A stretch of DNA of 64,000 nucleotides. Source: Corynebacterium mustelae (GTDB lineage Bacteria; Actinomycetota; Actinomycetes; Mycobacteriales; Mycobacteriaceae). The notes below the pieces were generated by a model. The model did not search any database and was not told the origin of the DNA. It saw only the letters and a program-made list of their open reading frames with translations. Numbering within the stretch: position 1 is the stretch's first letter; each line of letters begins with the position of its first letter. This document shows, in pieces, positions 1-64,000 of the stretch. The position numbers and the translations under genes were made by a program. Location: the NCBI RefSeq assembly GCF_001020985.1, contig NZ_CP011542.1, positions 682,001 to 746,000 of the forward strand, read 5' to 3'.

Positions 1-137
<137 letters not shown>

Positions 138-248
138 CTCCCTCCGGCGCACGGTGAACCTAATACACTTGTATTGAGCGCACCTCTTTTCATCAATTTT
201 TCCCCTCCGCCCGATTTTTACATTAAACCCCCAAGGACGGAAAACCTT

Positions 249-1343
249 ATGGCAACCACTACCCAACAAAACGACAAGTTTACCGACGAATACGGCATCG
301 AACGTAATAATCCTGACGAACCAGGATTCATCGACAAATTCCGCGACAAATGGCAGTGGTTTGACCATCTCATGCTCATGAACGAGCGCTATACCCAACG
401 AGGCGGGAACCAATTCGCCGCAGGCATTACCTATTTCTCAGTCCTGAGCATGTTCCCGCTACTCATGCTCTCCTTCGCTGCGGTGGCAACCGTCCTGGCA
501 AGTCGGCCGGACCTCGTCCATGACATTACTGAACGCCTCACGTCCTACTTTGATGGTTCCTTAGGGGATACCGTTGATAACATTGTGTCCACCGCGATCG
601 CACAACGCGGTGCCCTCTACGGGGTTGGTGGTGTAACAGCGCTCTGGTCGGGATTGAACTGGATGAATAACCTCCGATACGGCGTTTCCTACATGTGGAA
701 TTATCCGATCGACGAGGGAAATTTCTTCAAAACCAAGCTGGCTGACCTATTTGGCTTGGTTACAACTTTGGTTCTGATGATCATTGCCATCGGGCTAACT
801 GTCGTTGGCAGCTCCGGTCTGACCACCAGCATTTTGGCCTATATTGGATTAGACGACATACCAGGTATTTTCTTGCTGACACGGGTTTTATCCTTGGTAT
901 TTGGTCTTATCGCTAACTTCATGATCTTCTACTGGATGCTCAAGAAACTTCCCCGAGGTGAAGTTCCGGTGAAATCCGCTTTGGCTGGAAGTGCCATCGG
1001 TGCTGTAGCTTTCGAAATTTTCAAACAACTCGGTTCCGCCTTCTTCTCAAGTGCTCTCACCAACCCTGCTGGCGCGACCTTCGGCCCCATCATCGGTGTG
1101 ATGGTTTTGTTCTACTTCATTTGGCGCATTCTGCTTTATTGCTCCGCGTGGTCAGCCACTACCCAAGAGTCGCTTGCCATAGCGAAACTAGAAGCACCCG
1201 CACCAGCGGTGATCCATGTGCGCCAGGAAATCGCTGCACCACCTGTCGTCCCGCAACGATTTGGCACTGGCATGGCTATTGGCGCGGCTGCCGTTGGTGC
1301 ACTGACATTTATGGGACTAGGTGGTAGAAAGCGGCGTAAGTAA
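249..1343 (+). CDS. YihY/BrkB family inner membrane protein (YhjD-like)
   Basis: A 364-residue polytopic membrane protein. A hydrophilic N-terminus of about 60 residues is followed by the family hallmark around QFAAGITYFSVLSMFPLLML and then about six hydrophobic segments (LVTTLVLMIIAIGLTVV, LIANFMIFYWML, IIGVMVLFYFIWRILLY). The family was once misnamed ribonuclease BN; real RNase BN is a different protein. Its transport role is unsettled. The C-terminus carries an Ala-rich hydrophobic stretch and ends in GGRKRRK, a basic tail. I chose the ATG at 249, with AAGGA about 12 bases upstream, over a TTG at 174 that would add an unconserved leader. It lies about 110 bases after trpS. Confidence 0.88.
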   Translation: MATTTQQNDKFTDEYGIERNNPDEPGFIDKFRDKWQWFDHLMLMNERYTQRGGNQFAAGITYFSVLSMFPLLMLSFAAVATVLASRPDLVHDITERLTSYFDGSLGDTVDNIVSTAIAQRGALYGVGGVTALWSGLNWMNNLRYGVSYMWNYPIDEGNFFKTKLADLFGLVTTLVLMIIAIGLTVVGSSGLTTSILAYIGLDDIPGIFLLTRVLSLVFGLIANFMIFYWMLKKLPRGEVPVKSALAGSAIGAVAFEIFKQLGSAFFSSALTNPAGATFGPIIGVMVLFYFIWRILLYCSAWSATTQESLAIAKLEAPAPAVIHVRQEIAAPPVVPQRFGTGMAIGAAAVGALTFMGLGGRKRRK

Positions 1344-1373
1344 AAACGCGGGCGGGCGGTTACAGTGGTGGGT

Positions 1374-2285
1374 ATGACCTTTCCACCTAACTTTGATTTC
1401 GATTTCGATCCCATCACACAAGAACAATTCGATAGCCTGCCCAAAGTCCACATACAAACTACTTCTGGGCTAGCAAGCCTCAACGAAATCCTGTCAGGTG
1501 ACCCCGATGCCGCCTACATTGAACATGTCGTATCATTCACCGAGCTAGCCGAAGCCCAGAAACTATTAAAGCAGGCACCATCAATGGTGGGGTTGGTGGT
1601 TTACTGCGAAAACCAAAACGAAGCAACCGCGCTATTAGAAGGCAATACCGAATTAGTACTCGGTGGCATTGTTAATAGTCCCGAAGCCGCCGCTGTGCTC
1701 AAAGGTAGTTTCGTCCCTTACGTGTATCTAGGCGATATTGGAGAACAAGTTGTCTACGGCGGTTCCAGGATCGTCGATGCCGTGAGATTACTTGAAAACT
1801 TCCGGATCACTGACGACGGGGAACTATCCCCCGGCATTGAAGCGGGGTTCATTCTTGACCGAAACCTGCCGGTTTTATGCCAGCCTGAAGAAGCCATTGC
1901 GGCGGGGATCATTGAAAACATTGCTGACTACCCGCTGCCGTTACTACGTGATTTCGGGTATAACGTCGGTCTGGATAAGTGGACCTATGAGACGGTCACT
2001 GCGTTGGAATTAGACATCCATAGCTATTATGACCTTTTACTTTCTACGATTGAAACGTCATTTTTAACCAAGCAATTGCGTCGAATGCTGATAGGCGAAG
2101 TAATCGAACCAGCTTTTGCGGAATTCTTTGCAGAAGACGATGAAGCGGCAACCGAGACCGAAGAAACCTCGAAAACCGAATCCGAACCTTCAGAATTGAA
2201 GCTGAGCCCGGAAGAACTCGCGGGCATTGACCCACAATTATTAGAGGAGTGGGGGATCGACCCAAAAGACATTGGGTTGACATAG
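1374..2285 (+). CDS. Adenosine deaminase-like protein lacking the catalytic residues (putative pseudoenzyme)
   Basis: A 303-residue cytoplasmic protein with no signal peptide. It opens with SLPKVHIQTTSG, which aligns with the LPKVELHxHLxG start of adenosine deaminases, but the metal-binding His-x-His is replaced by Gln-Thr-Thr. The segment LPLLRDFGYNVGLDKWTY resembles the HP-LLR-GF-V-NTDN strand of the family, with the catalytic Asp-Asp pair reduced to Asp-Lys. The region ELDIHSYYDLLLSTIETSFL resembles its terminal helices. An acidic, Glu/Ser-rich tail (about residues 250-290) is added. The family normally deaminates adenosine to inosine through Zn; this copy probably cannot. The start is ATG 1374; GTG 1365 is an alternative. 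Family assignment is by eye and uncertain. Confidence 0.6.
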   Translation: MTFPPNFDFDFDPITQEQFDSLPKVHIQTTSGLASLNEILSGDPDAAYIEHVVSFTELAEAQKLLKQAPSMVGLVVYCENQNEATALLEGNTELVLGGIVNSPEAAAVLKGSFVPYVYLGDIGEQVVYGGSRIVDAVRLLENFRITDDGELSPGIEAGFILDRNLPVLCQPEEAIAAGIIENIADYPLPLLRDFGYNVGLDKWTYETVTALELDIHSYYDLLLSTIETSFLTKQLRRMLIGEVIEPAFAEFFAEDDEAATETEETSKTESEPSELKLSPEELAGIDPQLLEEWGIDPKDIGLT

Positions 2286-2309
2286 CTAAGGGCTTGTAAA
2301 TAAAGCCAA

Positions 2310-2338
2310 AACGCACCAGGTGATATGCCTGGTGCGTT
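2310..2338. terminator. Bidirectional hairpin terminator between convergent genes
   Basis: A perfect 11-bp inverted repeat (AACGCACCAGG / CCTGGTGCGTT) surrounds a 7-base loop, between the stop of the adenosine-deaminase-like gene and the stop of the oppositely oriented downstream gene. It can serve both transcripts. A clear U-tract is weak on both sides. Confidence 0.75.
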
Positions 2339-2358
2339 ATCTAACCTAAAAATACGGC

Positions 2359-3588
2359 TTAGAACTTCGAGAACCGCTTGGTGAGCATTTCCTCCATTTG
2401 CTTCCAACCAGCAACATGCTCGTCGAAAGGCGGGGTGGGGGTATAGCCTGCATTTCGAGACGAACCGGTGAGATATGCCAGGTAATCCTGGATACGAGGG
2501 TTAGCCAAGAAATAGGAGTTCAGGGAGTCATCAGCGGCCCAGTCTGCGGCGTCGGCAAGCAATTCATAGGATCGCAGCAACTGGTCGGTATCAACATGCT
2601 CTGGTCCCTTTTCAATGCCACGAGCAATCCCGCTGAAGGAATACACATTATCCTTATGCACCGAGACTTCTAACTCACCCGCATTGGCGGCAGATTTAAT
2701 CTCTTCCCAGGTCGATACCTCGGCAAGGTCATGGTCGTCATGTTCGACCAGCCAGCGCACCAAAGCCTTAGACGAAGAAAAAGTGAAAATCTCACCGTAT
2801 TTGCCCAAAAATACTGGCTTCGCTTGGACATAGGTGCGCAACGTATATACCGTGCGGCCGTCAATGGAAATCTTGATGGGGTCGATGCCCGCTTGTGCCC
2901 ACACGGTGGTGTCGTACGGATCGATTTTCGCGGCCTCTTCTTTCTTCCGCTGTTCCTCCTCCACACGGGCCCGCTCAGCAGCCTCTTCGGCAGCGGCAAT
3001 GGATGCTTCTGCTGCGGAAATCTTGCTGGAATCGACATCGGTTTTAGTAATGGTGGTATCAAGTTCGTCGATAACCGCATCCCAATTGCTCACGATTACC
3101 CGGCCGATTGCCGTCCATTCTGACATCCCAACTTGCCCTGCGAAATGTTCAGAACCACGTTCGACGTTTCCCAAAATAGAGTGAGAGGAGAAGAAGCTTT
3201 GCACCGGAATGGCATCGGAGATGTCACCGAGGCTACGCGCAATACGGAAACACCGGGCCACAGCCGAAACATTCTCGTGGGACGGGCGGTCCGCCAGCAA
3301 TGCTGGAACTCCGATGAGATCGAACGTGTTTTTCTTGTTAGGAACTGCACGAAGCACTGATTCATTGGCGAAAGCACCCCACTTAGGGTGATTGAGCAAA
3401 TCATGCTTAGTGTCGGATTCGAGGAATACTAGCAGCTCGGCGGGAGAGTTGAACACAAAAATCTCGTCGTTAGCGCCTAAAAACGCCTGCCATTCAGCGC
3501 CATGTTCACGCCATGATGGTGCCCAAAGAGTGTAAAAATCGCCATCTGTGAGCGACAACTTGACGGGAACAATTCCTTTATTAGCCAT
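2359..3588 (-). CDS. Uncharacterised protein with an internal duplication and a coiled-coil linker
   Basis: A 409-residue soluble protein I do not recognise by name. Two related halves are visible. The first begins GIVPVKLSLTDGDFYTLWAP and contains EIFVFNSPAELLVFLE and LLNHPKW. The second begins DPIKISIDGRTVYTLRTY and contains EIFTFSSSKALVRWLVEH and LAEVSTW. Between them (about residues 190-225) is an Ala/Glu/Arg/Lys-rich helix typical of a coiled coil. There is no signal peptide or membrane segment. I chose ATG 3588 (MANKGIVPV); a GTG at 3615 would add nine residues. Neither start has a clear ribosome site, so a leaderless transcript is possible. It ends at the shared terminator with the convergent gene. 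Confidence 0.75.
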   Translation of the reverse strand: MANKGIVPVKLSLTDGDFYTLWAPSWREHGAEWQAFLGANDEIFVFNSPAELLVFLESDTKHDLLNHPKWGAFANESVLRAVPNKKNTFDLIGVPALLADRPSHENVSAVARCFRIARSLGDISDAIPVQSFFSSHSILGNVERGSEHFAGQVGMSEWTAIGRVIVSNWDAVIDELDTTITKTDVDSSKISAAEASIAAAEEAAERARVEEEQRKKEEAAKIDPYDTTVWAQAGIDPIKISIDGRTVYTLRTYVQAKPVFLGKYGEIFTFSSSKALVRWLVEHDDHDLAEVSTWEEIKSAANAGELEVSVHKDNVYSFSGIARGIEKGPEHVDTDQLLRSYELLADAADWAADDSLNSYFLANPRIQDYLAYLTGSSRNAGYTPTPPFDEHVAGWKQMEEMLTKRFSKF

Positions 3589-3837
3589 GGGCACACATTT
3601 TAGCCTAAAAATCACTCAGGGTAGACATGGACGTACCATCGCTAATGCCCTATAGCACCAATACTGTTTTCGCCGAACGGCGCCGCCATATTTTTGCGCA
3701 ACCCGGATTGACGTCGATAAAACCACGTGTTCTTGATGCCCGTAACAAAAAGTTATTTCGGGAAACTGCAGATGCTTAACCGCCATAATCTTAACGTTGG
3801 CTGATTATTTGTCCGCACAATAATGGGATTTCACGTC

Positions 3838-4779
3838 TTATGTTCCAGTTGGACGATAATACCCCTTGAATTCCATGCCCATGTTTTCCGTTCGCAGTGG
3901 ACCCATTTGTACTGGATTGCCGGCTTCAATTAGCTGCCCATCACCCGCATACATAGCCACATGCCCGTTCCACACCAATAAATCACCTGGAATAAGTTCG
4001 TCGGGTTTTACAGCCGTGCCTATATTCTGATGCTCGGCCAGCCGTGGCAATTCCACACCAGCCTGTCGCCATGCCCATTGGGTCAAACCTGAACAATCGA
4101 AACCGTTGGTGGTGGTTCCTCCCCACACATATGGGGTACCCAGCGCCGATTTTGCAGCAGCCACCGCTTGCTGTCCACGTTGCAGTTGTTCACTTGTTGC
4201 AGAACCACCAGTATCCCCAGCGGCAACAGCACCGTCGCCGTCAGTGTCCGTAGATCCTGCGCCTTCGACGGCAGTTGCAGCCATCTGGGTAGCTGTTTGG
4301 GCAGAAGGCGTGGCCGTGTGATGAGGAGAGAGCTCTGTCCCTTCTTTGGCTATGCGTTCTAATGCGACGGTGTGTGGTTGCAGCCGGATTTCTAACTCAT
4401 CTAAATGCTGAAATGCTCGCTCCAAAAACTCACTTGGCAACTGTTTCAATTGGTGATGAGCTGCGGTCCAAATGGCGGGATTTGGGCTAAACGCCAATGG
4501 CAATAGTCCAGCTACCTGTTGGAGGAATTGTTTGCCTAAAACTTCGAAAAATCTGCGTGATTGATCAAATTCTTGAAGCGCATAGGACACGATACGAAGC
4601 ACATCCGTCGAATCAGTCGATAATTGCCGAAATGCAGCTTCGAACGTCGTGATCTTATTACCAAAGATCGCCGCTAGCTCCGCCATCCGAGAAAAATCTG
4701 GAACCGCAGGCAGGGATACCGGTTGGGTAGGTGGGGTGAGATCGTCTAAAGCAGTGATGAATTCAGCGAGGTTGATCAT
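3838..4779 (-). CDS. NlpC/P60 family peptidoglycan endopeptidase without a signal peptide
   Basis: 313 residues. The C-terminal third (about 200-313) is an NlpC/P60 domain that cleaves peptide cross-bridges in peptidoglycan. Cys229 (FDCSGLTQWAW), His273 (NGHVAMY) and Glu285 fit a Cys-His-Glu triad, with the same 12-residue His-Glu spacing as mycobacterial RipA. Residues 1-150 are mostly helical and include YALQE (66-70), which fits the YxxxD/E pattern of type VII secretion substrates. Residues 150-200 are a Thr/Ala/Gly/Asp-rich linker. No Sec signal is visible, which is odd for a wall hydrolase. Its start overlaps the stop of the upstream small gene by 4 bases (ATGA), so the two are co-translated. 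A similar hydrolase sits near upp in C. glutamicum. Confidence 0.85.
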   Translation of the reverse strand: MINLAEFITALDDLTPPTQPVSLPAVPDFSRMAELAAIFGNKITTFEAAFRQLSTDSTDVLRIVSYALQEFDQSRRFFEVLGKQFLQQVAGLLPLAFSPNPAIWTAAHHQLKQLPSEFLERAFQHLDELEIRLQPHTVALERIAKEGTELSPHHTATPSAQTATQMAATAVEGAGSTDTDGDGAVAAGDTGGSATSEQLQRGQQAVAAAKSALGTPYVWGGTTTNGFDCSGLTQWAWRQAGVELPRLAEHQNIGTAVKPDELIPGDLLVWNGHVAMYAGDGQLIEAGNPVQMGPLRTENMGMEFKGYYRPTGT

Positions 4780-5057
4780 AGTAAGTCCAAAGAACGGCCG
4801 AGAGTGGTGTCGGTAGCCTCAGCTTGCCGGAGATACGTCATGGTGGTGGTGACTGCGTTATCCACATAGGCGCACTGGGTGCGGGCACGATTCGCCAGTG
4901 AATCAATGGCACCGTTTAATGCGGTGATAAATGCACCCGCCCCCGGTAGATCTTCACCTGGAAGGTAGCTGGCATGGATGGGGGTTGCTGCATTCGCCGC
5001 AAGTTCCGCAGCTAATGCGCGGGCGGCTTTGATATGTACATGTAAATTTCGTTCCAT
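4776..5057 (-). CDS. Small helical protein, possible WXG100/ESX-like partner of the NlpC/P60 hydrolase
   Basis: A 93-residue, almost entirely alpha-helical protein with no signal peptide or membrane segment. Two Ala-rich helical stretches (about residues 5-25 and 40-80) flank a Pro/Gly break (YLPGEDLPGAG). Size and helix-turn-helix layout recall WXG100-type type VII substrates, but the central Trp-x-Gly is absent; the break carries Leu-Pro-Gly instead. It overlaps the downstream hydrolase gene by 4 bases, which implies coupled translation and a physical or functional partnership. The ESX relation is inference from size, shape and neighbour. Confidence 0.65.
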   Translation of the reverse strand: MERNLHVHIKAARALAAELAANAATPIHASYLPGEDLPGAGAFITALNGAIDSLANRARTQCAYVDNAVTTTMTYLRQAEATDTTLGRSLDLL

Positions 5058-5141
5058 ATATAGTTAGACTCAGTTTGAACCCCATTTGGTTCCATGATTT
5101 TCCAATGTTCTTTGAACTTTTTTCGCGGTAGCATGGCAGAC

Positions 5142-5777
5142 ATGGATATTTTGATCGTGGATCACCCCCTTGCTGCCGCCCGACTATCCATTATGCGGGA
5201 CGAACGTACCGATAATGCGGGATTCCGGGCGGCATTGGCTGACCTGGGAACTATGTTGATTTATGAAGCTTCACGGGAGCTAACCGTCGAGCATTTTCCA
5301 CTGAAAACTCCGGTTGCGGCAACGATGGGTACCCGGTTAGAAGATCCGCCAATTATCGTGCCCGTCATTCGGGCGGGGTTAGGGATGATTGACCCCGCAC
5401 TCAGCATGATCCCGGATGCGCAGGTGGGATTCATCGGTCTGGCACGTAACGAAACCACCCATGAACCAGTTCCATATTTGGAGGCACTGCCAGAAGATCT
5501 ATCTGGACGCACGGTTTTCGTGGTTGACCCAATGCTGGCAACTGGCGGTTCGTTGCTCCACGCGGTGCGGATGCTCGCCGATCGCGGCGCAACCAATATC
5601 ACCGCAGTGTGTATGGTTTCTGCGCAGGCTGGGGTAGATGCCTTGGCTGCATCAGGGTTACCTGTTCGCCTCGTTACCGCAACCATTGATCCTGATTTGA
5701 ACGAAAACGCCTACATCGTCCCTGGGCTAGGCGATGCAGGGGATCGGCTCTATGGTCCACGCAATATAGAAATATAG
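5142..5777 (+). CDS. upp: Uracil phosphoribosyltransferase
   Basis: Converts uracil and PRPP to UMP in pyrimidine salvage. From the ATG at 5142 it is 211 residues, the usual family length, and begins [16 protein letters not shown] like actinobacterial Upp. The PRPP-binding loop reads [12 protein letters not shown] and the C-terminal uracil-recognition segment is [18 protein letters not shown] 5133 (MADMD) and an ATG at 5094 lie in frame, but the latter adds an unconserved leader. It is transcribed divergently from the NlpC/P60 pair, with about 80 bases between. Confidence 0.95.
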
Positions 5778-5795
5778 ATCTGTAGCTGTAGTACC

Positions 5796-5832
5796 TACCC
5801 AACAGCATCGGCTAGTGCTGTTTGTTGGGTGG
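5796..5832 (+). terminator. Probable terminator downstream of upp
   Basis: An imperfect hairpin, ACCCAACAGCA against TGCTG-TTTG-TTGGGT, follows the upp stop with a small bulge on the 3' arm. It lies between convergent upp and pmmB and may act on both. There is no long U-tract. Confidence 0.5.
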
Positions 5833-5841
5833 GTATTTGCA

Positions 5842-5851
5842 CTTTTCGACG
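5842..5851 (+). repeat. First copy of a dispersed decamer, CTTTTCGACG (17 copies in the window)
   Basis: Listed here once for the family. Plus-strand copies start at 5842, 5921, 17077, 20392, 28144, 38164, 40113, 54634, 57433 and 59822. Reverse-complement copies (CGTCGAAAAG) start at 6229, 16813, 24049, 28203, 28425, 42518 and 50868. They occur inside genes and between them. A one-base variant, GCTTGTCGACG, occurs at 36447 and 44142, and as its complement at 36506, 43819 and 46478. About 0.1 copies of a given decamer would be expected by chance. Function unknown. Confidence 0.85.
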
Positions 5852-5869
5852 ATTAAAGCCCAGTGCTGG

Positions 5870-7528
5870 TTATAGCTGATCGAAATAACCCATCAATGCG
5901 TTAGAGAGATCGTCGAGAAGCTTTTCGACGCGGCCGCGATCTGTGGCGCGGGCGATTTCCACATACAGTTTGGCTTTAGGCTCCGTGCCGGAAGCCCGAG
6001 CCAAGATCCGCAACGAACCGTTATCACAAACTCCGGTAAGCAGTGCTGCTGACACGGTGCTACCGGGGCGTTCGCTGGAATACACTGGTTCAAATTCCAA
6101 GTCGATATCGCATAAGGAGGAAGGCGGTCGGTCGATGAAGGACCTGATTAATTCCCGAGGCGCATTAGTGCGGATAGACAACTGGCGGCCTGCGAAAATG
6201 CCAAATTTTTTATAGAGCGCCTCTAACTCGTCGAAAAGCGTTAAGCCTTGCGCTTTCAACTCCGCCGCCCACGCACACGCAACTAACGCGGTGGTTATGC
6301 CGTCCTTATCGTCCACCAACGCCGGGGCTGGGGCTATACCCATCGCCTCCTCGTAGGCGAAAGCCACGGTTTCAGTACCACCAGCATTGGTGAGATTTTT
6401 AAAGCCTGTCGGAGTCAACCGTAAATCCCAGCCCCGCTCCTCGGCAATGGCGGAAAGTAACTGCGAGGACACCAACGTGGTGCTCACGATCGGACGCGGG
6501 CCCGCCCCATCCCACGCCGGGACTAACCGAGTTGCCAGCAACGGCCCGGTTTCATCGCCCCGCAACATCCGCAACTGGCCATCTTTGGTACGAATCCCCA
6601 CCGCACATCGATCCGCATCAGGATCCAAGGCAATGACTACATCAGCATGCACCTCTTCGCCCACCGCCAGTAACTGGGCTACCGCTTCCGGTTCTTCCGG
6701 GTTAGGAAACGCAACAGTGGGAAAGGTCGGATCTGGGTACTGCTGACACATGACAGGGAAAATCTGTGCAAATCCAGCTGTCTGAAGCGCTTGGACAATG
6801 GTGCGCCCACCCACCCCATGCATGGCGGTAACCGCAACACGAATATTTGCCCGTTCATTATTAACCCGCAATAAATCGGCTTCCTCCGGCATGACCAGTT
6901 GCGTAGCCATATCGATATACCGACGTACCATATCAACATCCGGGCGAACCGTCACCCGAGGAATCTCCGCTGAGGACGGGGTAGCGGCAATTAGCGCCTC
7001 AATCTCGCGTGCTCCGGTGGAATGCAATTGCCGACCATTATTCATATACACCTTGTAGCCATTGTGTCCAGCCGGATTATGCGACGCGGTAATCTGCACA
7101 CCCCCAGAAAGCTTCATCAGCCGCACCATCCACGGCACCAATGGGGTAGGGGTAGGGGTCGGAAACAAAATCACCTCGAAACCAGCGCCCGCGAATACCT
7201 CAGCCGCAGTGGTGGCAAAAATATGGGAACCGTACCGAGAATCATAGCCAACCACCACCTTCGGCGCCGGATCATCATCGTGAAACGCCTTACCGATACC
7301 GAACATGCTAGAACCCGTGTATGGGTCAGAAAAAACTTCTGGTTCCGCAGACATCTCTTGCACATTGTTGGCAGCTAAGGCATCCTTTTTCAGACACGCT
7401 GCCTGCCTACTCAACCAGGCAGCCACCCCAGAGGTAATCCGGGTAATGTTACCAACATTCATCTGGTTAGCGGCAGGACCCACGGGGGCGCGCATTCCCG
7501 CAGTTCCGAAAAATAGCTGCTCAGTCAT
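5870..7528 (-). CDS. pmmB: Phosphomannomutase/phosphoglucomutase family (alpha-D-phosphohexomutase)
   Basis: A 552-residue phosphohexomutase that moves phosphate between C1 and C6 of a hexose phosphate. The catalytic phosphoserine loop is ITASHNPAGHNGYKVY, the Mg2+ loop DPDADRCAVGI, the sugar-recognition segment FAYEEAMG, and the C-terminal phosphate-binding loop RASGTEPKAKLY. All four domains are intact and length is normal for the large form. I chose ATG 7528 (MTEQLFFG) because TGAGG lies about 8 bases upstream; GTG 7540 is the longer alternative. The C. glutamicum homologue in this position is called pmmB. It is divergent from the M20 gene, sharing a 140-base promoter region. Confidence 0.9.
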   Translation of the reverse strand: MTEQLFFGTAGMRAPVGPAANQMNVGNITRITSGVAAWLSRQAACLKKDALAANNVQEMSAEPEVFSDPYTGSSMFGIGKAFHDDDPAPKVVVGYDSRYGSHIFATTAAEVFAGAGFEVILFPTPTPTPLVPWMVRLMKLSGGVQITASHNPAGHNGYKVYMNNGRQLHSTGAREIEALIAATPSSAEIPRVTVRPDVDMVRRYIDMATQLVMPEEADLLRVNNERANIRVAVTAMHGVGGRTIVQALQTAGFAQIFPVMCQQYPDPTFPTVAFPNPEEPEAVAQLLAVGEEVHADVVIALDPDADRCAVGIRTKDGQLRMLRGDETGPLLATRLVPAWDGAGPRPIVSTTLVSSQLLSAIAEERGWDLRLTPTGFKNLTNAGGTETVAFAYEEAMGIAPAPALVDDKDGITTALVACAWAAELKAQGLTLFDELEALYKKFGIFAGRQLSIRTNAPRELIRSFIDRPPSSLCDIDLEFEPVYSSERPGSTVSAALLTGVCDNGSLRILARASGTEPKAKLYVEIARATDRGRVEKLLDDLSNALMGYFDQL

Positions 7529-7666
7529 GACAAACCTCAATGGTGATGTGTATAGCGTGGGGCGTAAATACCCTCAAGCTTAGCCACCAGTTATAGGATA
7601 AGTGGGCAGATGCATAGCATAATTTACAACTATGCAAGCGAAAACCACCACAATTCACGGAGAATA

Positions 7667-8899
7667 ATGACAGCGGAGCACAGCATAAAATCCGACCCGC
7701 AATCGGCCGTTTCTGCCGCCGTACGCGACTGGTTGACCAGCCACTTAGACGAAGTATTCGAATGGCGTCGGCATTTCCACGCCCACCCTGAGCTATCAGA
7801 CCAGGAATTTGAAACGACCAAGCGCATCGCCTCCGTGTTACGATCACGCGGCCTCACCCCCCAAATGTTTCCCACCACCGGATTAATGGTCGATATAGGG
7901 CCCAACACGCCCGAAAAAATCGCCTTTCGTGCTGACATTGATGCCCTCCCCATCCAAGAAAATACCGGGTGTAGCTTCGCCTCCCAAACCCCAGGAGTCA
8001 TGCATGCCTGCGGCCATGACGTCCACACCACCATCGCGCTGGGCTTAGCGTGTGCACTCGCCGAAGCCGCAACAAAGGGGCTACTTAGCATCGGAATTCG
8101 GATAATCTTCCAACCCGCGGAAGAGGTCATGGATTCCGGCGCCCCCAATGTGATCAAGCTGGGGGTGTTGGAAGGAATCACCCATATTTTCGCGCTTCAT
8201 GCGGAACCGAAACTGCGCACCGGGATGATCGGTGTTCGGGTGGGCCCTATTACCTCTGCAGGCGATGTAGTGGAAGTGAAAGTCACCGGCGGCGGTGGGC
8301 ATTCCTCACGGCCGCACCTAACCCAAGATGTGGTGTACACGCTGGCGAAAATAGTCACCGATTTACCAGCGTTACTTACCCGTCGCATCGACCCGCGCAC
8401 CTCCACGGTCATGGTGTTCGGTGCCATCAACGCAGGTTTTGCTCCCAACGCCATTCCAGAAGAAGGAACAGTGAAAGGCACGATTCGTACCGGCGATATC
8501 CAAGTGTGGCGCAGCATTCAACCAGTGCTAGAAGACATGGTCGCTAGCATCGTTGCCCCCACCGGGGCACAGTACGAACTCACCTACGTTAAAGGCGTCC
8601 CACCAGTAGTCAACGACGACGTCTCCACCGCAGTATTGGCCGATTCTGCTCGCGCCATGGACCCCCAATCAGTGGTACAAGCGCCACAGTCCTCCGGCGG
8701 TGAGGATTTCTCCTGGTACCTAGAGCATGTCCCCGGTGCGATGGCCCGGTTAGGATGCTGGGATGGATTAAGCCCGAAAGGAGATCTACACAAGGGCGAT
8801 ATGTTGGCTGATGAAAATTGCATCCCGGTGGGGATTAGGTTGTTCGCTGGCGTGGTGGATCGATTCAATTCTTGCTCCGATGTTTTTGCTACCCCCTAA
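7667..8899 (+). CDS. M20 family metallo-amidohydrolase (M20D, N-acyl amino acid amidohydrolase type)
   Basis: A 410-residue cytoplasmic metallopeptidase-fold enzyme, usual length for M20D (hippurate/N-acetyl-amino acid hydrolases). Metal ligands are visible in HACGHDVHTTIALG, in the QPAEEV pair and in ALHAEP, with the final ligand near SSGGEDFSWYLEHVPG. The dimerisation lid domain (about residues 185-300) contains GGGGHSSRPH. I chose ATG 7667 after GGAGA; an upstream in-frame ATG at 7610 has no ribosome site. A homologue of this type follows pmmB in C. glutamicum. The precise acyl-amino acid substrate cannot be told from sequence. Confidence 0.88.
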   Translation: MTAEHSIKSDPQSAVSAAVRDWLTSHLDEVFEWRRHFHAHPELSDQEFETTKRIASVLRSRGLTPQMFPTTGLMVDIGPNTPEKIAFRADIDALPIQENTGCSFASQTPGVMHACGHDVHTTIALGLACALAEAATKGLLSIGIRIIFQPAEEVMDSGAPNVIKLGVLEGITHIFALHAEPKLRTGMIGVRVGPITSAGDVVEVKVTGGGGHSSRPHLTQDVVYTLAKIVTDLPALLTRRIDPRTSTVMVFGAINAGFAPNAIPEEGTVKGTIRTGDIQVWRSIQPVLEDMVASIVAPTGAQYELTYVKGVPPVVNDDVSTAVLADSARAMDPQSVVQAPQSSGGEDFSWYLEHVPGAMARLGCWDGLSPKGDLHKGDMLADENCIPVGIRLFAGVVDRFNSCSDVFATP

Positions 8900-9002
8900 C
8901 ATTGACGCCAAAAAAGATTACTTCGACAAGCCCAAAAGCAGTGCATTAAACTAACGTGAGGTTTCACCTTAAAAACGTAACTGACCCATATTTGGAGGAT
9001 TC

Positions 9003-10430
9003 TTGTCCACGCAATCGGCTCAAGCAAAACGCATTGTTATTATCGGCGGTGGCCCAGCTGGCTATGAAGCAGCATTGGCGGGGGCAAAATACGGTGCTGA
9101 GATCACGATCGTGGAAGATTTAGGTCTGGGTGGTTCGGCCGTCATCCACGACTGTGTGCCATCCAAGTCGTTCATCGCGGGCGCCAACATCAAGACTGAC
9201 CTGCGGCGTGCCGATGACATGGGTCTTAACAAAGGGATCGGTGAGGCACATTTGCTTATCGACGCCCTCAATGCGCGTGTGCAACAACTTGCGGGGGAAC
9301 AATCAGCGGATATTCGCCGGAGCGTGGAGCGCGCCGGGGTACGTGTCATTAATGGGCGTGGCGTATTTGATGACTACAACACCAAGCAAACGTTGCACTA
9401 CATCAAGGTGGAAGGCGCCGATGGCGTAACGGAAACCATTGAATGTGACTTGGTGCTGGTTGCCACCGGTGCTACGCCACGGATTCTGCCGGATGCCCAG
9501 CCGGACGGGGAACGGATTTTAACCTGGCAGCAGATTTACAATTTGACTTCGCTTCCAGAGCACTTGATTGTTGTCGGTTCCGGTGTCACTGGTGCAGAGT
9601 TTGTTTCAGCATTTGCTGAGCTGGGCGTGAAAGTGACGATGGTTGCCTCCCGCGATCGGATTTTGCCACATGACGATGCTGACGCTGCTGATGTGTTGGA
9701 GACCGTTTTGGCGCAGCGGGGTGTGTCACTGGAGAAACACGCTAGGGTCGATTCAGTTACCCGCACTGACGACGGTGGCGTGTGCGTGCGTACTTCTGAT
9801 GGTCGCGAGATTTTTGGTTCCCATGCGTTGATGACGGTTGGTTCCATTCCAAATACGAAGAACTTAGGATTGGAGCACATCGGGATTGATACCACCGACT
9901 CTGGCCATATCAAGGTGGACCGGGTGTCGCGCACAAATGTTTCCGGCGTGTACGCCGCTGGTGACTGTACCGATTTGTTCCCCTTGGCGTCGGTCGCCGC
10001 GATGCAGGGGCGTATTGCCATGTACCATGCCTTGGGTGAAGGCGTTTCACCGTTGCGGTTAAAAACGGTGGCGACAGCGGTATTTACCCGACCAGAAATT
10101 GCTGCGGTGGGCGTTACCCAGAGCGAGATTGAGTCAGGTGCGGTGGTTGCCCGTTCAGTGATGCTTCCGTTGGAGACGAATCCACGGGCGAAAATGCGAT
10201 CGTTGCGGCACGGTTTTGTCAAGCTGTTTTGCCGCAAGAATTCCGGCATAATCATCGGCGGTGTCGTTGTGGCACCAACCGCGTCGGAGCTGATTCTGCC
10301 GATCTCGGTGGCTGTGACCAATAACTTGACGGTGAAGCAATTGGCGGAGACGTTCTCGGTGTATCCGTCCCTGTCGGGTTCGATCACTGAGGCTGCCCGG
10401 CAGTTGGTTGAGCACGACGACTTGGGTTAA
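9003..10430 (+). CDS. lpdA: NAD(P)H-quinone dehydrogenase LpdA-like flavoprotein
   Basis: 475 residues, two-dinucleotide-binding-fold flavoprotein. FAD binding is RIVIIGGGPAGYEAAL near the N-terminus, NAD(P) binding is LIVVGSGVTGAEFVSAF, and the second FAD motif is VSGVYAAGDCTD. The redox region reads GGSAVIHDCVPSKSFI: only one of the two active-site cysteines of dihydrolipoamide dehydrogenase remains. This matches mycobacterial LpdA (Rv3303c type), a quinone reductase, not a true Lpd. The start is TTG 9003, supported by GGAGG four bases upstream. In C. glutamicum the next gene is pyc; here 12 kb of accessory genes intervene, the first only 6 bases downstream. Confidence 0.92.
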   Translation: MSTQSAQAKRIVIIGGGPAGYEAALAGAKYGAEITIVEDLGLGGSAVIHDCVPSKSFIAGANIKTDLRRADDMGLNKGIGEAHLLIDALNARVQQLAGEQSADIRRSVERAGVRVINGRGVFDDYNTKQTLHYIKVEGADGVTETIECDLVLVATGATPRILPDAQPDGERILTWQQIYNLTSLPEHLIVVGSGVTGAEFVSAFAELGVKVTMVASRDRILPHDDADAADVLETVLAQRGVSLEKHARVDSVTRTDDGGVCVRTSDGREIFGSHALMTVGSIPNTKNLGLEHIGIDTTDSGHIKVDRVSRTNVSGVYAAGDCTDLFPLASVAAMQGRIAMYHALGEGVSPLRLKTVATAVFTRPEIAAVGVTQSEIESGAVVARSVMLPLETNPRAKMRSLRHGFVKLFCRKNSGIIIGGVVVAPTASELILPISVAVTNNLTVKQLAETFSVYPSLSGSITEAARQLVEHDDLG

Positions 10431-10436
10431 GCCGTT

Positions 10437-11324
10437 ATGACTTCTGTGGTTACTTCTGCACGTATTGTGGCTGCCCTTGATCGTTGTGGCGTGACAACCG
10501 GCACCGTGGTTGACGGTGGGGTTCAACTGATGGTTCCCAATGGTCAGATTACATTCCAATTGGCTACGAATGCGGCCATGATTCGGATGTTTGCCCAGTG
10601 GCGGGGTGAGGCCGTCACCCCTGATACCCAGCAGAGACTGTGCGCTGCAATCATGGATCTCAATGCGGATCGGTACATGCCGAAACTTATTTGGCAGACT
10701 TCGGCGGCGGGCGCGATTCGGGTATCTGCTGAGCAACGGATGCTCACCGGTCAGGGGCTAAGCGACGACCAATTGGCGCGCTTTATTGATTTGACCATTC
10801 GCACTACATTGGAGGCATTCGCCGATATTGAACAGGTGGTGCCTGAGACGGTGACGTGGCCGGTTGGTACCCCATTGATGCTAACCGACTGGTCGCCTAA
10901 CGTTGCCGTCCCTGCGTCTTTAGCTCAGGTCGAGTCGGTTTTTGCTGCCCAAGGCTGGGCCTACCAATTGCTTGATGGCGTTATGATGACCTCAAGCGAA
11001 GGATTCTGCGTGGATATCGATTTCCCATCCCAACTGTACTTAGGGGTGCGGGTATCTCACCCGCAGGCTCCACTTGCGCCTTCGCAGTTGGCTGCGGTGC
11101 AAAAGTGGGCTAATGACCGCAATGTTGCTGGTACATTGGGGATTTGCACGGTGAACCCTAACGACGACGGAACGTTATACGTGGCGAGTGACTACGTGTT
11201 TATCGCCGATACCGGGGCAACCAATGAGCAATTGGCGGAGTGGATTCTGGCAGCGATTTCGGTGCAAACCGGTAATTTGGTCGACTTCAGTCGCACGTTC
11301 CATATCCTGCCACCGGTGCAATAG
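10437..11324 (+). CDS. Fused two-domain YbjN-like protein (cassette 1)
   Basis: 295 residues with two related domains. The first half (about 1-140) is type A: SARIVAALDRCGV start, FAQWRGE, then LNADRYMPK and GLSDDQLARFI. The second half (about 155-290) is type B: LAQVESVFAAQGWAYQL, WANDRNVAGTLGICTV, and GATNEQLAEWILAAI. The same A then B order recurs in four more cassettes downstream. YbjN-like domains resemble type III secretion chaperone folds and bind protein partners; the role here is unknown. It begins 6 bases after lpdA with no clear promoter, so it may be read through from lpdA. No signal peptide. Confidence 0.8.
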   Translation: MTSVVTSARIVAALDRCGVTTGTVVDGGVQLMVPNGQITFQLATNAAMIRMFAQWRGEAVTPDTQQRLCAAIMDLNADRYMPKLIWQTSAAGAIRVSAEQRMLTGQGLSDDQLARFIDLTIRTTLEAFADIEQVVPETVTWPVGTPLMLTDWSPNVAVPASLAQVESVFAAQGWAYQLLDGVMMTSSEGFCVDIDFPSQLYLGVRVSHPQAPLAPSQLAAVQKWANDRNVAGTLGICTVNPNDDGTLYVASDYVFIADTGATNEQLAEWILAAISVQTGNLVDFSRTFHILPPVQ

Positions 11325-11367
11325 TTTAAAAACCGTGAACGATTCTTCGCCTAAGGAACTAAAACTC

Positions 11368-11637
11368 ATGGCGGATTATGGCTGCTTTCCGCTGTGGAGT
11401 TGGGACTATCCGGAATTTAATGTCGATCCGGCCAGCTTGCCGCTAAGCGCCACCCTGATAGCTGACTTATATCAGTGGCAAGACCGCTACGATGCGATAC
11501 TCAACTGGGATGACCCGGCTTCCTCGGGTTTCCCGACCCCGGAAGCTGAGACAGCCTTTCGCACTAACGGTGCACGGTTGGCGCGCCGATTACAAACCGA
11601 ATTGGGCCCAGGTTTTCAGGTGCGGTTTCAACCGTGA
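11368..11637 (+). CDS. Small uncharacterised protein
   Basis: 89 residues, acidic, no signal peptide or membrane segment: MADYGCFPLWSWD, then LPLSATLIADLYQWQDRYDAILNWDDP. Proteins of this look are common as hypotheticals in actinobacteria, often near polymorphic toxin loci, but I cannot assign a fold or function. ATG 11368 is preceded by TAAGGAAC about 10 bases away; a GTG at 11335 in frame lacks support. It follows cassette 1 by 43 bases and is probably in the same transcript. Confidence 0.65.
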   Translation: MADYGCFPLWSWDYPEFNVDPASLPLSATLIADLYQWQDRYDAILNWDDPASSGFPTPEAETAFRTNGARLARRLQTELGPGFQVRFQP

Positions 11638-11724
11638 GGCGAAGCCAGTGCGCTTTTAACACCGATAAGTCCACGTATTCATTAACGTCGCATCATGCGG
11701 GCTGTTATGGGGTGAGACGCCACA

Positions 11725-11850
11725 AAACCTGCAGGTAGGCATGGTTAGGGACGCGGTCGCCCGCAGGCAACTCGACCTTTACACGCTTCGGTGCATGGAT
11801 TCGGAGCCTCAGGGACGGAAAGGTCGAGTCGGGGTTGGGACACCGAACTG
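11725..11850 (+). repeat. Structured interspersed repeat, copy A
   Basis: The core runs from GGCAACTCGACCTTTACA to GGAAAGGTCGAGTCGGGG, so its ends can pair (ACTCGACCTTT / AAAGGTCGAGT) over a loop of about 45 bases. It is about 90% identical to copy B over 90 bases. Outer homology to the copies near 26 kb begins at AAACCTGCAGGTAGGC. Confidence 0.8.
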
Positions 11851-11926
11851 GCCACGCCGGAGATTAGTACTTGGGGCGAAGAATCGCAGCTTAGCCCACG
11901 GCGGATGCCAAGTGATGACGCCCTAA

Positions 11927-12051
11927 GAACCTGCCTTTGAAATGGGGAGCTGGCGCGATCACCCGTAGGCAACTCGACCTTTACAGGGTTCGGTGTATGG
12001 ATTCGTAGCCTTAGGGACGGAAAGGTCGAGTCGGGGTTGGGATACCGAACC
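11927..12051 (+). repeat. Structured interspersed repeat, copy B
   Basis: Direct repeat of copy A about 200 bases downstream. It has the same paired ends (CAACTCGACCTTTACA and GGAAAGGTCGAGTCGG) and the same loop backbone (TTCGGTGTATGGATTC, TTAGGGACGG). The differences from A include single-base changes in the loop, some of which look compatible with keeping the fold. Confidence 0.8.
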
Positions 12052-12384
12052 AAAAGCTGGTGTGCACCTTATTGGCCAGGAGATTGTGAGCTACATGAGT
12101 AAAGGCTTTTACCGATTGCGCGAAGTAATAATCGATACTTTTTAATTGCATTCCTGGGAAAAGAGACGCGCCCGGCACTTTGAATTCGACGCCTGGTTGG
12201 AGAGCTAGCTAAGGCAAACCATCGAAACCAACCGGAGGGTACCGGAAAGAAAGAACTACATTTGGCTCGTGTTTGAGTCGCTTAGGAAGTTGGTTAAACG
12301 TTTCTAAAACCAGCCCATTCGGCGTGATGCTTTGCTTACACTGGGCGGGATTATCGTACAGCCAAAGCAACGGAAACGAGTCCC

Positions 12385-12831
12385 ATGAGCCTTCCTCCCG
12401 TTACTAATGATCGGATTGAAATGGCACTGGATTCGATGGGTTTACATTATGAACGCCAATCGGAAACGGTTACCCAGTTCTCTTTCGACAATGCCACCAT
12501 CGTGTGTGCCACCTACCCGGAGAACGCCTTGCTGCATTTCTTTGGCATGTGGCATGCCGTCATCGGCGACGATGTATTGCCTGACGTGACTGAATTTGTT
12601 GCTAGTTTGAATTGGAACCACTTTGTGCCAAAACACGGGGTGGCTATTTCTGATGATCACCGAGCCACCGTCACCGCAGATTATTATGTGTTCACCAACA
12701 CCGGACTCAGCGATGACCAACTGGGGATGGTGGTGGAGTCGTCGATACGCAATATCATGCTCAGCTTCAAAGATTGTGAGGACCGTTTCCCGCAATTGGT
12801 GCACTGGACATTGGTAGAAGAGGGAGCCTAA
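12385..12831 (+). CDS. YbjN-like domain protein, type A (cassette 2)
   Basis: A 148-residue single YbjN-like domain matching the first half of cassette 1: NDRIEMALDSMGLHYE, FFGMWHA, LNWNHFVPKHGV and GLSDDQLGMVVESS. It is soluble and acidic. The partner type B gene starts 3 bases after its stop, so the pair is one translational unit. The start is ATG 12385; only a weak GGAAACGAG lies upstream. Confidence 0.78.
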   Translation: MSLPPVTNDRIEMALDSMGLHYERQSETVTQFSFDNATIVCATYPENALLHFFGMWHAVIGDDVLPDVTEFVASLNWNHFVPKHGVAISDDHRATVTADYYVFTNTGLSDDQLGMVVESSIRNIMLSFKDCEDRFPQLVHWTLVEEGA

Positions 12832-12834
12832 CTC

Positions 12835-13293
12835 ATGTCATGGACGCACAACGTTGCGGAATCTGATCCCACCCCAGTGACACTGTCGCGGGTTGAGGCG
12901 ATTTTTCGCAAGAATAACGTGGAATGCGAAGTCGATGAGGGCGGCTTGTCCACCTGGATCCAAGGGTATTTTTCGTTTTTCCAGCTTTTAGGCGAAAAGA
13001 ACCTTGTGTTTAGCGTGCGGCGGGAGAATTCGGAACTGGATATTTCCAAGCTCCCCATTGTTAAAGAATGGGCTAATATTCGAAATTCACGTGGCACGGT
13101 TGGTACCTGCGCCTACGAGGTTGCGGACGGTACGATTCGGTTTACTGTCGCCCACGCCATCCCAGTTATTTTTGGTGCCACTGATCAACAATTAGAAGAG
13201 TGGATTCTTACTGGTACCGCACTGCTCGTGGAGCATTTAGAAACACTTAATGAAATGCTGGGGTTGGCTGAAGCGGGTTGGATACGGCCGTAA
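12835..13293 (+). CDS. YbjN-like domain protein, type B (cassette 2)
   Basis: 152 residues, matching the second half of cassette 1: LSRVEAIFRKNNVECEV, FFQLLGEKNLVFSVR, WANIRNSRGTVGTCAYEV and GATDQQLEEWILTGTALLVEHLE. The start is ATG 12835, 3 bases after the type A gene. It is one of the more diverged B copies, with F and V where others carry the I-P-D-A-L strand. Function unknown. Confidence 0.78.
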   Translation: MSWTHNVAESDPTPVTLSRVEAIFRKNNVECEVDEGGLSTWIQGYFSFFQLLGEKNLVFSVRRENSELDISKLPIVKEWANIRNSRGTVGTCAYEVADGTIRFTVAHAIPVIFGATDQQLEEWILTGTALLVEHLETLNEMLGLAEAGWIRP

Positions 13294-13389
13294 CATTAAA
13301 AAACTTTTATTGAAGTTTGTTGCGCCACCCAATGAATGAAGTTTCGATAAACTTGGCACGGTTATTCTCAATTGAAGTAAAGGAGTTTC

Positions 13390-14652
13390 ATGGTTACTTC
13401 CACTGTGACCCAAGAGCGCATTGAAGCCACACTTGGGAAAATGGGGATAACCAGCAACACCCCTAGCGATAGCATCGTGCAGATTGACACGGAACACGCT
13501 ACGATTCTGTGTCAATTACTGCCCCGCGCCCAACTGCTGCGAGTCCTTGGCATCTGGCGCCCTGACGTTTCCGCTGATTATCATGCAGCGGTGCGCGAGA
13601 AGGTTCAACATTTGAATAACGAGAAACTGGTGCCCAAGCACAGTGTCGTGGACAATGATACTGACAGCCTGAGCGTGGTTGCGGAATACGCTATGCCGAT
13701 CGGGGAGGGGCTTGACGACGCCCAACTGGGGCTCGTGCTTGAGGTGGCGCTGCATAACATGCGGCAATCATTTGACGTATTCGACGCCGACTTCCCCGAG
13801 TTAGTCACTTGGAAAGAATCAGAAGAGGAACCAAAGACCCCGACTGATGGCGAAAGCGACAACGACACAACGCCCCCGGTAGTTGTCGTGCAAATCTCCA
13901 ATCAAGCGGTGGCGTCACCCCACCTGGTTTTGCAGGAAATCTCACAGGAAACCACCCTCACCCCAGAAGAAGCGCCGCAGCCAGCTGAGGACAAAGCGGC
14001 ACAACCTGACACGGATGAACCGGCACAACCGACCGGGGGTGAAGAACCAGCACAGCTTGCTGAGGAACAAGCATCGGATTCAGCCCTGTCACCTGCCGCC
14101 ACGGAATCCGAGCCGGTTGCGAACGCAACAGAACTAGAAGACGAAACATTAGCGGCAGAAGACGCGCAAAGCCCAGAGGAAACGCCGGAGCAACACTTGG
14201 GTCAACCTGCGGTGACAATGGCGCGGGTGGTGGATTATTTCGTCAATCACGGCTACCAATACGAAATCATCGACAATGCGCTCTTTACTGGTTTCAATGG
14301 ATTTCTCGTTCGCGCGCATGTTGCGGACAAGCAGATGCTGCGGGTCAACGCCGCCCATCCGTCTGCCGCCATCGCGGAGGGGTCGATCCCGGCTCTTGCT
14401 GATTGGGCAAATACTCGCAACCAAGGTGGTTCCATTGGCAGCTGTACCTTCGTGATGGAAGAAACCGGTGACATTCATGTTGCAAGCGATCATGCTTTCG
14501 CTATCAAATACGGCGCCTCTGACGAACAATTGGCCTCCTGGTTAGACGCGGGGATTGATGCCCAGTTAGCGCATTTGGAAGATTTGGTAGCTAGTTTCGA
14601 TATTCCTCGTTTTTACGAAGAAACACCACAACAACGCCATGAGCATAACTAG
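13390..14652 (+). CDS. Fused two-domain YbjN-like protein with a long acidic linker (cassette 3)
   Basis: 420 residues. Type A domain at about 1-140 (QERIEATLGKMGI, LGIWRPD, LNNEKLVPKHSV, GLDDAQLGLV). Type B domain at about 271-415 (MARVVDYFVNHGYQYE, WANTRNQGGSIGSCTFV, GASDEQLASWLDAGIDAQLAHLEDLV). Between them is a disordered Glu/Pro/Ala/Gln-rich linker of about 130 residues with degenerate AQPxxDEPAQP units. The linker suggests two domains that act at a distance. ATG 13390 has AAAGGAG 6-7 bases upstream, and a TATTCT at 13363 is a candidate -10. Confidence 0.8.
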   Translation: MVTSTVTQERIEATLGKMGITSNTPSDSIVQIDTEHATILCQLLPRAQLLRVLGIWRPDVSADYHAAVREKVQHLNNEKLVPKHSVVDNDTDSLSVVAEYAMPIGEGLDDAQLGLVLEVALHNMRQSFDVFDADFPELVTWKESEEEPKTPTDGESDNDTTPPVVVVQISNQAVASPHLVLQEISQETTLTPEEAPQPAEDKAAQPDTDEPAQPTGGEEPAQLAEEQASDSALSPAATESEPVANATELEDETLAAEDAQSPEETPEQHLGQPAVTMARVVDYFVNHGYQYEIIDNALFTGFNGFLVRAHVADKQMLRVNAAHPSAAIAEGSIPALADWANTRNQGGSIGSCTFVMEETGDIHVASDHAFAIKYGASDEQLASWLDAGIDAQLAHLEDLVASFDIPRFYEETPQQRHEHN

Positions 14653-14752
14653 CGCATCTACCGATGTGCTGGTTTATGCCAGCTCGCATAACGTATCCGC
14701 ACGACTCCGATTGAGTACCAAGATTTGCGGCCACAGGTCTGTGTCGGGGTGC

Positions 14753-14794
14753 TTCGCTATTCTATGAGCGCACATTAAAATCCAAGGAGGATAT
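14753..14794 (+). promoter_or_regulatory. Conserved leader of YbjN cassette 4 (candidate -10 and strong RBS)
   Basis: TTCGCTATTCT, with TATTCT at 14758-14763 as candidate -10, is followed by a short AT-rich leader and AAGGAGGATAT directly before the ATG. The same arrangement precedes cassette 5, so promoter and ribosome site were duplicated with the genes. I see no well-spaced -35. Confidence 0.5.
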
Positions 14795-15235
14795 ATGAGT
14801 TTAGCTGCGGTAACGATTCCGCGTATCGAGGAAACGTTGGATTCGATGGGGATTGGGCACCAGACAGACGACGATGAAATCGTCATAGGGTTTGATAACG
14901 CATTAGTTTTTATCTTTTTGTTTTCTGACATCAATCTGATGGAGATATCCGCGATGTGGGGTTCAAAAGTTCTTAAAGAAAACCATGAGTTGGCGGCTCA
15001 TCTTTGCGTGAGATTAAATGAGCAATTGTATCTTCCTAAAATGTGTTACCTCGTTGATGCAGATGACAACATGACGATCGTCGCCAAGCATGCTATGCCG
15101 ATCGGGTCGGGGATGACCGATAAACAATTAGAGGACTGTATACGAGCGACCTTTGCGCACGAATTCACTGCCATAGAAAAGTTTGAGGAGACATTCCCGC
15201 ACGTGGCGGCCGGGAATCACGGGAGTGGGGCATAA
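14795..15235 (+). CDS. YbjN-like domain protein, type A (cassette 4)
   Basis: A 146-residue type A domain: IPRIEETLDSMGIGHQ, FLFSDINLMEISAMWG, LNEQLYLPKMCYLVD, GMTDKQLEDCIRATF. It is closely related to the type A gene of cassette 5 (SLAAVTIPRIEE against SLPAVTIPRIEE), which points to a recent duplication. An AAGGAGG site precedes ATG 14795, and the type B partner starts 2 bases after the stop. Confidence 0.8.
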   Translation: MSLAAVTIPRIEETLDSMGIGHQTDDDEIVIGFDNALVFIFLFSDINLMEISAMWGSKVLKENHELAAHLCVRLNEQLYLPKMCYLVDADDNMTIVAKHAMPIGSGMTDKQLEDCIRATFAHEFTAIEKFEETFPHVAAGNHGSGA

Positions 15236-15237
15236 TC

Positions 15238-15681
15238 GTGGCATGGTTTAAAAAAGCGGATTGGCCGCAGCCAGTAACCATTGATCGGGTAGAGCAGGTC
15301 TTTAAACACAACAACCTTAGCTACACGCGACGTGAGGATGGCATCACGGCCATGATCGACGGGTTTTTCCTTTGGGTCACGATCCCTGACGGAAAAGCAC
15401 TGGATTTCGGGTTCCGATTCTTTGAGGTTCCGCTAACTGAGGAAGCATTGCCGAAAGCCCAACGCTGGGCCAAGGAGCGAAATCTCGACGGAACAATCGG
15501 AACGTTTGGCGTCGGCGTTCATGACGACGGCGAGGTTTACGTTTCTTCCCAGCATGCGTTCCTTGTCACACAAGGTGCAACAGATGAGCAATTGGCGGAG
15601 TTCTTTCAGGTGGGAATCCAAGCCCAGCTGGATAACTTGGAAGATTTCGTCGAAGAATTTGGCATTGAACGCCAGCAGTAG
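15238..15681 (+). CDS. YbjN-like domain protein, type B (cassette 4)
   Basis: 147 residues, starting at GTG 15238 right after the type A stop. Type B signature: IDRVEQVFKHNNLSYT, GFRFFEVPL, WAKERNLDGTIGTFGVGV, and GATDEQLAEFFQVGIQAQLDNLEDFVEEF. It is near-identical in layout to the type B gene of cassette 5. Soluble, acidic, no signal peptide. Confidence 0.8.
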   Translation: MAWFKKADWPQPVTIDRVEQVFKHNNLSYTRREDGITAMIDGFFLWVTIPDGKALDFGFRFFEVPLTEEALPKAQRWAKERNLDGTIGTFGVGVHDDGEVYVSSQHAFLVTQGATDEQLAEFFQVGIQAQLDNLEDFVEEFGIERQQ

Positions 15682-15840
15682 CGCGGAAAATAACGGACAC
15701 TCTGGGCGGCTGAGGCTTGGGAATCGTCGACACGCTAGGCAGGGTTTGTGCTGCTTGGTTGGGTCAGCGATGAGGCTGGTTTTCCGGTTCAGTCACAATG
15801 GCGTAACAAGATTTTCAACTTGAATTGTCTGACGTCTAGT

Positions 15841-15882
15841 TTCGCTATTCTTTGTTCAGTTGCATAAAAATGAGGAGGATAT
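15841..15882 (+). promoter_or_regulatory. Conserved leader of YbjN cassette 5 (candidate -10 and strong RBS)
   Basis: TTCGCTATTCT at 15841-15851 (candidate -10 TATTCT at 15846) and GAGGAGGATAT before ATG 15883 repeat the leader of cassette 4. A TTGAAT at 15820 is a possible -35 but the spacing (20) is long. Confidence 0.5.
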
Positions 15883-16323
15883 ATGAGTCTACCTGCGGTA
15901 ACAATCCCGCGAATCGAGGAAATGTTGACCTCGATGGAACTTAAATATGTGACGGAAAACGGCGCGATTAAAGTAGCCTTCGATAACTGCTTGGTGTCTA
16001 TCTTTCTTTATTCCGAGCCGGATCTGATGGAAATAAGCACGATGTGGCGGGCGGAGATCTCAAAAGAACACCATGAGGCGGTGGCTCGGTTATGTGCCGA
16101 GATAAATGCAGAGATGTTTTTCCCAAAAATGGGCTATCACGTTGACGATGAAGACGACATGACGGTTATTGCCGAACACGCCACACCTATTGCAGCGGGG
16201 TTAACGAACGAACAATTACATGAGTGCCTTGGCGCTACCTTTTCGCAGTCGTTAATGGCGTTAAGTAAGTTTGAGGAAGCATTCCCGCATTTGGTTACGT
16301 GGGAAGAAGAGGGTGAGGAATAA
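15883..16323 (+). CDS. YbjN-like domain protein, type A (cassette 5)
   Basis: 146 residues, type A: IPRIEEMLTSMELKYV, LYSEPDLMEISTMWRAE, INAEMFFPKMGYHVDDEDD, GLTNEQLHECLGATF. It is the closest paralogue of the cassette 4 type A gene. GAGGAGG precedes ATG 15883. Three bases separate its stop from the type B partner. Confidence 0.8.
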   Translation: MSLPAVTIPRIEEMLTSMELKYVTENGAIKVAFDNCLVSIFLYSEPDLMEISTMWRAEISKEHHEAVARLCAEINAEMFFPKMGYHVDDEDDMTVIAEHATPIAAGLTNEQLHECLGATFSQSLMALSKFEEAFPHLVTWEEEGEE

Positions 16324-16326
16324 ACA

Positions 16327-16782
16327 ATGGCGTGGTTTACAAATACGGATGAGCCGCAGCCGGTAACCCTAGCGCGGATAGAGAAAGTTTTTAAGGATAA
16401 CGACTTTAGCTATGACAATCGCGGGGATCATCTTGCGACCGGTGTGAATGGTTTCTTTCTGCGGGTAGAAATCATCAACGACGCGTTGCTGTATTTCGGT
16501 TTCCGGTTCTTCAACGTGCCGTTGCCGAAGGAGAAATTGCCGGATACCGAAAGCTGGGTGCAAAACAGAAATCTCTATGGCACGATTGGCACCTGTGGTG
16601 TTGGTATTGACGATGACGGCGATGTGTACGTCGATTCCGACCACGTTTTCTTCATCGCAAAAGGTGCGACAGACGAGCAGCTGTCGTTATATTGCCAGAC
16701 GGGGATTGAAGCCCAATTGGAGCACCTGGAAGACTTCGTTGAGAAATTCGAAATTGAGCGCCCGCTGCCCGAGGAAGAGTAA
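16327..16782 (+). CDS. YbjN-like domain protein, type B (cassette 5)
   Basis: 151 residues, type B: LARIEKVFKDNDFSYD, FLRVEIINDALLYFGFRFF, WVQNRNLYGTIGTCGVGI, GATDEQLSLYCQTGIEAQLEHLEDFVEKF. The tail is acidic. It is the last YbjN gene before the TPR/HSP90 genes, with only 57 bases to the next start, so the operons may be joined. Confidence 0.8.
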   Translation: MAWFTNTDEPQPVTLARIEKVFKDNDFSYDNRGDHLATGVNGFFLRVEIINDALLYFGFRFFNVPLPKEKLPDTESWVQNRNLYGTIGTCGVGIDDDGDVYVDSDHVFFIAKGATDEQLSLYCQTGIEAQLEHLEDFVEKFEIERPLPEEE

Positions 16783-16839
16783 CAACCACTAAGGGAACCG
16801 CCGCAGTGGAGACGTCGAAAAGCTAGAAGGAATAAGGCA

Positions 16840-19347
16840 ATGATGGAGCAAGAGACCTTAAGCGATCTGATGGAAAAAGCAGATGCAATGCCGTGGGGTA
16901 AAGCGTGCTCAGCGGCGTGGGGGGAAGCCGCCAAACGCGCGGGCGAGGAGGGCGACGAATACCTTGAAGCGATTTGCTATCTGTCGCTGGTTAGCGCCTT
17001 TGCTATGGGTGGTGAGAGCACCCGCATTGTCGCACCGTTTTTATGGCTGGATAAATTCCGTAAGCGGCGCCCCGATCTTTTCGACGACGACATGCAGTCC
17101 GCATTCGGATGGCAATACAAATACCTGGTAGGAGTGTTGCGCGATCTGCCTACCATCAGTGCTGATCAGCTGCTTGGCACCCTTGATGAGATGGAAGCCT
17201 TCTACCGACAACGCGGCGATAACCTTAAGGCGTACTACCTCAGGCGCTATTTTGCGCACTCCGCGTTAGGGCAAGCCGAAAAAGCGCAGCACTATAGTCA
17301 GCTGTGGGAGACGGCGTGGGCCGACGATAGCCACACCGAGTTCAACGACTGCACCGGCTGCGACCCGATGTATTTGGTGGAAATGTATCTTGGGCGCGGG
17401 GACATCGATGCGGCTATTAAGGCGGGGGAGCGAGGGCTTTCTGATCCGGAGAATTTCTGCGATTCGCAACCTGAGAGCCTGTATGCCACCATGCTAGAAC
17501 CATGGCTACGGGCTGGATATGACGATAAAGCATGGCCAGCCTTCGTCAAAGCCATGCAGAAGCACTCCCGACGCAGCGCCTATATTGATCATTTCCCGAA
17601 TCACTTCCAATACCTGGGGTTATCGGCGATGGCGGGGCGGCCACAGCGGTGGCAACGCGGGATGGAACTATTCACCCGGTTTTTACCCTGGTGGCAAGAA
17701 ACCGAAACGCCACGCATCCTGTTAAGCGTTGCCGCCGCAGCTGCGTTTTTCTTCCGGGCGTACCCTAACCAAGACGAGACCATACCCGTTACCCTGCCTG
17801 GCGACGGCTTAGGGTGGACCACAGCTCCAGTCATCGAAAACCCAACAGTAGCCCAAGTACATCAGTGGTGTACCGACCTGGCTTTGGAGCTGGCGGTCCA
17901 ATACGATAACCGCCCGGGTTTGGAAACCCCCTATATGGTGGAGAAAGTACGTCGGGATATTTTTGACGTCCAGCCAGTGCCGGAGCTTGCGCCGGAGGGC
18001 GATATCCCAGATGTTTCCGGGCAATTCGCCCCCGCACAGATCGACTACGGTTTGGTTAACCAAGGCCGCAGTGTCGCTGACAGTGATCTAGCTATTATCG
18101 ACACGAACGGTAGCTGGCGCAGCTATGACGCTGCGCAGCTTGCCGCTGCAGCGCAGGAATTAGATTCCAGAATCCCCAGCATTTACACGCTCCGAACTGG
18201 AGGATGGCTACTTTCACAGCGGTTATCCGCAGGGGTTGAGCGTGAACCTGCCAGAGAGATGCTTGCTGGTGCGTTGGCGGAATTCGACGCGGGCAATATG
18301 CGCGAAGCCGCGCAGCTTGCGGATACCGCTATTCACACTGAGTCCGAAGAACCAATCGGGGTGCGACTCCAGGGGCTTTATATTTTGGCGCGGGCAGCGC
18401 AGGCGGCCGGTTACCCAGACGAAGCCAAAGCTCCCGCCCGGCACTGCCTAAACTTGGCTGCCGCTTGCGGTTTACTCAATGTACGGTTGCAGGCCGCAGA
18501 GATTCTCGTGGAGGTATTATCCTCGCAACGGGAATTTTCCGAAGCTGCTGAGGTCGCAGATATTGCCATCGCGGCCGCCACCAATGCTGACAACCATGTC
18601 GCCTCCGATGTTGAGCTCTCCTTGCGGCGTGGTTTGATCAGCGCCTTGGACGCACTAGACATGGATGCTGCAGCAGCGGAACACGCCCTAACCTTGGCGT
18701 CGCTTAGCAGTAAGCCGAAAGAGAAAATCGAGGCCATTGAATCCGCCATTCGCGGACTCAATGCTGAAGGCAACTACGATCGGGGCGCCCAATTGGCCGA
18801 CTGGATTGTCGACATTGCGGCTGCCGGGTTAGATGAAGCTCAAGAAGCCGGTGACCAGGAAGCGGTAACAATGGCCGCCACCGAATACGTGGAGCGGTTA
18901 AGCAACGCAGCGTGGGTGCGGGTGAGCCGCCCTGGCTATGTTTCGGACGCGGTGTATGAACAGGCGGAACGACTATTTGAAACCGCATTTGAAGCAAAAA
19001 AGAACTATCACTTAACTAACGCAGCGCACCCAATGGCGGTGGATGCGAAGTATTGCCACGAACGGGCCCAAGCGGCTAGTGAATGTGATCGACATGGGGA
19101 AGCCCAAAAATGGTTTGAGCAGTCCCGTGATCTATTTATCGAAGCCGGAGATGATTTATCAGCCGCATATTGCACCATCGATTTAGCAACAATGTTGGTG
19201 CAGATCGGTAGGATCGCGCACGCCCGCGAACTGGCAATTCCAGCCTGGGAACAGATTCAATCCACTAAAAACCAGTTTTCGATGCGGTACCGACATGCAC
19301 GAATGCTGATGGAATTTTTAAACACGGAAGAAACCGACGATAATTAG
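16840..19347 (+). CDS. Large tetratricopeptide-type helical repeat protein
   Basis: 835 residues, essentially all helical, no signal peptide or membrane segment. The N-terminal half (about 1-380) contains AYYLRRYFAHSALGQAEKAQHY, FCDSQPESLYATMLEPWLRAG, and VAQVHQWCTDLALELAVQYDNRPGL. The C-terminal half has TPR-like pairs (DAGNMREAAQLADTAIHTE, REFSEAAEVADIAI, AAAEHALTLASL, DRHGEAQKWFEQSRDLF). Its N-terminal half is homologous to the TPR gene on the other side of the HSP90-like gene. TPR proteins commonly dock onto HSP90, and the order TPR-HSP90-TPR supports such a complex by inference. AGAAGGA lies upstream of ATG 16840; ATG 16843 is equally possible. Confidence 0.82.
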   Translation: MMEQETLSDLMEKADAMPWGKACSAAWGEAAKRAGEEGDEYLEAICYLSLVSAFAMGGESTRIVAPFLWLDKFRKRRPDLFDDDMQSAFGWQYKYLVGVLRDLPTISADQLLGTLDEMEAFYRQRGDNLKAYYLRRYFAHSALGQAEKAQHYSQLWETAWADDSHTEFNDCTGCDPMYLVEMYLGRGDIDAAIKAGERGLSDPENFCDSQPESLYATMLEPWLRAGYDDKAWPAFVKAMQKHSRRSAYIDHFPNHFQYLGLSAMAGRPQRWQRGMELFTRFLPWWQETETPRILLSVAAAAAFFFRAYPNQDETIPVTLPGDGLGWTTAPVIENPTVAQVHQWCTDLALELAVQYDNRPGLETPYMVEKVRRDIFDVQPVPELAPEGDIPDVSGQFAPAQIDYGLVNQGRSVADSDLAIIDTNGSWRSYDAAQLAAAAQELDSRIPSIYTLRTGGWLLSQRLSAGVEREPAREMLAGALAEFDAGNMREAAQLADTAIHTESEEPIGVRLQGLYILARAAQAAGYPDEAKAPARHCLNLAAACGLLNVRLQAAEILVEVLSSQREFSEAAEVADIAIAAATNADNHVASDVELSLRRGLISALDALDMDAAAAEHALTLASLSSKPKEKIEAIESAIRGLNAEGNYDRGAQLADWIVDIAAAGLDEAQEAGDQEAVTMAATEYVERLSNAAWVRVSRPGYVSDAVYEQAERLFETAFEAKKNYHLTNAAHPMAVDAKYCHERAQAASECDRHGEAQKWFEQSRDLFIEAGDDLSAAYCTIDLATMLVQIGRIAHARELAIPAWEQIQSTKNQFSMRYRHARMLMEFLNTEETDDN

Positions 19348-19404
19348 CGCATTACCACTCATTGTCGATAGTGGTTATAAACCTTTTAAGGAAGAGATTC
19401 TCAA

Positions 19405-21246
19405 GTGTCTGAGTTTATTACTGACCCCCACACCCCCAATCCATCCGGCAGCAATGGTGGATCATTCCACGTTGATTTGGGTGGAATTGTGGAGTTGCTC
19501 AGTAAGAACCTCTACACCAGCTCCAACGTGTATGTGCGGGAGTTGCTGCAAAACGGTGTCGATGCGATTACTGCTCGGCGCGGTATTGACCCAGAATTCG
19601 ACAATTATGACCGCCCCAAGATCCGGTTCATCGTGGAACCCCGCGTACTACGAGTGATCGATAACGGTATTGGGCTTAACTATGAACAAGCTCAGCAATT
19701 ACTATCGACGATCGGCGGATCATCTAAACGAGATGAATTTGGGTTGGGGCGAAGTGACTTTCTCGGCCAATTTGGCATCGGCTTATTATCGTGTTTTTTA
19801 GTGTCCAATGACATTGTCGTCTACTCAGCTAGTGCCGCCGCACCAGCCATTAAATGGCATGGAAAATCTCAAGGTACGTGGACAGTAACAGAACACGAAC
19901 CCCCTATGCTGTTGCACGGCTGCGGCACGCTGGTGGAATTACAAGCGATTCCTGGCGAACCGGACTTTGACATGTTTAGCTTGTCGCAAACCATAGAACA
20001 CTATGCGGCATTTTTGCCGGTAGAAATAACTATTGAACGCGCGGTTAATGGCGTGTGCTCTGGTGAAGCTGTAACTTTGGGTGGGCAGAAGCCAGTGTGG
20101 GAAGCCCCCATTACAGCACAAGCAGCGTGGTGTCGAGAAAACTTTGGATTTGAACCATTGGCAGCTATTCCGCTGGATGTTGCTATAGCGGGGCTCAACG
20201 GGGTTGCCTTTGTCATGTCGGAAGGAACGCATCCGGGGCGAACCGCAAAACACCAGCTGTATCTACGTCGAATGTTATTAAGCAAGAAAAACACCGACAT
20301 CGTTCCGGAATGGGCGTATTTTGTGCGGATCGTAGCGGATGCGGAATTCCTGCGCCCCACTGCCTCCCGCGATGCACTGGTGGAGGATTCGCTTTTCGAC
20401 GAGACCAAAGAAGCCATCGGACACCAAATCCGGGTTTGGATCAATAGCCTAAACGAACAGGATTTTTTGCGGTTTTTGAGCCTGCACATGGCCGGGCTGA
20501 AAGCCCTTGCCGTTTCGGACAGTGAAACTCGCGAATTGGTGACCAAGTGGGTGCCATTCGAAACCAGCACGGGACGAAAGACACTTGATGAATTGTTGAA
20601 ATCTGGCGGAATTCGTTACTACCGCACTGACCAGAAATACCAATCTGTATTGCCGATTGCGCGGGCAAATGAACTGACGGTTTTAAATGCTGGCTATGCT
20701 TATGACCAAGAAATCCTTGATCAACTGCGGTTGGACTACCCAGATCAGGTTATCGTCGAAGCCAGCTTGCATGATGTTATTGGGGTCATGGGGGTATTAG
20801 GCCCAGACCAAGAAGCTGGATTTCTACCGTTGATGCGTATCGCCCAAGAGGCATTGGATGGCCAAGATGTGTCGGTTATTGTGCGGGATTTTCAGCCTAG
20901 TACCGTGCCAGTGTTGTTCTTAGCGGCGGAAGAAGCCGACTACGGTTCCATAGAGAAAGCTGCGCGGGAAGCTGAAGGCGAAAGTTCGCTAGCGGGTTTG
21001 CTCGATAGCATGGACTCCATCATGCCAATGCATGTGGTGGACAATACCGCCCAGGTTATTTTTAATGTTCAGTCCCCATTGATCCATCAGTTACTTGCGG
21101 CTGTGGGTATGGGCAATGATGTGTTAACCCAGGCTATCCGGGGGCTTTACGTTCAATCGTTATTAGCGGGACGCCACAATATGAATATCCAAGCACGAAC
21201 GTGGGCTTCAGAAATGTATTCCACCTTGATTAGCAAACTTCTGTAA
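19405..21246 (+). CDS. HSP90 family (HtpG-like) ATPase
   Basis: 613 residues. The GHKL ATP site is intact: RELLQNGVDAI (45-55, catalytic Glu46, Mg-binding Asn50, Asp53), VIDNGIGL (84-91) and DFLGQFGIGLLSCF (118-131). The middle domain keeps the LYLRRMLLSKKNTDIVPEWAYFVRIV and SRDAL segments typical of HSP90. The C-terminal dimerisation part is diverged. It is not the standard HtpG but a relative found in some actinobacteria next to TPR genes. The start is GTG 19405 with AAGGAAGAG 8-9 bases upstream. It lies 57 bases after one TPR gene and 11 before another, so the three form an operon. Confidence 0.9.
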   Translation: MSEFITDPHTPNPSGSNGGSFHVDLGGIVELLSKNLYTSSNVYVRELLQNGVDAITARRGIDPEFDNYDRPKIRFIVEPRVLRVIDNGIGLNYEQAQQLLSTIGGSSKRDEFGLGRSDFLGQFGIGLLSCFLVSNDIVVYSASAAAPAIKWHGKSQGTWTVTEHEPPMLLHGCGTLVELQAIPGEPDFDMFSLSQTIEHYAAFLPVEITIERAVNGVCSGEAVTLGGQKPVWEAPITAQAAWCRENFGFEPLAAIPLDVAIAGLNGVAFVMSEGTHPGRTAKHQLYLRRMLLSKKNTDIVPEWAYFVRIVADAEFLRPTASRDALVEDSLFDETKEAIGHQIRVWINSLNEQDFLRFLSLHMAGLKALAVSDSETRELVTKWVPFETSTGRKTLDELLKSGGIRYYRTDQKYQSVLPIARANELTVLNAGYAYDQEILDQLRLDYPDQVIVEASLHDVIGVMGVLGPDQEAGFLPLMRIAQEALDGQDVSVIVRDFQPSTVPVLFLAAEEADYGSIEKAAREAEGESSLAGLLDSMDSIMPMHVVDNTAQVIFNVQSPLIHQLLAAVGMGNDVLTQAIRGLYVQSLLAGRHNMNIQARTWASEMYSTLISKLL

Positions 21247-21257
21247 GTAGGTAAGTC

Positions 21258-22403
21258 ATGGTGGAACATTCAGATACTGAGTTAGAACAACTCATGGAAA
21301 CCGCGTGGGCGACACAAGACCCGGTTGAACGAGCGGTGGCATGGGAACATGCTTGCCTGCGTGCGCGAACTGAATCCAACAACGATGACCTCGCCGTATG
21401 CCTGTCAGAACTGGTGGAATTGTACCTTGCAGAGCGTCACACGCAGGCCGCTATCGTATGTTTCGACGAATTGGTGGAGCTTTATCTCAACCAGGATTTG
21501 GAACAACGGGTGTACTTCGCCCGAGTGATTTGCCGGAATTTCAAACACATCATTCACGGCCAATTAGATAACCCTGATGTCTCCGTGGCGAAATTGCATA
21601 TTTTGCTGGAACGTTATCGCCACATACTAGAGCGTAGCTCAAACACGCTGTCGGATTATTATCTTCGTACGTATTACGTGCGGCACTGCATTGGTGATTA
21701 TGACGGTGCATTGATGGCATTTGAACAGTGGCGATCCAGTCGGCCAGATGAACACTTTGGGGAATGTCTATGTTCCGTGCCTGCAATCGAAGCAGAGATA
21801 CTTAATCAATTAGGTGGGGCTGAAACCGCTCGTGAAGTCGGGGAAGCTGCCTTGCAGGAAAACACCGGGCGCTGCGGAGAGCATCGACAAGACTTAGAGA
21901 TGACACTGATACCAGCATGGCTTAGGTCGGGGCAATCAGATAAAATCCGGCGTGCTCGGCGGATTCATCGCAAAGTACTACGCCGTACCCTCACAACTGG
22001 TGCTACCCCGCGTCGATTTGTGCAACACTTTGAGTATTACGCGTTGCTTATCGACGCCGGTATGTCCCCGAAACCTCGGTGCGGATTATGGTTGTTGCCG
22101 ACCATGCTAGAAGAGCTTTCTGCTAATGCTTCCCAGTATGATCTCATGTTGGGTCTGGCGGCTGCGGCTGGTTATCTTCATCGAGTTCCGCAGCAGGATC
22201 GGAGAATAAAGCTCTCCCTTTCCGCCAATGCGCTACCACGAATTTTCACGCCAGCTCTCATTCATCCCACTGTCGCCGAAGCGGCGAAATGGTGCGCCTG
22301 CAACGCATTAAATATTGCTAAACAATACGATCATAGGCCTGGTTTGGTTCGACCCCACACGGTGGCTGATCTAAAGGATCGGATTTTCCCTCGCCCGATA
22401 TAG
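21258..22403 (+). CDS. TPR-type helical repeat protein, paralogue of the N-terminal half of the upstream TPR protein
   Basis: 381 residues, helical, no signal peptide. It repeats landmarks of the 835-residue protein: DYYLRTYYVRHCIGDYDGALMAFEQW (AYYLRRYFAHSALGQAEKA in the other), a central MTLIPAWLRSGQSDK (TMLEPWLRAGYDDK), and HPTVAEAAKWCACNALNIAKQYDHRPGL (NPTVAQVHQWCTDLALELAVQYDNRPGL). It lacks the C-terminal repeats. It starts at ATG 21258, 11 bases after the HSP90-like gene. Probably a second client or co-chaperone arm (inference). Confidence 0.8.
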   Translation: MVEHSDTELEQLMETAWATQDPVERAVAWEHACLRARTESNNDDLAVCLSELVELYLAERHTQAAIVCFDELVELYLNQDLEQRVYFARVICRNFKHIIHGQLDNPDVSVAKLHILLERYRHILERSSNTLSDYYLRTYYVRHCIGDYDGALMAFEQWRSSRPDEHFGECLCSVPAIEAEILNQLGGAETAREVGEAALQENTGRCGEHRQDLEMTLIPAWLRSGQSDKIRRARRIHRKVLRRTLTTGATPRRFVQHFEYYALLIDAGMSPKPRCGLWLLPTMLEELSANASQYDLMLGLAAAAGYLHRVPQQDRRIKLSLSANALPRIFTPALIHPTVAEAAKWCACNALNIAKQYDHRPGLVRPHTVADLKDRIFPRPI

Positions 22404-22514
22404 CTAGCGATAATTGCAAAAAAGTGAATCAAATTAGCGGAAAACACATGATTTTTGCGTGGTTTTCTGATGGCGAACTCATGGGGTATTAACATAAAGT
22501 TACATACCAAATAA

Positions 22515-22528
22515 GTGACTGGTGTCAC
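22515..22528. promoter_or_regulatory. Small palindrome upstream of pyc
   Basis: GTGAC-TGGT-GTCAC, a perfect 5-bp inverted repeat about 43 bases before the pyc start. It is shaped like an operator half-site pair, but I cannot assign a regulator. Confidence 0.25.
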
Positions 22529-22570
22529 TGTTTGCTGTACTGGCCCCCGTATTAGGAAGAACATCCGTTT

Positions 22571-25500
22571 ATGTCGAAAACCTCACAGCTTCCAACCTTC
22601 AATAAGGTTCTTGTCGCTAACCGCGGCGAAATCGCAGTGCGAGCCTTCCGCGCCGCATACGAAATTGGAGCTAAAACGGTCGCGGTGTACCCCACCGAAG
22701 ACCGGAATTCATTGCACCGATCCATCGCCAATGAATCTTGCAGAATCGGTACAGAAGGCTCACCAGTAAAAGCCTATCTTGATATCGACGAAATCTTAGC
22801 CGCAGCCGAAAAAACCGGTGCCGATGCGGTTTATCCCGGATATGGCTTCCTCTCCGAGAATGCGCAACTCGCCCGCGAATGCGCAGAAAACGGAATTGTG
22901 TTCATCGGCCCCACACCAGAAGTACTGGAACTGACAGGAGACAAAGCTGCGGCGGTGGCGGCTGCGCGGCGCGCCGGATTGCCTACCCTTGATGAATCCG
23001 AGGCCAGCGATGATATTGAGATTCTCCTCGCCCAGGCGGAAGGCCAAACTTTCCCGCTATTTGTAAAAGCGGTGGCTGGTGGCGGCGGCCGTGGTATGCG
23101 GTTTATCCCTAGCATTGAGGAGTTGCCTCAGTTGGCTGCGGAAGCCTCCCGGGAAGCACTCAGCGCATTCGGCGATGCCCGAGTCTACCTAGAGCGTGCG
23201 GTGATTAATCCGCAGCACATTGAGGTACAGATCTTAGGCGACCACACCGGTGACGTTATTCACTTGTATGAGCGTGACTGTTCGGTACAGCGGCGGCACC
23301 AAAAGGTGGTGGAAATCGCCCCAGCTCAACACATTGACGCGGATCTTAGGGAACGCATCTGCGCCGATGCAGTGAATTTCTGCAAAGAAATCGGCTACAC
23401 CGGCGCCGGCACCGTGGAATTCTTGGTTGATGAGGCCGGAAACCATGTCTTTATCGAGATGAACCCCCGCATTCAGGTTGAACACACGGTTACCGAAGAA
23501 GTAACCGGGGTGGACTTGGTTAAGGCACAAATGCGAATCGCTGCTGGTGCTACCTTGCAGGAACTGGGGCTGAGCCAAGAAAATATCCACACCGAAGGCG
23601 CAGCCCTGCAATGCCGCATCACTACTGAGGATCCGGCCAATGGCTTCCGGCCGGATACCGGTTTTATCACCGCTTACCGCAGCCCCGGTGGCGCGGGGGT
23701 TCGTTTGGATGGCGCCGCCCAGCTGGGTGGCGAAATCACCGCTCACTTCGACTCCATGTTGGTGAAACTAACCTGCCGTGGTGCGGATTTCGCCGGTGCC
23801 GTTGCCCGTGCTCAGCGCGCACTCGCGGAATTCACCATTTCTGGTGTCGCTACCAATGTTGGCTTCCTGCGGGCATTGTTGCGCGAACCGGACTTCCTGG
23901 ATACCCGCATCGCCACTTCGTTCATCAGCGATCATCCGTGGCTACTATCTGCCCCACCTGCCGATGACGAACCGGGGCGGATCTTGGACTATCTCGCCGA
24001 TGTTACTGTCAACCGGCCACATGGATTGCCACCTGCGGTAGGCGCCGCCGTCGAAAAGCTACCGCCGCTTGGTACGCTGCGACGCGGATCGCGGGATCTG
24101 CTACGCGACCTTGGACCTAAGAAATTTGCCGAACATTTAAAGAACCAACGCGCGTTGGCCATCACCGACACCACGTTCCGGGACGCCCACCAGTCGCTTT
24201 TGGCAACCCGGGTGCGTTCTGCAGCCCTAGTCGATGCCGCTCGCCACGTAGCCCACCTGACCCCGGAGCTGCTGTCGGTTGAAGCGTGGGGTGGCGCGAC
24301 CTACGACGTTGCCATGCGCTTTTTGCACGAGGATCCGTGGGAACGGCTGGATAATTTACGCCAGGCAATGCCGAATATCAATATCCAAATGCTGTTACGG
24401 GGTAGAAATACCGTTGGCTATACGCCATATCCTGACACCGTGTGTCGAGCATTTGTCGACGAAGCGGCCCGCACCGGCATTGATATTTTCCGAATTTTCG
24501 ACGCGCTTAACGACGTCTCCCAGATGCGGCCTGCTATCGAAGCGGTGCTAGAAACCAATACTGCGGTGGCTGAAGTGGCGATGGCGTATTCCGGCAACCT
24601 GGTTGACCCAGGTGAAAAGCTCTATACCCTCGACTACTACCTGAAACTAGCCGAGGAGATCGTCAACTCAGGGGCGCACATCCTCGCCATTAAAGACATG
24701 GCTGGACTCATGCGCCCAGCTGCCGCAACAAAATTGATTACCGCGTTACGCAAGGAATTCGACCTACCGATTCACGTGCACACCCACGACACTGCTGGTG
24801 GACAATTAGCCACCTACCTCGCGGCAGCACACGCCGGAGCCGACGCAGTTGACGGGGCTTCAGCACCGCTGTCTGGTACTACCAGTCAACCGTCACTATC
24901 CGCCATCGTCGCAGCTTTCGCCAACACCCCGCGTGATACAGGCATTGCACTGTCGGCCGTCACCGACATGGAACCGTACTGGGAAGCTGTGCGCCACATG
25001 TACGCCCCATTTGAAACCGGAACCCCAGGGCCAACCGGCCGGGTGTATCGCCACGAAATCCCCGGCGGCCAGTTATCGAACCTGCGAGCTCAGGCCGTGG
25101 CGCTTGGGCTTGCCGACCGCTTCGAACTAATCGAGGAATACTACGCCGCCGTCAACGACATGTTGGGTCGCCCCACCAAGGTCACCCCATCCTCCAAAGT
25201 TGTTGGCGACCTGGCGCTCTACCTGGTTGGCGCTGGCGTGAAACCGGAAGATTTCGCCGCAGATCCCCAAAAATACGACATTCCGGATTCCGTTATCGCG
25301 TTCCTCAATGGCGAACTGGGCACGCCTCCGGGTGGCTGGCCGGAGCCACTGCGGGCCAAGGCATTAGAAGGGCGAAGCATTCAACCTGCGGCCACCGAGG
25401 TGCCGGAATCTGAGGCGGAAGCCTTAACATCATCTGATGCGAAGACCCGTCGGGGCGCACTGAATCGGTTGCTGTTTGCTAAGCCAGCGGCTGAATTTGC

Positions 25501-25972
25501 TGAACACCGACGTCGGTTTGGCGACACCTCGGTTCTCACTGACCGGGAATTCTTCTATGGATTGGTGGAAGGAAAGGAAACCGTCATCGATTTAAGCGAT
25601 AACACTCATATGCTGGTCCGGCTTGACGCGCTTTCCGAACCAGATGAAAAGGGTATGCGCACCATCGTGTGCAATGTCAACGGTCAGATTCGGCCGATGC
25701 GGGTGCGAGACCGGTCCGTGGAATCCATCGTGGCGACGGCGGAGAAAGCCGACCCGAATAATTCCGGTCATGTTGCCGCGCCATTCGCAGGCGTGGTTAC
25801 CGTTACCGTCGCGGTCGGTGACACCGTGGAAGAAGGCCAAGCAGTTGCTGTTATTGAGGCGATGAAGATGGAAGCAACAATCACGTCTCCGATCGCTGGC
25901 ACCGTTAGCCGGGTGGTGCTAAGCCAAGCCACCAAGGTCGAAGGCGGTGACCTGCTGCTCGTGGTGGAATAA
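22571..25972 (+). CDS. pyc: Pyruvate carboxylase
   Basis: 1133 residues, the full single-chain length. It carboxylates pyruvate to oxaloacetate with biotin and ATP, replenishing the TCA cycle. Domains in order: biotin carboxylase ([17 protein letters not shown] at about 14-30, ATP lid GGGGRGMRF, catalytic MNPRIQVEHTVTEEV), carboxyltransferase (ITDTTFRDAHQSLLATRVR near 530, metal site VHTHDTAGG), and the biotinyl domain with EAMKMEA, Lys1099 being the biotinylated residue. The start is ATG 22571 with AGGAAGAAC about 9 bases upstream. It matches the corynebacterial enzyme closely. It is preceded by the TPR/HSP90 operon and followed by a strong terminator. Confidence 0.97.
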   Translation: MSKTSQLPTFNKVLVANRGEIAVRAFRAAYEIGAKTVAVYPTEDRNSLHRSIANESCRIGTEGSPVKAYLDIDEILAAAEKTGADAVYPGYGFLSENAQLARECAENGIVFIGPTPEVLELTGDKAAAVAAARRAGLPTLDESEASDDIEILLAQAEGQTFPLFVKAVAGGGGRGMRFIPSIEELPQLAAEASREALSAFGDARVYLERAVINPQHIEVQILGDHTGDVIHLYERDCSVQRRHQKVVEIAPAQHIDADLRERICADAVNFCKEIGYTGAGTVEFLVDEAGNHVFIEMNPRIQVEHTVTEEVTGVDLVKAQMRIAAGATLQELGLSQENIHTEGAALQCRITTEDPANGFRPDTGFITAYRSPGGAGVRLDGAAQLGGEITAHFDSMLVKLTCRGADFAGAVARAQRALAEFTISGVATNVGFLRALLREPDFLDTRIATSFISDHPWLLSAPPADDEPGRILDYLADVTVNRPHGLPPAVGAAVEKLPPLGTLRRGSRDLLRDLGPKKFAEHLKNQRALAITDTTFRDAHQSLLATRVRSAALVDAARHVAHLTPELLSVEAWGGATYDVAMRFLHEDPWERLDNLRQAMPNINIQMLLRGRNTVGYTPYPDTVCRAFVDEAARTGIDIFRIFDALNDVSQMRPAIEAVLETNTAVAEVAMAYSGNLVDPGEKLYTLDYYLKLAEEIVNSGAHILAIKDMAGLMRPAAATKLITALRKEFDLPIHVHTHDTAGGQLATYLAAAHAGADAVDGASAPLSGTTSQPSLSAIVAAFANTPRDTGIALSAVTDMEPYWEAVRHMYAPFETGTPGPTGRVYRHEIPGGQLSNLRAQAVALGLADRFELIEEYYAAVNDMLGRPTKVTPSSKVVGDLALYLVGAGVKPEDFAADPQKYDIPDSVIAFLNGELGTPPGGWPEPLRAKALEGRSIQPAATEVPESEAEALTSSDAKTRRGALNRLLFAKPAAEFAEHRRRFGDTSVLTDREFFYGLVEGKETVIDLSDNTHMLVRLDALSEPDEKGMRTIVCNVNGQIRPMRVRDRSVESIVATAEKADPNNSGHVAAPFAGVVTVTVAVGDTVEEGQAVAVIEAMKMEATITSPIAGTVSRVVLSQATKVEGGDLLLVVE

Positions 25973-25984
25973 TCACCCTTTAAC

Positions 25985-26025
25985 AAAAACCGGCGCTGGG
26001 TTTTACCAACTCCGCGCCGGTTTTT
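25985..26025 (+). terminator. Rho-independent terminator of pyc
   Basis: AAAACCGGCGC pairs with GCGCCGGTTTT over a 17-base loop, followed by a T-run (TTTTT). Classical intrinsic terminator 12 bases after the pyc stop. Confidence 0.9.
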
Positions 26026-26189
26026 ATTGCCCAAGCGCTAGCCCAATCGGTCACCATTGTAGGCAGTATCATGCGTGACGTGTTGACCTAGAGCTTTGGC
26101 GATTGTGGGCGGGGCTTTTTCTGCGTGATTTTTCTTGAGCTTAGGTTTCACGGCTGCGCCGCACAGTGACCGTGAACTTGGGTGGCCAT

Positions 26190-26300
26190 GACCCAACTCG
26201 ACTTATTCGTCTCCAACGCCACGAAATCAAGCATCACACCGCGTAAAGGTCGAGTTGCTTTTGAAAAATCTGCACCAATTACCCGCCTAGCTGTAGGTTT
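26190..26300 (-). repeat. Structured interspersed repeat, copy C
   Basis: On the plus strand CCCAACTCGACTTATTCG opens and GCGTAAAGGTCGAGTTGC closes a stem (CAACTCGAC-TT / AA-GGTCGAGTTG) around a loop of about 40 bases, followed by a tail through CTAGCTGTAGGTTT. Its reverse complement aligns with copies A and B in the stem sequences, part of the loop and the outer AAACCT-CAG-TAGG segment. Confidence 0.8.
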
Positions 26301-26469
26301 GCGATGCCTGATCCGCTAATTGTCCGCACACACGCTTGGAAGCCACACCGCAATGGGAGCGTGTTCCCAAGACGCGGGTTTGGCGGGCACTTGCTTGTCT
26401 TATGCCTTGAGGTAATCGGGTTTTCTTAACCTCAAGCCTCATTCAAGGCGGGGACGATTCGGTGGGCAA

Positions 26470-26580
26470 ACCCCCAACTCGACTTATTCGTCTCCAACGC
26501 CACGAAATCAAATACCACACCGCGTAAAGGTCGAGTTGCCCTTGAAAATCTGCGCCCAATGCCCGTCTAGCTGCAGATTT
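26470..26580 (-). repeat. Structured interspersed repeat, copy D
   Basis: Near-identical to copy C over about 105 bases: the segment from CAACTCGACTTATTCG through ACGCCACGAAATCAA and ACACCGCGTAAAGG is unchanged apart from a few loop bases, and the tail again ends CTAGCTGCAGATTT. It lies 280 bases from copy C as a direct repeat. Confidence 0.8.
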
Positions 26581-26633
26581 TCCCTGTTCAGTTCCACAAC
26601 ATCCGCAGGAATGTGCCGTTAGTTAGCCCAATT

Positions 26634-27059
26634 TTATTGTTCGAGTGCCAATAGACGGATGTTCTCTGGCTTGGGGATGGGGATGGCAAATGCGCGTAAA
26701 TAATTGGCTGCGATAACGTGGTCTTGTGAGATCACTGCGTCGGTGATTGGGTTGATGACGGGGGAGGCAAACAACCACTGCACCTCGCCATCTCGGTCGG
26801 CGAAATACACAACACCATCGCTTCCCCACGACCCTTCTCCGCAATAAACAATTCCCTGATAAGACTCTAGTTTTGGTGTCGCCCAGTAATGCCCCACCCG
26901 ATCCGTGAAGTCCATGGCATCAATGGTTGTGGTTTCCGCCAGGGTTAATTGATTCTGGTGGAAATCATCCGCGAAAACATAGACAGTGCCATCGGCGACA
27001 TACATTGCGGTTGCGATGGGAAATTTCTCTTCCGCCACCAGCTTGTTCAAAATCGTCAC
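26634..27059 (-). CDS. Small uncharacterised protein with beta-strand character
   Basis: 141 residues from a GTG start. The sequence alternates short strands and turns (TAMYVADGTVYVFADD, GIVYCGEGSWGSDGVVYFADRDGEVQWLF), resembling a fragment of a beta-propeller or immunity-type protein, but I recognise no family. There is no signal peptide and no obvious ribosome site. It stands alone between the repeat pair and the TetR gene. Could be a remnant of a longer gene. Confidence 0.5.
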   Translation of the reverse strand: MTILNKLVAEEKFPIATAMYVADGTVYVFADDFHQNQLTLAETTTIDAMDFTDRVGHYWATPKLESYQGIVYCGEGSWGSDGVVYFADRDGEVQWLFASPVINPITDAVISQDHVIAANYLRAFAIPIPKPENIRLLALEQ

Positions 27060-27163
27060 TTCGCTGATCGTAACAGATGGCGCGTGTGGAGAAGCGAGAA
27101 ACCTGCACCGCCATTATGGGTATAGGCTATGGGTTGTGAAGCTAAAAATAGGGAAGAAATATG

Positions 27164-27232
27164 GACGACATCTAGCGTCTGTGAATGTATTTATTGCCAA
27201 ATGGTCGATTTTGCTACCCGCTAGATGTCGTC
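27164..27232. repeat. Perfect 14-bp inverted repeat with a 41-base spacer
   Basis: GACGACATCTAGCG at 27164-27177 is the exact reverse complement of CGCTAGATGTCGTC at 27219-27232. It sits between the start of an unknown small gene and the stop of the TetR gene. It could be a hairpin terminator, an operator pair or the ends of a tiny mobile-element remnant; no T-run supports the first. Confidence 0.7.
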
Positions 27233-27307
27233 ATGCAAAATTTCTTATATGTTGTGAGGTTGCGGCTTAGGTGATTGTCATTCGGCTGCCACAGGCAATA
27301 GCCGCAA

Positions 27308-27949
27308 CTACGATTCCAGTTCGTTGGCAAGTCCGGTGATGATGAACTTCAGCTTCTTATCCAAAAACCCGCGATCGGCCCACCCTTCATCTGGTTTAAA
27401 TACGGCATCGTCGCTGGTGCGGGCGAAGATTGTATCCAATTCGCGTTGACCAGAATCGTTGACGTTGCGCATAGCGGAAACACCGATGTGGGTAGTAATC
27501 ACAGTGTCTCCGATGAAATCAATGGCAAAAGCCGCACTCTCCTGGGGCAACCCGGCTGCGGTGAGAAACTCAACGAAACGCTTGAGATGGTCTTCCATAT
27601 GGATGACGGCGCTGGGGTGTCGCAGAATAGTCAGTGACAAACCGGGATAACGCTCATACACAGACCAACAACGATCTGCCCACAGAAGCAAGGCTTCCTG
27701 CCAGGATAAATCAGGATCGAAGGCGGCGGCGATTTCTGCCGCAGCACGACTTAAACACGCGTGAACCAGTTCGTCGCGGCTGTCAAAGATTCGATACACC
27801 GCCGATGTTGCCACGGAAAGCTGCCGGGCAACCTGGGCAAGGGTGAAATCCGCGATGCCCACGGCAAATGCTGCATCAACAACATCGGCTTTACTGAACT
27901 TCGGTTTAGGGCCAGTTTTGCGACCGCCACGTGCTGCAATCATAACCAT
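27308..27949 (-). CDS. TetR family transcriptional regulator
   Basis: 213 residues. The N-terminal DNA-binding domain is TetR-like: KADVVDAAFAVGIADFTLAQVARQLSVATSAVYRIFDSRDELVHACL (about residues 20-65), with the recognition helix in SVATSAVYRIF. The C-terminal helical ligand domain is of the TetR_C type. The start overlaps the preceding ABC transporter stop as TAATG, so it is the last gene of a three-gene operon and probably controls the transporters or senses their substrate. It is preceded by a short basic segment (AARGGRKTGPKPK). Confidence 0.88.
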   Translation of the reverse strand: MVMIAARGGRKTGPKPKFSKADVVDAAFAVGIADFTLAQVARQLSVATSAVYRIFDSRDELVHACLSRAAAEIAAAFDPDLSWQEALLLWADRCWSVYERYPGLSLTILRHPSAVIHMEDHLKRFVEFLTAAGLPQESAAFAIDFIGDTVITTHIGVSAMRNVNDSGQRELDTIFARTSDDAVFKPDEGWADRGFLDKKLKFIITGLANELES

Positions 27950-29700
27950 TAGGTTAATTGCCAACCTTGCGCTTCGGCACGTTTATCCCAAAAGGCGCGG
28001 TAGGTTCCGTTGCGATTAAAGAGCTCATCGTGGGTACCGATGTCCTCCACACTTCCGTCAGCACGCATTGAAATGATGCAATCCGCCTTCCGAATGGTAT
28101 CGAGTTTATGCGCGATGACCAGAATGGTTGCAGTTTCCCGTAGCTTTTCGACGGCCGCCACAACGTTCGCCTCGTTCTCTGGATCAAGCGCGCTGGTGGC
28201 TTCGTCGAAAAGCACAATGGGTGCGTTCTTGAGCAGGGCCCGGGCGATTGCAACCCGTTGGCGTTCCCCGCCGCTTAATGCTTTACCGCCTTCCCCGACA
28301 CGGGTATTCCAGCCGTGAGGGAGTCGAGCAACGATTTCGGTCACGCCAGCTAGCTGGGCAGCGGCGGTAATCTCTGTATCAGTGGCGTCCGGGCGGCCGA
28401 TGCGAATGTTTTCGATAAGGGTGTCGTCGAAAAGATAGACATCCTGAAATACCATCGACAATTGATTCATGAGATCTGCGGTCCTAAGCTCACGCACATC
28501 CACCCCGCCGACTTTGACTGCGCCGGAATCAACCTCATAAAACCGACTAATCAAGCGCGCTACTGTGGTCTTACCACAGCCGGATGGGCCAACCAGCGCC
28601 ACCATGCTGCGCGGAGCAACCGTGAAGTTTAAGTTACGGACAACTGGTTTATCGAGGGTGTAACCAAAACTGACGTCGGCAAATTCAATGCTGCCGGGGG
28701 AAGTAAACGGCTGTGAATCGTGTGGTTCTGGCAACGGCTGCGCTGTAAGCACTTCATTGATGGACTCCAAATAAGGCCGCCGCGTCTCCAGCCCCACGGA
28801 CGCTTCAGTAAGAAACATCAGCACTTGGGCATACCGTAGCGCCAAGCCTATATAAGCGATGGCGACAATCGGATCGATAGCGCCCGTTATCGCCAGTTGC
28901 GCTGCGACGACAATCAGCGAAATCACCACGATTTGGGACAACGTGCCGCCAACCATATTTGCTGCCAGCTCAAACCACAGCTCCGTTTTCTTGGCCTTGC
29001 GCCACTTCGCATTAGCCGCCACAAGCGGCGGGTAGTTGGTGCTTTGACCGCAGGATCGAAGTGCGGCCTGACAATGGGTAAATTCCACAACCCGATTACT
29101 AAGTTCAATTTCGGTAGGCTCCGCGATGTGCTTGCCTTTTCGGCTCAACCTCGCAGAAATGGATAGCAAGATTAAATATAACGGAGTAGAAATAGCGAGA
29201 ATAAGACCAAGCCGGTAATCCCAGATCAAACTCAAGACCAAAATGGTGAAACTGAAGGCAATGCGGCTAATCATGGGCGCGAAAAGATGGGCGATTAGCT
29301 CTGCCGCAATCATTAACTCGGCAGATACCATCCTAGACAATTGACCCGCGATTGGGCGTTGGAACCAGCCAAGCGGCAACCGAGCAATCTGATCGCCGAT
29401 CTTGCGGTGGATATTTTGGATCATGTCCATGCCGGTGGCATAGCCCTGGCGGGTATAGAAATACCCGAAGATACCGGTAAAGATTGCGACTGCAATGCAC
29501 GAAAGTATCCAGCCTCGGATATCCAAGCCCCAGACTGATTCGCCAGTCGCAAGCGAGGTGATCGCGGGAATTAACAAGAATAATGAAATCGCCTCGGCAA
29601 TTCCCATCACAATACTCATCCAGATGGCGGTAGTGACCAGTGCCGGGCGAGAAAGCATATTCCGGCACATCGGAAGAAGTGAAAACAAAAGCGGTTTCAT
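27949..29700 (-). CDS. ABC transporter, fused permease/ATPase, second subunit (siderophore type, IrtB/YbtQ-like)
   Basis: 583 residues. An exporter-fold membrane domain with about six membrane segments (about 1-310) is followed by an ATPase domain: Walker A GPSGCGKTTVARL, signature LSGGERQRVAIARAL, Walker B IVLFDEATSALDP. It forms a heterodimer with the upstream gene; the stop of that gene and this start overlap or abut. I chose ATG 29700, with AAAAGGA upstream, over TTG 29709. Paired exporter-fold half transporters under DtxR/IdeR control commonly import Fe-siderophores (mycobacterial IrtAB, Yersinia YbtPQ). The substrate is inference. Confidence 0.85.
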   Translation of the reverse strand: MKPLLFSLLPMCRNMLSRPALVTTAIWMSIVMGIAEAISLFLLIPAITSLATGESVWGLDIRGWILSCIAVAIFTGIFGYFYTRQGYATGMDMIQNIHRKIGDQIARLPLGWFQRPIAGQLSRMVSAELMIAAELIAHLFAPMISRIAFSFTILVLSLIWDYRLGLILAISTPLYLILLSISARLSRKGKHIAEPTEIELSNRVVEFTHCQAALRSCGQSTNYPPLVAANAKWRKAKKTELWFELAANMVGGTLSQIVVISLIVVAAQLAITGAIDPIVAIAYIGLALRYAQVLMFLTEASVGLETRRPYLESINEVLTAQPLPEPHDSQPFTSPGSIEFADVSFGYTLDKPVVRNLNFTVAPRSMVALVGPSGCGKTTVARLISRFYEVDSGAVKVGGVDVRELRTADLMNQLSMVFQDVYLFDDTLIENIRIGRPDATDTEITAAAQLAGVTEIVARLPHGWNTRVGEGGKALSGGERQRVAIARALLKNAPIVLFDEATSALDPENEANVVAAVEKLRETATILVIAHKLDTIRKADCIISMRADGSVEDIGTHDELFNRNGTYRAFWDKRAEAQGWQLT

Positions 29701-29705
29701 AGCGA

Positions 29706-31544
29706 TCAATCCTTTTCCGGTCGGATATTAGGAAGGGAGTTTTGGACAGAGTGAGGTCGAGCGGCCATGAGTTGTTGGTACAAAGGTTGTTCTTTGAGAT
29801 CTGCGTGGCGACCGCAAGCGATTACTTTGCCAGTATCAAGAATGACAATCTGATCGACTCCAAGAATCGACTCAGGCCGGTGAGCTATGACCAGAACCGT
29901 GCGGCCAGTGACTAGCGTTGATAGCGCGGCTTGAATTTCGGCCTCCGATTCGGGATCCGCAAATGCGGTTGCCTCATCCAAAATCAGCACCGGGGCGTCG
30001 ATAAGCAAGGCACGTGCGATCGCGACTCGTTGCGCTTGCCCACCCGAGAAATTCGTTTCCGCCCCCACAATGGTGTCTAACCCGTTGGGCAGTGCTTTAA
30101 TCACATCCAGGATATGGGCGGCTCGAGCGGCCTCAATGATCTCTGTATCAGTGGCATTTGGTTTGCCAAGCGCAATATTATCCCGGACAGAGGTGGCAGT
30201 AAGTTGTGGGTCTTGTAGGACGAACGCAACCGTTTGGTAGAGCTGCTCCATCGGAAACGTACGAATGTCAACCCCACCCACCGTGATCGTACCGGAATCC
30301 GGATCATTGAAACGTGCAAGTAGCATAGCCAATGTTGATTTGCCGGATCCGGACGGCCCTACAAGGGCAGTAACCGAATTCTCGCGTAGCGTCATACTGA
30401 CACTGTCTGCGGCGCGAGTAAGACCATAGGAGAAACTCACATTGTCAAAGACCACTTCATTACTTATCGGGTGTACCGGCATATCACCATAGGCAAGAGA
30501 CGGTGTTTGCAGCGCGGCTGTCACCCGTAACGCGGCGGCTCCCGCAATCTGATAGGACCACACCATACCGGCAAGCACCTCTATGGAGGAGGGAACCATT
30601 AAACCAATCAACGTAGTGGCAAGTACCTCAATGGGGCTGACCCAGCCGACGGAAACCATCAAGGCGCCGCCACCAATGTTGATGGCTAACAGCACCGGAA
30701 TGGCGATGGCGGCATTTGCCATGGCAGAACCGCGTAATAAGGGAGTGACCCACTGCCCGTAGAACGTGCGGAAATCATTGGCGGCATCCTGGTAACGCTG
30801 GTGGGACTTACCCACTGTGCCAAAAGCCTTGACCACTGAAATCCCGGTAAAAAATTCCACCATTGTGGCGGAAACCCGTGCTAAATGTGCATCCATTTGG
30901 GCTGTTTTCTCGCCCATGCCTTGCATCATCCATACATTCGCAGCGCCGTAAAGCGGCAAAGCTGCTACAGTAAGTAAGCCCAGCCGCCAATCGATGGTGA
31001 AAGCATAAGCAACCAAAGCGATCGGGGTAACAATCGCCTGAGTGACGTCCACTGGTTGATGGGCGATAAGAGTATGGATTTGGGCGATATCGTCGTGTAA
31101 TGCTTTGCGTACTTTTCCAGCATTCGTTGTGCTAAACCATCCCAATGGCGCTTGCGCCAGCCGAGAAATAGTCAGTTGTCGAATAATCGCTGAGATCTTA
31201 ATGTCGGCAAAGTGAGTAACGCCCAATGCCAACCCAACAATGAATAACCTCAGGCAAAAAGCATTGATAAGAAGGAAAATGGCGCGCCACACGGCTGCGG
31301 AATCAATAGGGGTGTCCGTGAGGTAGGCGCTGTAGAGAATATCGCCTAGCTGTACCAATGCGACATAGGGTGCGATGGCGAGAATGCCTGCGATCACAGC
31401 CAGTACGCGTCCCAGCAATAACCGGCCACGTACTGGCTCTAGAAGCTGGTTGAGTGCCTTTTTCCCGGCAACTCTGGGGTTTTCCTGTGGCGGAGCTTTT
31501 TCATTGGTGACGTTGCTGACAAGCACTGAACCGTCGGAAGTCAT
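29706..31544 (-). CDS. ABC transporter, fused permease/ATPase, first subunit (siderophore type, IrtA/YbtP-like)
   Basis: 612 residues, exporter-fold membrane domain and ATPase. Walker A GPSGSGKSTLAML, signature FSGGQAQRVAIARAL, Walker B LILDEATAFADPE. The switch-region partner in the second subunit has the complementary motifs. ATG 31544 is preceded by AAGGAG 6 bases away; the GTG further up at 31583 is rejected. It is the first gene of the operon; 137 bases upstream of its start lies a 19-bp DtxR-type box (31681-31699), which predicts repression by iron. Confidence 0.86.
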   Translation of the reverse strand: MTSDGSVLVSNVTNEKAPPQENPRVAGKKALNQLLEPVRGRLLLGRVLAVIAGILAIAPYVALVQLGDILYSAYLTDTPIDSAAVWRAIFLLINAFCLRLFIVGLALGVTHFADIKISAIIRQLTISRLAQAPLGWFSTTNAGKVRKALHDDIAQIHTLIAHQPVDVTQAIVTPIALVAYAFTIDWRLGLLTVAALPLYGAANVWMMQGMGEKTAQMDAHLARVSATMVEFFTGISVVKAFGTVGKSHQRYQDAANDFRTFYGQWVTPLLRGSAMANAAIAIPVLLAINIGGGALMVSVGWVSPIEVLATTLIGLMVPSSIEVLAGMVWSYQIAGAAALRVTAALQTPSLAYGDMPVHPISNEVVFDNVSFSYGLTRAADSVSMTLRENSVTALVGPSGSGKSTLAMLLARFNDPDSGTITVGGVDIRTFPMEQLYQTVAFVLQDPQLTATSVRDNIALGKPNATDTEIIEAARAAHILDVIKALPNGLDTIVGAETNFSGGQAQRVAIARALLIDAPVLILDEATAFADPESEAEIQAALSTLVTGRTVLVIAHRPESILGVDQIVILDTGKVIACGRHADLKEQPLYQQLMAARPHSVQNSLPNIRPEKD

Positions 31545-32223
31545 ATTGTCTCCTTGAACGTACACGGGGGCGTTTCCTGCCATCCCGCTAAGCGCTGGCG
31601 ATCACGGTGCCAACTAAGGCTGTGACTGCGTTTCTTGCTGGGAATCAAAGGATGCGAGAATCCCACTTTTACGTCTTAAATTAGGGTTGCTTAACTTAAT
31701 TGTGAAACAAGTTTAGTATTAATGTTCAACCCGGGATTAGTCAAGGGGTAGAAAATGGTTGTGCGATAACTGCTGATGGGTAGGCATGACCTAATGGAAA
31801 CCGGGCGGCTGATATATGTCGCGGCAGCTTCATGTGGTGCGTATCGATCGTGGAAGTAGTTGCCGGGGTAGTGATGGGTTGATGTCCCGCTGATCGATGG
31901 GGGCGGTTGCGGGGGTGGGGATGCTGAAAAAATGGTAATAAAAGATTGTGTACTTGGCGTGTCGGTGATTGGTGGTGTGATTGGGCTGCCCAGGCTTAGT
32001 GGGTGGTAGGACCCAAAGGTTAACGTTGGATAATATTTATTGCTGGGCGGGAGCAGCGGGCTTTACGCAACGGTTATGCAAGCATTATGCAATTGAAAAC
32101 TCTTGTCGTTTGTAAGCTTGATTATTTCATGTATCCCATTTCAACGTCTGATGTCTGCCGTGGGTGCTAACGTTTTGCCCAGATAGTAACCGCCGTACAT
32201 TTCTTCAACATGAAAGGTGACCA
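31545..32223. other. Divergent intergenic region
   Basis: About 680 bases between the ABC operon (minus) and the SPFH operon (plus). It contains the DtxR-type box at 31681-31699 and no credible gene. The half nearer the SPFH gene is G/T-rich with no clear promoter by eye. Confidence 0.7.
31681..31699. promoter_or_regulatory. DtxR-type iron box upstream of the ABC operon
   Basis: TTAGGGTTGCTTAACTTAA matches 15 of 19 positions of the DtxR consensus palindrome TTAGGTTAGCCTAACCTAA, including both outer ends. DtxR-Fe2+ represses iron-uptake genes in corynebacteria. The site lies in the operon leader or promoter region, 137 bases upstream of the first ABC gene start, so operator function is inferred. 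Confidence 0.7.
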
Positions 32224-33273
32224 GTGGCTCTCCCGTGGATAGACATTATCGAGTGCGTTGACCCAGACCCCCAATTGGTGATGTGGCAATGGCCACCACA
32301 TCAAGGACAAATTAAAAAAGGCGCGCAAGTCATCGTTCGGGAAAATCAGGCAGCACTGATTCTGTCCCATGGTGTAGCTAGCGAAGTTTATGGCCCAGGT
32401 CGGCACACGCTCCCCAGCGAAAACGTTCCGATCTTAGACCAGCTCAAAGGCTGGAAATATGGCTTTGCCTCACCAAACATTTATGACGTGTTCTACATGG
32501 TCACGCGTCAGTTTGTTGACCTCAAGTGGGGCACCCCTGCACCCGTGATGATGGCTGATCCAAAGTTTGGTCAGGTACGTGTCCGGGCGTTTGGCTCCTA
32601 TAACGTTCGAATCAGCGATCCCGCTAAGTTCTTCCGGGAGTACGCTGGTTCTTTCCCTGTGCTAAGCGTGCGCGATATCGAGGTTCAACTACGCGATTAC
32701 ATTGCCGCTAAGTTCGGCGAAATCATGGCTACCTCAGGCATTAGCGTCATGGATTTTGCGGCAAACCTTAGCTCAGTAAACGCCCGGTTACAACCAGTAA
32801 TCGCACCGTATTTCGAGGATTTGGGTGTTTCAGTAACCCAGTTCACCATCGTCTCGGTTACATTGCCGGACGAAGTTAATGAATACTACGACAAAGTCAC
32901 CGGTATGAACATGATTGGTGACATGGATCGGTTCCAGCGGTTTAACACCGCACTCGCAACCGCCGATGCCCGCAACACGGTAGGTGCTGGCGCGCAGGAA
33001 GGTATCGCCATGGGGCTTTTAGTGGGGGAAATGAATACCCAAGCGGCCCAGGCACAAGCCCAAGCGCAATCACAATTGGCTCAGCTACAAGCCCAACAAG
33101 CTATGCAGGCTATGCAACAGCAGCCACCAGCTCAGCAACCACCGGCAGCCGCGCCTGCTGCGGCTACCGACCCGATGGAAAAACTCGCCAAACTCAAGAA
33201 GATGTTTGAAGCGGATCTTATTACCGAACAAGAATATGCCGCCAAGCGAGCTGCCATCTTAGAGGAGTTGTAA
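32224..33273 (+). CDS. SPFH/Band-7 domain protein with C-terminal SHOCT domain (YdjI-like)
   Basis: 349 residues. The N-terminal half (about 20-250) matches the B. subtilis YdjI type of SPFH protein: MWQWPPHQGQIKKGAQVIVRENQ, LKGWKYGFASPNIYDVFYMV, FVDLKWGTPAPVM, VRVRAFGSYNVRISDPAKFF. A Gln/Ala-rich disordered stretch follows (about 270-315), then a SHOCT domain (MEKLAKLKKMFEADLITEQEYAAKRAAILEEL in three parts). There is no membrane helix, so any membrane scaffolding is peripheral. In B. subtilis the ydj operon places YdjI beside a PspA homologue and a zinc-ribbon protein. GTG start 32224 with AAGGTGA upstream. First of a run of co-directional genes. Confidence 0.88.
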   Translation: MALPWIDIIECVDPDPQLVMWQWPPHQGQIKKGAQVIVRENQAALILSHGVASEVYGPGRHTLPSENVPILDQLKGWKYGFASPNIYDVFYMVTRQFVDLKWGTPAPVMMADPKFGQVRVRAFGSYNVRISDPAKFFREYAGSFPVLSVRDIEVQLRDYIAAKFGEIMATSGISVMDFAANLSSVNARLQPVIAPYFEDLGVSVTQFTIVSVTLPDEVNEYYDKVTGMNMIGDMDRFQRFNTALATADARNTVGAGAQEGIAMGLLVGEMNTQAAQAQAQAQSQLAQLQAQQAMQAMQQQPPAQQPPAAAPAAATDPMEKLAKLKKMFEADLITEQEYAAKRAAILEEL

Positions 33274-33276
33274 CAA

Positions 33277-33468
33277 GTGGCAAGTTCATTTGCGGAACGA
33301 TTGCGTAAGAAATCGCAGGAATCGAAGAAAACGTCAGTCGAGTTTGAAAAGGATACTGCCGGTGCAAAAGCGCGAATCTGCCCAGGATGTGGCGCAGGGC
33401 GCGCGCTGGATCACGGTGTCAAAGAATGCCGCTACTGTGGGTATGTATTCATTACAGCTGACATCTAA
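33277..33468 (+). CDS. Short zinc-ribbon protein
   Basis: 63 residues. A basic helix (SFAERLRKKSQESKK) precedes a four-cysteine zinc ribbon, CPGCGAG at about 43 and CRYCGYVF. It starts at GTG 33277, 3 bases after the SPFH stop, so it is co-translated. Zinc ribbons of this type mediate protein contacts in SPFH and PspA modules. Function otherwise unknown. Confidence 0.72.
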   Translation: MASSFAERLRKKSQESKKTSVEFEKDTAGAKARICPGCGAGRALDHGVKECRYCGYVFITADI

Positions 33469-33501
33469 TCCGCGACGGCTTTCATTATTCAAGGAGCTTT
33501 C

Positions 33502-34542
33502 ATGACCAGTGAACTACAAGAGATTCTCGCTCTGCGTGATCGTCTTGATGTGTTCTTGCCCAAGCTGAAGCAACGCTGCCAGGAATTCGGAGAGGATTCC
33601 AAAAAAGAAGCAGCAGAGATGCGGGCCGATCAAACCGATGAGGGCAAACAGTCTTTCGGGGTATTTACAGCCGCCGTGATCCGGCAGATCATGGCCGTGG
33701 GCACCAAAGCGGAGCGTACTTTTGCTCAGCACTTCGAAAAATTTGAGGACAGCGACAATGACGCGGTCTTTGCCGAATACAAACGAAGTTCGGATCGCGT
33801 AGATACGTTTTTAGAGTGGTTGGAAATCTACACGGACCACCTCTTTGATGATGGCTACGGTGAGGATTCTGAGCGCTTGTACCAGCAAGCACTACAGGAC
33901 TACGAACAGTTGAAAAACAGCTTCACCTGTTCCCAATGCGGCGCGCCGGTTCCCGTGGACAAGATGTACTACACCTCGCAGTACCTCACCTGTTTGGGAT
34001 GCGAAACTCAGACAACATTTACGCCAACAGAAGCAATGCAAATGTTGCCGCGGTTGGCTGAGGACTTGGCGGATTCCCGCACCAAGCACCTGGAAAAAGA
34101 ACTTGACGATCTAGCGCTCAAACACAACCTGTATCACGGGGAAATGCTGGTTCGCCATGTCAATTATCTGCTGGCTCAATACCGCGTGATGCATGAAATC
34201 TTGCCAGAATACGCTGAACAAAAGCGCCATCAGTTCATTACCAGTGCGGTGGTGGAAGCGACACAAAAGGCTCACACGGATCTCGAACCAGCGGGAACGT
34301 TGATCCCAGATGTTAGCTACGTCAATGTGATCGGCGGTTTCGGTGATGGTCTTATCCTGTTGCGTCAGGATAACGACACTTTGATTGCCGCTTTGCTGGA
34401 AGACATTGTGCGTGCATTGGCTCGCCCCGGTGACGGTTTGGCTGAGGCAGTGCTGGCGAATACCTACAACAATGAGGTGTGGGAACAGTACGCCGCCATT
34501 GCTCAGCAAAGTCCGCAGAGTGAAAAACACAACCCGCTTTAA
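33502..34542 (+). CDS. Uncharacterised protein with zinc ribbon and LEPAGT domain
   Basis: 346 residues. The first half is a helical, Lys/Glu-rich region. A zinc ribbon lies at about 148-180 (CSQCGAPVPVDKMYYTS, then CLGC). The C-terminal half is a domain shared with the next two genes: DLEPAGTLIPDVSYVNVIG, then FGDGLILLRQD, EDIVRALARPGDGLAEAV, WEQYAAIAQQSP. I do not recognise the family. ATG 33502 has AAGGAGC 5-6 bases upstream. The zinc ribbon suggests a subunit interaction with the preceding small protein. Confidence 0.75.
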   Translation: MTSELQEILALRDRLDVFLPKLKQRCQEFGEDSKKEAAEMRADQTDEGKQSFGVFTAAVIRQIMAVGTKAERTFAQHFEKFEDSDNDAVFAEYKRSSDRVDTFLEWLEIYTDHLFDDGYGEDSERLYQQALQDYEQLKNSFTCSQCGAPVPVDKMYYTSQYLTCLGCETQTTFTPTEAMQMLPRLAEDLADSRTKHLEKELDDLALKHNLYHGEMLVRHVNYLLAQYRVMHEILPEYAEQKRHQFITSAVVEATQKAHTDLEPAGTLIPDVSYVNVIGGFGDGLILLRQDNDTLIAALLEDIVRALARPGDGLAEAVLANTYNNEVWEQYAAIAQQSPQSEKHNPL

Positions 34543-34612
34543 AACCGCAGGTGCTCGTAGCTGTTTCGAGAGCACCCTGCACAGTATTTAACTTAAACAT
34601 TAAGGATTTTCC

Positions 34613-35155
34613 ATGCTCGAAAAACTTCTTTCCCTACTCGGAATCAATAAAACCCCAACGGTCAACCAGAACTCTACCCCTGAGGAAATTGAGAAAGTAT
34701 TCCAACAGCGCAGTGCGCATCGGGTGGAGGAACTCAACGAAGCTTTGGCCGATGAGGATACCCCAGTAGGGCACATTGCCAGCCTCATTCTAAATATCGA
34801 AATGATCCGCTACCGGGTCCTGCATGAGGCAAATCCGCAGGAAACCGAGGCGCGGCGTAACGAGCTCGCTAAAGAAATCGTTCAGAAAATACGCAAGGCG
34901 CCTCGCACCACGTTGGAACCAGCTGGTACCTATGAACCAGATGTAACGTATGTCAACATCATGGGTAACATGGGTGACGGTTTAATCATTTTGAAGAAAG
35001 AGCGCGACAAGGTGATGGTTCCGCTTTTAGAAGAGCTGGTCCGCGAATTTGGGCGTTCAGGGGATGGTTTGGCTGCAGCTATTCTTAACGGTACCTACGA
35101 TGAGGATTTGTGGGAAGAATACGCCGATAAGGCACAGGACAGCCCTGATTTCTAA
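34613..35155 (+). CDS. Uncharacterised LEPAGT domain protein (second paralogue)
   Basis: 180 residues. It begins with a helix (MLEKLLSLLGI) and continues with a region shared with the next gene (EKVFQQRSAHRVEELNEA, HIASLILNIEMIRYRVL). Then comes the shared domain: LEPAGTYEPDVTYVNIMG, GDGLIILKKERDK, EELVREFGRSGDGLAAAILNGTYD, WEEYADKAQDSP. It lacks the zinc ribbon. It starts 70 bases after the first paralogue. Function unknown. Confidence 0.75.
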   Translation: MLEKLLSLLGINKTPTVNQNSTPEEIEKVFQQRSAHRVEELNEALADEDTPVGHIASLILNIEMIRYRVLHEANPQETEARRNELAKEIVQKIRKAPRTTLEPAGTYEPDVTYVNIMGNMGDGLIILKKERDKVMVPLLEELVREFGRSGDGLAAAILNGTYDEDLWEEYADKAQDSPDF

Positions 35156-35186
35156 AACCTTATCGTTATAGAAAAGGCATTACAGA

Positions 35187-36389
35187 ATGTTTGACAAACT
35201 TCTTGGCATGTTCGGAAAGAAGCCAAGCGACGCAACCGCTATGGTGCAAAACGTTGCGGCCAAGGCTGGCATTAGCAACTATTCCGAGGAAGAAATTGAC
35301 CGAATCGTCGCACAGCGATGCGAGGAGCGGGCCCAAGAGTTGCAAGAAATGATCGATAGTGGCGAGGGTTTCCATGTGGGGCACCTGGCGATTGCGGTGG
35401 TTAACCTTGAGATGAAGAAACTGCGGCACACGTTTGAGCTATCGCCGGAGTTGGCTTCAGCGCGGTTTAGCCAGATTGTTCAGGATGCGGTGGCAAAGTA
35501 CCGCAAGGCCCCGCACACGGTGTTGGAGCCTGCTGGTACTCATATGGCCGACGTGACATACGTCAATATCATGGGAAGTTTCGGTGATGGTCTGATCCAA
35601 TTGCGACGTGAGGGACCGAAAATTATTGCCGATGCATTAACGGAAATCGTGCGTCAGGTTGGTCGGCCAAACGATCCGTTGGCTGCGGCGATTATCGACG
35701 GAACTTACAATGACGCGTTGTGGGAAAAGCATGCTGAGATCGCCCAACGGCAGCCGGAGGACGAGTCGGCAGGTTTTGATGAGGACATGGTTTTTACAGG
35801 TCAGGAAGAAGAATTCCAGGCCTATACCCAAATGTTCGCCAGCGTTGACACCTCCGCGCCGGAATTGCAGCCGATCGCGGGTATTACGCTGCACGACTAT
35901 GTTGCGGCTTCTGCTCTCATGCACGGTGGCACCTCAGCTAACACCATCGCGGAACGCTTAGGTGTAGAACGGCCCCAGTGGGATGAAGCGGCTGCTGGCT
36001 GGTTGCAGCGCATCACCGATTACCCCATGTCAGTGGGCATGCAGTACACCACGTTGATGCACGAACCGCACCCGGTTCTATCCGGTGATGGCGCAGGCGG
36101 CACTATGTCTGGTTCGAATGCAGAGAAGCTTAATTCCGATCGGGATTTCTTCTGCGAGGTATATGCCGCGATGCTGGCAGTGGGTGAATTCGGCGAGGAT
36201 GCGGATGGTTACGTTCAAGAGCACTACGGTGTCACCATGGCGGAGGCTAGTGCTGCTGGCACGCGCTGGATGTCTGATCCGCGCCACATGACGCAGGTTA
36301 TGTCGATTGTGCAGCGCCGTCAGGAAGAAATCACGGAGAATCTGCGCAAGGAATTCGGTGGCGGCATCGCCGACGACATTGAGTTTTAA
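35187..36389 (+). CDS. Uncharacterised LEPAGT domain protein with a second C-terminal domain (third paralogue)
   Basis: 400 residues. N-terminal part (about 1-190) is homologous to the previous gene: MFDKLLGMFGKK, IVAQRCEERAQELQEM, LEPAGTHMADVTYVNIMG, FGDGLIQLRREG, EIVRQVGRPNDPLAAAI. The C-terminal part (about 225-400) is a separate helical domain: VAASALMHGGTSANTIAERLGVERPQWDEAAAGWL, LMHEPHPVLSG. That helical domain has a helix-turn-helix look (TSANTIAERLGVERPQWDEA). It is the largest of three tandem paralogues. Confidence 0.75.
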   Translation: MFDKLLGMFGKKPSDATAMVQNVAAKAGISNYSEEEIDRIVAQRCEERAQELQEMIDSGEGFHVGHLAIAVVNLEMKKLRHTFELSPELASARFSQIVQDAVAKYRKAPHTVLEPAGTHMADVTYVNIMGSFGDGLIQLRREGPKIIADALTEIVRQVGRPNDPLAAAIIDGTYNDALWEKHAEIAQRQPEDESAGFDEDMVFTGQEEEFQAYTQMFASVDTSAPELQPIAGITLHDYVAASALMHGGTSANTIAERLGVERPQWDEAAAGWLQRITDYPMSVGMQYTTLMHEPHPVLSGDGAGGTMSGSNAEKLNSDRDFFCEVYAAMLAVGEFGEDADGYVQEHYGVTMAEASAAGTRWMSDPRHMTQVMSIVQRRQEEITENLRKEFGGGIADDIEF

Positions 36390-36415
36390 AAAATCGCAGA
36401 CAAGTGTCACAAGAT

Positions 36416-36446
36416 AAGGAGAATTCCGCACAGGGGTTCTCCTTTT
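36416..36446 (+). terminator. Probable intrinsic terminator after the third LEPAGT gene
   Basis: AAGGAGAA pairs with TTCTCCTT over a 13-base loop, followed by TT. It could end the SPFH-LEPAGT transcript or attenuate read-through to the next gene. Confidence 0.6.
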
Positions 36447-36517
36447 GCTTGTCGACGCCCCAGCGTCGCGCGTAACAGATCGTGGTAGCGGGCTGGGCCA
36501 AGTGGCGTCGACAAGCA
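36446..36517. repeat. Perfect 14-bp inverted repeat just before the next gene
   Basis: TGCTTGTCGACGCC (36446-36459) is the exact reverse complement of GGCGTCGACAAGCA (36504-36517). Both arms contain the GCTTGTCGACG variant of the dispersed decamer. The right arm is 2 bases from the ribosome site (GAAAGGTG) of the gene at 36531, so folding could affect translation. Confidence 0.75.
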
Positions 36518-36530
36518 CGAAAGGTGTTGG

Positions 36531-37403
36531 ATGGGAATCGAACAATACTGTCTAGCCTTGGTTGACGCGGTGCACCGCCCAAGTCGGGTAGACGACATCT
36601 TGGCTGGTGGAGGCGCAAACCAGGTCACGGTTAGTGCCACCGATCCGGCCAGCTTCGACGTCCTGGTGGAGGCTACCCAGCTCAGTGAGAACCAACAATG
36701 GGCCGAACTCTGCAGTTTTGCCGAAAAGTTCTTAGCCGCCGCACCACAGATGACCGAGCTTACTTCGCTGAAACTGTTGTACGCCCGCGCACTCGTACAT
36801 ATCGGGCGAAGCGAGGAGGCCGGATTACAAGCTGCGGCTGCGGCGGTAAGCAGTAGTGCCGACGATACTGTCTTTGCGGCGTTGGCTTTTGCCCAGGAAT
36901 GCTTCCAGCATTACGACGATGATGCTGCTTTCGGCTGCGCCCGGTACTACGCCGACCGCGCGGTGGTGCGGCTGCATCAAGCCCCGTCGGACCCAGCGGC
37001 GTTGGAGTTTATGGCTACCGGGTTGCGGAATCTAGCTTATGCACTCCAGGAATGCGCCGAGTACCGGATGCATCCTGGGGACGTGCCAGCGATCCTGACA
37101 CTCTGGGAATGGATTTTATGGGTTGACCTGCGCCGCCTTGAGTTTTCTGGCGATCGGTTTCCCGATATGGTCACCGACTGCGTTGCAACCCAAGCCTATT
37201 GCATGAGTTGTCTTTTGCAGTATCAGTTGGCGGCTAACTTATATGTCACGGCGGCGGAATTACACATCGAATTCGGTGATATTCCAGGAGCGATTTCCGT
37301 TTACTCCCAGTACATCGAAGCTATGGGGGAATGGCCAAAGCGCTACGATCGCAGCAGTCAGTACGAAGAGATATGTGCGAAACTGCGGGAAGACCTGTGG
37401 TAA
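36531..37403 (+). CDS. Uncharacterised helical-repeat (TPR-like) protein
   Basis: 290 residues, mostly paired helices (ENQQWAELCSFAEKFLAAAP, LVHIGRSEEAGLQAAAAAV, LQYQLAANLYVTAAELHIEFGDIPGAISVYSQYIEAM). No signal peptide. GAAAGGTG lies about 5 bases before ATG 36531. The region resembles the helical C-terminal part of the last gene of the block (40187-42007) in style, but I cannot claim homology. Confidence 0.7.
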   Translation: MGIEQYCLALVDAVHRPSRVDDILAGGGANQVTVSATDPASFDVLVEATQLSENQQWAELCSFAEKFLAAAPQMTELTSLKLLYARALVHIGRSEEAGLQAAAAAVSSSADDTVFAALAFAQECFQHYDDDAAFGCARYYADRAVVRLHQAPSDPAALEFMATGLRNLAYALQECAEYRMHPGDVPAILTLWEWILWVDLRRLEFSGDRFPDMVTDCVATQAYCMSCLLQYQLAANLYVTAAELHIEFGDIPGAISVYSQYIEAMGEWPKRYDRSSQYEEICAKLREDLW

Positions 37404-37555
37404 CTGGTCAATAATGCATTAACGTAGCTGGTCGTGGTCAACAACACTCCAGGCCCGTTCCGGCATGGCGTATTTATGCGATACCGCCAATGGTAAAAAG
37501 CTCAGAGGCTAGACTTGAGATAACGTCGAACAGCCACCTAAAAGGAGTGGATCAC

Positions 37556-39073
37556 ATGTCGCGCATTCGGTTTGAATTGACCGAGGAAACAATCACCAAC
37601 AATTTTGGCGAAACGCTCTATCGGATACGCGCGACCGAGGACATACCGGCGCGGTTTGTTTCTGCGGGTGACCTGGGCGGCTGGGTCAGCAGCACCCACA
37701 CCGAGTCCGGGAAGCCGCGCATCGGCAAAAACGCTTGGGTGGAAGGTGGTGCTGAGGTTTTCGGTCAGGCGCGGGTGACCGGGCATGCCCGGGTTAGTGA
37801 CCGTGCCCAGATCTATGGCACTGCTAGGGTCAAAGGCCGCGCCCGGGTACAAGACGATGCCCAGGTCAAAGATTCTGCCACGGTGAAGGGCAGCTGCCTG
37901 ATACAAGGTCAAGCGCGGATCGGCGACAACGCCACTGTTAAAGGCTCGGCCCAGGTACTCGGCGTGGTTGAAGGTAACGCTAAGGTGAGCGGTCGGGCAG
38001 TTATTTCGTCTGGCACTATCAATGGACATGCGGTCGTTGCTGATGCCGCGACTGTCAGTCGTTCCTATGTCACTGGCTCCGCAGAGGTTTCGGGAAACGC
38101 AGTGGTAGGCGCCGACAGTTTGATTTCCGAGGACGCGGTTATTACTGGTCAGGCTAAGATCCGCTTTTCGACGGTCAGCGGTGCCGCCCACATCACCGCA
38201 CCGGTACCCAGCCACGCGACGGTGACCGGAAACGCCGAGATCACCAGATCATGGCATTGTTTTAGCTTCGGTCCGATTGGGCACACCGATAACCTCGCCA
38301 CGGTATACCGCTGCGTCGGTGATGAGATCGCGGTTGAATGTGATACTGAGGTTACCGAGGAGTACCAGCCGGTTATTGATGTTGCCACCGAGCAGATTCG
38401 TCGACAAGCAGAACCGGTGGCAGACCTATGCTTTGAATTGACGGAGGAAACCAAAGAACTTGCTGATGGCACTACCGTATTCCGGATTCGGGCAACCAAA
38501 GATCAGGAAGAGCTAGGAGTTACGGTCGGCGACCTCGGCGGGTGGGTCAGTTCGCTCTTTACCGATAACGGTCAGCCGCGATTGGACAACGCCTGGGTGG
38601 CCGATGAAGCGGTCCTGCGCGATAATGCCTTACTGGCCGATCAGGCAATCGTGGAACACTACGCGGTGGTCAAAGACAATGCCCAGGTGACGGGTGCCAG
38701 TGTGATTAGTGGACGGGTCACGCTGGCAGGGGAGACGACGGTTGCCGCAATCTGCCATATCGGCGGTGACGGTGAACTGCGCGGTCAATCCTGCGTGCAT
38801 CCGGTGGTACATGTCAATATTTCGGGCACTATCTCCGACGCAGATTTTTATGATTCCAGCGACTTCGTCTCTTTTGGCCCGCTTGACGACGGCCGTCTGA
38901 TAACGGTGGCGAAGCTGCGCGATCGCGGTTCACTAATCACCGTGACCGAAGTGGAAACCGGAAAACACCACAGCATGACCGGTGCGAAGTTTTTAAAGAG
39001 CATTGAGCCAGATGTCGGCGATCTTCGGGCAGAGATTACTCGCATCCTCCGCGAGTGGGAATTGGCTCGGTGA
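37556..39073 (+). CDS. Beta-helix (hexapeptide-like repeat) protein with duplicated modules, YdcK-like
   Basis: 505 residues. Two similar modules each begin with a head (RFELTEETITNNFGETLYRIRAT at about 4-26, then CFELTEETKELADGTTVFRIRAT near 300) followed by the GDLGGWVSS motif. After it come many short repeats of the kind A-x-V-x-G-x-A-x-V (GQARVTGHARVSDRAQIYG, VEGNAKVSGRAVI) that fold as a left-handed beta-helix. This head plus repeat layout occurs in phage-derived and YdcK-type proteins. ATG 37556 has AAGGAG 8 bases upstream; the earlier GTG 37490 is rejected. No export signal, so a cytoplasmic scaffold is likely. Confidence 0.8.
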   Translation: MSRIRFELTEETITNNFGETLYRIRATEDIPARFVSAGDLGGWVSSTHTESGKPRIGKNAWVEGGAEVFGQARVTGHARVSDRAQIYGTARVKGRARVQDDAQVKDSATVKGSCLIQGQARIGDNATVKGSAQVLGVVEGNAKVSGRAVISSGTINGHAVVADAATVSRSYVTGSAEVSGNAVVGADSLISEDAVITGQAKIRFSTVSGAAHITAPVPSHATVTGNAEITRSWHCFSFGPIGHTDNLATVYRCVGDEIAVECDTEVTEEYQPVIDVATEQIRRQAEPVADLCFELTEETKELADGTTVFRIRATKDQEELGVTVGDLGGWVSSLFTDNGQPRLDNAWVADEAVLRDNALLADQAIVEHYAVVKDNAQVTGASVISGRVTLAGETTVAAICHIGGDGELRGQSCVHPVVHVNISGTISDADFYDSSDFVSFGPLDDGRLITVAKLRDRGSLITVTEVETGKHHSMTGAKFLKSIEPDVGDLRAEITRILREWELAR

Positions 39074-39081
39074 TAACCGCG

Positions 39082-39750
39082 CTAATCGCCCAGTTCCGGT
39101 GTGGTTACGTTGAAAAGCAGGGTGGAGTCCAGCAGCTCTTTAAGCTCCTGCTCTGAATATGCTTCGACTGGGCACGCGTAGTTGACTGTTACTGCACTCG
39201 GCGGATCGTTGCGGGTAAACGCCCGTACCCATGCCGTGGAGTGATAGTTGCGATGATCGACTCCGACGTAATCAATGTCCACTCGTAGCATTTCGATGGG
39301 TTGCGATCCTGGGCCGCTGACTTCACTGGATTTGTGGAATGTCCCCTCGGCACTGGTCATTTGTTGTTGGAAGCCAGCTATCCGGTTTTCCGCCATGTAT
39401 CCCGTTTCGATGTGGTCTGGTGCTGGCATCCCGGCCGTGAGGTCAAAGGTGCTTTGGATAGTGGAATACTGGCAACCACGGGAATTTTCGATAAGGTTTA
39501 CGCCTTCTTGGTCGAATATTTGGAGACGCCAACCAGCAACATTGGTTGGGAATCCCCAATGGGGCGTATTCCACAAGGGGGCATTATCTGGGGTGGAGGT
39601 GGGAATCGGGGGCACTGGACTACTTACTTCGGCGCTTCTGGTTGGGGTTGTACGCGCAATCATGCGTGCAGGCGGCAACGGTAGAATGCATGCAGTGAGG
39701 CTCACTGCGCTGATGAAGAGGCAAAAGGCTGCTTTAACGTGCGGTTTCAT
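39082..39750 (-). CDS. Putative lipoprotein
   Basis: 222 residues. Lipoprotein signal: positive MKPHVKAAF, hydrophobic core CLFISAVS, and lipobox LTAC with acylation Cys21. A Pro/Thr/Ser-rich linker (about 25-58) typical of surface lipoproteins follows, then a mature domain of mixed beta/alpha character (GFPTNVAGWRLQIF, VDIDYVGVDHRNYHSTAWVRAF). The family is unknown to me. It runs against the flanking beta-helix genes, with 8 bases between its stop and the upstream stop. Confidence 0.75.
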   Translation of the reverse strand: MKPHVKAAFCLFISAVSLTACILPLPPARMIARTTPTRSAEVSSPVPPIPTSTPDNAPLWNTPHWGFPTNVAGWRLQIFDQEGVNLIENSRGCQYSTIQSTFDLTAGMPAPDHIETGYMAENRIAGFQQQMTSAEGTFHKSSEVSGPGSQPIEMLRVDIDYVGVDHRNYHSTAWVRAFTRNDPPSAVTVNYACPVEAYSEQELKELLDSTLLFNVTTPELGD

Positions 39751-40186
39751 ACCACTCCTACTTCCCGGTTTTGTGGCGTCATCAAAACCTGCACGTACCG
39801 ATGCGAAAAGTTTTCACCACATCGAAGATCGTCGTTTTGGGTTACTACTGATCGTAATGTAGAAGAGGGGCTAAAATCCTGGTTTTCTACTTACTCCTCT
39901 GATCATTTTCATGCACTGTGCATGTGCTGTTGGTGGCGAAGCAGCGGCAGATTTTTGAGAGTGGAACTGTGGGTAAGCGGCATACTGTGGATGTGGGTTC
40001 TCGGCGGCAATCTAATCGTGGATATGGTGCTGGATGCCGTGCAACTTGTCTCTATATCGCTTACAGTTATTTTGAAATTGTTGGCTGTCAGAGCTGGGCA
40101 AAAACGCTTTAGCTTTTCGACGCATGGTGCGGCCAGGGCTGTGATTATTATTGATGCGACGCACCGAGCGATAAGTGGGGCAAAGT
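39751..40186. other. Gene-free stretch between the lipoprotein and the second beta-helix gene
   Basis: About 435 bases. No credible gene on either strand; open frames here have atypical composition and no ribosome sites. It contains one plus-strand copy of the decamer CTTTTCGACG at 40113 and presumably the divergent promoters. Confidence 0.6.
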
Positions 40187-42007
40187 ATGACAACATTGCG
40201 GTTCGAGCTCACCGAAGAAACGACCACGAATAGTTTTGGGGTGACCCTGTATCGGATACGGGCTACCACCGATATCCCGGAGCAATCAGTTTCCGCAGGC
40301 GATCTCGGTGGCTGGGTGAGTTCACCCCATACCACTAACGGTATGCCGCGAATCGCCGACGACGCGTGGGTGGCAGATGAGGCCGAGGTATTCGGCGAGG
40401 CGCAGGTGGCTGGTACCGCCACGGTAAGCGGTCGCGCCCGGGTGTATGGGCATGCGCACGTGGCGGGGAAAGCTTCGGTGGAAAATGATGCCCAGGTATT
40501 TGGCAATGCCCGAGTATTAGGCGCCGCCTTGGTATGCGGGAACGCGCAGGTAAGCGGCGACGCTACGGTTGGTGGGAATGCGATTCTCGTTGGCACGGCC
40601 AACGTAACCGACGCTGCAGTTGTCACGGCGGGACACTTATCCGGAGTGGTCGCAGGATCCACCACGATCGATGGGCCGCCCGGATCCGGCCTTGATTCAG
40701 ATCTTCTGGTGACGTTGTGTGATGATCGGTCCGTGCTAACAACGCCCATCGCCTATGAGCTGGCACGAATGCTTATGGCATCTTATCAAGCGCAGCCGGA
40801 ATACATTACGGCAGGCGATTCTGGTATCTCAACGTTTGCCTATCTCGACGTTATGTCAGGGTTTATAGCGGCGTATGACTATTCCCGACTGCGGAAATAC
40901 GTTGAGTTTATGGCGCGGTTATACGAAAAAGCAGGTGCGCTTGATAACGCTTTCGACCTGTATTGGAACGAGGCGGATGTCTACTTCGAACTGGGGTTTG
41001 CTGCCTGCGAGGTTGGTGATGCCGGCGGTATTCAACTGGTGGAAAACCGAGTGCCGGAGCTTTTAGCCGAATGCGACAGACTGGCGCAGCTTATCGACGC
41101 ACATAAGGAGGCTAATGCCACCGAATCGGCCGAAACCTGTCAATCAGAGGTGGAACGGCTGCGCGGCGTGTATGCCAATGTGCAGGCTGAAGTGGGGAAA
41201 TCTACGTGGTTTAGCGGGGTGATAACCGAAAAATCCCGGCCGAAAAACTATCACCTAATAGACGGACTGCGCCCAGCGGATACGTGTGCGAATCCTGAGT
41301 TTTTAGCCGCCGATGGTGAAGCGGTTACAGTTTTCACGCTGGCAGAATACGTGCTAAACCAACAGCCTAACGGCACATTACTGGCACAATGGCACAGCGA
41401 TAAAGGGGATTTCATCTACGCATTATGCGCTTTACAGCCTCACGAAGATTCCGAAGGTGACGTGATCGGCAGCGTAGTGGATCCGGCGTCCTACATTCAG
41501 TTGTGTGAGAAATTAGAAGTGGCGTTAACGACGATGAAACCAGCGCGCCCGGAACTGTGTGAGCTGGCAATAACGTTGCTGCAGGCACACCGTGCGCTAA
41601 TCGCGGGCGACTACTCGGAGGCAATATCGCGTGCCGAGTGGGCACAACGCCAGGCTGACCGCCTGAGCCTATGGAATATCCGGGGCCTTGGCACCAGGTA
41701 TCTCGCCTATGGGCTGAACAAACACGGCGCACAGCGCGAAGCGGTACAGTGCCTTGTTACCGTGTTGGCGGCAACCAGAGGCAGCTGTCAGATAGACGCC
41801 ATGCGGCAGCAACTCACCTCGCTTTTAGCAAATGAGCCTGATAGCTGCGCAGGGATCATGGACGCCGTTACCACTGGTAACAATAGCGATATGGTGGCGC
41901 GAATGTGTGCGATCGCCTGTAACCTGCGGCGTTCTGCGCCGCCAGAAATCCGGGAAGAACTTCACAGCAGGTGGCTTGCCGCAACCGCAGGGCACGGTGA
42001 CCCTTAA
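40187..42007 (+). CDS. Beta-helix repeat protein fused to a helical-repeat domain
   Basis: 606 residues. The head TLRFELTEETTTNSFGVTLYRIRAT, the motif GDLGGWVSS, and beta-helix repeats (AEVFGEAQVAGTATVSGRARVYGHAHV, GNAQVSGDATVGGNAIL) mirror the first module of the 505-residue protein. From about residue 190 the protein is a long helical-repeat region (YSRLRKYVEFMARLYEKAGALDNAFDLYW, ELAITLLQAHRALIAGDYSEAISRAEWAQRQA, LAYGLNKHGAQREAVQCLVTVL). This direct fusion links the beta-helix and TPR-like families of the cluster. ATG 40187; only a weak AAGTGGGG precedes it, and GTG 40175 is the alternative. Confidence 0.78.
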   Translation: MTTLRFELTEETTTNSFGVTLYRIRATTDIPEQSVSAGDLGGWVSSPHTTNGMPRIADDAWVADEAEVFGEAQVAGTATVSGRARVYGHAHVAGKASVENDAQVFGNARVLGAALVCGNAQVSGDATVGGNAILVGTANVTDAAVVTAGHLSGVVAGSTTIDGPPGSGLDSDLLVTLCDDRSVLTTPIAYELARMLMASYQAQPEYITAGDSGISTFAYLDVMSGFIAAYDYSRLRKYVEFMARLYEKAGALDNAFDLYWNEADVYFELGFAACEVGDAGGIQLVENRVPELLAECDRLAQLIDAHKEANATESAETCQSEVERLRGVYANVQAEVGKSTWFSGVITEKSRPKNYHLIDGLRPADTCANPEFLAADGEAVTVFTLAEYVLNQQPNGTLLAQWHSDKGDFIYALCALQPHEDSEGDVIGSVVDPASYIQLCEKLEVALTTMKPARPELCELAITLLQAHRALIAGDYSEAISRAEWAQRQADRLSLWNIRGLGTRYLAYGLNKHGAQREAVQCLVTVLAATRGSCQIDAMRQQLTSLLANEPDSCAGIMDAVTTGNNSDMVARMCAIACNLRRSAPPEIREELHSRWLAATAGHGDP

Positions 42008-42049
42008 GCTTCCAAACGGGACACCTCCACGCGATGCGACCAACAGGTC

Positions 42050-42075
42050 AACAAGCCACCCGATGGAGGCTTGTT
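42050..42075. terminator. Hairpin terminator between convergent genes
   Basis: AACAAGCC (42050-42057) pairs with GGCTTGTT (42068-42075) over a 10-base loop. It overlaps the stop codon of the downstream minus-strand gene and can end both convergent transcripts. Confidence 0.6.
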
Positions 42076-42424
42076 ACAGCGCCACAGCCACCCAGCGTTC
42101 GATAACCTCGCGCCCAGCATGGGCCGCGTCGGCAACTGACTTCGGCGGCAGAACCGGGTCGTTGGGCAGGATACGCGCCGGGTCGCCGATAGGGGTGGTG
42201 GTGATGGTCTTCGTATCGTGGTTGTAGTGGCCTAATGCCACCATGTCGACGTTGGTTTGTTCACAAATCGCCCAGCAGTAATCGCTTGCCGACGCCCGCA
42301 TCGTGGCAATAAAATCCTCTGGGTCATCGACGATTGCGGCTAGCGCGGGACGGTCGTCGATCCGGTCGTCGTCGTGCAGCGGGCGCAGATAAAACCGACC
42401 GCCGTTTAATTCCATAACATCCAT
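42074..42424 (-). CDS. Small uncharacterised protein
   Basis: 116 residues, acidic, no signal peptide or membrane segment. It begins ELNGGRFYLRPLHDDDRIDDRPALAAIV, loosely like an N-terminal acyltransferase-type strand, but I see no acetyl-CoA loop. It starts about 70 bases downstream of the feoC stop on the same strand, so it may ride with the feo operon. The start is ATG 42424; ATG 42415 is an alternative. Confidence 0.6.
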   Translation of the reverse strand: MDVMELNGGRFYLRPLHDDDRIDDRPALAAIVDDPEDFIATMRASASDYCWAICEQTNVDMVALGHYNHDTKTITTTPIGDPARILPNDPVLPPKSVADAAHAGREVIERWVAVAL

Positions 42425-42495
42425 GCACTCAGCATAGAATGCGAACTTAAACGGCGTTTAATTTTGTCGGTTTTCAGTTCTGGCACCGCTAACCC

Positions 42496-42771
42496 TTAGC
42501 CAGTCGCATCGGTGGCGCGTCGAAAAGTAGGCGTTGCCACCAACGTCAACGTGGTAAGCCCTTGGCCGCACTGCCCAGAGGTGGTTTTACACCCCATGGA
42601 ACAATTCTGGCAGGCCAACATATCATTGCTGTTTACAATCCACCCCATTCGCGTCAGGTGCTCCAAGGCGGCGGCAACCGTTGACAGTGACAACCCGGTT
42701 TCGGTGACTATCCTCGGGGCGGTGGTCGCCCCGTTTCTAATCGCTGCGGCTACTGCTGATAATGGGCGCAT
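42496..42771 (-). CDS. feoC: FeoC-like winged-helix protein
   Basis: 91 residues. A winged-helix-like N-terminus (SAVAAAIRNGATTAPRIVTETGLSLSTVAAALEHLTRMGWI) is followed by a cysteine cluster (CQNCSMGCKTTSGQCGQG) that could bind Fe-S or Fe, as in FeoC proteins. It starts one base after the feoB stop. FeoC proteins are proposed to regulate FeoB, which fits the context. The actinobacterial FeoC type is diverse, so this is a context-supported call. Confidence 0.75.
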   Translation of the reverse strand: MRPLSAVAAAIRNGATTAPRIVTETGLSLSTVAAALEHLTRMGWIVNSNDMLACQNCSMGCKTTSGQCGQGLTTLTLVATPTFRRATDATG

Positions 42772-42772
42772 G

Positions 42773-44734
42773 CTAGAACCACAACTTCAAAACGTTGAAT
42801 ACTGCAACCGCCAACACCCACGCTGTTGCCAACTGTAGGCCGACACCAATCAGCGTCCACTTCAGGCCAATCTCACGCCGTTGAGCGGCAAGCGTAGCTA
42901 CACACGGAGTGTATGCAAGCAGGAAAACCATAAACGCCCACACCGCTGCCAACGGATGCCCACCCGAAGTCGTGTTGAAATCTTCCCGCACCGCCTGTGC
43001 CAATTGGGAACGCCCCTGTTCCTCCGGCTCCGCATCGCTGGGGTCTTCTAAGTTATAGGTCTGCGCCCAGGTCGCAATAACCGCCTCTTTAGCTACAAAA
43101 CCCGTAACCAAAGTGCCGGTAATCGACCATGAACCAAACCCGGCTGGGGCGAAAATGGGGGCAACAGCACCAGACATGACACCGTAAGCGCTTTCCTGCG
43201 GCGGGAGATTCTCGTCTGCGAAACCATACTGGCTGCTCGTTGGGGTCGATTGCAGCAAGAACACCACGGCAACCGTGATGACGATAATGCCACCGGCGGT
43301 TTGAAGGAAACCTTTAAGCCGAATCCACATCACCGAAAACGCCAACCGTGCGCCGGGAAGCTGGTACACCGGGAGATCGATCACCAGTGGGTCGGTTCCC
43401 ATTCGGCGCCATAGCGTATGCTTCATCGCGAAACCGACCAAAACAACTAGGCCGATGGAAATCAAATACATGACAAACACAACGGTGCCAGCGTTATTGG
43501 GGAAAAATGTTGCGGCCAGCATGACGTAGACAGTCAACCGGGCCGAACACGAGGTAAACGGAATCAGCAAGGCGGTAAGCAACCGTTGACGTGGCTGGCC
43601 CAGGACGCGAGTCGCCGAGATTGCCGGAACGTTGCAACCGAAACCAACAATCAGTGGGATAAACGCTTTGCCCGGAAGCCCAATGGCTTTCATTACCCGG
43701 TCAGTGACCACCGCTGCACGGGCCATATATCCAGAATCCTCCAGCACTGCTAGACACAAGAACATTAACGCCATGAGTGGTGCGAATGTGAGCACCATGC
43801 CGACGCCGCCGATGAGGCCGTCGACAAGCAAGCCGGAAAATAGTGGGTGGTTAAGACCTAGTGTCTCCAATCCGCCGCGAACGAAATCACTGATGGGGCC
43901 AGTGAACAGTCCATCCAAAAAATCTTGGAACGGCGCGGCCACTGTGGTGGTGATTTGGAAAACCAACCACATGGTCGCCAAGAACATCACTGGGCCAAAA
44001 AACGGGTGCAGCGCCACCCGGTCGATCTTCTCCGACCAAGACGTCGACATAGTGGCTTTCGTGGTAAGCGCTGCCGCAGTGGCTGATTCAATCCACGCGA
44101 ATCGATCATCGGCCAGGGCAAACTCGTCATCGGTTGTAACTGCTTGTCGACGCACCGCCTTCGGTCGCTGTAATTCTTCGGCGACAACAGCAGCGACGCT
44201 ATGCACATTGGAGCGGTGGCGTGGATCGACCTCTACCACTGGTGCTCGCAGCGCTTTCGATAAAGCTGCGACATCAATATTGTCGCCGTTGGTACTGGCG
44301 ATATCGGATTTGGTCAAAACGATAACCAGCCGATTTTCAAGTTCGGCCAGCTGGGAAACCATATACAAGCTGCGGGATAGACTCGACGAATCAACCGCCA
44401 CCATGACAAGATCCGGGCGTTCGTCCACTGCGCAGTCGATAACGAGTTGTTTCGTCAGTTCCTCATCGGGACTCATCGGGTCCAATGAGTAGGCACCAGG
44501 AAAATCGATAACGTCGTAGACCGCATCCGGGGTTTTCCATGCGCCGCGACTGACTTCGACGGTGGTGCCCGGCCAGTTTCCCATTCGGGCTTTAGCGCCG
44601 GTCAAACTGTTGAATAAGGTGGATTTTCCGGCATTGGGCGCCCCGACGAGTGCGATAATGGGGGCGCCTTCCGGAGCCACTGCCTGCCCATGGGACTCGC
44701 AGTGGCATGTTGTTGGGGTTTTTGAAGTAGCCAT
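42773..44734 (-). CDS. feoB: Ferrous iron transporter FeoB
   Basis: 653 residues. An N-terminal GTPase domain (P-loop GAPNAGKS at 31-38, the G3 segment VIDFPG, and TKSD) is followed by a polytopic membrane domain with about eight or more segments. The conserved CARAAVVTDRVMKAIGLPGKAFIPLIVGFGCNVPAISATR region contains GFGCNVPA, a transport-pathway motif. It imports Fe2+ under GTPase control. The start is ATG 44734; the segment upstream of it (to 44791) has no ribosome site. The gene lies between feoA and feoC in one operon. Confidence 0.95.
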   Translation of the reverse strand: MATSKTPTTCHCESHGQAVAPEGAPIIALVGAPNAGKSTLFNSLTGAKARMGNWPGTTVEVSRGAWKTPDAVYDVIDFPGAYSLDPMSPDEELTKQLVIDCAVDERPDLVMVAVDSSSLSRSLYMVSQLAELENRLVIVLTKSDIASTNGDNIDVAALSKALRAPVVEVDPRHRSNVHSVAAVVAEELQRPKAVRRQAVTTDDEFALADDRFAWIESATAAALTTKATMSTSWSEKIDRVALHPFFGPVMFLATMWLVFQITTTVAAPFQDFLDGLFTGPISDFVRGGLETLGLNHPLFSGLLVDGLIGGVGMVLTFAPLMALMFLCLAVLEDSGYMARAAVVTDRVMKAIGLPGKAFIPLIVGFGCNVPAISATRVLGQPRQRLLTALLIPFTSCSARLTVYVMLAATFFPNNAGTVVFVMYLISIGLVVLVGFAMKHTLWRRMGTDPLVIDLPVYQLPGARLAFSVMWIRLKGFLQTAGGIIVITVAVVFLLQSTPTSSQYGFADENLPPQESAYGVMSGAVAPIFAPAGFGSWSITGTLVTGFVAKEAVIATWAQTYNLEDPSDAEPEEQGRSQLAQAVREDFNTTSGGHPLAAVWAFMVFLLAYTPCVATLAAQRREIGLKWTLIGVGLQLATAWVLAVAVFNVLKLWF

Positions 44735-44811
44735 GAGAATTACCAAACGTAGGTGAAATAGTGACGATAGCCGTGTCGCAGTTAATGACATTGAAAATCA
44801 TTGCGCACAAG

Positions 44812-45093
44812 TTATTGTGTGGTGGTTACATGCACACTTTTTGCCGTAAGTCCATCCACTGCATAACGAGTGCCGCCAACCTTCAAAACGCGGCCACCAT
44901 TAGCCGTTTTTTGGGTTACCAATACAACGATTCCCGGGCGTAATCCCAGCTCAGCCAGGCGTCTGCGCATGGGTTCAGTAATCATTGGGCCCATGAAATC
45001 ACTAATTACGCACTGGTTGCCAATAGGAACGGCCGACAATGCAAAATGCTCAGGGGCAGTAGTAGTGGTTGTAATTTTCGGTAGTGTCGCCAT
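44812..45093 (-). CDS. feoA: Ferrous iron transport protein FeoA
   Basis: 93 residues, SH3-like FeoA fold: IGNQCVISDFMGPMITEPMRRRLAELGLRPG then a beta-rich end VLVTQKTANGGRVLKVGGTRYAVDGLTAKSV. It assists FeoB in the cytoplasm. ATG 45093 follows GAGGAGG; the longer frame from 45123 is rejected. First gene of feoABC. Confidence 0.9.
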   Translation of the reverse strand: MATLPKITTTTTAPEHFALSAVPIGNQCVISDFMGPMITEPMRRRLAELGLRPGIVVLVTQKTANGGRVLKVGGTRYAVDGLTAKSVHVTTTQ

Positions 45094-45172
45094 GAGATGC
45101 AACCTCCTCGGTGGAGCGCACATAACCGTCGGCTAAATAATTAGTAAGGCCTGCTCCACAATAGTGAATTGG

Positions 45173-45242
45173 TTAGTCTAGCTTTAGTAATTATCAGTCG
45201 GGCTAAGCACATAACACAAGGGTAATGTGTTGCCTAACCTTA
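45173..45242. promoter_or_regulatory. Weak DtxR-like sites upstream of feoA
   Basis: A motif TTAGTCTAGCTTTAGTAA (45173-45190) and a second one containing GCCTAACCTTA (45224-45242) each match the DtxR palindrome partly (11 of 18 and about 12 of 19 positions). Iron repression of feo would be expected biologically, but these matches alone are weak. Confidence 0.35.
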
Positions 45243-45338
45243 GATAGGGGTGGCGAAAGCGTGAAGTGACAAGGGGTTTTATATCCATATGTGGGAAATG
45301 CCACACGGCATAGATGAATCCTGGAACAACCAACTCAC

Positions 45339-46901
45339 TTATTCGCCGGCCTGCCGGTACCCACGCCTGCGGTCTGCAACTATATATTGGTGATCTAACG
45401 TATTCGGCTCAATCCTACGAGGCAGATTATCAGCGCCGAAAACCCCGGCGGCAGCCAGAACCTCTTTGTTGAGAAACCTGGGTGGAGGTGAGATGGACTC
45501 AGGCATTGTCAGTGTGGCGTTTCGTGGTGCGCACTGATTAAACCCCCAATCCCCGAATGTGGGAACGTGCACATGGTAGGGCAAAACCACTGGGCAACCA
45601 GCAGCATAAAGGGTGGAATACACCCTGGAAAAGACATCAGGTGTGGTAAAAGCACTACCCGATTGCACGGTCATTTTGCCGCCGTCCCGTAACCGTGCCC
45701 GCAGCATGGAATAGAACTCTTCCGTGTACAACCGGCCAATGATTTCATTATCTGGATCAGGAAGGTCGACGATGATGGCATCGTAACGCTCATTATTTCC
45801 TGAATCACGAACCCAGGAAAATGCATCCTCAATCAGCACAGTAACTCGAGGATCAGTCAACGCACCGCCGTTATCTTCACGCAGCACAGTATTGGCGGCG
45901 GTAACCATATCAGAATCCAACTCCACCTGAGTGATAGCTTTAACCTGCGGAAACTTCAACAATTCCCGGGCAACCAAACCATCGCCGCCACCAACCACCA
46001 ACACCTGGGACGTATCCGCAGCAATCACCGGATACGTTAATGCTTCCGTATAGCGGTACTCATCCCGGGTTGAATACTGCAGACCACCATTGAGATATAA
46101 CCTACGATCCTTACCCAATTCCGTGACAACAATTTCTTGGTAAGCACTCTGATGGAAATACACAATCGGAAATTGGTACAACCGCTGGCGGGCGGTGGTG
46201 ACCAAGCCACCGCTAAAAACGAAAACGCCCAACAACATCGCCAGCACCGTCGTGAGCCCGACCGTCACCGAGAAAAACTGGTGGCGGGGTAGATCACGGC
46301 GCAACACAATCACCGCGATGACCATCGCCGCACCGATATTCAACAATCCCGCAGCAAGGGTGCCGCGCACCAACCCCAAACCCGGAAGCAGAATAAACGG
46401 CCAAGCCAACCCACCTAACAACGCGCCCAGGTAATCCGCCGCGTTTAAGGTAGCAAGAACCGAGCCGGACGTGGCGGCGTCGACAAGCTTGCCGCGCTGA
46501 AACAACGTCATCAGAAGCGGCAATTCAGCCCCCACCAACATCCCAATAACCAATGTTGCTACGCCCAACACCGCAACGGAACCACCAATGGAAGCAAAAA
46601 CCCAATACAACAGCAACGCGCTTAACCCACCAACCAGACCGAGGAGTGTTTCCACTAGCAAAAACGAAATTTCTGGACGGTTAAGCAGAGGTTTTGCCGC
46701 CAAGGCACCCAACCCCAACGCGGCGACGAAGCCGGAAACAATAAGAGACGTCTCCACAATCGACCCACCCGCAAGCACCGCAGACAACGAGATTAGTGCC
46801 AATTCGTACACCAAACCCGAAGCAGCGCAAATCGCGACGGAGAGCAACAAGAGGAAACGACGCGCTGGAGACATAGCTGGCTGCATAACTAGAGCAGACA
46901 T
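45339..46901 (-). CDS. Spermidine synthase-like (polyamine aminopropyltransferase) membrane protein
   Basis: 520 residues. The first 240 contain seven or so hydrophobic segments; residues about 265-480 are a Rossmann methyltransferase-fold with VLVVGGGDGLVARELL, VELDSDMVTAANTVL, IEDAFSWV and DAIIVDLPDPDN, as in SpeE. The YFHQSAYQEIVV entry strand is typical. Membrane-fused SpeE-like proteins of this type are found in actinobacteria with DUF350 and DUF4178 genes, and their substrate is not clear. The start overlaps the DUF350 stop by 13 bases. Confidence 0.85.
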   Translation of the reverse strand: MSALVMQPAMSPARRFLLLLSVAICAASGLVYELALISLSAVLAGGSIVETSLIVSGFVAALGLGALAAKPLLNRPEISFLLVETLLGLVGGLSALLLYWVFASIGGSVAVLGVATLVIGMLVGAELPLLMTLFQRGKLVDAATSGSVLATLNAADYLGALLGGLAWPFILLPGLGLVRGTLAAGLLNIGAAMVIAVIVLRRDLPRHQFFSVTVGLTTVLAMLLGVFVFSGGLVTTARQRLYQFPIVYFHQSAYQEIVVTELGKDRRLYLNGGLQYSTRDEYRYTEALTYPVIAADTSQVLVVGGGDGLVARELLKFPQVKAITQVELDSDMVTAANTVLREDNGGALTDPRVTVLIEDAFSWVRDSGNNERYDAIIVDLPDPDNEIIGRLYTEEFYSMLRARLRDGGKMTVQSGSAFTTPDVFSRVYSTLYAAGCPVVLPYHVHVPTFGDWGFNQCAPRNATLTMPESISPPPRFLNKEVLAAAGVFGADNLPRRIEPNTLDHQYIVADRRRGYRQAGE

Positions 46902-47395
46902 GCCGCGTTAATAGCACCGACCATGATAAGGAAAACACCACCGACCAAGGCGCTGGGGCGTAATTTTGTATCTTCGAAAATATCGCGCAGTCGATTCGGG
47001 GTGAACAACTCCAACAAAACCAAAAACACTGTTTGCAGCAACAACCCCACCAGCGAATACACAAGCGTAAATAGCAAGCCAGGGCCGATCTCATCCGGCG
47101 ACAATGCAATCGCAGTAGCAATCACTATCCCCAACGCAATGGCCTGACTGGCGGCGAGAACACATGCATTGGGCAAATTATCAATGAAAATCTGCTTCCG
47201 AAAGTGCCCGGGGGTTAACCAATCTTGGACTTTGAAACCAAGAATAAAGATTGCTAAAGCTAGCGCGAAATAGGCGATTGTAGAGGTCACCCCTGACGGA
47301 AAACTGGCCGCAGGCACATCGATGGCTAAAACATAGGTCGAGGCAGGGTCTAATGTCGGCGTTGCTGCGAAAGTACTTACTGTAATCACGGTCAC
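46889..47395 (-). CDS. DUF350 family membrane protein
   Basis: 168 residues with four hydrophobic segments (STIAYFALALAIFILGFKVQDWL, CVLAASQAIALGIVIATAIAL, LLFTLVYSLVGLLLQTVFLVLL, SALVGGVFLIMVGAINAACLL), the layout of DUF350 (PF03994). The N-terminal residues may be a periplasmic segment. Co-occurrence with a spermidine synthase-like gene, DUF4247, DUF2617 and DUF4178 is typical for this family, so a complex is likely. Confidence 0.82.
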   Translation of the reverse strand: MTVITVSTFAATPTLDPASTYVLAIDVPAASFPSGVTSTIAYFALALAIFILGFKVQDWLTPGHFRKQIFIDNLPNACVLAASQAIALGIVIATAIALSPDEIGPGLLFTLVYSLVGLLLQTVFLVLLELFTPNRLRDIFEDTKLRPSALVGGVFLIMVGAINAACLL

Positions 47396-47443
47396 TCCTT
47401 GGTTACATGTGCTTAGGATAATGCGGTTGAAAGGCTAATTGAG

Positions 47444-47878
47444 CTACTTCACGCCACCACCCGAACCGGAAGAACCACCACTGGAGGAACGCGGCGATGA
47501 CGGGCCAAAACCCGGACCCAAGTACACGAAATGCCCACTACGCAGCCGGGAATGATCTTCAATGCTGGCCTTAGCCGTACCATCAGTATTGTCTTTGACA
47601 CTGACTAGGTACTTCTTAAAACGAAAATAATAAGTTCCGGTTCCACTGTCATGGGTTGATTCTTCAACCTGCCCAGTACGGTGAAAATCGAACCAAAAGT
47701 CAGCAGCACGTTTAGAGCAGTTATACACCTCAGCAGGCCCCTCCTGCCCCTGCTTGGTACAGTGCTTCTCGATATACCACACAGGCCCCTCAGCCTCCGC
47801 CTTTGCGCCATACACGCCGAAAGCAATCCCGATGATAATCAGCAAAACCCCTACGGCAATCCAATGTTTATAGGTCAT
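47444..47878 (-). CDS. DUF4247-type small membrane-anchored protein
   Basis: 144 residues. A single N-terminal membrane segment (IAVGVLLIIIGIAFGVYGA) is followed by an extracytoplasmic domain with two cysteines (HCTKQGQEGPAEVYNCSK) and ends in GHFVYLGPGFGPSSP plus a Ser/Gly-rich tail (SSSGGSSGSGGG). The DUF4247 label follows from the RSGHFVYLGPGF-like end and the gene set around it. Function unknown; it sits in the DUF4178-SpeE operon. Confidence 0.7.
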   Translation of the reverse strand: MTYKHWIAVGVLLIIIGIAFGVYGAKAEAEGPVWYIEKHCTKQGQEGPAEVYNCSKRAADFWFDFHRTGQVEESTHDSGTGTYYFRFKKYLVSVKDNTDGTAKASIEDHSRLRSGHFVYLGPGFGPSSPRSSSGGSSGSGGGVK

Positions 47879-47912
47879 TGTGATCCCTCTATAGAATTCC
47901 TAACTAGAGCCG

Positions 47913-48524
47913 TTACGAAGCCCCGTCTAATACCTGGGATGGTGGTACCCACATCGATTCAGTTTGCACTATTGTCCTTTCTTGCGGATACAGATGAAAA
48001 GTAAGCCACAACCACCTATCGTCTTGCCAGCGGCCATGTAACGCGGTGATGTGAAACTCACCCTCACCCGGAAACCGGCCTACCAGCCAATCCGGGCTGA
48101 AACCCGCAACGACTTTCTCAGCTGTGCTGTCAAAACTTTTGTTCGTGAAACGCTCAGTGGACATGGAAAACCGGTAATCACCGGCAGGAAAGGTTCTATG
48201 GAACTTAAGGTTTCCGTCCTCAATCTCTAAGACAACCTGCGGGGAAGAACACCACGAAACCTTCACCGCAGCCGGATTCGATGGACAGGCCGCCAAGCAC
48301 GACACCTCCTCCCGAAAAACCGGGACATCGTACATGGGTAAGGAAACATCAACCATATGCGAGGCGCCAATAATGCCCATGCTTAACGACGAATCACCCG
48401 TAGCCACCGTACGCCGAGCCAGCAACGGCCGACTCGGGCCATTAAGTAGCACACCCAAAGCGTGCGCGGAAACATCAGCGGGCGGGATCATGAGATCCCG
48501 AATGAAAGAACCAGACACAGTCAC
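47913..48524 (-). CDS. DUF2617-type protein
   Basis: 203 residues from GTG 48524. That start overlaps the DUF4178 stop as TAGTG, which identifies it over the longer reading from 48605. No membrane segment. SGSFIRDLMIPPADVSAHALGVLL and DDRWLWLTFHLYPQ are landmarks; DUF2617 proteins of this kind accompany SpeE-like and DUF4178 genes in actinobacteria. Function unknown. Confidence 0.72.
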   Translation of the reverse strand: MTVSGSFIRDLMIPPADVSAHALGVLLNGPSRPLLARRTVATGDSSLSMGIIGASHMVDVSLPMYDVPVFREEVSCLAACPSNPAAVKVSWCSSPQVVLEIEDGNLKFHRTFPAGDYRFSMSTERFTNKSFDSTAEKVVAGFSPDWLVGRFPGEGEFHITALHGRWQDDRWLWLTFHLYPQERTIVQTESMWVPPSQVLDGAS

Positions 48525-49132
48525 TATGAACTCCCTGTTTCCGGCGGTGCTGGGTAAATGACCACCTCGCCCGGCTGGATTATCTCCCCGAGCGACACCT
48601 CCCACGGGGCATCAGGGCCAAATTGTTCCAAGGTCAATAACCGTCCGTTCGGCCCAGCGTAATCAACATAAGTCATTTCACCGCTAGCGGGTAATCCAGT
48701 AGTGCCAATGCTGGTAAAAGATGCAGGACCGCGTTCCGTCTCCCGAAACTCCATCCCCATATACGTAATTGTGCCCATAGGCCTAAGCTGCGCCGAACGC
48801 TCGGTATGCCACAGAACCAAATTCAACTGCCCCTCATCGACCTCGACCTCAAACCAACCAGGTTTACCACCGCCATCGATAAGATGCTCATGCCACACAT
48901 AGGGCCCCTGCTTACAGGTAAGAGTGCCCCGGACGACGTAGTCAACACCGCCACGACTAATGATGGCACCCGGAGCAAGCGACTCTGGACTAAACGGGCC
49001 AGCGTTAGCCACAAACGCCAACGGGTCGGAATACTTCTTCTTGTCTTTTTTCTTTCTGTGCCCCCACGACACCGCCGCAATATAAATAATGAAAACGCCA
49101 ATCATAATCAAATAAAAGGCTATCTCGTCCAT
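48524..49132 (-). CDS. DUF4178-type protein, first gene of the SpeE-like operon
   Basis: 202 residues from ATG 49132, with GGAAGGG 9 bases upstream (ATG 49216 would add 28 residues and lacks support). An N-terminal membrane segment (IAFYLIMIGVFIIYIAAVSW) and a cytoplasmic domain with strand-rich DUF4178 features: AIISRGGVDYVVRGTL, WHEHLIDGGGKPGWFEVEVDEG, GEMTYVDYAGPNGRLLTLEQFG. Order is DUF4178, DUF2617, DUF4247, DUF350, SpeE, with a 1-base overlap, gaps of 34 and 48 bases, then a 13-base overlap, consistent with one transcript. Confidence 0.75.
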   Translation of the reverse strand: MDEIAFYLIMIGVFIIYIAAVSWGHRKKKDKKKYSDPLAFVANAGPFSPESLAPGAIISRGGVDYVVRGTLTCKQGPYVWHEHLIDGGGKPGWFEVEVDEGQLNLVLWHTERSAQLRPMGTITYMGMEFRETERGPASFTSIGTTGLPASGEMTYVDYAGPNGRLLTLEQFGPDAPWEVSLGEIIQPGEVVIYPAPPETGSS

Positions 49133-49971
49133 GGCGCTAAACCCTTCCGGAACTACAAGATCGCGAGAAAAACCAAACGGTGGCATGGTCAAAAGTATAT
49201 CCAACAGAGGTTTCACTCAAGGTGGTATTGGGGTGGGGATGAACTTTGATACCTAATTTCTAAGTACCTCGAAACTCCTGGGTTATCTGTTTGTTTGGTG
49301 AACAAGAAGAATGTGAGGGATGGGCTGCTAGCGTCCGGGATTCCTGGGGGAAGGGTAGCTTGCGTAGGCTAACTATCGATCAGCTTAGGTTATTTTGTTT
49401 CGCATATTTGTTTGAATATTGTTGTGGCTAACTTTCAGGGGGGTGGATGTTGTGTTGTTGGTTCTTTTTGGGTATTGATGCTGATTCTATCCTTTTGCTA
49501 AAGCACTTTATCTAATAGTTGATTCATCTACTAGTGATTCCCGATTTCCTTTGCGAAAGGTGGATTTCTGATGCTGTGTGAATTGGCAACCTGTATCGAT
49601 ATGGCCGTTAAATCGGACGATTCCCGGAATAAAACAAATGTTCTGTTCTTGGCGGCTGGTGTCAGGGCGTTGGTTAGTATCAAAGGGACTTCACCAATTT
49701 CAGCGGAAGCGTTACGCAAAAGAGCGGGAAACATGAATTAACATGAAACAACCCAAACATCTAAAGTGCTTCATGTTTCCCATATCTGGCGTGCAATTGC
49801 CATTGTCAGAATCTGCGGCTTAACTCGTTGAAAACTTTGTGAAGTGCGGCGTGAGGCGTGATTGGTCCGTAGAGAACGCCGGTTTGCTATTGATGCCTGG
49901 GATTTGACCCTTTCATTTATGGCTGAAAACAGCTAAGACCAAGCGGTGGAAGAGGATGTGAGAAACCTGCG
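49133..49971. other. AT-rich stretch, largely gene-free
   Basis: About 840 bases between the DUF4178 gene and the toxin gene. A possible small gene (49571-49741) is noted separately. The rest shows low-complexity T/G-rich sequence and no credible gene, consistent with acquired DNA. Confidence 0.6.
49571..49741 (+). CDS. Possible small ORF
   Basis: 56 residues, with AAAGGTGG about 8 bases before ATG 49571. The product is MLCELATCIDMAVKSDDSR and so on, with no recognised domain; it ends in helical EALRKRAGNMN. A ribosome site of good spacing is the only support. It could be a remnant of a larger gene or spurious. Confidence 0.3.
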   Translation: MLCELATCIDMAVKSDDSRNKTNVLFLAAGVRALVSIKGTSPISAEALRKRAGNMN

Positions 49972-50469
49972 ATGAATCTATCACCTACTATGGATGGGGC
50001 GATGGGCAATGGGCATGATTGCATACCGCGAGAGGTTTTCACTCATTTTGATTTTGGTGACGACGATGGTTGGAAAGCGTATCTGTCAGTAGAACCTGGT
50101 AGACACCAAAAAGGTTTACATGAGTGGGCTACGTTTATCCGACTGGCACAAAATGGGCATACCATTGTTGTCCGCTCCGAAAGAGAAACACCAGGGGTCA
50201 AAAATCCGGATTTGCTATTTAATGGGGAGGTGGCTGAAGCTAAAACTCCGAGAGGCGATGGGGTGGACACTATCGCACGGAATGTAAGGGCAGCATCGAA
50301 ACAGGCGCAAACAATCATTATTGATCTTTTACAGTCAGAACGTGACCCCGCTCAAGCGTGGCAAGAAATACAAACTGCTGCCGCCAGGTATGGAGCTAAT
50401 GGTAGAATTCGCAGGTATCTGTTACTGCTAAAAGATCGTACGGAAAGGTGGGGTTACGTTGAGTGTTGA
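49972..50469 (+). CDS. CdiA C-terminal-like nuclease toxin domain, free-standing (putative)
   Basis: 165 residues. The central stretch GHTIVVRSERETPGVKNPDLLFNGEVAEAKTPRGDGVDTIARNVRAASKQAQTIIIDLL (50142-50336) has the layout of CdiA_C-type tRNA nucleases of polymorphic toxins: strand, NPDLL, E-x-K, then a helix ending QAQTIIIDL. Those domains usually sit at the C-terminus of long exported proteins, but here no carrier precedes it. It starts at ATG 49972. Its stop overlaps the downstream gene by 11 bases, as expected for toxin and immunity. The toxin call is by pattern and moderate. Confidence 0.6.
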   Translation: MNLSPTMDGAMGNGHDCIPREVFTHFDFGDDDGWKAYLSVEPGRHQKGLHEWATFIRLAQNGHTIVVRSERETPGVKNPDLLFNGEVAEAKTPRGDGVDTIARNVRAASKQAQTIIIDLLQSERDPAQAWQEIQTAAARYGANGRIRRYLLLLKDRTERWGYVEC

Positions 50470-50794
50470 CAAATTCGTTGAAACGGATGCAGGAATTTCT
50501 GAAGTAGCGGATGTCTTGCGGGCGCAATCCTTCACAGAAGATTCGGTTTTCCAAGTATCTGATACAAGAATGTCCTTGTACACAAGAAACGGCGACCTGA
50601 TTCAGCTTTTTTACGATCTGAAACTGCATGAAGACGCATATGAGACATTCATAGTCATACCTGATAACGATAGGTTGCAGTACAAGATCTTTGAAGCATT
50701 AAAGGTGTTGCCGTATAAGGTTACGTTATGCGGTGAGAATGACGACGACGTTGTGTATATTCCAGATAACGTCCGGCCAGCGAAGGCTGCCTAG
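50459..50794 (+). CDS. Putative immunity protein for the CdiA-CT-like toxin
   Basis: 111 residues, acidic, with alternating strands (SVFQVSDTRMSLYTRNGDLIQLFYDLKL, YETFIVIPDN, KVTLCGENDDDVVYIP). It starts at TTG 50459, inside the toxin gene's last codons, with AAAGGTGGGG upstream. Acidity and tight overlap are typical of immunity proteins paired with a basic nuclease. No family recognised; the role follows from position only. Confidence 0.5.
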   Translation: MSVDKFVETDAGISEVADVLRAQSFTEDSVFQVSDTRMSLYTRNGDLIQLFYDLKLHEDAYETFIVIPDNDRLQYKIFEALKVLPYKVTLCGENDDDVVYIPDNVRPAKAA

Positions 50795-50907
50795 CTTGTA
50801 ATCATTCGGTTGTGGAGCGTGAGCTTGTTCACTGCGTCCAAGTGTCGGTAGTGGCTGGTTAGGAAACCGTCGAAAAGTAATCTGCTCCCACGCCGGTGAT
50901 GGAAAAA

Positions 50908-50944
50908 CGTGTGCCCTGCGCCTCAAACGAGGGCAAGGCACACG
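50908..50944. terminator. Hairpin terminator between the toxin pair and accBC
   Basis: CGTGTGCC (50908-50915) pairs with GGCACACG (50937-50944), with an inner CCTC/GAGG pair. It lies downstream of both convergent genes and can serve both. Confidence 0.6.
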
Positions 50945-50967
50945 CTATAACGAGTGAGTAGTGACTG

Positions 50968-52749
50968 TTACTTCAGTTCCATCATGACGGAGCCTTTGGT
51001 CACGCCTTCACCAGCGGCAACGGCCAGTCCGGTAACAACGCCAGCCTTGTGGGCCTTGACTGGGTTTTCCATCTTCATGGCCTCAAGGACAACCACGACT
51101 TCGCCTTCGGCTACTTCCTGGCCTTCCTCAACGTTGACCTTGATAACGGTGCCCTGCATTGGTGCGGCTACAGCGTCACCGGAGACGCCAGCCTTGGCAC
51201 CGCCAGAGCGGCGCTTCTTGGCCTTCTTCTTTGCGCCACCGGCACCGCCACCACCTAGGGCGAGGTCGCCAGGAAGCGCGATTTCGACGCGACGGCCGTC
51301 GATTTCGACAACAACCTTTTGGTTCGGGGTTGATTCTTCGGCTTCCTCGGCGTCGGCAGGGTCGACGTATGGTGGGATTGGGTTATCCCATTCTTCCTCA
51401 ATCCACTTGGTGTACACATCGAAACCGTTTTCGTCGCCGACGAAGGCTGGGTTTTCCACGATGTGGCGGTGGAATGGAATGGCGGTTGGCATACCCTCAA
51501 CGATGTACTCGGCCAGGGCGCGGCGGGAGCGCTGGAGGGCTTCTTCGCGGGTTTCACCGAAAACGATTAGCTTGGCCAGCATGGAGTCGAATTGGCCACC
51601 GATAACGGAGCCTTCAACGATGCCGGAGTCCATGCGGACACCTGGGCCAGCAGGCTCAACGTACTTGGTGATGGTGCCTGGTGCTGGCATGAAGTTGGAG
51701 CCAGCATCTTCGCCGTTGATACGGAATTCGAATGCGTGACCGCGAGGGGTTGGATCCTCCTTGATGTGGAGTTCCTTGCCCTCGGCGATGCGGAATTGCT
51801 CACGAACTAGGTCGAGTCCGGTGGTTGCTTCGGTGACTGGGTGTTCCACCTGAAGGCGGGTGTTGACCTCAAGGAAGGAGATCAGGCCGTCGGAGCCGAC
51901 CAGGTATTCTACGGTACCTGCGCCGTAGTATCCGGCTTCTTTACAGATGCGCTTTGCGGATTCGTGCAGGGAGGTGCGCTGTTCATCGGTCAGGTATGGG
52001 GCAGGAGCTTCCTCGACAAGCTTCTGGAAGCGGCGCTGCAGGGAGCAGTCGCGGGTACCGGCAACGATAACGTTGCCGTGCATATCGGCCAGAACCTGGC
52101 ATTCGACGTGGCGGGCTTTATCCAAGTAGCGTTCCACGAAGCATTCACCGCGACCGAAGGCTGCGACTGCCTCGCGGGTAGCGGATTCGTAGAGCTCCTC
52201 GACTTCGTCCATGGAGTAGGCGACTTTCATGCCGCGACCACCACCACCAAACGCAGCTTTGATGGCGATAGGCAGGCCGTATTCCTCGGCGAAAGCTACT
52301 ACCTCAGCGGCATCTTTCACTGGTTCTTTGGTGCCGGGGGCCATTGGAGCGTCGGCACGCAGTGCGATGTGGCGAGCAGTAACTTTGTCACCCAAGTCGC
52401 GGATGGATTGCGGGGATGGGCCGATCCAGATGAGGCCTGCGTTGATTACGGCCTCGGCGAAGTCGCCGTTTTCGGAAAGGAAGCCATAGCCTGGGTGGAT
52501 GGCGTCGGCGCCAGACTTCTTTGCAGCGTCGAGGATCTTGTCAAAGACCAGGTAGGACTCTGCGGAGTTCTGGCCGCCGAGGGCAAAAGCCTCGTCTGCC
52601 ATGCTAACGAATGGGGCGTCCGCGTCTGGTTCTGCGTATACAGCAACGCTGGCAATGCCTGCGTCACGGGCGGCGCGAATAACACGGATAGCGATCTCGC
52701 CACGGTTTGCGACGAGAACCTTTGTGATCTTCCTGGATTCCACAGTCAC
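50968..52749 (-). CDS. accBC: Acetyl/propionyl-CoA carboxylase alpha chain (biotin carboxylase and biotin carrier)
   Basis: 593 residues. It holds the biotin carboxylase ([21 protein letters not shown] at about 8-28, ATP lid [22 protein letters not shown]) and a C-terminal biotinyl domain with [10 protein letters not shown], the biotinylated Lys being 559. It supplies carboxybiotin to the AccD subunits for malonyl-CoA and mycolic precursor synthesis. It matches corynebacterial AccBC throughout. The start is GTG 52749 with AGGAG upstream; GTG 52743 is possible. It lies downstream of thtR on the same strand. Confidence 0.96.
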
Positions 52750-52816
52750 GTGAAGCTCTCCTGGTTCGTTGATGTGATCATTTGGAGTTTTAGTTGTCAG
52801 CTGTCGCTTCGGTTTT

Positions 52817-52850
52817 TCACCACGGTTTCGGCCGTACCGGTTTGTGGTGA
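52817..52850. repeat. Inverted repeat in the accBC leader
   Basis: TCACCAC (52817-52823) pairs with GTGGTGA (52844-52850) over a 20-base loop that contains ACCGG. It lies between the thtR stop and the accBC start, 68 bases before the latter. It could be an operator or mRNA leader hairpin. Confidence 0.4.
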
Positions 52851-52959
52851 TATGTGATTGTGGGATTGGAACACCCCATACAAAAATGTGAAGCGCTTGG
52901 CGTTAAACATTCTTACACATTTACGCCCGGCATAAAGCAAAAACTGCGAACTAAAAAAT

Positions 52960-53910
52960 TTACCGATGCGTGGTGCTGTTCCATTCCAGTGACATTTCAA
53001 GGTTGTCAGGTTCCTCACCTTTCCGTATCGGCATGCGTACCATGTTTCCCCATTCTGCCCATGATCCATCGTAATTGCGAACTTTTTCACAGCCTAGCAG
53101 GTATTTTAGGACGAACCAGCTGTGTGCGGCCCGGTGTCCTTGATAACAATAAACGATTGTTTCGTCTGCATTGATAGCCGGTTCAAAAGCTGTCTCTAGC
53201 TCGGCTCGTGAGCGGAAACGGGCATTAGGGTAGACGGCGTTTTCCCACTCAACGTTCACTGCCCGGGGTATATGTCCTTGCCGCAATACCCCCGTATTGG
53301 GGGTATTGTCCGGGGGTGTGCCCATATATTCTTCAGAACTGCGAACGTCCAAGATTGTTGCGTCGGTGATGTGCCTGGCTTCTGGGTTGTATTCGCCAGC
53401 CGGTGGTTCGCCGATGATGTCGGAAACGAAGGCGCGGATTTCGTCGTCTCGTCGGTCGACGACCGGATAATTGGTGGCGGGGTAGTCGGGGACAACGTAG
53501 TTGGTGTCCCGTTCCTCCGCGATCCAGGCATCTCGTCCGCCGTTAAGTAGGCGGACGTCTTTGTGTCCAAAAAGCTCAAATACCCACAGGGCAAAAGCTG
53601 CCCAGGTATTGGATTTATCGCCGTAGATCACAACAGTGTCGTCGCGTGCGATGCCTTTTTCGTTCATGAGCTCGGCGAATCGTTCTGGGCTTAAAAAGTC
53701 GCGCGAGAGCGGATCGTTAAGGTCGCGGCGCCAGTCAATGCGTACCGCCCCGGGAATGTGCCCGATGTCGTATTGGCGGGGGTCTTCGTCAGATTCGACG
53801 ACGCGGAGCCCCGGGGTGCCGAGTCGGGCGGAAAGCCAAGAGGCTGAGACTAGCCGTTCCGGGTGGGCGTATTCGGCGAAGTGTGGGTCTGGATCAAACG
53901 GCGCAGGCAT
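52960..53910 (-). CDS. thtR: Thiosulfate sulfurtransferase (rhodanese)
   Basis: 316 residues, two rhodanese domains in tandem. Only the second has the active Cys, in [12 protein letters not shown] (near residue 260). It transfers sulfane sulfur from thiosulfate to acceptors. The first domain starts with [26 protein letters not shown]. In C. glutamicum thtR is the neighbour of accBC. ATG 53910. A 10-bp perfect hairpin lies inside the coding sequence at 53284-53308. Confidence 0.92.
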
Positions 53911-54765
53911 AGCGAAGATGGTGCCTTTCTGTCAGTTGCATTGAGTGAAAAATGGGATTTCTTTTCAAGGGTAGTCCGTTTTGGGCTTTAAACGCGGGCA
54001 ACCGATGTGAAAATTTGCGTGCGTTGCATTCGTAGAGGGGCGGCGTGGGACATTGGTGCCGTCGGCGATGGGTAAAAGCCGCGAAAAGGGGGACGTGTTG
54101 TGTGGTGGCGCTGAAGGTTGTATCTCGGTTGGTTTTTGCATCCGTGACCAAGGGGTTGCTGCTTTGTGCATGGTGGGCACTGGCTGATGGAACAACCGCT
54201 GGTGTGGGCCACGGCTAGCGGGAGTGCGTCAATAAAGTTTGGTTGATTGACAATAGCGACCACGGTTTCGTGGTGTTCTGGTTCCTGGCGTTCGGGCTGA
54301 GGTCGAAGCTGATACTTTGGTGTGATGTCACCGTAATTTCTTTAATTTTGGTGGATATTTTTGCAGTTCTCAGGTCTGAAGCTATGTATTCGTGTGACTT
54401 GCACTCATTGCAAAGTATCTTTGCTTGGATGATGCCGCTGTGCCGCTATCAGCTGTTGGAGTATGTCCCGTTTTTTGGAGGCAAAGTTATCAGTGAGCGG
54501 AGCGTAGAAGGTGGATGGGTTATGTCAGTTTTAGTGACGAATCTAAATAACGGGGATACTTACAAGGTAGCTGGCGTGCATCGCTAGTTTAGGTTCCTGG
54601 CTGTGTGCTATGCAGGGGGTCTCTGAGATTCGCCTTTTCGACGTTGGGTCTTTCTTCTGCGGGGACTAGGCGCGGAACTGGTCGCCCGGATGGGGCAGTG
54701 GCCTTGGGGTGGGCGGCAGTTCTCACGCCGACTTTCAAAGCTGATTGGCTAGCTTCTGTTTGCTC
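53911..54765. other. Long gene-free stretch
   Basis: About 850 bases between thtR and the PadR gene. Open frames on both strands have poor composition and no ribosome sites. It holds one decamer copy at 54634. I see no RNA gene or repeat. Confidence 0.6.
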
Positions 54766-55302
54766 TCAGTTCTCCAACGATTTATTTGCCAGGTTTGTGA
54801 ACCAGTCGTAAGTGTGCTGCATTGCAGACAGGCCGTAATCAAGGGTCGCTTTTTGGTAGGCGGCTACGTCGCGTAGATCGTTGGGGACATTGCTTAGTGC
54901 CTTGGAGACCTCTCGCTCCACCATGGCCAGGCGCTCGAGATCTGCGAGTGCGCGTTCCTGCATACGGATAAGGATGTCGCGGCGGTCCTCGGCTTCAACG
55001 AAACCAAGGAAGTACAACCGAGCGAGCGCGGCGGAATCAAAGTCGCCCTCAATCTCCCCTCTCATCCACTCGCCGAAGCGTTGCCGTCCAATGTTTGTGA
55101 TGGCGTATTCCTTGCGTCCACGTGCCCCCGGTTCCTGTTTGGAGACTCGGATCGCGCCGTCTGACAGCAGGTTATTTAAAGATCGCTTGATGCTGCCCGC
55201 ACTGGATCCATAGAAGAGGGATACGCCAGATTCGAAGGCTTTGGTCAGGTCATAGAGGCTCATTCGGGCGATATGTAGGAGGCCAAGGATTACGTAGCTC
55301 AC
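54766..55302 (-). CDS. PadR family transcriptional regulator
   Basis: 178 residues. The winged-helix region is PadR: SYVILGLLHIARMSLYDLTKAFESGVSLFYGSSAGSIKRSLNNLLSDGAIRVSKQEPGARGRKEYAITNIGRQRF (about 2-76), with the typical G-R-G/A-R-K-E-Y-x-I-T wing. The C-terminal half is the Vir_act_alpha_C helical domain (about 85-178). It starts at GTG 55302 and is divergent from an ABC exporter pair, a common PadR arrangement where it represses the transporter. Confidence 0.88.
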   Translation of the reverse strand: MSYVILGLLHIARMSLYDLTKAFESGVSLFYGSSAGSIKRSLNNLLSDGAIRVSKQEPGARGRKEYAITNIGRQRFGEWMRGEIEGDFDSAALARLYFLGFVEAEDRRDILIRMQERALADLERLAMVEREVSKALSNVPNDLRDVAAYQKATLDYGLSAMQHTYDWFTNLANKSLEN

Positions 55303-55338
55303 ACCCGCATGCTACTTTATTTGACCGCTGTTAACATA

Positions 55339-55375
55339 AGATATATAACTAATAGAGATATATCGCAAAGAGATA
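55339..55375. promoter_or_regulatory. Candidate PadR operator/promoter region
   Basis: AGATATAT followed by AGAGATATATC and AGAGATAT: AT-rich repeated units with an imperfect dyad (GATATAT 55340-55346, ATATATC 55358-55364) in the divergent region between the PadR and ABC genes. PadR-type operators are AT-rich dyads. No direct evidence. Confidence 0.4.
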
Positions 55376-55500
55376 TTGACTGGGTGTTGGACATGTCTCC
55401 TTGGAGGTGCAGGGGAGGATGGCCGAATCGTGTGATCTAGTCAATTTGCTAACTGAGGAGAATTGCACATGTTGACATGCCTATTGAAGGAGGTAGGGGA

Positions 55501-56466
55501 ATGTCTTTGATTGAGATCGAACATGTCTCGAAGACGTTCAAGGGTCGTTCGGGCGACATCGTGGCAAATGACGATGTCAGTTTGCGTATCGATGAGGGCA
55601 AGGTCTTTGGGATTTTTGGGCACAACGGCGCAGGTAAAACCACGATCGTGAACCAGTTGCTTGGTTTAATCCAGCCCGATTCCGGCTCGATCGTTGTTTC
55701 GGGGGAGGATATTGTCCGCGACCGCCGGAGGGGAAGGTATCTGTGCTCAATCCAGCCACAAGGCTCGGTCCCCTTGGGGGAGCTGACCCCGCGAGCGGTA
55801 ACACGTATCATGGCGAAGCTTCGTGGGGCTTCTAATGCGGAGGTTGTCCGCAAGACTAACGAGCTCTTTGAGCGTTTAGACATCGCCGCCTGGGCTGATC
55901 AGCCAGGCAATAAACTCTCGGGTGGTATCCTGCGTCTTACTGGGTTCTGTATGGCGGCCATTTGTCCTGGGCGGGTGGTAGTGCTTGACGAGCCCACTAA
56001 TGATGTCGACCCTGTGCGGCGCCGTCTGCTGTGGAGTGCAATCCGGGATCTTACCCGTGACGGCACGTCCGTGCTGTTGGTGACTCACTCCATTAGTGAG
56101 GCTGAAGGAGCCGTTGACGAAATGGCAATCCTGGACAAAGGGCGCGTCCTTGTCCAGGGCAACGCAGCGAAGATTAAAGCCAAGACGGTCGGTGACCGAA
56201 TGAAACTAGAGGCGGTCACCACAGCATCACGTCCCACGTTCAGGGCGCCAGATTGGGTTGATCATGTGGAGGTTGTGGAGGGGCATCTGACGTTGTCCTT
56301 CTCTTCAAACCGTGCTGTGGAAGCGCTCGGATGGGCGTCGGAACTCCAAAAGGTAAACGTCTTGGACGGCTACTCACTACGCCAAATGTCGCTGGAGGAT
56401 GTGTATATCCAACTAGTTGGCGAAAAGAAAACTTGCTCAGAGGAGGTGGTCCGTCATGCGGGCTGA
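55501..56466 (+). CDS. ABC transporter ATP-binding protein
   Basis: 321 residues. Walker A GHNGAGKTT, signature LSGGILRLTGF (the Gln/Arg usual after SGG is replaced), Walker B VVVLDEPTNDVDP, H-switch LVTHSISEA. The C-terminal part (about 230-321) resembles the accessory domain of drug or lantibiotic-type exporters. ATG 55501 is preceded by GAAGGAGG 7 bases away; the longer reading from 55477 is rejected. Co-transcribed with the permease, whose start lies within its end. Confidence 0.9.
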   Translation: MSLIEIEHVSKTFKGRSGDIVANDDVSLRIDEGKVFGIFGHNGAGKTTIVNQLLGLIQPDSGSIVVSGEDIVRDRRRGRYLCSIQPQGSVPLGELTPRAVTRIMAKLRGASNAEVVRKTNELFERLDIAAWADQPGNKLSGGILRLTGFCMAAICPGRVVVLDEPTNDVDPVRRRLLWSAIRDLTRDGTSVLLVTHSISEAEGAVDEMAILDKGRVLVQGNAAKIKAKTVGDRMKLEAVTTASRPTFRAPDWVDHVEVVEGHLTLSFSSNRAVEALGWASELQKVNVLDGYSLRQMSLEDVYIQLVGEKKTCSEEVVRHAG

Positions 56467-57187
56467 GGGGCAACTAAAGCACGTGCTTGCATTACAGATA
56501 CGCAAGCAAGGGAGTTACTTGGTGGTATTCACTGCCATCATGATCATTATTGCACTCGGTGTGGTCGTCGGGTTCTCGTTCCTGTTATCCTCTCCGGGAG
56601 GTGACGAACTGCTGTACTTGGCCACAGGGGCTCCTACAATAGTCCTGATCATGACTGCCTTGGTTACCGTGCCTATGCAGAATGCGGGAGCCCGTTTGGC
56701 AGGCTATATCGACTTCATCAAGTCACTGCCTGTCAGCCGCAAGCAGTTCCTCTTCGCCGATGTTTTGATCTGGGCCGCGATAACGGTGCCTGCCATTGTG
56801 ATCTCCGTGATGGTGGCGCACTTCGTGTTCAAGCCAGGATTCTCAGTGTCGTGGACCATCGTCCCGGTTTATCTGCTTGTGGTGGCGTCATGCTTCGGGA
56901 TCGGCTATGGCTATTCATTTGTCATGCCAGCGGAGCCTGCGATGGCGTTGTCTCAGGTTATCGCCTTTACGGCGCTGATGTTTTCGCCAATTAACTTCCC
57001 CCTCGAGCGTCTGCCTGAGTGGCTCCAGGTGGTCCATTTGGTGTTGCCGCTACACCATATGGCCGAGGTTATGCGGGCTTCTTTGGCTAATGCGACGTTC
57101 TCGGCGCATTGGGGCAGCTACGTCATCCTTGGCGTCTGGGCAGTTCTGGGATTTGTGGGTGCCGCCCGCGTGTTGGAGCGGGCTTGA
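56456..57187 (+). CDS. ABC transporter permease (ABC-2 type)
   Basis: 243 residues with about six hydrophobic segments (YLVVFTAIMIIIALGVVVGFSFLLS, TIVLIMTALVTVPMQN, FADVLIWAAITVPAIVISVMVAHFVF, LLVVASCFGIGYGYSFVM, VIAFTALMFSPINFPL, YVILGVWAVLGFVGAA). ATG 56456 overlaps the ATPase stop by 11 bases and has GAGGAGGT upstream. Forms the exporter with the preceding ATPase. Substrate unknown. Confidence 0.88.
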   Translation: MRAEGQLKHVLALQIRKQGSYLVVFTAIMIIIALGVVVGFSFLLSSPGGDELLYLATGAPTIVLIMTALVTVPMQNAGARLAGYIDFIKSLPVSRKQFLFADVLIWAAITVPAIVISVMVAHFVFKPGFSVSWTIVPVYLLVVASCFGIGYGYSFVMPAEPAMALSQVIAFTALMFSPINFPLERLPEWLQVVHLVLPLHHMAEVMRASLANATFSAHWGSYVILGVWAVLGFVGAARVLERA

Positions 57188-57581
57188 GGTCCCTTAAGGG
57201 GGTCTTAGGTTTCGCTGTGCCGTGCATCTTCTTAAGAATGTGCGGCATCACTGCCTCTTGGGTCGATGATGGTTGATCTTTTAACATGAAGCGGTGGTGT
57301 GTGGCATTGATTACCTTTTAGTGTTGAAGCGAGCGGCACCACGTTTTGTTGACTAAAATATTTTGGGTGTGCTTGGTTATGTAGCACTTCGGCCTGATCG
57401 TCATCGTCGCTGCTAAACGGGTTTTGGCGGTGCTTTTCGACGACACCTGGTGACGGTTGGTCACCAACGTGGAAGCGATATTGAGGGTTGGGTTTTATCT
57501 ACCAGGCAGGCATTTCCATCATCCATAGTTCGTGCTCGTACCAACCTAATGAGCATTTGATTCCCGTGAAAGGGCACCACC
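57188..57581. other. Gene-free stretch after the ABC exporter
   Basis: About 390 bases. An imperfect hairpin at 57218-57247 (TGCCG...GAATGTGCGGCA) may terminate the exporter operon. One decamer copy at 57433. No credible gene. Confidence 0.55.
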
Positions 57582-58640
57582 GTGCATAAGAGCATTGTTG
57601 TATTTGAGGTCGAAGGCGGCTCCGATAAATTCATCGATGGGCACCGCAAAGACACCATGCCGATTGTCAATGCCATCAAAGAAGCAGGCTGGCATGCAGA
57701 GGTGGTGTACTACCGTCCTGAGTGGACAGAAACCCTATTTGAATACGTATCCAAGAATTTCGACGCTTATATTTCGCGTGTTAATCCTGGCAATATTCCG
57801 GGTGGAGAAAAGGGTTACTTTGACTTGCTGACCAAACTTAGTGACGCAGGCCTGGTTGGTATGTCCACCCCGGCGGAAATGATGGCTTATGGTGCCAAGG
57901 ACGCCCTGGTCAAGCTTAATGACACCGACCTGGTGCCAGCCGACACCGCCGCATACTATGACGTCGAGACTTTCCACAACACCTTCCCAACTTCCATTTC
58001 CTACGGTGAGCGTGTATTGAAGCAAAACCGTGGCTCCACCGGTGAGGGGATCTGGCGTGTGCAGTTGGAAGACAAGGAATTGGCAACGTCAGTTACTCCA
58101 GGTACCGCTCTTCCGTTGGATACCAAGCTGCGCTGTACCGAAGCGGTGGACAACCACACGGAAATCCGCGAATTGGGTGAGTTCATGGACTTCTGCGACC
58201 AGTACATCATTGGCGATAACGGCATGCTGGTTGACATGCGTTTTATGCCTCGCATCGTTGAGGGAGAGATCCGTATTCTTCTGGTTGGCCCGCATCCGGT
58301 ATTTGTGGTGCATAAGAAGCCTGCCGAAGGTGGCGACAACTTCTCGGCAACCCTGTTCTCCGGTGCGAAGTACACGTATGACAAGCCGGAGGCATGGCAG
58401 GAATTGGTAGATATGTTTGCCGAGGCTCGCCCGGTCATTGCCGAGAAGCTTGGTGGCGACAACATTCCATTGATTTGGACCGCTGACTTCATGCTCGCTG
58501 ATGCTGAAGACGGTTCTGACACCTACGTGCTCGGTGAGATCAACTGCTCCTGTGTTGGCTTCACCTCCGAGTTGGATATGGGTATTCAGGAATTGGTGGC
58601 TAAGGAAGCCATCGGCCGTGTGGAGGCAAAACACGCTTAA
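57582..58640 (+). CDS. Cj0069 family ATP-grasp-like protein
   Basis: 352 residues. The sequence resembles the Cj0069 family: SIVVFEVEGGSDKFIDGHRKDTMPIVNAIKEAGWHAEVVYY, then VLKQNRGSTGEGIW (ATP-binding Lys), VDMRFMPRIVEGEIRILLVGPHPVFVVHKK, and the metal/ATP segment WTADFMLADAEDGSDTYVLGEINCSCVG, where the Glu-x-Asn ends the ATP-grasp. Probably a carboxylate-amine ligase; the substrate is not known. GTG 57582 has GAAAGGG upstream. Complete and followed by a terminator. Confidence 0.8.
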   Translation: MHKSIVVFEVEGGSDKFIDGHRKDTMPIVNAIKEAGWHAEVVYYRPEWTETLFEYVSKNFDAYISRVNPGNIPGGEKGYFDLLTKLSDAGLVGMSTPAEMMAYGAKDALVKLNDTDLVPADTAAYYDVETFHNTFPTSISYGERVLKQNRGSTGEGIWRVQLEDKELATSVTPGTALPLDTKLRCTEAVDNHTEIRELGEFMDFCDQYIIGDNGMLVDMRFMPRIVEGEIRILLVGPHPVFVVHKKPAEGGDNFSATLFSGAKYTYDKPEAWQELVDMFAEARPVIAEKLGGDNIPLIWTADFMLADAEDGSDTYVLGEINCSCVGFTSELDMGIQELVAKEAIGRVEAKHA

Positions 58641-59062
58641 ACTGTAACCACTAAACACATCCTGATCACGGTTGGTTTTGCCCAGAGTTATGCGGTGGAG
58701 CCAACCGTGATTTATATTTTTTATAGCCACAACATGTGCGGTAGTTGTACATTTTTCCGAAGCAGTTGCTGTTTTATGCAGGCGCTACTTTCTGGAAGGT
58801 TTGAGGTTCAAAAGCAAGCTCACTGTTATTCATGTTGTGGCGCTCTTGCTGTTAGCACACACTAGAAGCTGAGCTACCTGTGATGGCAAAATTCTTAGCA
58901 CAACCCCAGGTGTGAGGTGCTGGGGTAGCTATTTGAGCAGAGGAAACCCCCGGCCTATTGTTGGAGAGTCGGTTTGAAGTTGTTGCTCATACTCTTTGAA
59001 CCGTCGAGTGTTGTGGTGCCAAGATGGCTAGCACGATTGGTTTCCAGTGACTGGGGAGATTG
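58641..59062. other. Intergenic stretch
   Basis: About 420 bases holding a terminator at its start (58665-58720). The rest has no credible gene; the promoter of the acyltransferase gene must lie in the last 150 bases. Confidence 0.6.
58665..58720 (+). terminator. Intrinsic terminator of the ATP-grasp gene
   Basis: A perfect 11-bp stem (ATCACGGTTGG 58665-58675 / CCAACCGTGAT 58701-58711) with a 25-base loop, followed by a T-rich tract (TTATATTTTT). Confidence 0.8.
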
Positions 59063-61441
59063 ATGGATCAGCTTAACGCAAGTAAATATCGCTATGACCT
59101 TGATGGTTTGCGCGGTCTTGCTATTGCTTTTGTCGTAATCTTCCACGTTTTCGTCGGCAAAGTCTCCGGCGGTGTTGATGTTTTTCTCTTGCTTTCGGGG
59201 TATTTCTTTCTTGGTGCTCAGTTGCGTTATGCCACCCGCCCTGGCGCTAGTCTTAATCCCTGGTGGCCGATATGGCGCACGATTCGCCGTTTGGTTCCGT
59301 CGTTGGCGTTAGTGTTAGGCACGACGGCACTTGCGGTAGCTTTTTTGACTCCGGAGTTACGGAATTTGGATCTGGCGCGTCAGCTGGAAGCGTCGATTGG
59401 CTATTACCAGAACTGGGAGTTGGCCACTCAGGGTGCGGAATATGGAGCGGCGAGTACGACGGTCAGTCCGCTGCAACATTTATGGTCGATGGCGGTGCAA
59501 GGCCAGTTTTATGTTGGTGCGATTATTTTTGCAACGCTCATCGCGGTTGCAGCGAGGTTTCGCTTTGCCAAGGACAAACCAGTAAGTGCTGCCCGACTAT
59601 CCGCGCCAGTTCTTGCTTTAATCACGGTTGTGTCGTTCTGTTATGCGACATACTTGCACGGTGAAAACCAGGCGCTGAATTACTATTCGACGTTTAGCCG
59701 GTTGTGGGAGATGACCTTGGGGTCGCTGCTGGCGCTTTTTGCTACTCGGGTGCAATTGAATATCACATTGCGGCGTGTATTCGCAGTTATTGGCGTGGCC
59801 ATGGTGTTAACTACCGGCGTGCTTTTCGACGGCGCGATGTTGTTCCCTGGTCCGGCTGCGTTGTATCCCCTCGGTGGTGCGGCCTTGGTTGTTCTTGGAG
59901 GTGGGGCTGGTTCTGGTTGGTTAGCCAGCCGGTTTATGCGGTGGTTGGGTCAGATTGCCTACCCGCTGTATCTGTGGCACTGGCCGCTTCTGATCATATC
60001 CACGGTATACCTGAACATGCCATCTCCTAGCGTGTGGTTGGGCATCGGGGTTATTGGTGTTTCGTTGGTGTTGGCGGATCTCACCCATCGGTTTATTGAG
60101 GAGCCGTTAAAGCAACATGGCAAACGCCCAGTTGCAGGTGACGCACGAGTTCGTCGGACGCTATCGGACTTACGTGCGACATGGCCAGCGCGTTTGCGTG
60201 TGGCGGGTGGTCTGGTCGCCTTGGCGCTGGTGGTGTCGTTGGTGTATGTGCCACAGCTATGGCGGCAACAAGTAGCAGCCCTGTCTAACGCCCGATTGGA
60301 TCCCGTATTGTATCCCGGAGCGGCGGCATTGGGGGTGAGCCGGATTCCATCGGTTGAACCGATGCCTGATCCGTATCTATTGGCAGACTCCGTTTCTCCA
60401 GCATGGCAGGACGGATGTATGTCGTTTTTGCACGATGATCCCGAAGAATCAGTTATTGATAGGCAACCGGGTAAGTGCATCTACGGAGATCGTGATGCAG
60501 CTAAATTGGTTTACGTTATCGGCGGCTCGCACGCAGAGCAGTGGATGGCTGCGCTGGATTTTTTGGGGAAGGAACATGGGTTCCGGGTGGTGCCTATCGT
60601 GCGTCAGGCGTGTCCGGCGTATGTGGAGGAGCGGGACAATAACTTCAGTGCAGATTGTTCGGCTTTTAACAAGAAATTGTTGGCTCGGATAAAACTGGAT
60701 AAGCCGGATGTAGTGATTAGCAATTCCACCCGACCGTTGCTGGAAAAAGCACGGTTCGTTGATGAAGCACCGATCTCGTATCGTACTTTGTGGGATTTCT
60801 TGCAGCGCGAGGGGATTTCGTTTGTCGGTCTACGGGATAACCCTTGGTTTCTGAACCCTGATGGAACCGGCCAGATGGTGTCGCAGTGTTACGCGCAATA
60901 CCAGGACAGTAAAAGGTGCGGGCGTAAGCGAGAAGAAGTATATGCCGCAGTGGATCCAGCGGCACAATATCTTAATGCCCCTAACCAGGTTGCGGTTGAC
61001 ACTGCGGATTGGTTTTGCCCAGCAGGCTATTGCCCACCGGTGATAGGAAATATTTACGTTTATCGGGACGGAAATCACATATCTGATGATTACGTTTTGA
61101 GCCTGGCGCCTCTTTTATGGGAGCAAATCAAAGATGTGGTTCTTTCTGCTCCAGTGCGTGAGGCTGAGCGGCCGATATCGGCGCGGGTAAACGGTTATCG
61201 CGAGTCTTCGAATCCCCGTATGCCCGTAGCGTCGCAAGGAGTTGCGGATACCGCACCACGATCTAGCTTAGTTTCAGAAGAACCAAGTGCGGTGTCCTCA
61301 ACGTCCGTTCCAGCAGAGAGCGAACAAGACTATCCTCGAACGCTCTATAACGATAACTATGGGGTAGTGCCGGAAAACGAATATCAGGTTTTCAACTCGA
61401 TTGAAGAATTCTCGGAGTTTAACCGTTCACGTCTGCGTTAA
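59063..61441 (+). CDS. OatA-like membrane acyltransferase with C-terminal SGNH-type domain
   Basis: 792 residues. An N-terminal acyltransferase-3 domain with about ten membrane segments (from YRYDLDGLRGLAIAFVVIFHVFVGKVSGGVDVFLLLSGYFF to about 350) transfers acyl groups across the membrane. The extracytoplasmic domain after about 385 is SGNH-hydrolase-like with the block GGSHAEQWMAAL (Ser active site) and a D-x-x-H-like end near DGNHISDDYV. It O-acetylates an extracytoplasmic polymer, probably peptidoglycan or another glycan (inference). ATG 59063 follows GGGGAGA; the TTG at 59060 is adjacent. Confidence 0.88.
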   Translation: MDQLNASKYRYDLDGLRGLAIAFVVIFHVFVGKVSGGVDVFLLLSGYFFLGAQLRYATRPGASLNPWWPIWRTIRRLVPSLALVLGTTALAVAFLTPELRNLDLARQLEASIGYYQNWELATQGAEYGAASTTVSPLQHLWSMAVQGQFYVGAIIFATLIAVAARFRFAKDKPVSAARLSAPVLALITVVSFCYATYLHGENQALNYYSTFSRLWEMTLGSLLALFATRVQLNITLRRVFAVIGVAMVLTTGVLFDGAMLFPGPAALYPLGGAALVVLGGGAGSGWLASRFMRWLGQIAYPLYLWHWPLLIISTVYLNMPSPSVWLGIGVIGVSLVLADLTHRFIEEPLKQHGKRPVAGDARVRRTLSDLRATWPARLRVAGGLVALALVVSLVYVPQLWRQQVAALSNARLDPVLYPGAAALGVSRIPSVEPMPDPYLLADSVSPAWQDGCMSFLHDDPEESVIDRQPGKCIYGDRDAAKLVYVIGGSHAEQWMAALDFLGKEHGFRVVPIVRQACPAYVEERDNNFSADCSAFNKKLLARIKLDKPDVVISNSTRPLLEKARFVDEAPISYRTLWDFLQREGISFVGLRDNPWFLNPDGTGQMVSQCYAQYQDSKRCGRKREEVYAAVDPAAQYLNAPNQVAVDTADWFCPAGYCPPVIGNIYVYRDGNHISDDYVLSLAPLLWEQIKDVVLSAPVREAERPISARVNGYRESSNPRMPVASQGVADTAPRSSLVSEEPSAVSSTSVPAESEQDYPRTLYNDNYGVVPENEYQVFNSIEEFSEFNRSRLR

Positions 61442-62370
61442 GCGTCAACGGGTGGATTCTTTCGAGGTTTTAACCGAGAAGTGGGTGGTAACGGAGCTGG
61501 GATGAACTCAGTGGTTCCACCGTAGCCAGTTACTGTGCCGTAACGTGCGTGCCGACGGCTCGGGTCTTCCCAATCGGCACGCATCTGAAGAACCTCGTCG
61601 TGATCTCGACCAATAAAATTCCACAACATGACTATTTCTTCGCCAAGTGGAAGCCCTCCCAGTAGAAGCAGGTGGGCTGGTCCTGAATCTGCGGAGATGT
61701 GCATGGTTCGAGAACCTTGAGGCTCGGATTCTGCATCGCAGTACCACAGGTCGCCGTCGTTCATACGGTCAGTATTGACTGTGAATGATGAGTCATTGGC
61801 TAGAACCGCATACTCACAGTCATTACGCAGTGGAATGGTCACCGAGCCGCCAGCTGGGATACTGATTTCGGCACCAATAGCGTCAAGCGGTGCCACAACA
61901 TTGGCAGGGGTGCAGCCCTCAATGTGACCCATGAACACTTTGATGGTGGCATCCCCGATTTTTTCTGTTGGCGGGTGGTAGCGCTGCAATCGCGGTTGCG
62001 GATTCACAATATCGCGTTCAGATAAGGGGTGAACCATCCATAGTTGAGCACCATGCAGGTTTCCAGGTTGGGATTCCTCGGTATGTGAAATTCCGTTACC
62101 TGCGGTCATCATGACTAACTGACCTGGTTCGATAAGTTCATGGAAACCAGCGGAATCATTGTGGCAAATTGAACCTTCAAACAGCCAGCTAACGGTGGAT
62201 AAACCGCAATGTGGGTGCGGCGCCACATCCATGGCCTTTGTCGTAGGGCCATAGTGATCAATAAAAACCCACGGGCCAACCGTCGTACGGTTTCGGTGTG
62301 GAAGTGTGCGCCGTACATTAAGAGCTCTTAAGCCGCCAAGGGGTACTTCACGGGGAGTCAGAATGGGCAT
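61438..62370 (-). CDS. Pirin family protein
   Basis: 310 residues. Bicupin pirin: the N-terminal metal site is in PHPHCGLSTVSWLFEG with HNDS, and in GNGISHTEES. Pirins bind Fe and have quercetinase or regulatory roles; the function here is unknown. It starts at ATG 62370, overlapping the stop of the upstream gene as TAATG. Its stop shares TTAA with the stop of the convergent acyltransferase. Confidence 0.9.
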   Translation of the reverse strand: MPILTPREVPLGGLRALNVRRTLPHRNRTTVGPWVFIDHYGPTTKAMDVAPHPHCGLSTVSWLFEGSICHNDSAGFHELIEPGQLVMMTAGNGISHTEESQPGNLHGAQLWMVHPLSERDIVNPQPRLQRYHPPTEKIGDATIKVFMGHIEGCTPANVVAPLDAIGAEISIPAGGSVTIPLRNDCEYAVLANDSSFTVNTDRMNDGDLWYCDAESEPQGSRTMHISADSGPAHLLLLGGLPLGEEIVMLWNFIGRDHDEVLQMRADWEDPSRRHARYGTVTGYGGTTEFIPAPLPPTSRLKPRKNPPVDA

Positions 62371-62780
62371 TATCCTAATAACCTTTCTACGCAGCTTGGG
62401 TCGGCGTCGATAAGCATCGTTCGGCACCGCTCGTATTCTTGGGTGTCATTGATTAGGGCACTTAATTTGGCAAGAATTGCGATTGAACGCAAGACGCCTT
62501 GGTTAGGTACATGATCGAAAGGAACCGGGCCGTGTCCCTTCCAGCCATTGGCGCGCAATCGGTCCAAACTACGGTGGTAACCGGTGCGTGCGAACGCGTA
62601 TGCAACAACAGCCGCAGGGTCAGTGCTATCAGTAGCATCATCTAACTGTGCGAATGCCTGCTCAGCTAGTGTTGCCCAGCCAAGCGGTGATGCGGGATTA
62701 GATAGCACACTTTCTTCTGTAACTGGTTGGATTAGTTCATCCGGTGGTAGCAATATCGGTGGCGGGGCGAGAAAATTCAT
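62370..62780 (-). CDS. DUF3151 family protein
   Basis: 136 residues: ILLPPDELIQPV, NPASPLGWATLAEQAFAQL, AYAFARTGYHRSLDRLRANGWKGHGPVPFDHVPNQGVLRSIA, the conserved block of DUF3151 in actinobacteria. Helical, cytoplasmic. AAAGGA lies about 10 bases before ATG 62780. It overlaps the pirin start as TAATG. Function unknown. Confidence 0.9.
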   Translation of the reverse strand: MNFLAPPPILLPPDELIQPVTEESVLSNPASPLGWATLAEQAFAQLDDATDSTDPAAVVAYAFARTGYHRSLDRLRANGWKGHGPVPFDHVPNQGVLRSIAILAKLSALINDTQEYERCRTMLIDADPSCVERLLG

Positions 62781-62835
62781 CTAGGTGGTCCTTTTCGGTA
62801 CTCGACGCTTTTGTGTATATATCAACAAAACCATT

Positions 62836-63453
62836 CTAGTTCTTATTCCACAGTTTGTGTAGCTGATAGCCGAAATGGTACATGCCTCGTCGGATTACCG
62901 GTAACGACAAACCGATTACGGATGACGGATCACCTTCAATGCGGTCAATGAACCACCCGCCAATTGCTTCTAAGGTAAAGGCTCCTGCGCAGGGGAGGGG
63001 TTCTCCGGTTGCGGCATATGCCCTGATGTCTGCATCTGTTGGGTCGGCGAAATATATTTTTGTGGCAGATGCCTCGCGGTATTCCCCTTGTGGGGTCAGC
63101 AGACAGTGCCCCGTTATTAGGATTGCTTCTTTGCCACGTTGCTGCTGCCACCGGCGAATGGCTTCTGCTTCGGTTAGTGGCTTGCCTTGAAGTTTATTAT
63201 CGAAAAGCAGCATGGAATCTGCCCCGATGACAATATCATCGGGATAATCCACAGCTATGTGTTGTGCTTTAGCGGCGGCGAGCGTGAGCACTATGTGTTC
63301 TGGGATTGCGTTTGTGGCCTCAGCCATTATCGCAGATTCGTCAACATCGGCGGGGGCTACTATCGGTTGAACCCCAGCGGATTGGAGGATGGACAATCTA
63401 GAAGGGGAAGCTGAGGCCAAAACGACTCGAGGGCTTTGAGAGGTAGGTATCAC
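62836..63453 (-). CDS. maf: Maf-type nucleoside triphosphate pyrophosphatase
   Basis: 205 residues. ASASPSRLSILQSAGVQPIV at the N-terminus is the Maf signature (SxSPxR), followed by VDESAI, VIGADSMLLF and LQGKPLTEAEAIRRWQQQRGKE. It hydrolyses non-canonical nucleotides and is associated with cell division. The start is GTG 63453. Homologues lie near acc genes in C. glutamicum too. Confidence 0.93.
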   Translation of the reverse strand: MIPTSQSPRVVLASASPSRLSILQSAGVQPIVAPADVDESAIMAEATNAIPEHIVLTLAAAKAQHIAVDYPDDIVIGADSMLLFDNKLQGKPLTEAEAIRRWQQQRGKEAILITGHCLLTPQGEYREASATKIYFADPTDADIRAYAATGEPLPCAGAFTLEAIGGWFIDRIEGDPSSVIGLSLPVIRRGMYHFGYQLHKLWNKN

Positions 63454-63491
63454 ACTGAGTAAGTGTAACCCTATGCTTTAGCGGCCTCGTG

Positions 63492-64000
63492 TTATCGGTT
63501 CAGGCGCTCATTCGGTGTCGATGGCCGCGGAACTTGATCTATGAACATTTTTGCAATGTCAGTACGACGCATAAACACAACGTCATCGCGACTTTGGGCG
63601 TATCGAATGAATTCGGTCAGCGCAGAAATCCGTGCTGGATGGCCGGTGATACGTGGATGAATCCCGATACTAAGCATTCGCCCGCAATCATCACCGTCAT
63701 CAAGCAACTGGTCCAATGCCCGTTGTGCATAATCCACAAAATCTGATGGGGAACCAAAACCGGTGCCCATGATATAGCGGCAGTCGTTGGTGACCAGTGA
63801 ATAAGGCACTACTAGGTGTGATTTGTCGCCAATAAAGGTCCAATATGGAAGATCGTCGCCATAGTAGTCGGAGTCGAATAAGAAGCGACCATCTTCAACG
63901 AGTAGCTCCCTGGTATTGGTGCTCATTTCGCGGCAATACCAGCCTTCTGGAACCCGGCCAAGGGTGCGTTGGAATGAATCCATTGCGAGATTAATCAGCT
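63492..64000 (-). CDS. PuuE/allantoinase-type polysaccharide deacetylase family protein (C-terminal part)
   Basis: At least 168 residues; the frame runs off the window without a start, so the N-terminus is missing. The C-terminal part resembles PuuE-type allantoinases: RVPEGWYCREMSTNTRELLVEDG, FLFDSDYYGDDLPYW, LVVPYSLVTNDCRY, MLSIGIHPRITGHPARISALTEFI. These proteins hydrolyse allantoin or related amides; polysaccharide deacetylase fold. Specificity cannot be told from this part. Confidence 0.85.
   Translation of the reverse strand, partial: LINLAMDSFQRTLGRVPEGWYCREMSTNTRELLVEDGRFLFDSDYYGDDLPYWTFIGDKSHLVVPYSLVTNDCRYIMGTGFGSPSDFVDYAQRALDQLLDDGDDCGRMLSIGIHPRITGHPARISALTEFIRYAQSRDDVVFMRRTDIAKMFIDQVPRPSTPNERLNR

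What the first reader, a model, noticed from the sequence alone, without database searches (positions are those of the whole stretch)
16840..22403. HSP90-like ATPase flanked by two related TPR proteins
The 835-residue and 381-residue proteins share several landmark segments and lie on either side of an HSP90-type ATPase with an intact ATP site, in one operon. HSP90 partners are classically TPR proteins in eukaryotes; a dedicated bacterial TPR-HSP90-TPR operon next to a YbjN expansion is unusual. The close spacing (57 and 11 bases) and paralogy suggest one complex with two scaffold arms. A defence, stress or secretion role cannot be told from sequence.
Basis: partly seen in the sequence, partly recalled or inferred. 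Interest (0 to 1): 0.75.

Follow-up and report, generated by a model that had tools for sequence, protein, structure and literature searches.

The report
Bacterial HSP90 with dedicated TPR partner
This stretch encodes a true HSP90-type protein-folding machine beside two related helical-repeat proteins, and in the genomes compared here this kind of HSP90 nearly always comes with such a partner, which makes the partner a candidate for the helper protein that bacterial HSP90s were said to lack.

Summary
In a Corynebacterium genome an 835-aa TPR-like solenoid protein, a full-length HSP90 (NF010683) and a 381-aa relative of the solenoid protein's first half lie head to tail, 57 and 11 bp apart, behind YbjN genes. 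Of 296 class genomes, 36 carry this HSP90, 38 the partner family, 35 both; of 43 genomes with only HtpG-level matches, 1 has the partner. A partner gene lies beside the HSP90 in 12 of 13 Corynebacterium loci, 39 of 40 class loci and 78 of 80 named loci (overlapping sets). The pair recurs in one Paenibacillus and one Listeria record, there with the N-terminal form alone (320-353 aa). So it is a conserved HSP90 unit, not an oddity of this genome. The partner's N-domain keeps three cysteines (145 of 148 rows) and carries different C-terminal modules: none, a TPR solenoid, or, in three proteins, a YbjN domain. Best reading: a dedicated co-chaperone or client adaptor, with a constant HSP90-side domain and a swappable client-side module. 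Complex formation is inferred, not shown. Papers seen say no obligate bacterial HSP90 co-chaperone was known; I found none on this pair.

The parts
16840..19347 (+). TPRlong, 835 aa: partner family with N-terminal solenoid (about residues 7-375), linker, second solenoid (about 470-829)
17350..17361 (+). C171-x2-C174 of TPRlong; with C207 (17458-17460) and H255 (17602-17604) a probable metal or thiol site
   Evidence: C171, C174 and C207 in 46 of 46 rows, H255 in 44 of 46; all three Cys in 145 of 148 rows, His in 137 of 148; metal binding is inference
19405..21246 (+). HSP90 (NF010683/PRK14083 type), 613 aa, N, middle and C-terminal domains
19540..19554 (+). E46...N50 of the HSP90 nucleotide site (further invariant residues D86, G88, G90, GQFGIG 121-126, T175)
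   Evidence: invariant columns of alignment A1, 20 sequences; residue roles recalled
20368..20370 (+). R322 in the middle-domain loop TASR
   Evidence: invariant in 20 of 20; its catalytic role is recalled from HSP90 biochemistry
21258..22403 (+). TPRshort, 381 aa: N-domain-only paralogue, similar in size to the Bacillota partners
   Evidence: A3 profile 139.4 bits
21765..21773 (+). altered Cys motif of TPRshort (C-x-C-S where the family has C-x2-C)
   Evidence: of the three rows without the full Cys set, the other two are a broken frame (L105) and a poorly aligned row (L104 upstream copy)
12385..16782 (+). seven YbjN-family genes (12385-12831, 12835-13293, 13390-14652, 14795-15235, 15238-15681, 15883-16323, 16327-16782)
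   Evidence: PF10722 (12835-13293 just below cut-off, 21.8 versus 22 bits)
10437..11324 (+). eighth YbjN-family gene (295 aa, two matching stretches), 6 bp behind the oxidoreductase gene 9003-10430 and separated from the other seven by a gap

Best explanation
A dedicated HSP90 machine with an obligate adaptor. The HSP90 dimer (fold and ATP site shown, dimer inferred) runs the usual ATP clamp cycle. Its operon neighbour is its co-chaperone or client adaptor: the N-terminal solenoid with the C-x2-C...C...H site is the constant part and is the one that should dock on HSP90; what follows it is a swappable client-side module, namely nothing (Bacillota, TPRshort), a second TPR solenoid (most Actinomycetes seen) or a YbjN domain (three proteins). 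YbjN proteins, which have a type III chaperone-like fold, act in trans or in cis as further client binders. In the window the partner exists twice, a full-length form upstream and a minimal form at the usual downstream place, with eight YbjN genes, so one HSP90 could be served by alternative adaptors. Shown: genes, folds, linkage, fusions. Inferred: binding, docking side, metal, clients.
For: Co-occurrence in 296 class genomes: HSP90 36, partner 38, both 35, Fisher p 8e-41; genomes with only HtpG-level matches: partner in 1 of 43. Genus: 12 of 12 HSP90 genomes have the partner, 4 of the other 109 do. Adjacency on the same strand: 12 of 13 genus loci and 39 of 40 class loci, 77 of 80 named loci by rule plus L145 from its printed coordinates. 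Four-base gene overlaps in L030-L032 and L077 and Paenibacillus. Pair kept in Paenibacillus and in Listeria with two tandem partners. Partner N-domain fused to a C-terminal YbjN domain in L137, L174 and L175. In 5 of 5 class genomes with two pair copies, HSP90 and partner keep the same paralogue type; distance correlation 0.90 over 133 pairs. In three Corynebacterium genomes the unit follows a groES-groEL pair (named by eye) with a CIRCE-like element.
Against: No interaction, client or phenotype was tested. Linkage cannot tell co-chaperone from obligate client. HSP90 without a neighbouring partner: L086/G269 and L087 (Corynebacterium sp. ES2730-CONJ). Partner without this HSP90: G215, G209, G415, G118 (53% complete), an extra copy in G316 and in the window's own genome, and an Actinomyces oris record with YbjN plus partner, no HSP90 annotated in the 17 kb fetched and not among the four plasmid records with this HSP90. 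The fusions in L174 and L175 are in loci without this HSP90. The distance correlation is also what common descent of two linked genes gives. No heat-shock operator was found at the window, a weak test because that scan also missed the groES sites. The HSP90 model is moderate (pLDDT 79.8).
Confidence: 0.62

Rival explanations
1. The TPR protein is not a helper but the one obligate client: a fast-evolving signalling or scaffold protein that needs its private HSP90 to fold or assemble.
For: One-to-one linkage fits a dedicated client as well. Partner distances between the two paralogue types (about 2.2-2.5) exceed HSP90 distances (about 0.9-1.0). Partners without this HSP90 exist.
Against: The solenoid is predicted with high confidence, not obviously a hard folder; the Bacillota form is only 320-353 aa; eight loci carry two partner N-domain frames; partners occur without this HSP90, which an obligate client should not.
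Confidence: 0.18
2. A defence or other conflict system: HSP90 as ATP switch, TPR and YbjN proteins as variable recognition parts.
For: Patchy in Corynebacterium (12 of 121); four plasmid records; many YbjN genes and duplicated partners in the window; HSP90 N-domains hit PADLOC TmtA models, 31.5 bits for the window protein and up to 53.8 bits for the Listeria one.
Against: The TmtA hits lie in the shared ATPase domain (residues 28-143 and 9-136), the models being 1302-1782 long; none of the seven TPR or partner proteins scanned had a hit (two, five). No effector domain seen. Neighbours look like chromosomal housekeeping genes, judged by eye. No relative in viral contigs.
Confidence: 0.1
3. The functional core is the partner with YbjN; the HSP90 is an optional addition.
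For: G215 and a second copy in G316 have a YbjN gene beside a partner-YbjN fusion without this HSP90; Actinomyces oris likewise YbjN plus partner; YbjN stands beside the unit in 8 of 13 Corynebacterium loci and 7 of 80 named loci.
Against: YbjN was found in 0 of 40 class loci by two profiles, the narrow one checked to find the distant YbjN genes of L174 and L175, while 39 of these 40 have HSP90 plus partner.
Confidence: 0.08

Closest known systems
HtpG / bacterial HSP90 (HTPG groups A, B, C of Chen et al. 2006, PMC1525184, passages seen)
   Same: Full-length HSP90 fold and ATP site. That paper reports two HTPG copies (638 and 615 aa) in S. coelicolor, in different groups, and HTPG in only some Corynebacterium species.
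   Different: Subfamily NF010683 rather than HtpG NF003555 (523.3 and 138.9 bits against cut-offs 455 and 371) and tied to a partner gene, which HtpG-level matches are not (1 of 43). Which published group it is was not tested, the tree figure not being held; group C is my guess.
Eukaryotic TPR co-chaperones (Hop, FKBP51/52, PP5, SGT1; recalled)
   Same: TPR solenoid partner of an HSP90
   Different: No C-terminal EEVD on the HSP90 (0 of 136); partner has a Cys site and, in long form, two solenoids; operon-encoded
M. tuberculosis HtpG with DnaJ2 (PMC10269695, search listing only)
   Same: Title reports a metal-dependent bacterial HSP90 directly associated with a J-protein co-chaperone
   Different: By name an HtpG, and the partner is a J-protein of the DnaK system, not a TPR protein; the paper was not read
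YbjN/AmyR/DR1245 family (PF10722)
   Same: Members lie beside the unit or are fused to the partner; fold known as class I type III chaperone-like (PMC5398634, abstract start and passages)
   Different: That paper finds no secretion role for YbjN; here eight genes precede one HSP90 unit
Proteobacterial second HSP90 with TPR-like gene (E. coli FDAARGOS_144, Salmonella SARB27, Xanthomonas pXVH29, a P. aeruginosa record)
   Same: HSP90-like gene followed within 1-36 bp by a gene for a 764-774 aa protein; the Salmonella one has weak TPR hits, the Xanthomonas one is annotated TPR, and all four share an invariant C-x2-C
   Different: Salmonella HSP90 is below the NF010683 cut-off (285.8 bits); profile A3 does not find its partner; profile-profile probability only 21%, though the C-x2-C motifs align

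Membership tests
HSP90 family, subfamily NF010683 (PRK14083) | Curated score cut-off | tested here: met
   523.3 bits, cut-off 455
HSP90 family, subfamily NF010683 (PRK14083) | HSP90-type ATP site and middle-domain arginine | tested here: met
   invariant E46, N50, D86, G88, G90, GQFGIG, T175, R322 in 20 sequences; residue roles recalled
HSP90 family, subfamily NF010683 (PRK14083) | C-terminal domain present | tested here: met
Canonical HtpG (NF003555) | Curated score cut-off | tested here: not met
   138.9 bits, cut-off 371
Eukaryotic-type EEVD/TPR-clamp system | C-terminal EEVD on the HSP90 | tested here: not met
   0 of 136 HSP90 frames end in EEVD; the window protein ends SKLL
TPR superfamily (long protein) | TPR repeats recognisable in sequence | tested here: inconclusive
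   window protein TPR_12 23.4 bits, cut-off 30.1; of five relatives scanned two pass TPR_12 (L055, L077), L072 passes TPR_2 only, L082 and L088 (downstream copy) pass none
TPR superfamily (long protein) | Helical-pair solenoid | tested here: met
   pLDDT 90.7, helices throughout; LGN/Pins TPR chains align with TMt up to 0.61
YbjN family (PF10722), for the upstream genes | Curated score cut-off | tested here: met
   seven of eight genes over 22 bits, the eighth 21.8
HSP90 co-chaperone | Direct binding to HSP90 and effect on its cycle | not testable with these tools
   only genetic linkage and domain fusions with YbjN shown
Anti-phage defence system | Known defence genes or effector | tested here: inconclusive
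   only TmtA similarity in the ATPase domain, 31.5 bits over residues 28-143

The most novel reading that the evidence does not exclude
Bacteria have a second, widespread HSP90 class with its own obligate TPR-type co-chaperone, old enough to be in Actinomycetota, Bacillota and Pseudomonadota. The partner is modular: a constant HSP90-side domain with a C-x2-C...C...H metal or redox switch, and an exchangeable client-side module (TPR or YbjN). TPR-HSP90 teamwork would then not be a eukaryotic invention.
Probability: 0.3. Interest if true: 0.9.

Novelty: new variant of a known kind. Interest (0 to 1): 0.7.

Why it matters
In the passages I saw, PMC3708813 (2013) says that no obligate HSP90 co-chaperones are identified in bacteria, and leaves the Hsp90B and Hsp90C paralogues out of its co-evolution analysis; PMC8082187 (2021) says that Hop, Aha1 and p23 have no apparent eubacterial orthologues. 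Here one HSP90 class other than HtpG shows near one-to-one linkage to a single partner family, and the partner is fused to a YbjN domain in three proteins. That turns an open question (does any bacterial HSP90 have a dedicated co-chaperone, and what are its clients?) into a simple pull-down and ATPase test with purified proteins or in a laboratory Streptomyces.

Tried and rejected
Defence reading: PADLOC scans gave only ATPase-domain hits. Phage link: viral contigs gave no relative; the phage collection lists 32 records, ten of them seen in the listing, mostly short, distant or bacterial-looking contigs. Heat-shock operators: a CIRCE/HAIR scan of the window, L024-L038 and L047-L166 found one HAIR-like site, inside L087; a looser CIRCE core search over 166 loci found sites only in L030-L032 and L090; of these I read only L031, where it precedes groES, and L090 seems to be the same contig as L031. 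Promoters and terminators did not exceed shuffles. Other conserved neighbours: beyond partner and YbjN, the commonest neighbour clusters of the 80 named loci reach 14 loci and look genus-bound, by eye. The gene before the second Streptomyces-like copy (cluster c13, 7 loci) has no Pfam hit in the one member scanned. The first own-genome ATPase search did not list the window gene and was not used. Fold search with the long TPR model gives only generic TPR superhelices. Whether the Cys/His site closes in space could not be checked, no coordinates being at hand. Ten paper searches (open-licence PMC only) listed no paper on this pair. The main texts of PMC7159879 and PMC13092281 do not contain Hsp90 or YbjN (term searches).

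Odds were moved for that reason: best explanation 0.60 to 0.62, client rival 0.20 to 0.18, YbjN rival 0.07 to 0.08.
Full report
What is there. The window lies in a 3.47-Mb genome that is Corynebacterium by its nearest named proteins. Three genes run head to tail on the + strand: TPRlong 16840-19347 (835 aa), HSP90 19405-21246 (613 aa), TPRshort 21258-22403 (381 aa), with gaps of 57 and 11 bp. Upstream are eight YbjN-family genes, seven of them together; downstream is a pyruvate carboxylase gene.

The HSP90. It passes the NF010683 (PRK14083) cut-off with 523.3 bits against 455 and fails that of HtpG (138.9 against 371). A profile of 20 relatives matches E. coli HtpG (2iop) over positions 4-573. 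The model (pLDDT 79.8) aligns with solved full-length HSP90s to residue 613. Catalytic residues are invariant. None of 136 HSP90 frames of the collected loci ends in EEVD. It is the only match in this genome in a search whose control also rings for E. coli and B. subtilis, so the genome appears to have no other HSP90.

The partners. TPRlong is modelled with high confidence (pLDDT 90.7, pTM 0.82) as a first solenoid (about 7-375), a linker and a second solenoid (about 470-829). TPRshort is 26% identical to the first solenoid. In 148 aligned N-domains (149 found, one shorter than 250 residues dropped) the cysteines C171, C174 and C207 are all present in 145 rows and position 255 is His in 137. 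The three rows without the full Cys set are a broken frame (L105), a poorly aligned row (L104, upstream copy) and TPRshort itself, whose motif is C-x-C-S. I read the site as probable metal binding or thiol chemistry; this is inference.

Is the link more than chance? Genus: HSP90 in 12 of 121 genomes; partner N-domain profile in 16 of 121 at E up to 1e-6, including all 12. The other four are G118 (53% complete, E 4e-73) and three weak hits (G003, G029, G039). Class: HSP90 over cut-off in 36 of 296, partner in 38 of 296, both in 35 (Fisher p 8e-41). Control: 43 genomes whose best match lies between 1e-130 and 1e-30, the level of ordinary HtpG (picked by hand from the table; not scored with the HtpG model); 1 has the partner (G215). 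Phylum draw, sharing genomes with the class draw: HSP90 in 8 of 246, partner in 10 of 246, all from this class, and all 8 have both.

Adjacency. Genus: 13 HSP90 loci in 12 genomes, 12 with a partner gene next to the HSP90 on the same strand. The 13th (G024, L026) has 1.6 kb of visible downstream sequence without a partner; upstream, at the contig edge, is an 88-codon frame that clusters with the TPR proteins, and the N-domain lies on another contig; the contigs were not joined. Class: 39 of 40 loci, exception L086; open frames in these high-GC genomes often begin too early, and for L048 the order is taken from the profile matches. Named genomes: 77 of 80 by a distance rule; L145 fails it only because its profile envelope overlaps the HSP90; L122 has the partner 1.4 kb downstream; L087 has none in the locus. 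The three sets overlap and must not be added up.

Age and form. In Paenibacillus cellulosilyticus the HSP90 overlaps by four bases a 353-aa partner. In Listeria monocytogenes the HSP90 (NF010683 799.4 bits) is followed by two tandem partners of 324 and 320 aa, 72% identical. These are two records met through plasmid searches, not a survey. All three partners keep the three cysteines but not the His. So the minimal partner is the N-terminal solenoid alone, like TPRshort. In a tree of N-domains TPRshort groups with the 390-aa protein of G118 (support 0.999), which shares neighbouring gene families with the window, while TPRlong groups with the partners of L033 and L034 (0.695). C. mendelii L088 repeats the window's order (two YbjN, TPR, HSP90, TPR). 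In five unnamed class genomes with two pair copies (one genus, Streptomyces-like in size and genes by my reading) each HSP90 type keeps its own partner type.

Modules. In three proteins the partner N-domain is followed by a YbjN domain instead of TPRs: L137 (Catellatospora tritici, directly behind the HSP90; YbjN 68.3 bits at residues 394-517, N-domain at 1-361), L174 (G215; 61.5 bits) and L175 (G316 second copy; 62.9 bits). In all three another YbjN frame lies just upstream (of the HSP90 in L137, of the fusion in the others). Such fusions are the best sign that YbjN and partner work together. YbjN genes stand beside the unit in 8 of 13 Corynebacterium loci, in 7 of 80 named loci (L088-L090, L092, L095, L104, L137; L090 is the same contig as L031) and in 0 of 40 class loci.

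Proteobacteria. A hit in the phage collection led to a divergent HSP90 in Salmonella SARB27 (NF010683 285.8 bits, HtpG 195.4) followed after 2 bp by a 769-aa protein with weak TPR hits. A 4-kb query over both genes is matched over at least 80% of its length in 245 of 5,426 complete E. coli genomes, all in the 60-80% identity band. A Xanthomonas plasmid, where the second gene is annotated as TPR, and a P. aeruginosa record have the same order, and the four second proteins share an invariant C-x2-C. Homology to the actinobacterial partner is not established (no A3 hit; 21% in profile comparison, with the C-x2-C motifs in register).

Mechanism. Shown: a complete HSP90 with intact active site; a confident solenoid partner with a conserved Cys set; tight linkage over long evolutionary time; exchange of the partner's C-terminal module. 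Inferred: physical complex, docking side, co-chaperone or adaptor role, metal. The strongest rival is an obligate client; orphan partners and double partners speak against it. A defence role is not excluded. Placement behind what reads as groES-groEL in three Corynebacterium genomes, with a CIRCE-like element, leans towards proteostasis; whether the HSP90 shares that promoter is unknown.

Against known work. PMC3708813 (passages) and PMC8082187 (passages) are quoted under Why it matters; PMC1525184 (passages) describes HTPG groups A, B and C; PMC5398634 (abstract start and passages) describes the YbjN fold. PMC10269695 (listing only) reports M. tuberculosis HtpG associating with DnaJ2, so 'no bacterial HSP90 has a helper' should not be said without that reservation. 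PMC6901971 (passages) calls the Listeria gene lmo0941 a hypothetical protein of unknown function; that lmo0941 and lmo0940 are the two partners is recalled naming, not a call. None of the ten searches listed a paper on the pair.

Verdict. The HSP90 class itself is known; the partner and the linkage appear undescribed in what I could search.

Noticed in passing
window 11740-12050: A 97-111 bp element stands twice in the gap before the YbjN array (91% alike); four more matches at 72-75% identity lie in the genome, two of them at window about 26.2-26.5 kb.
   Followed up: partly
G000 C1:1324045-1325151 (L036 9348-10817): A third partner-family protein (489 aa, Cys site intact, no YbjN domain) stands between what look like lysA and hom genes (recalled by eye), with no HSP90 or YbjN found beside it.
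   Followed up: partly
L137 11779-13350, L174 8957-10609, L175 8265-10019: Partner N-domain fused to a C-terminal YbjN domain.
   Followed up: yes
L030, L031, L032: groES-groEL (by eye) followed by HSP90-TPR-YbjN, with a CIRCE-like element (read only in L031).
   Followed up: partly
L184 4001-8144 and 245 of 5,426 E. coli genomes: A second HSP90-like gene ('ATP-binding protein') plus a 768-aa protein gene between fdhD and a yiiG-family gene in a minority of E. coli (neighbours seen in one genome).
   Followed up: partly
L182 6319-11036 (Actinomyces oris record): YbjN genes and a partner-family gene without an annotated HSP90 in the 17 kb fetched.
   Followed up: partly
L177 8873-12181: Partner-family protein without this HSP90, directly followed by a cyclic-nucleotide-binding domain protein.
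   Followed up: no
L067, L068, L069, L070, L072, L074, L075: An unnamed protein family (cluster c13, 7 members) sits upstream of the second Streptomyces-like HSP90-TPR copy; no Pfam hit in the member scanned.
   Followed up: partly
L187 4929-9792 (Pseudanabaena plasmid): A longer HSP90-like ATP-binding protein (877 aa) with a TPR gene two genes on and a TIR-domain gene upstream on the other strand; may be a defence system.
   Followed up: no
G000 C1:1398000-1417900 (L037): Another cluster of proteins with weak similarity to the TPR partner.
   Followed up: no
control set: NF010683 rings in E. coli, Deinobacterium chartae and C. glutamicum, two over cut-off (which two is not told).
   Followed up: no
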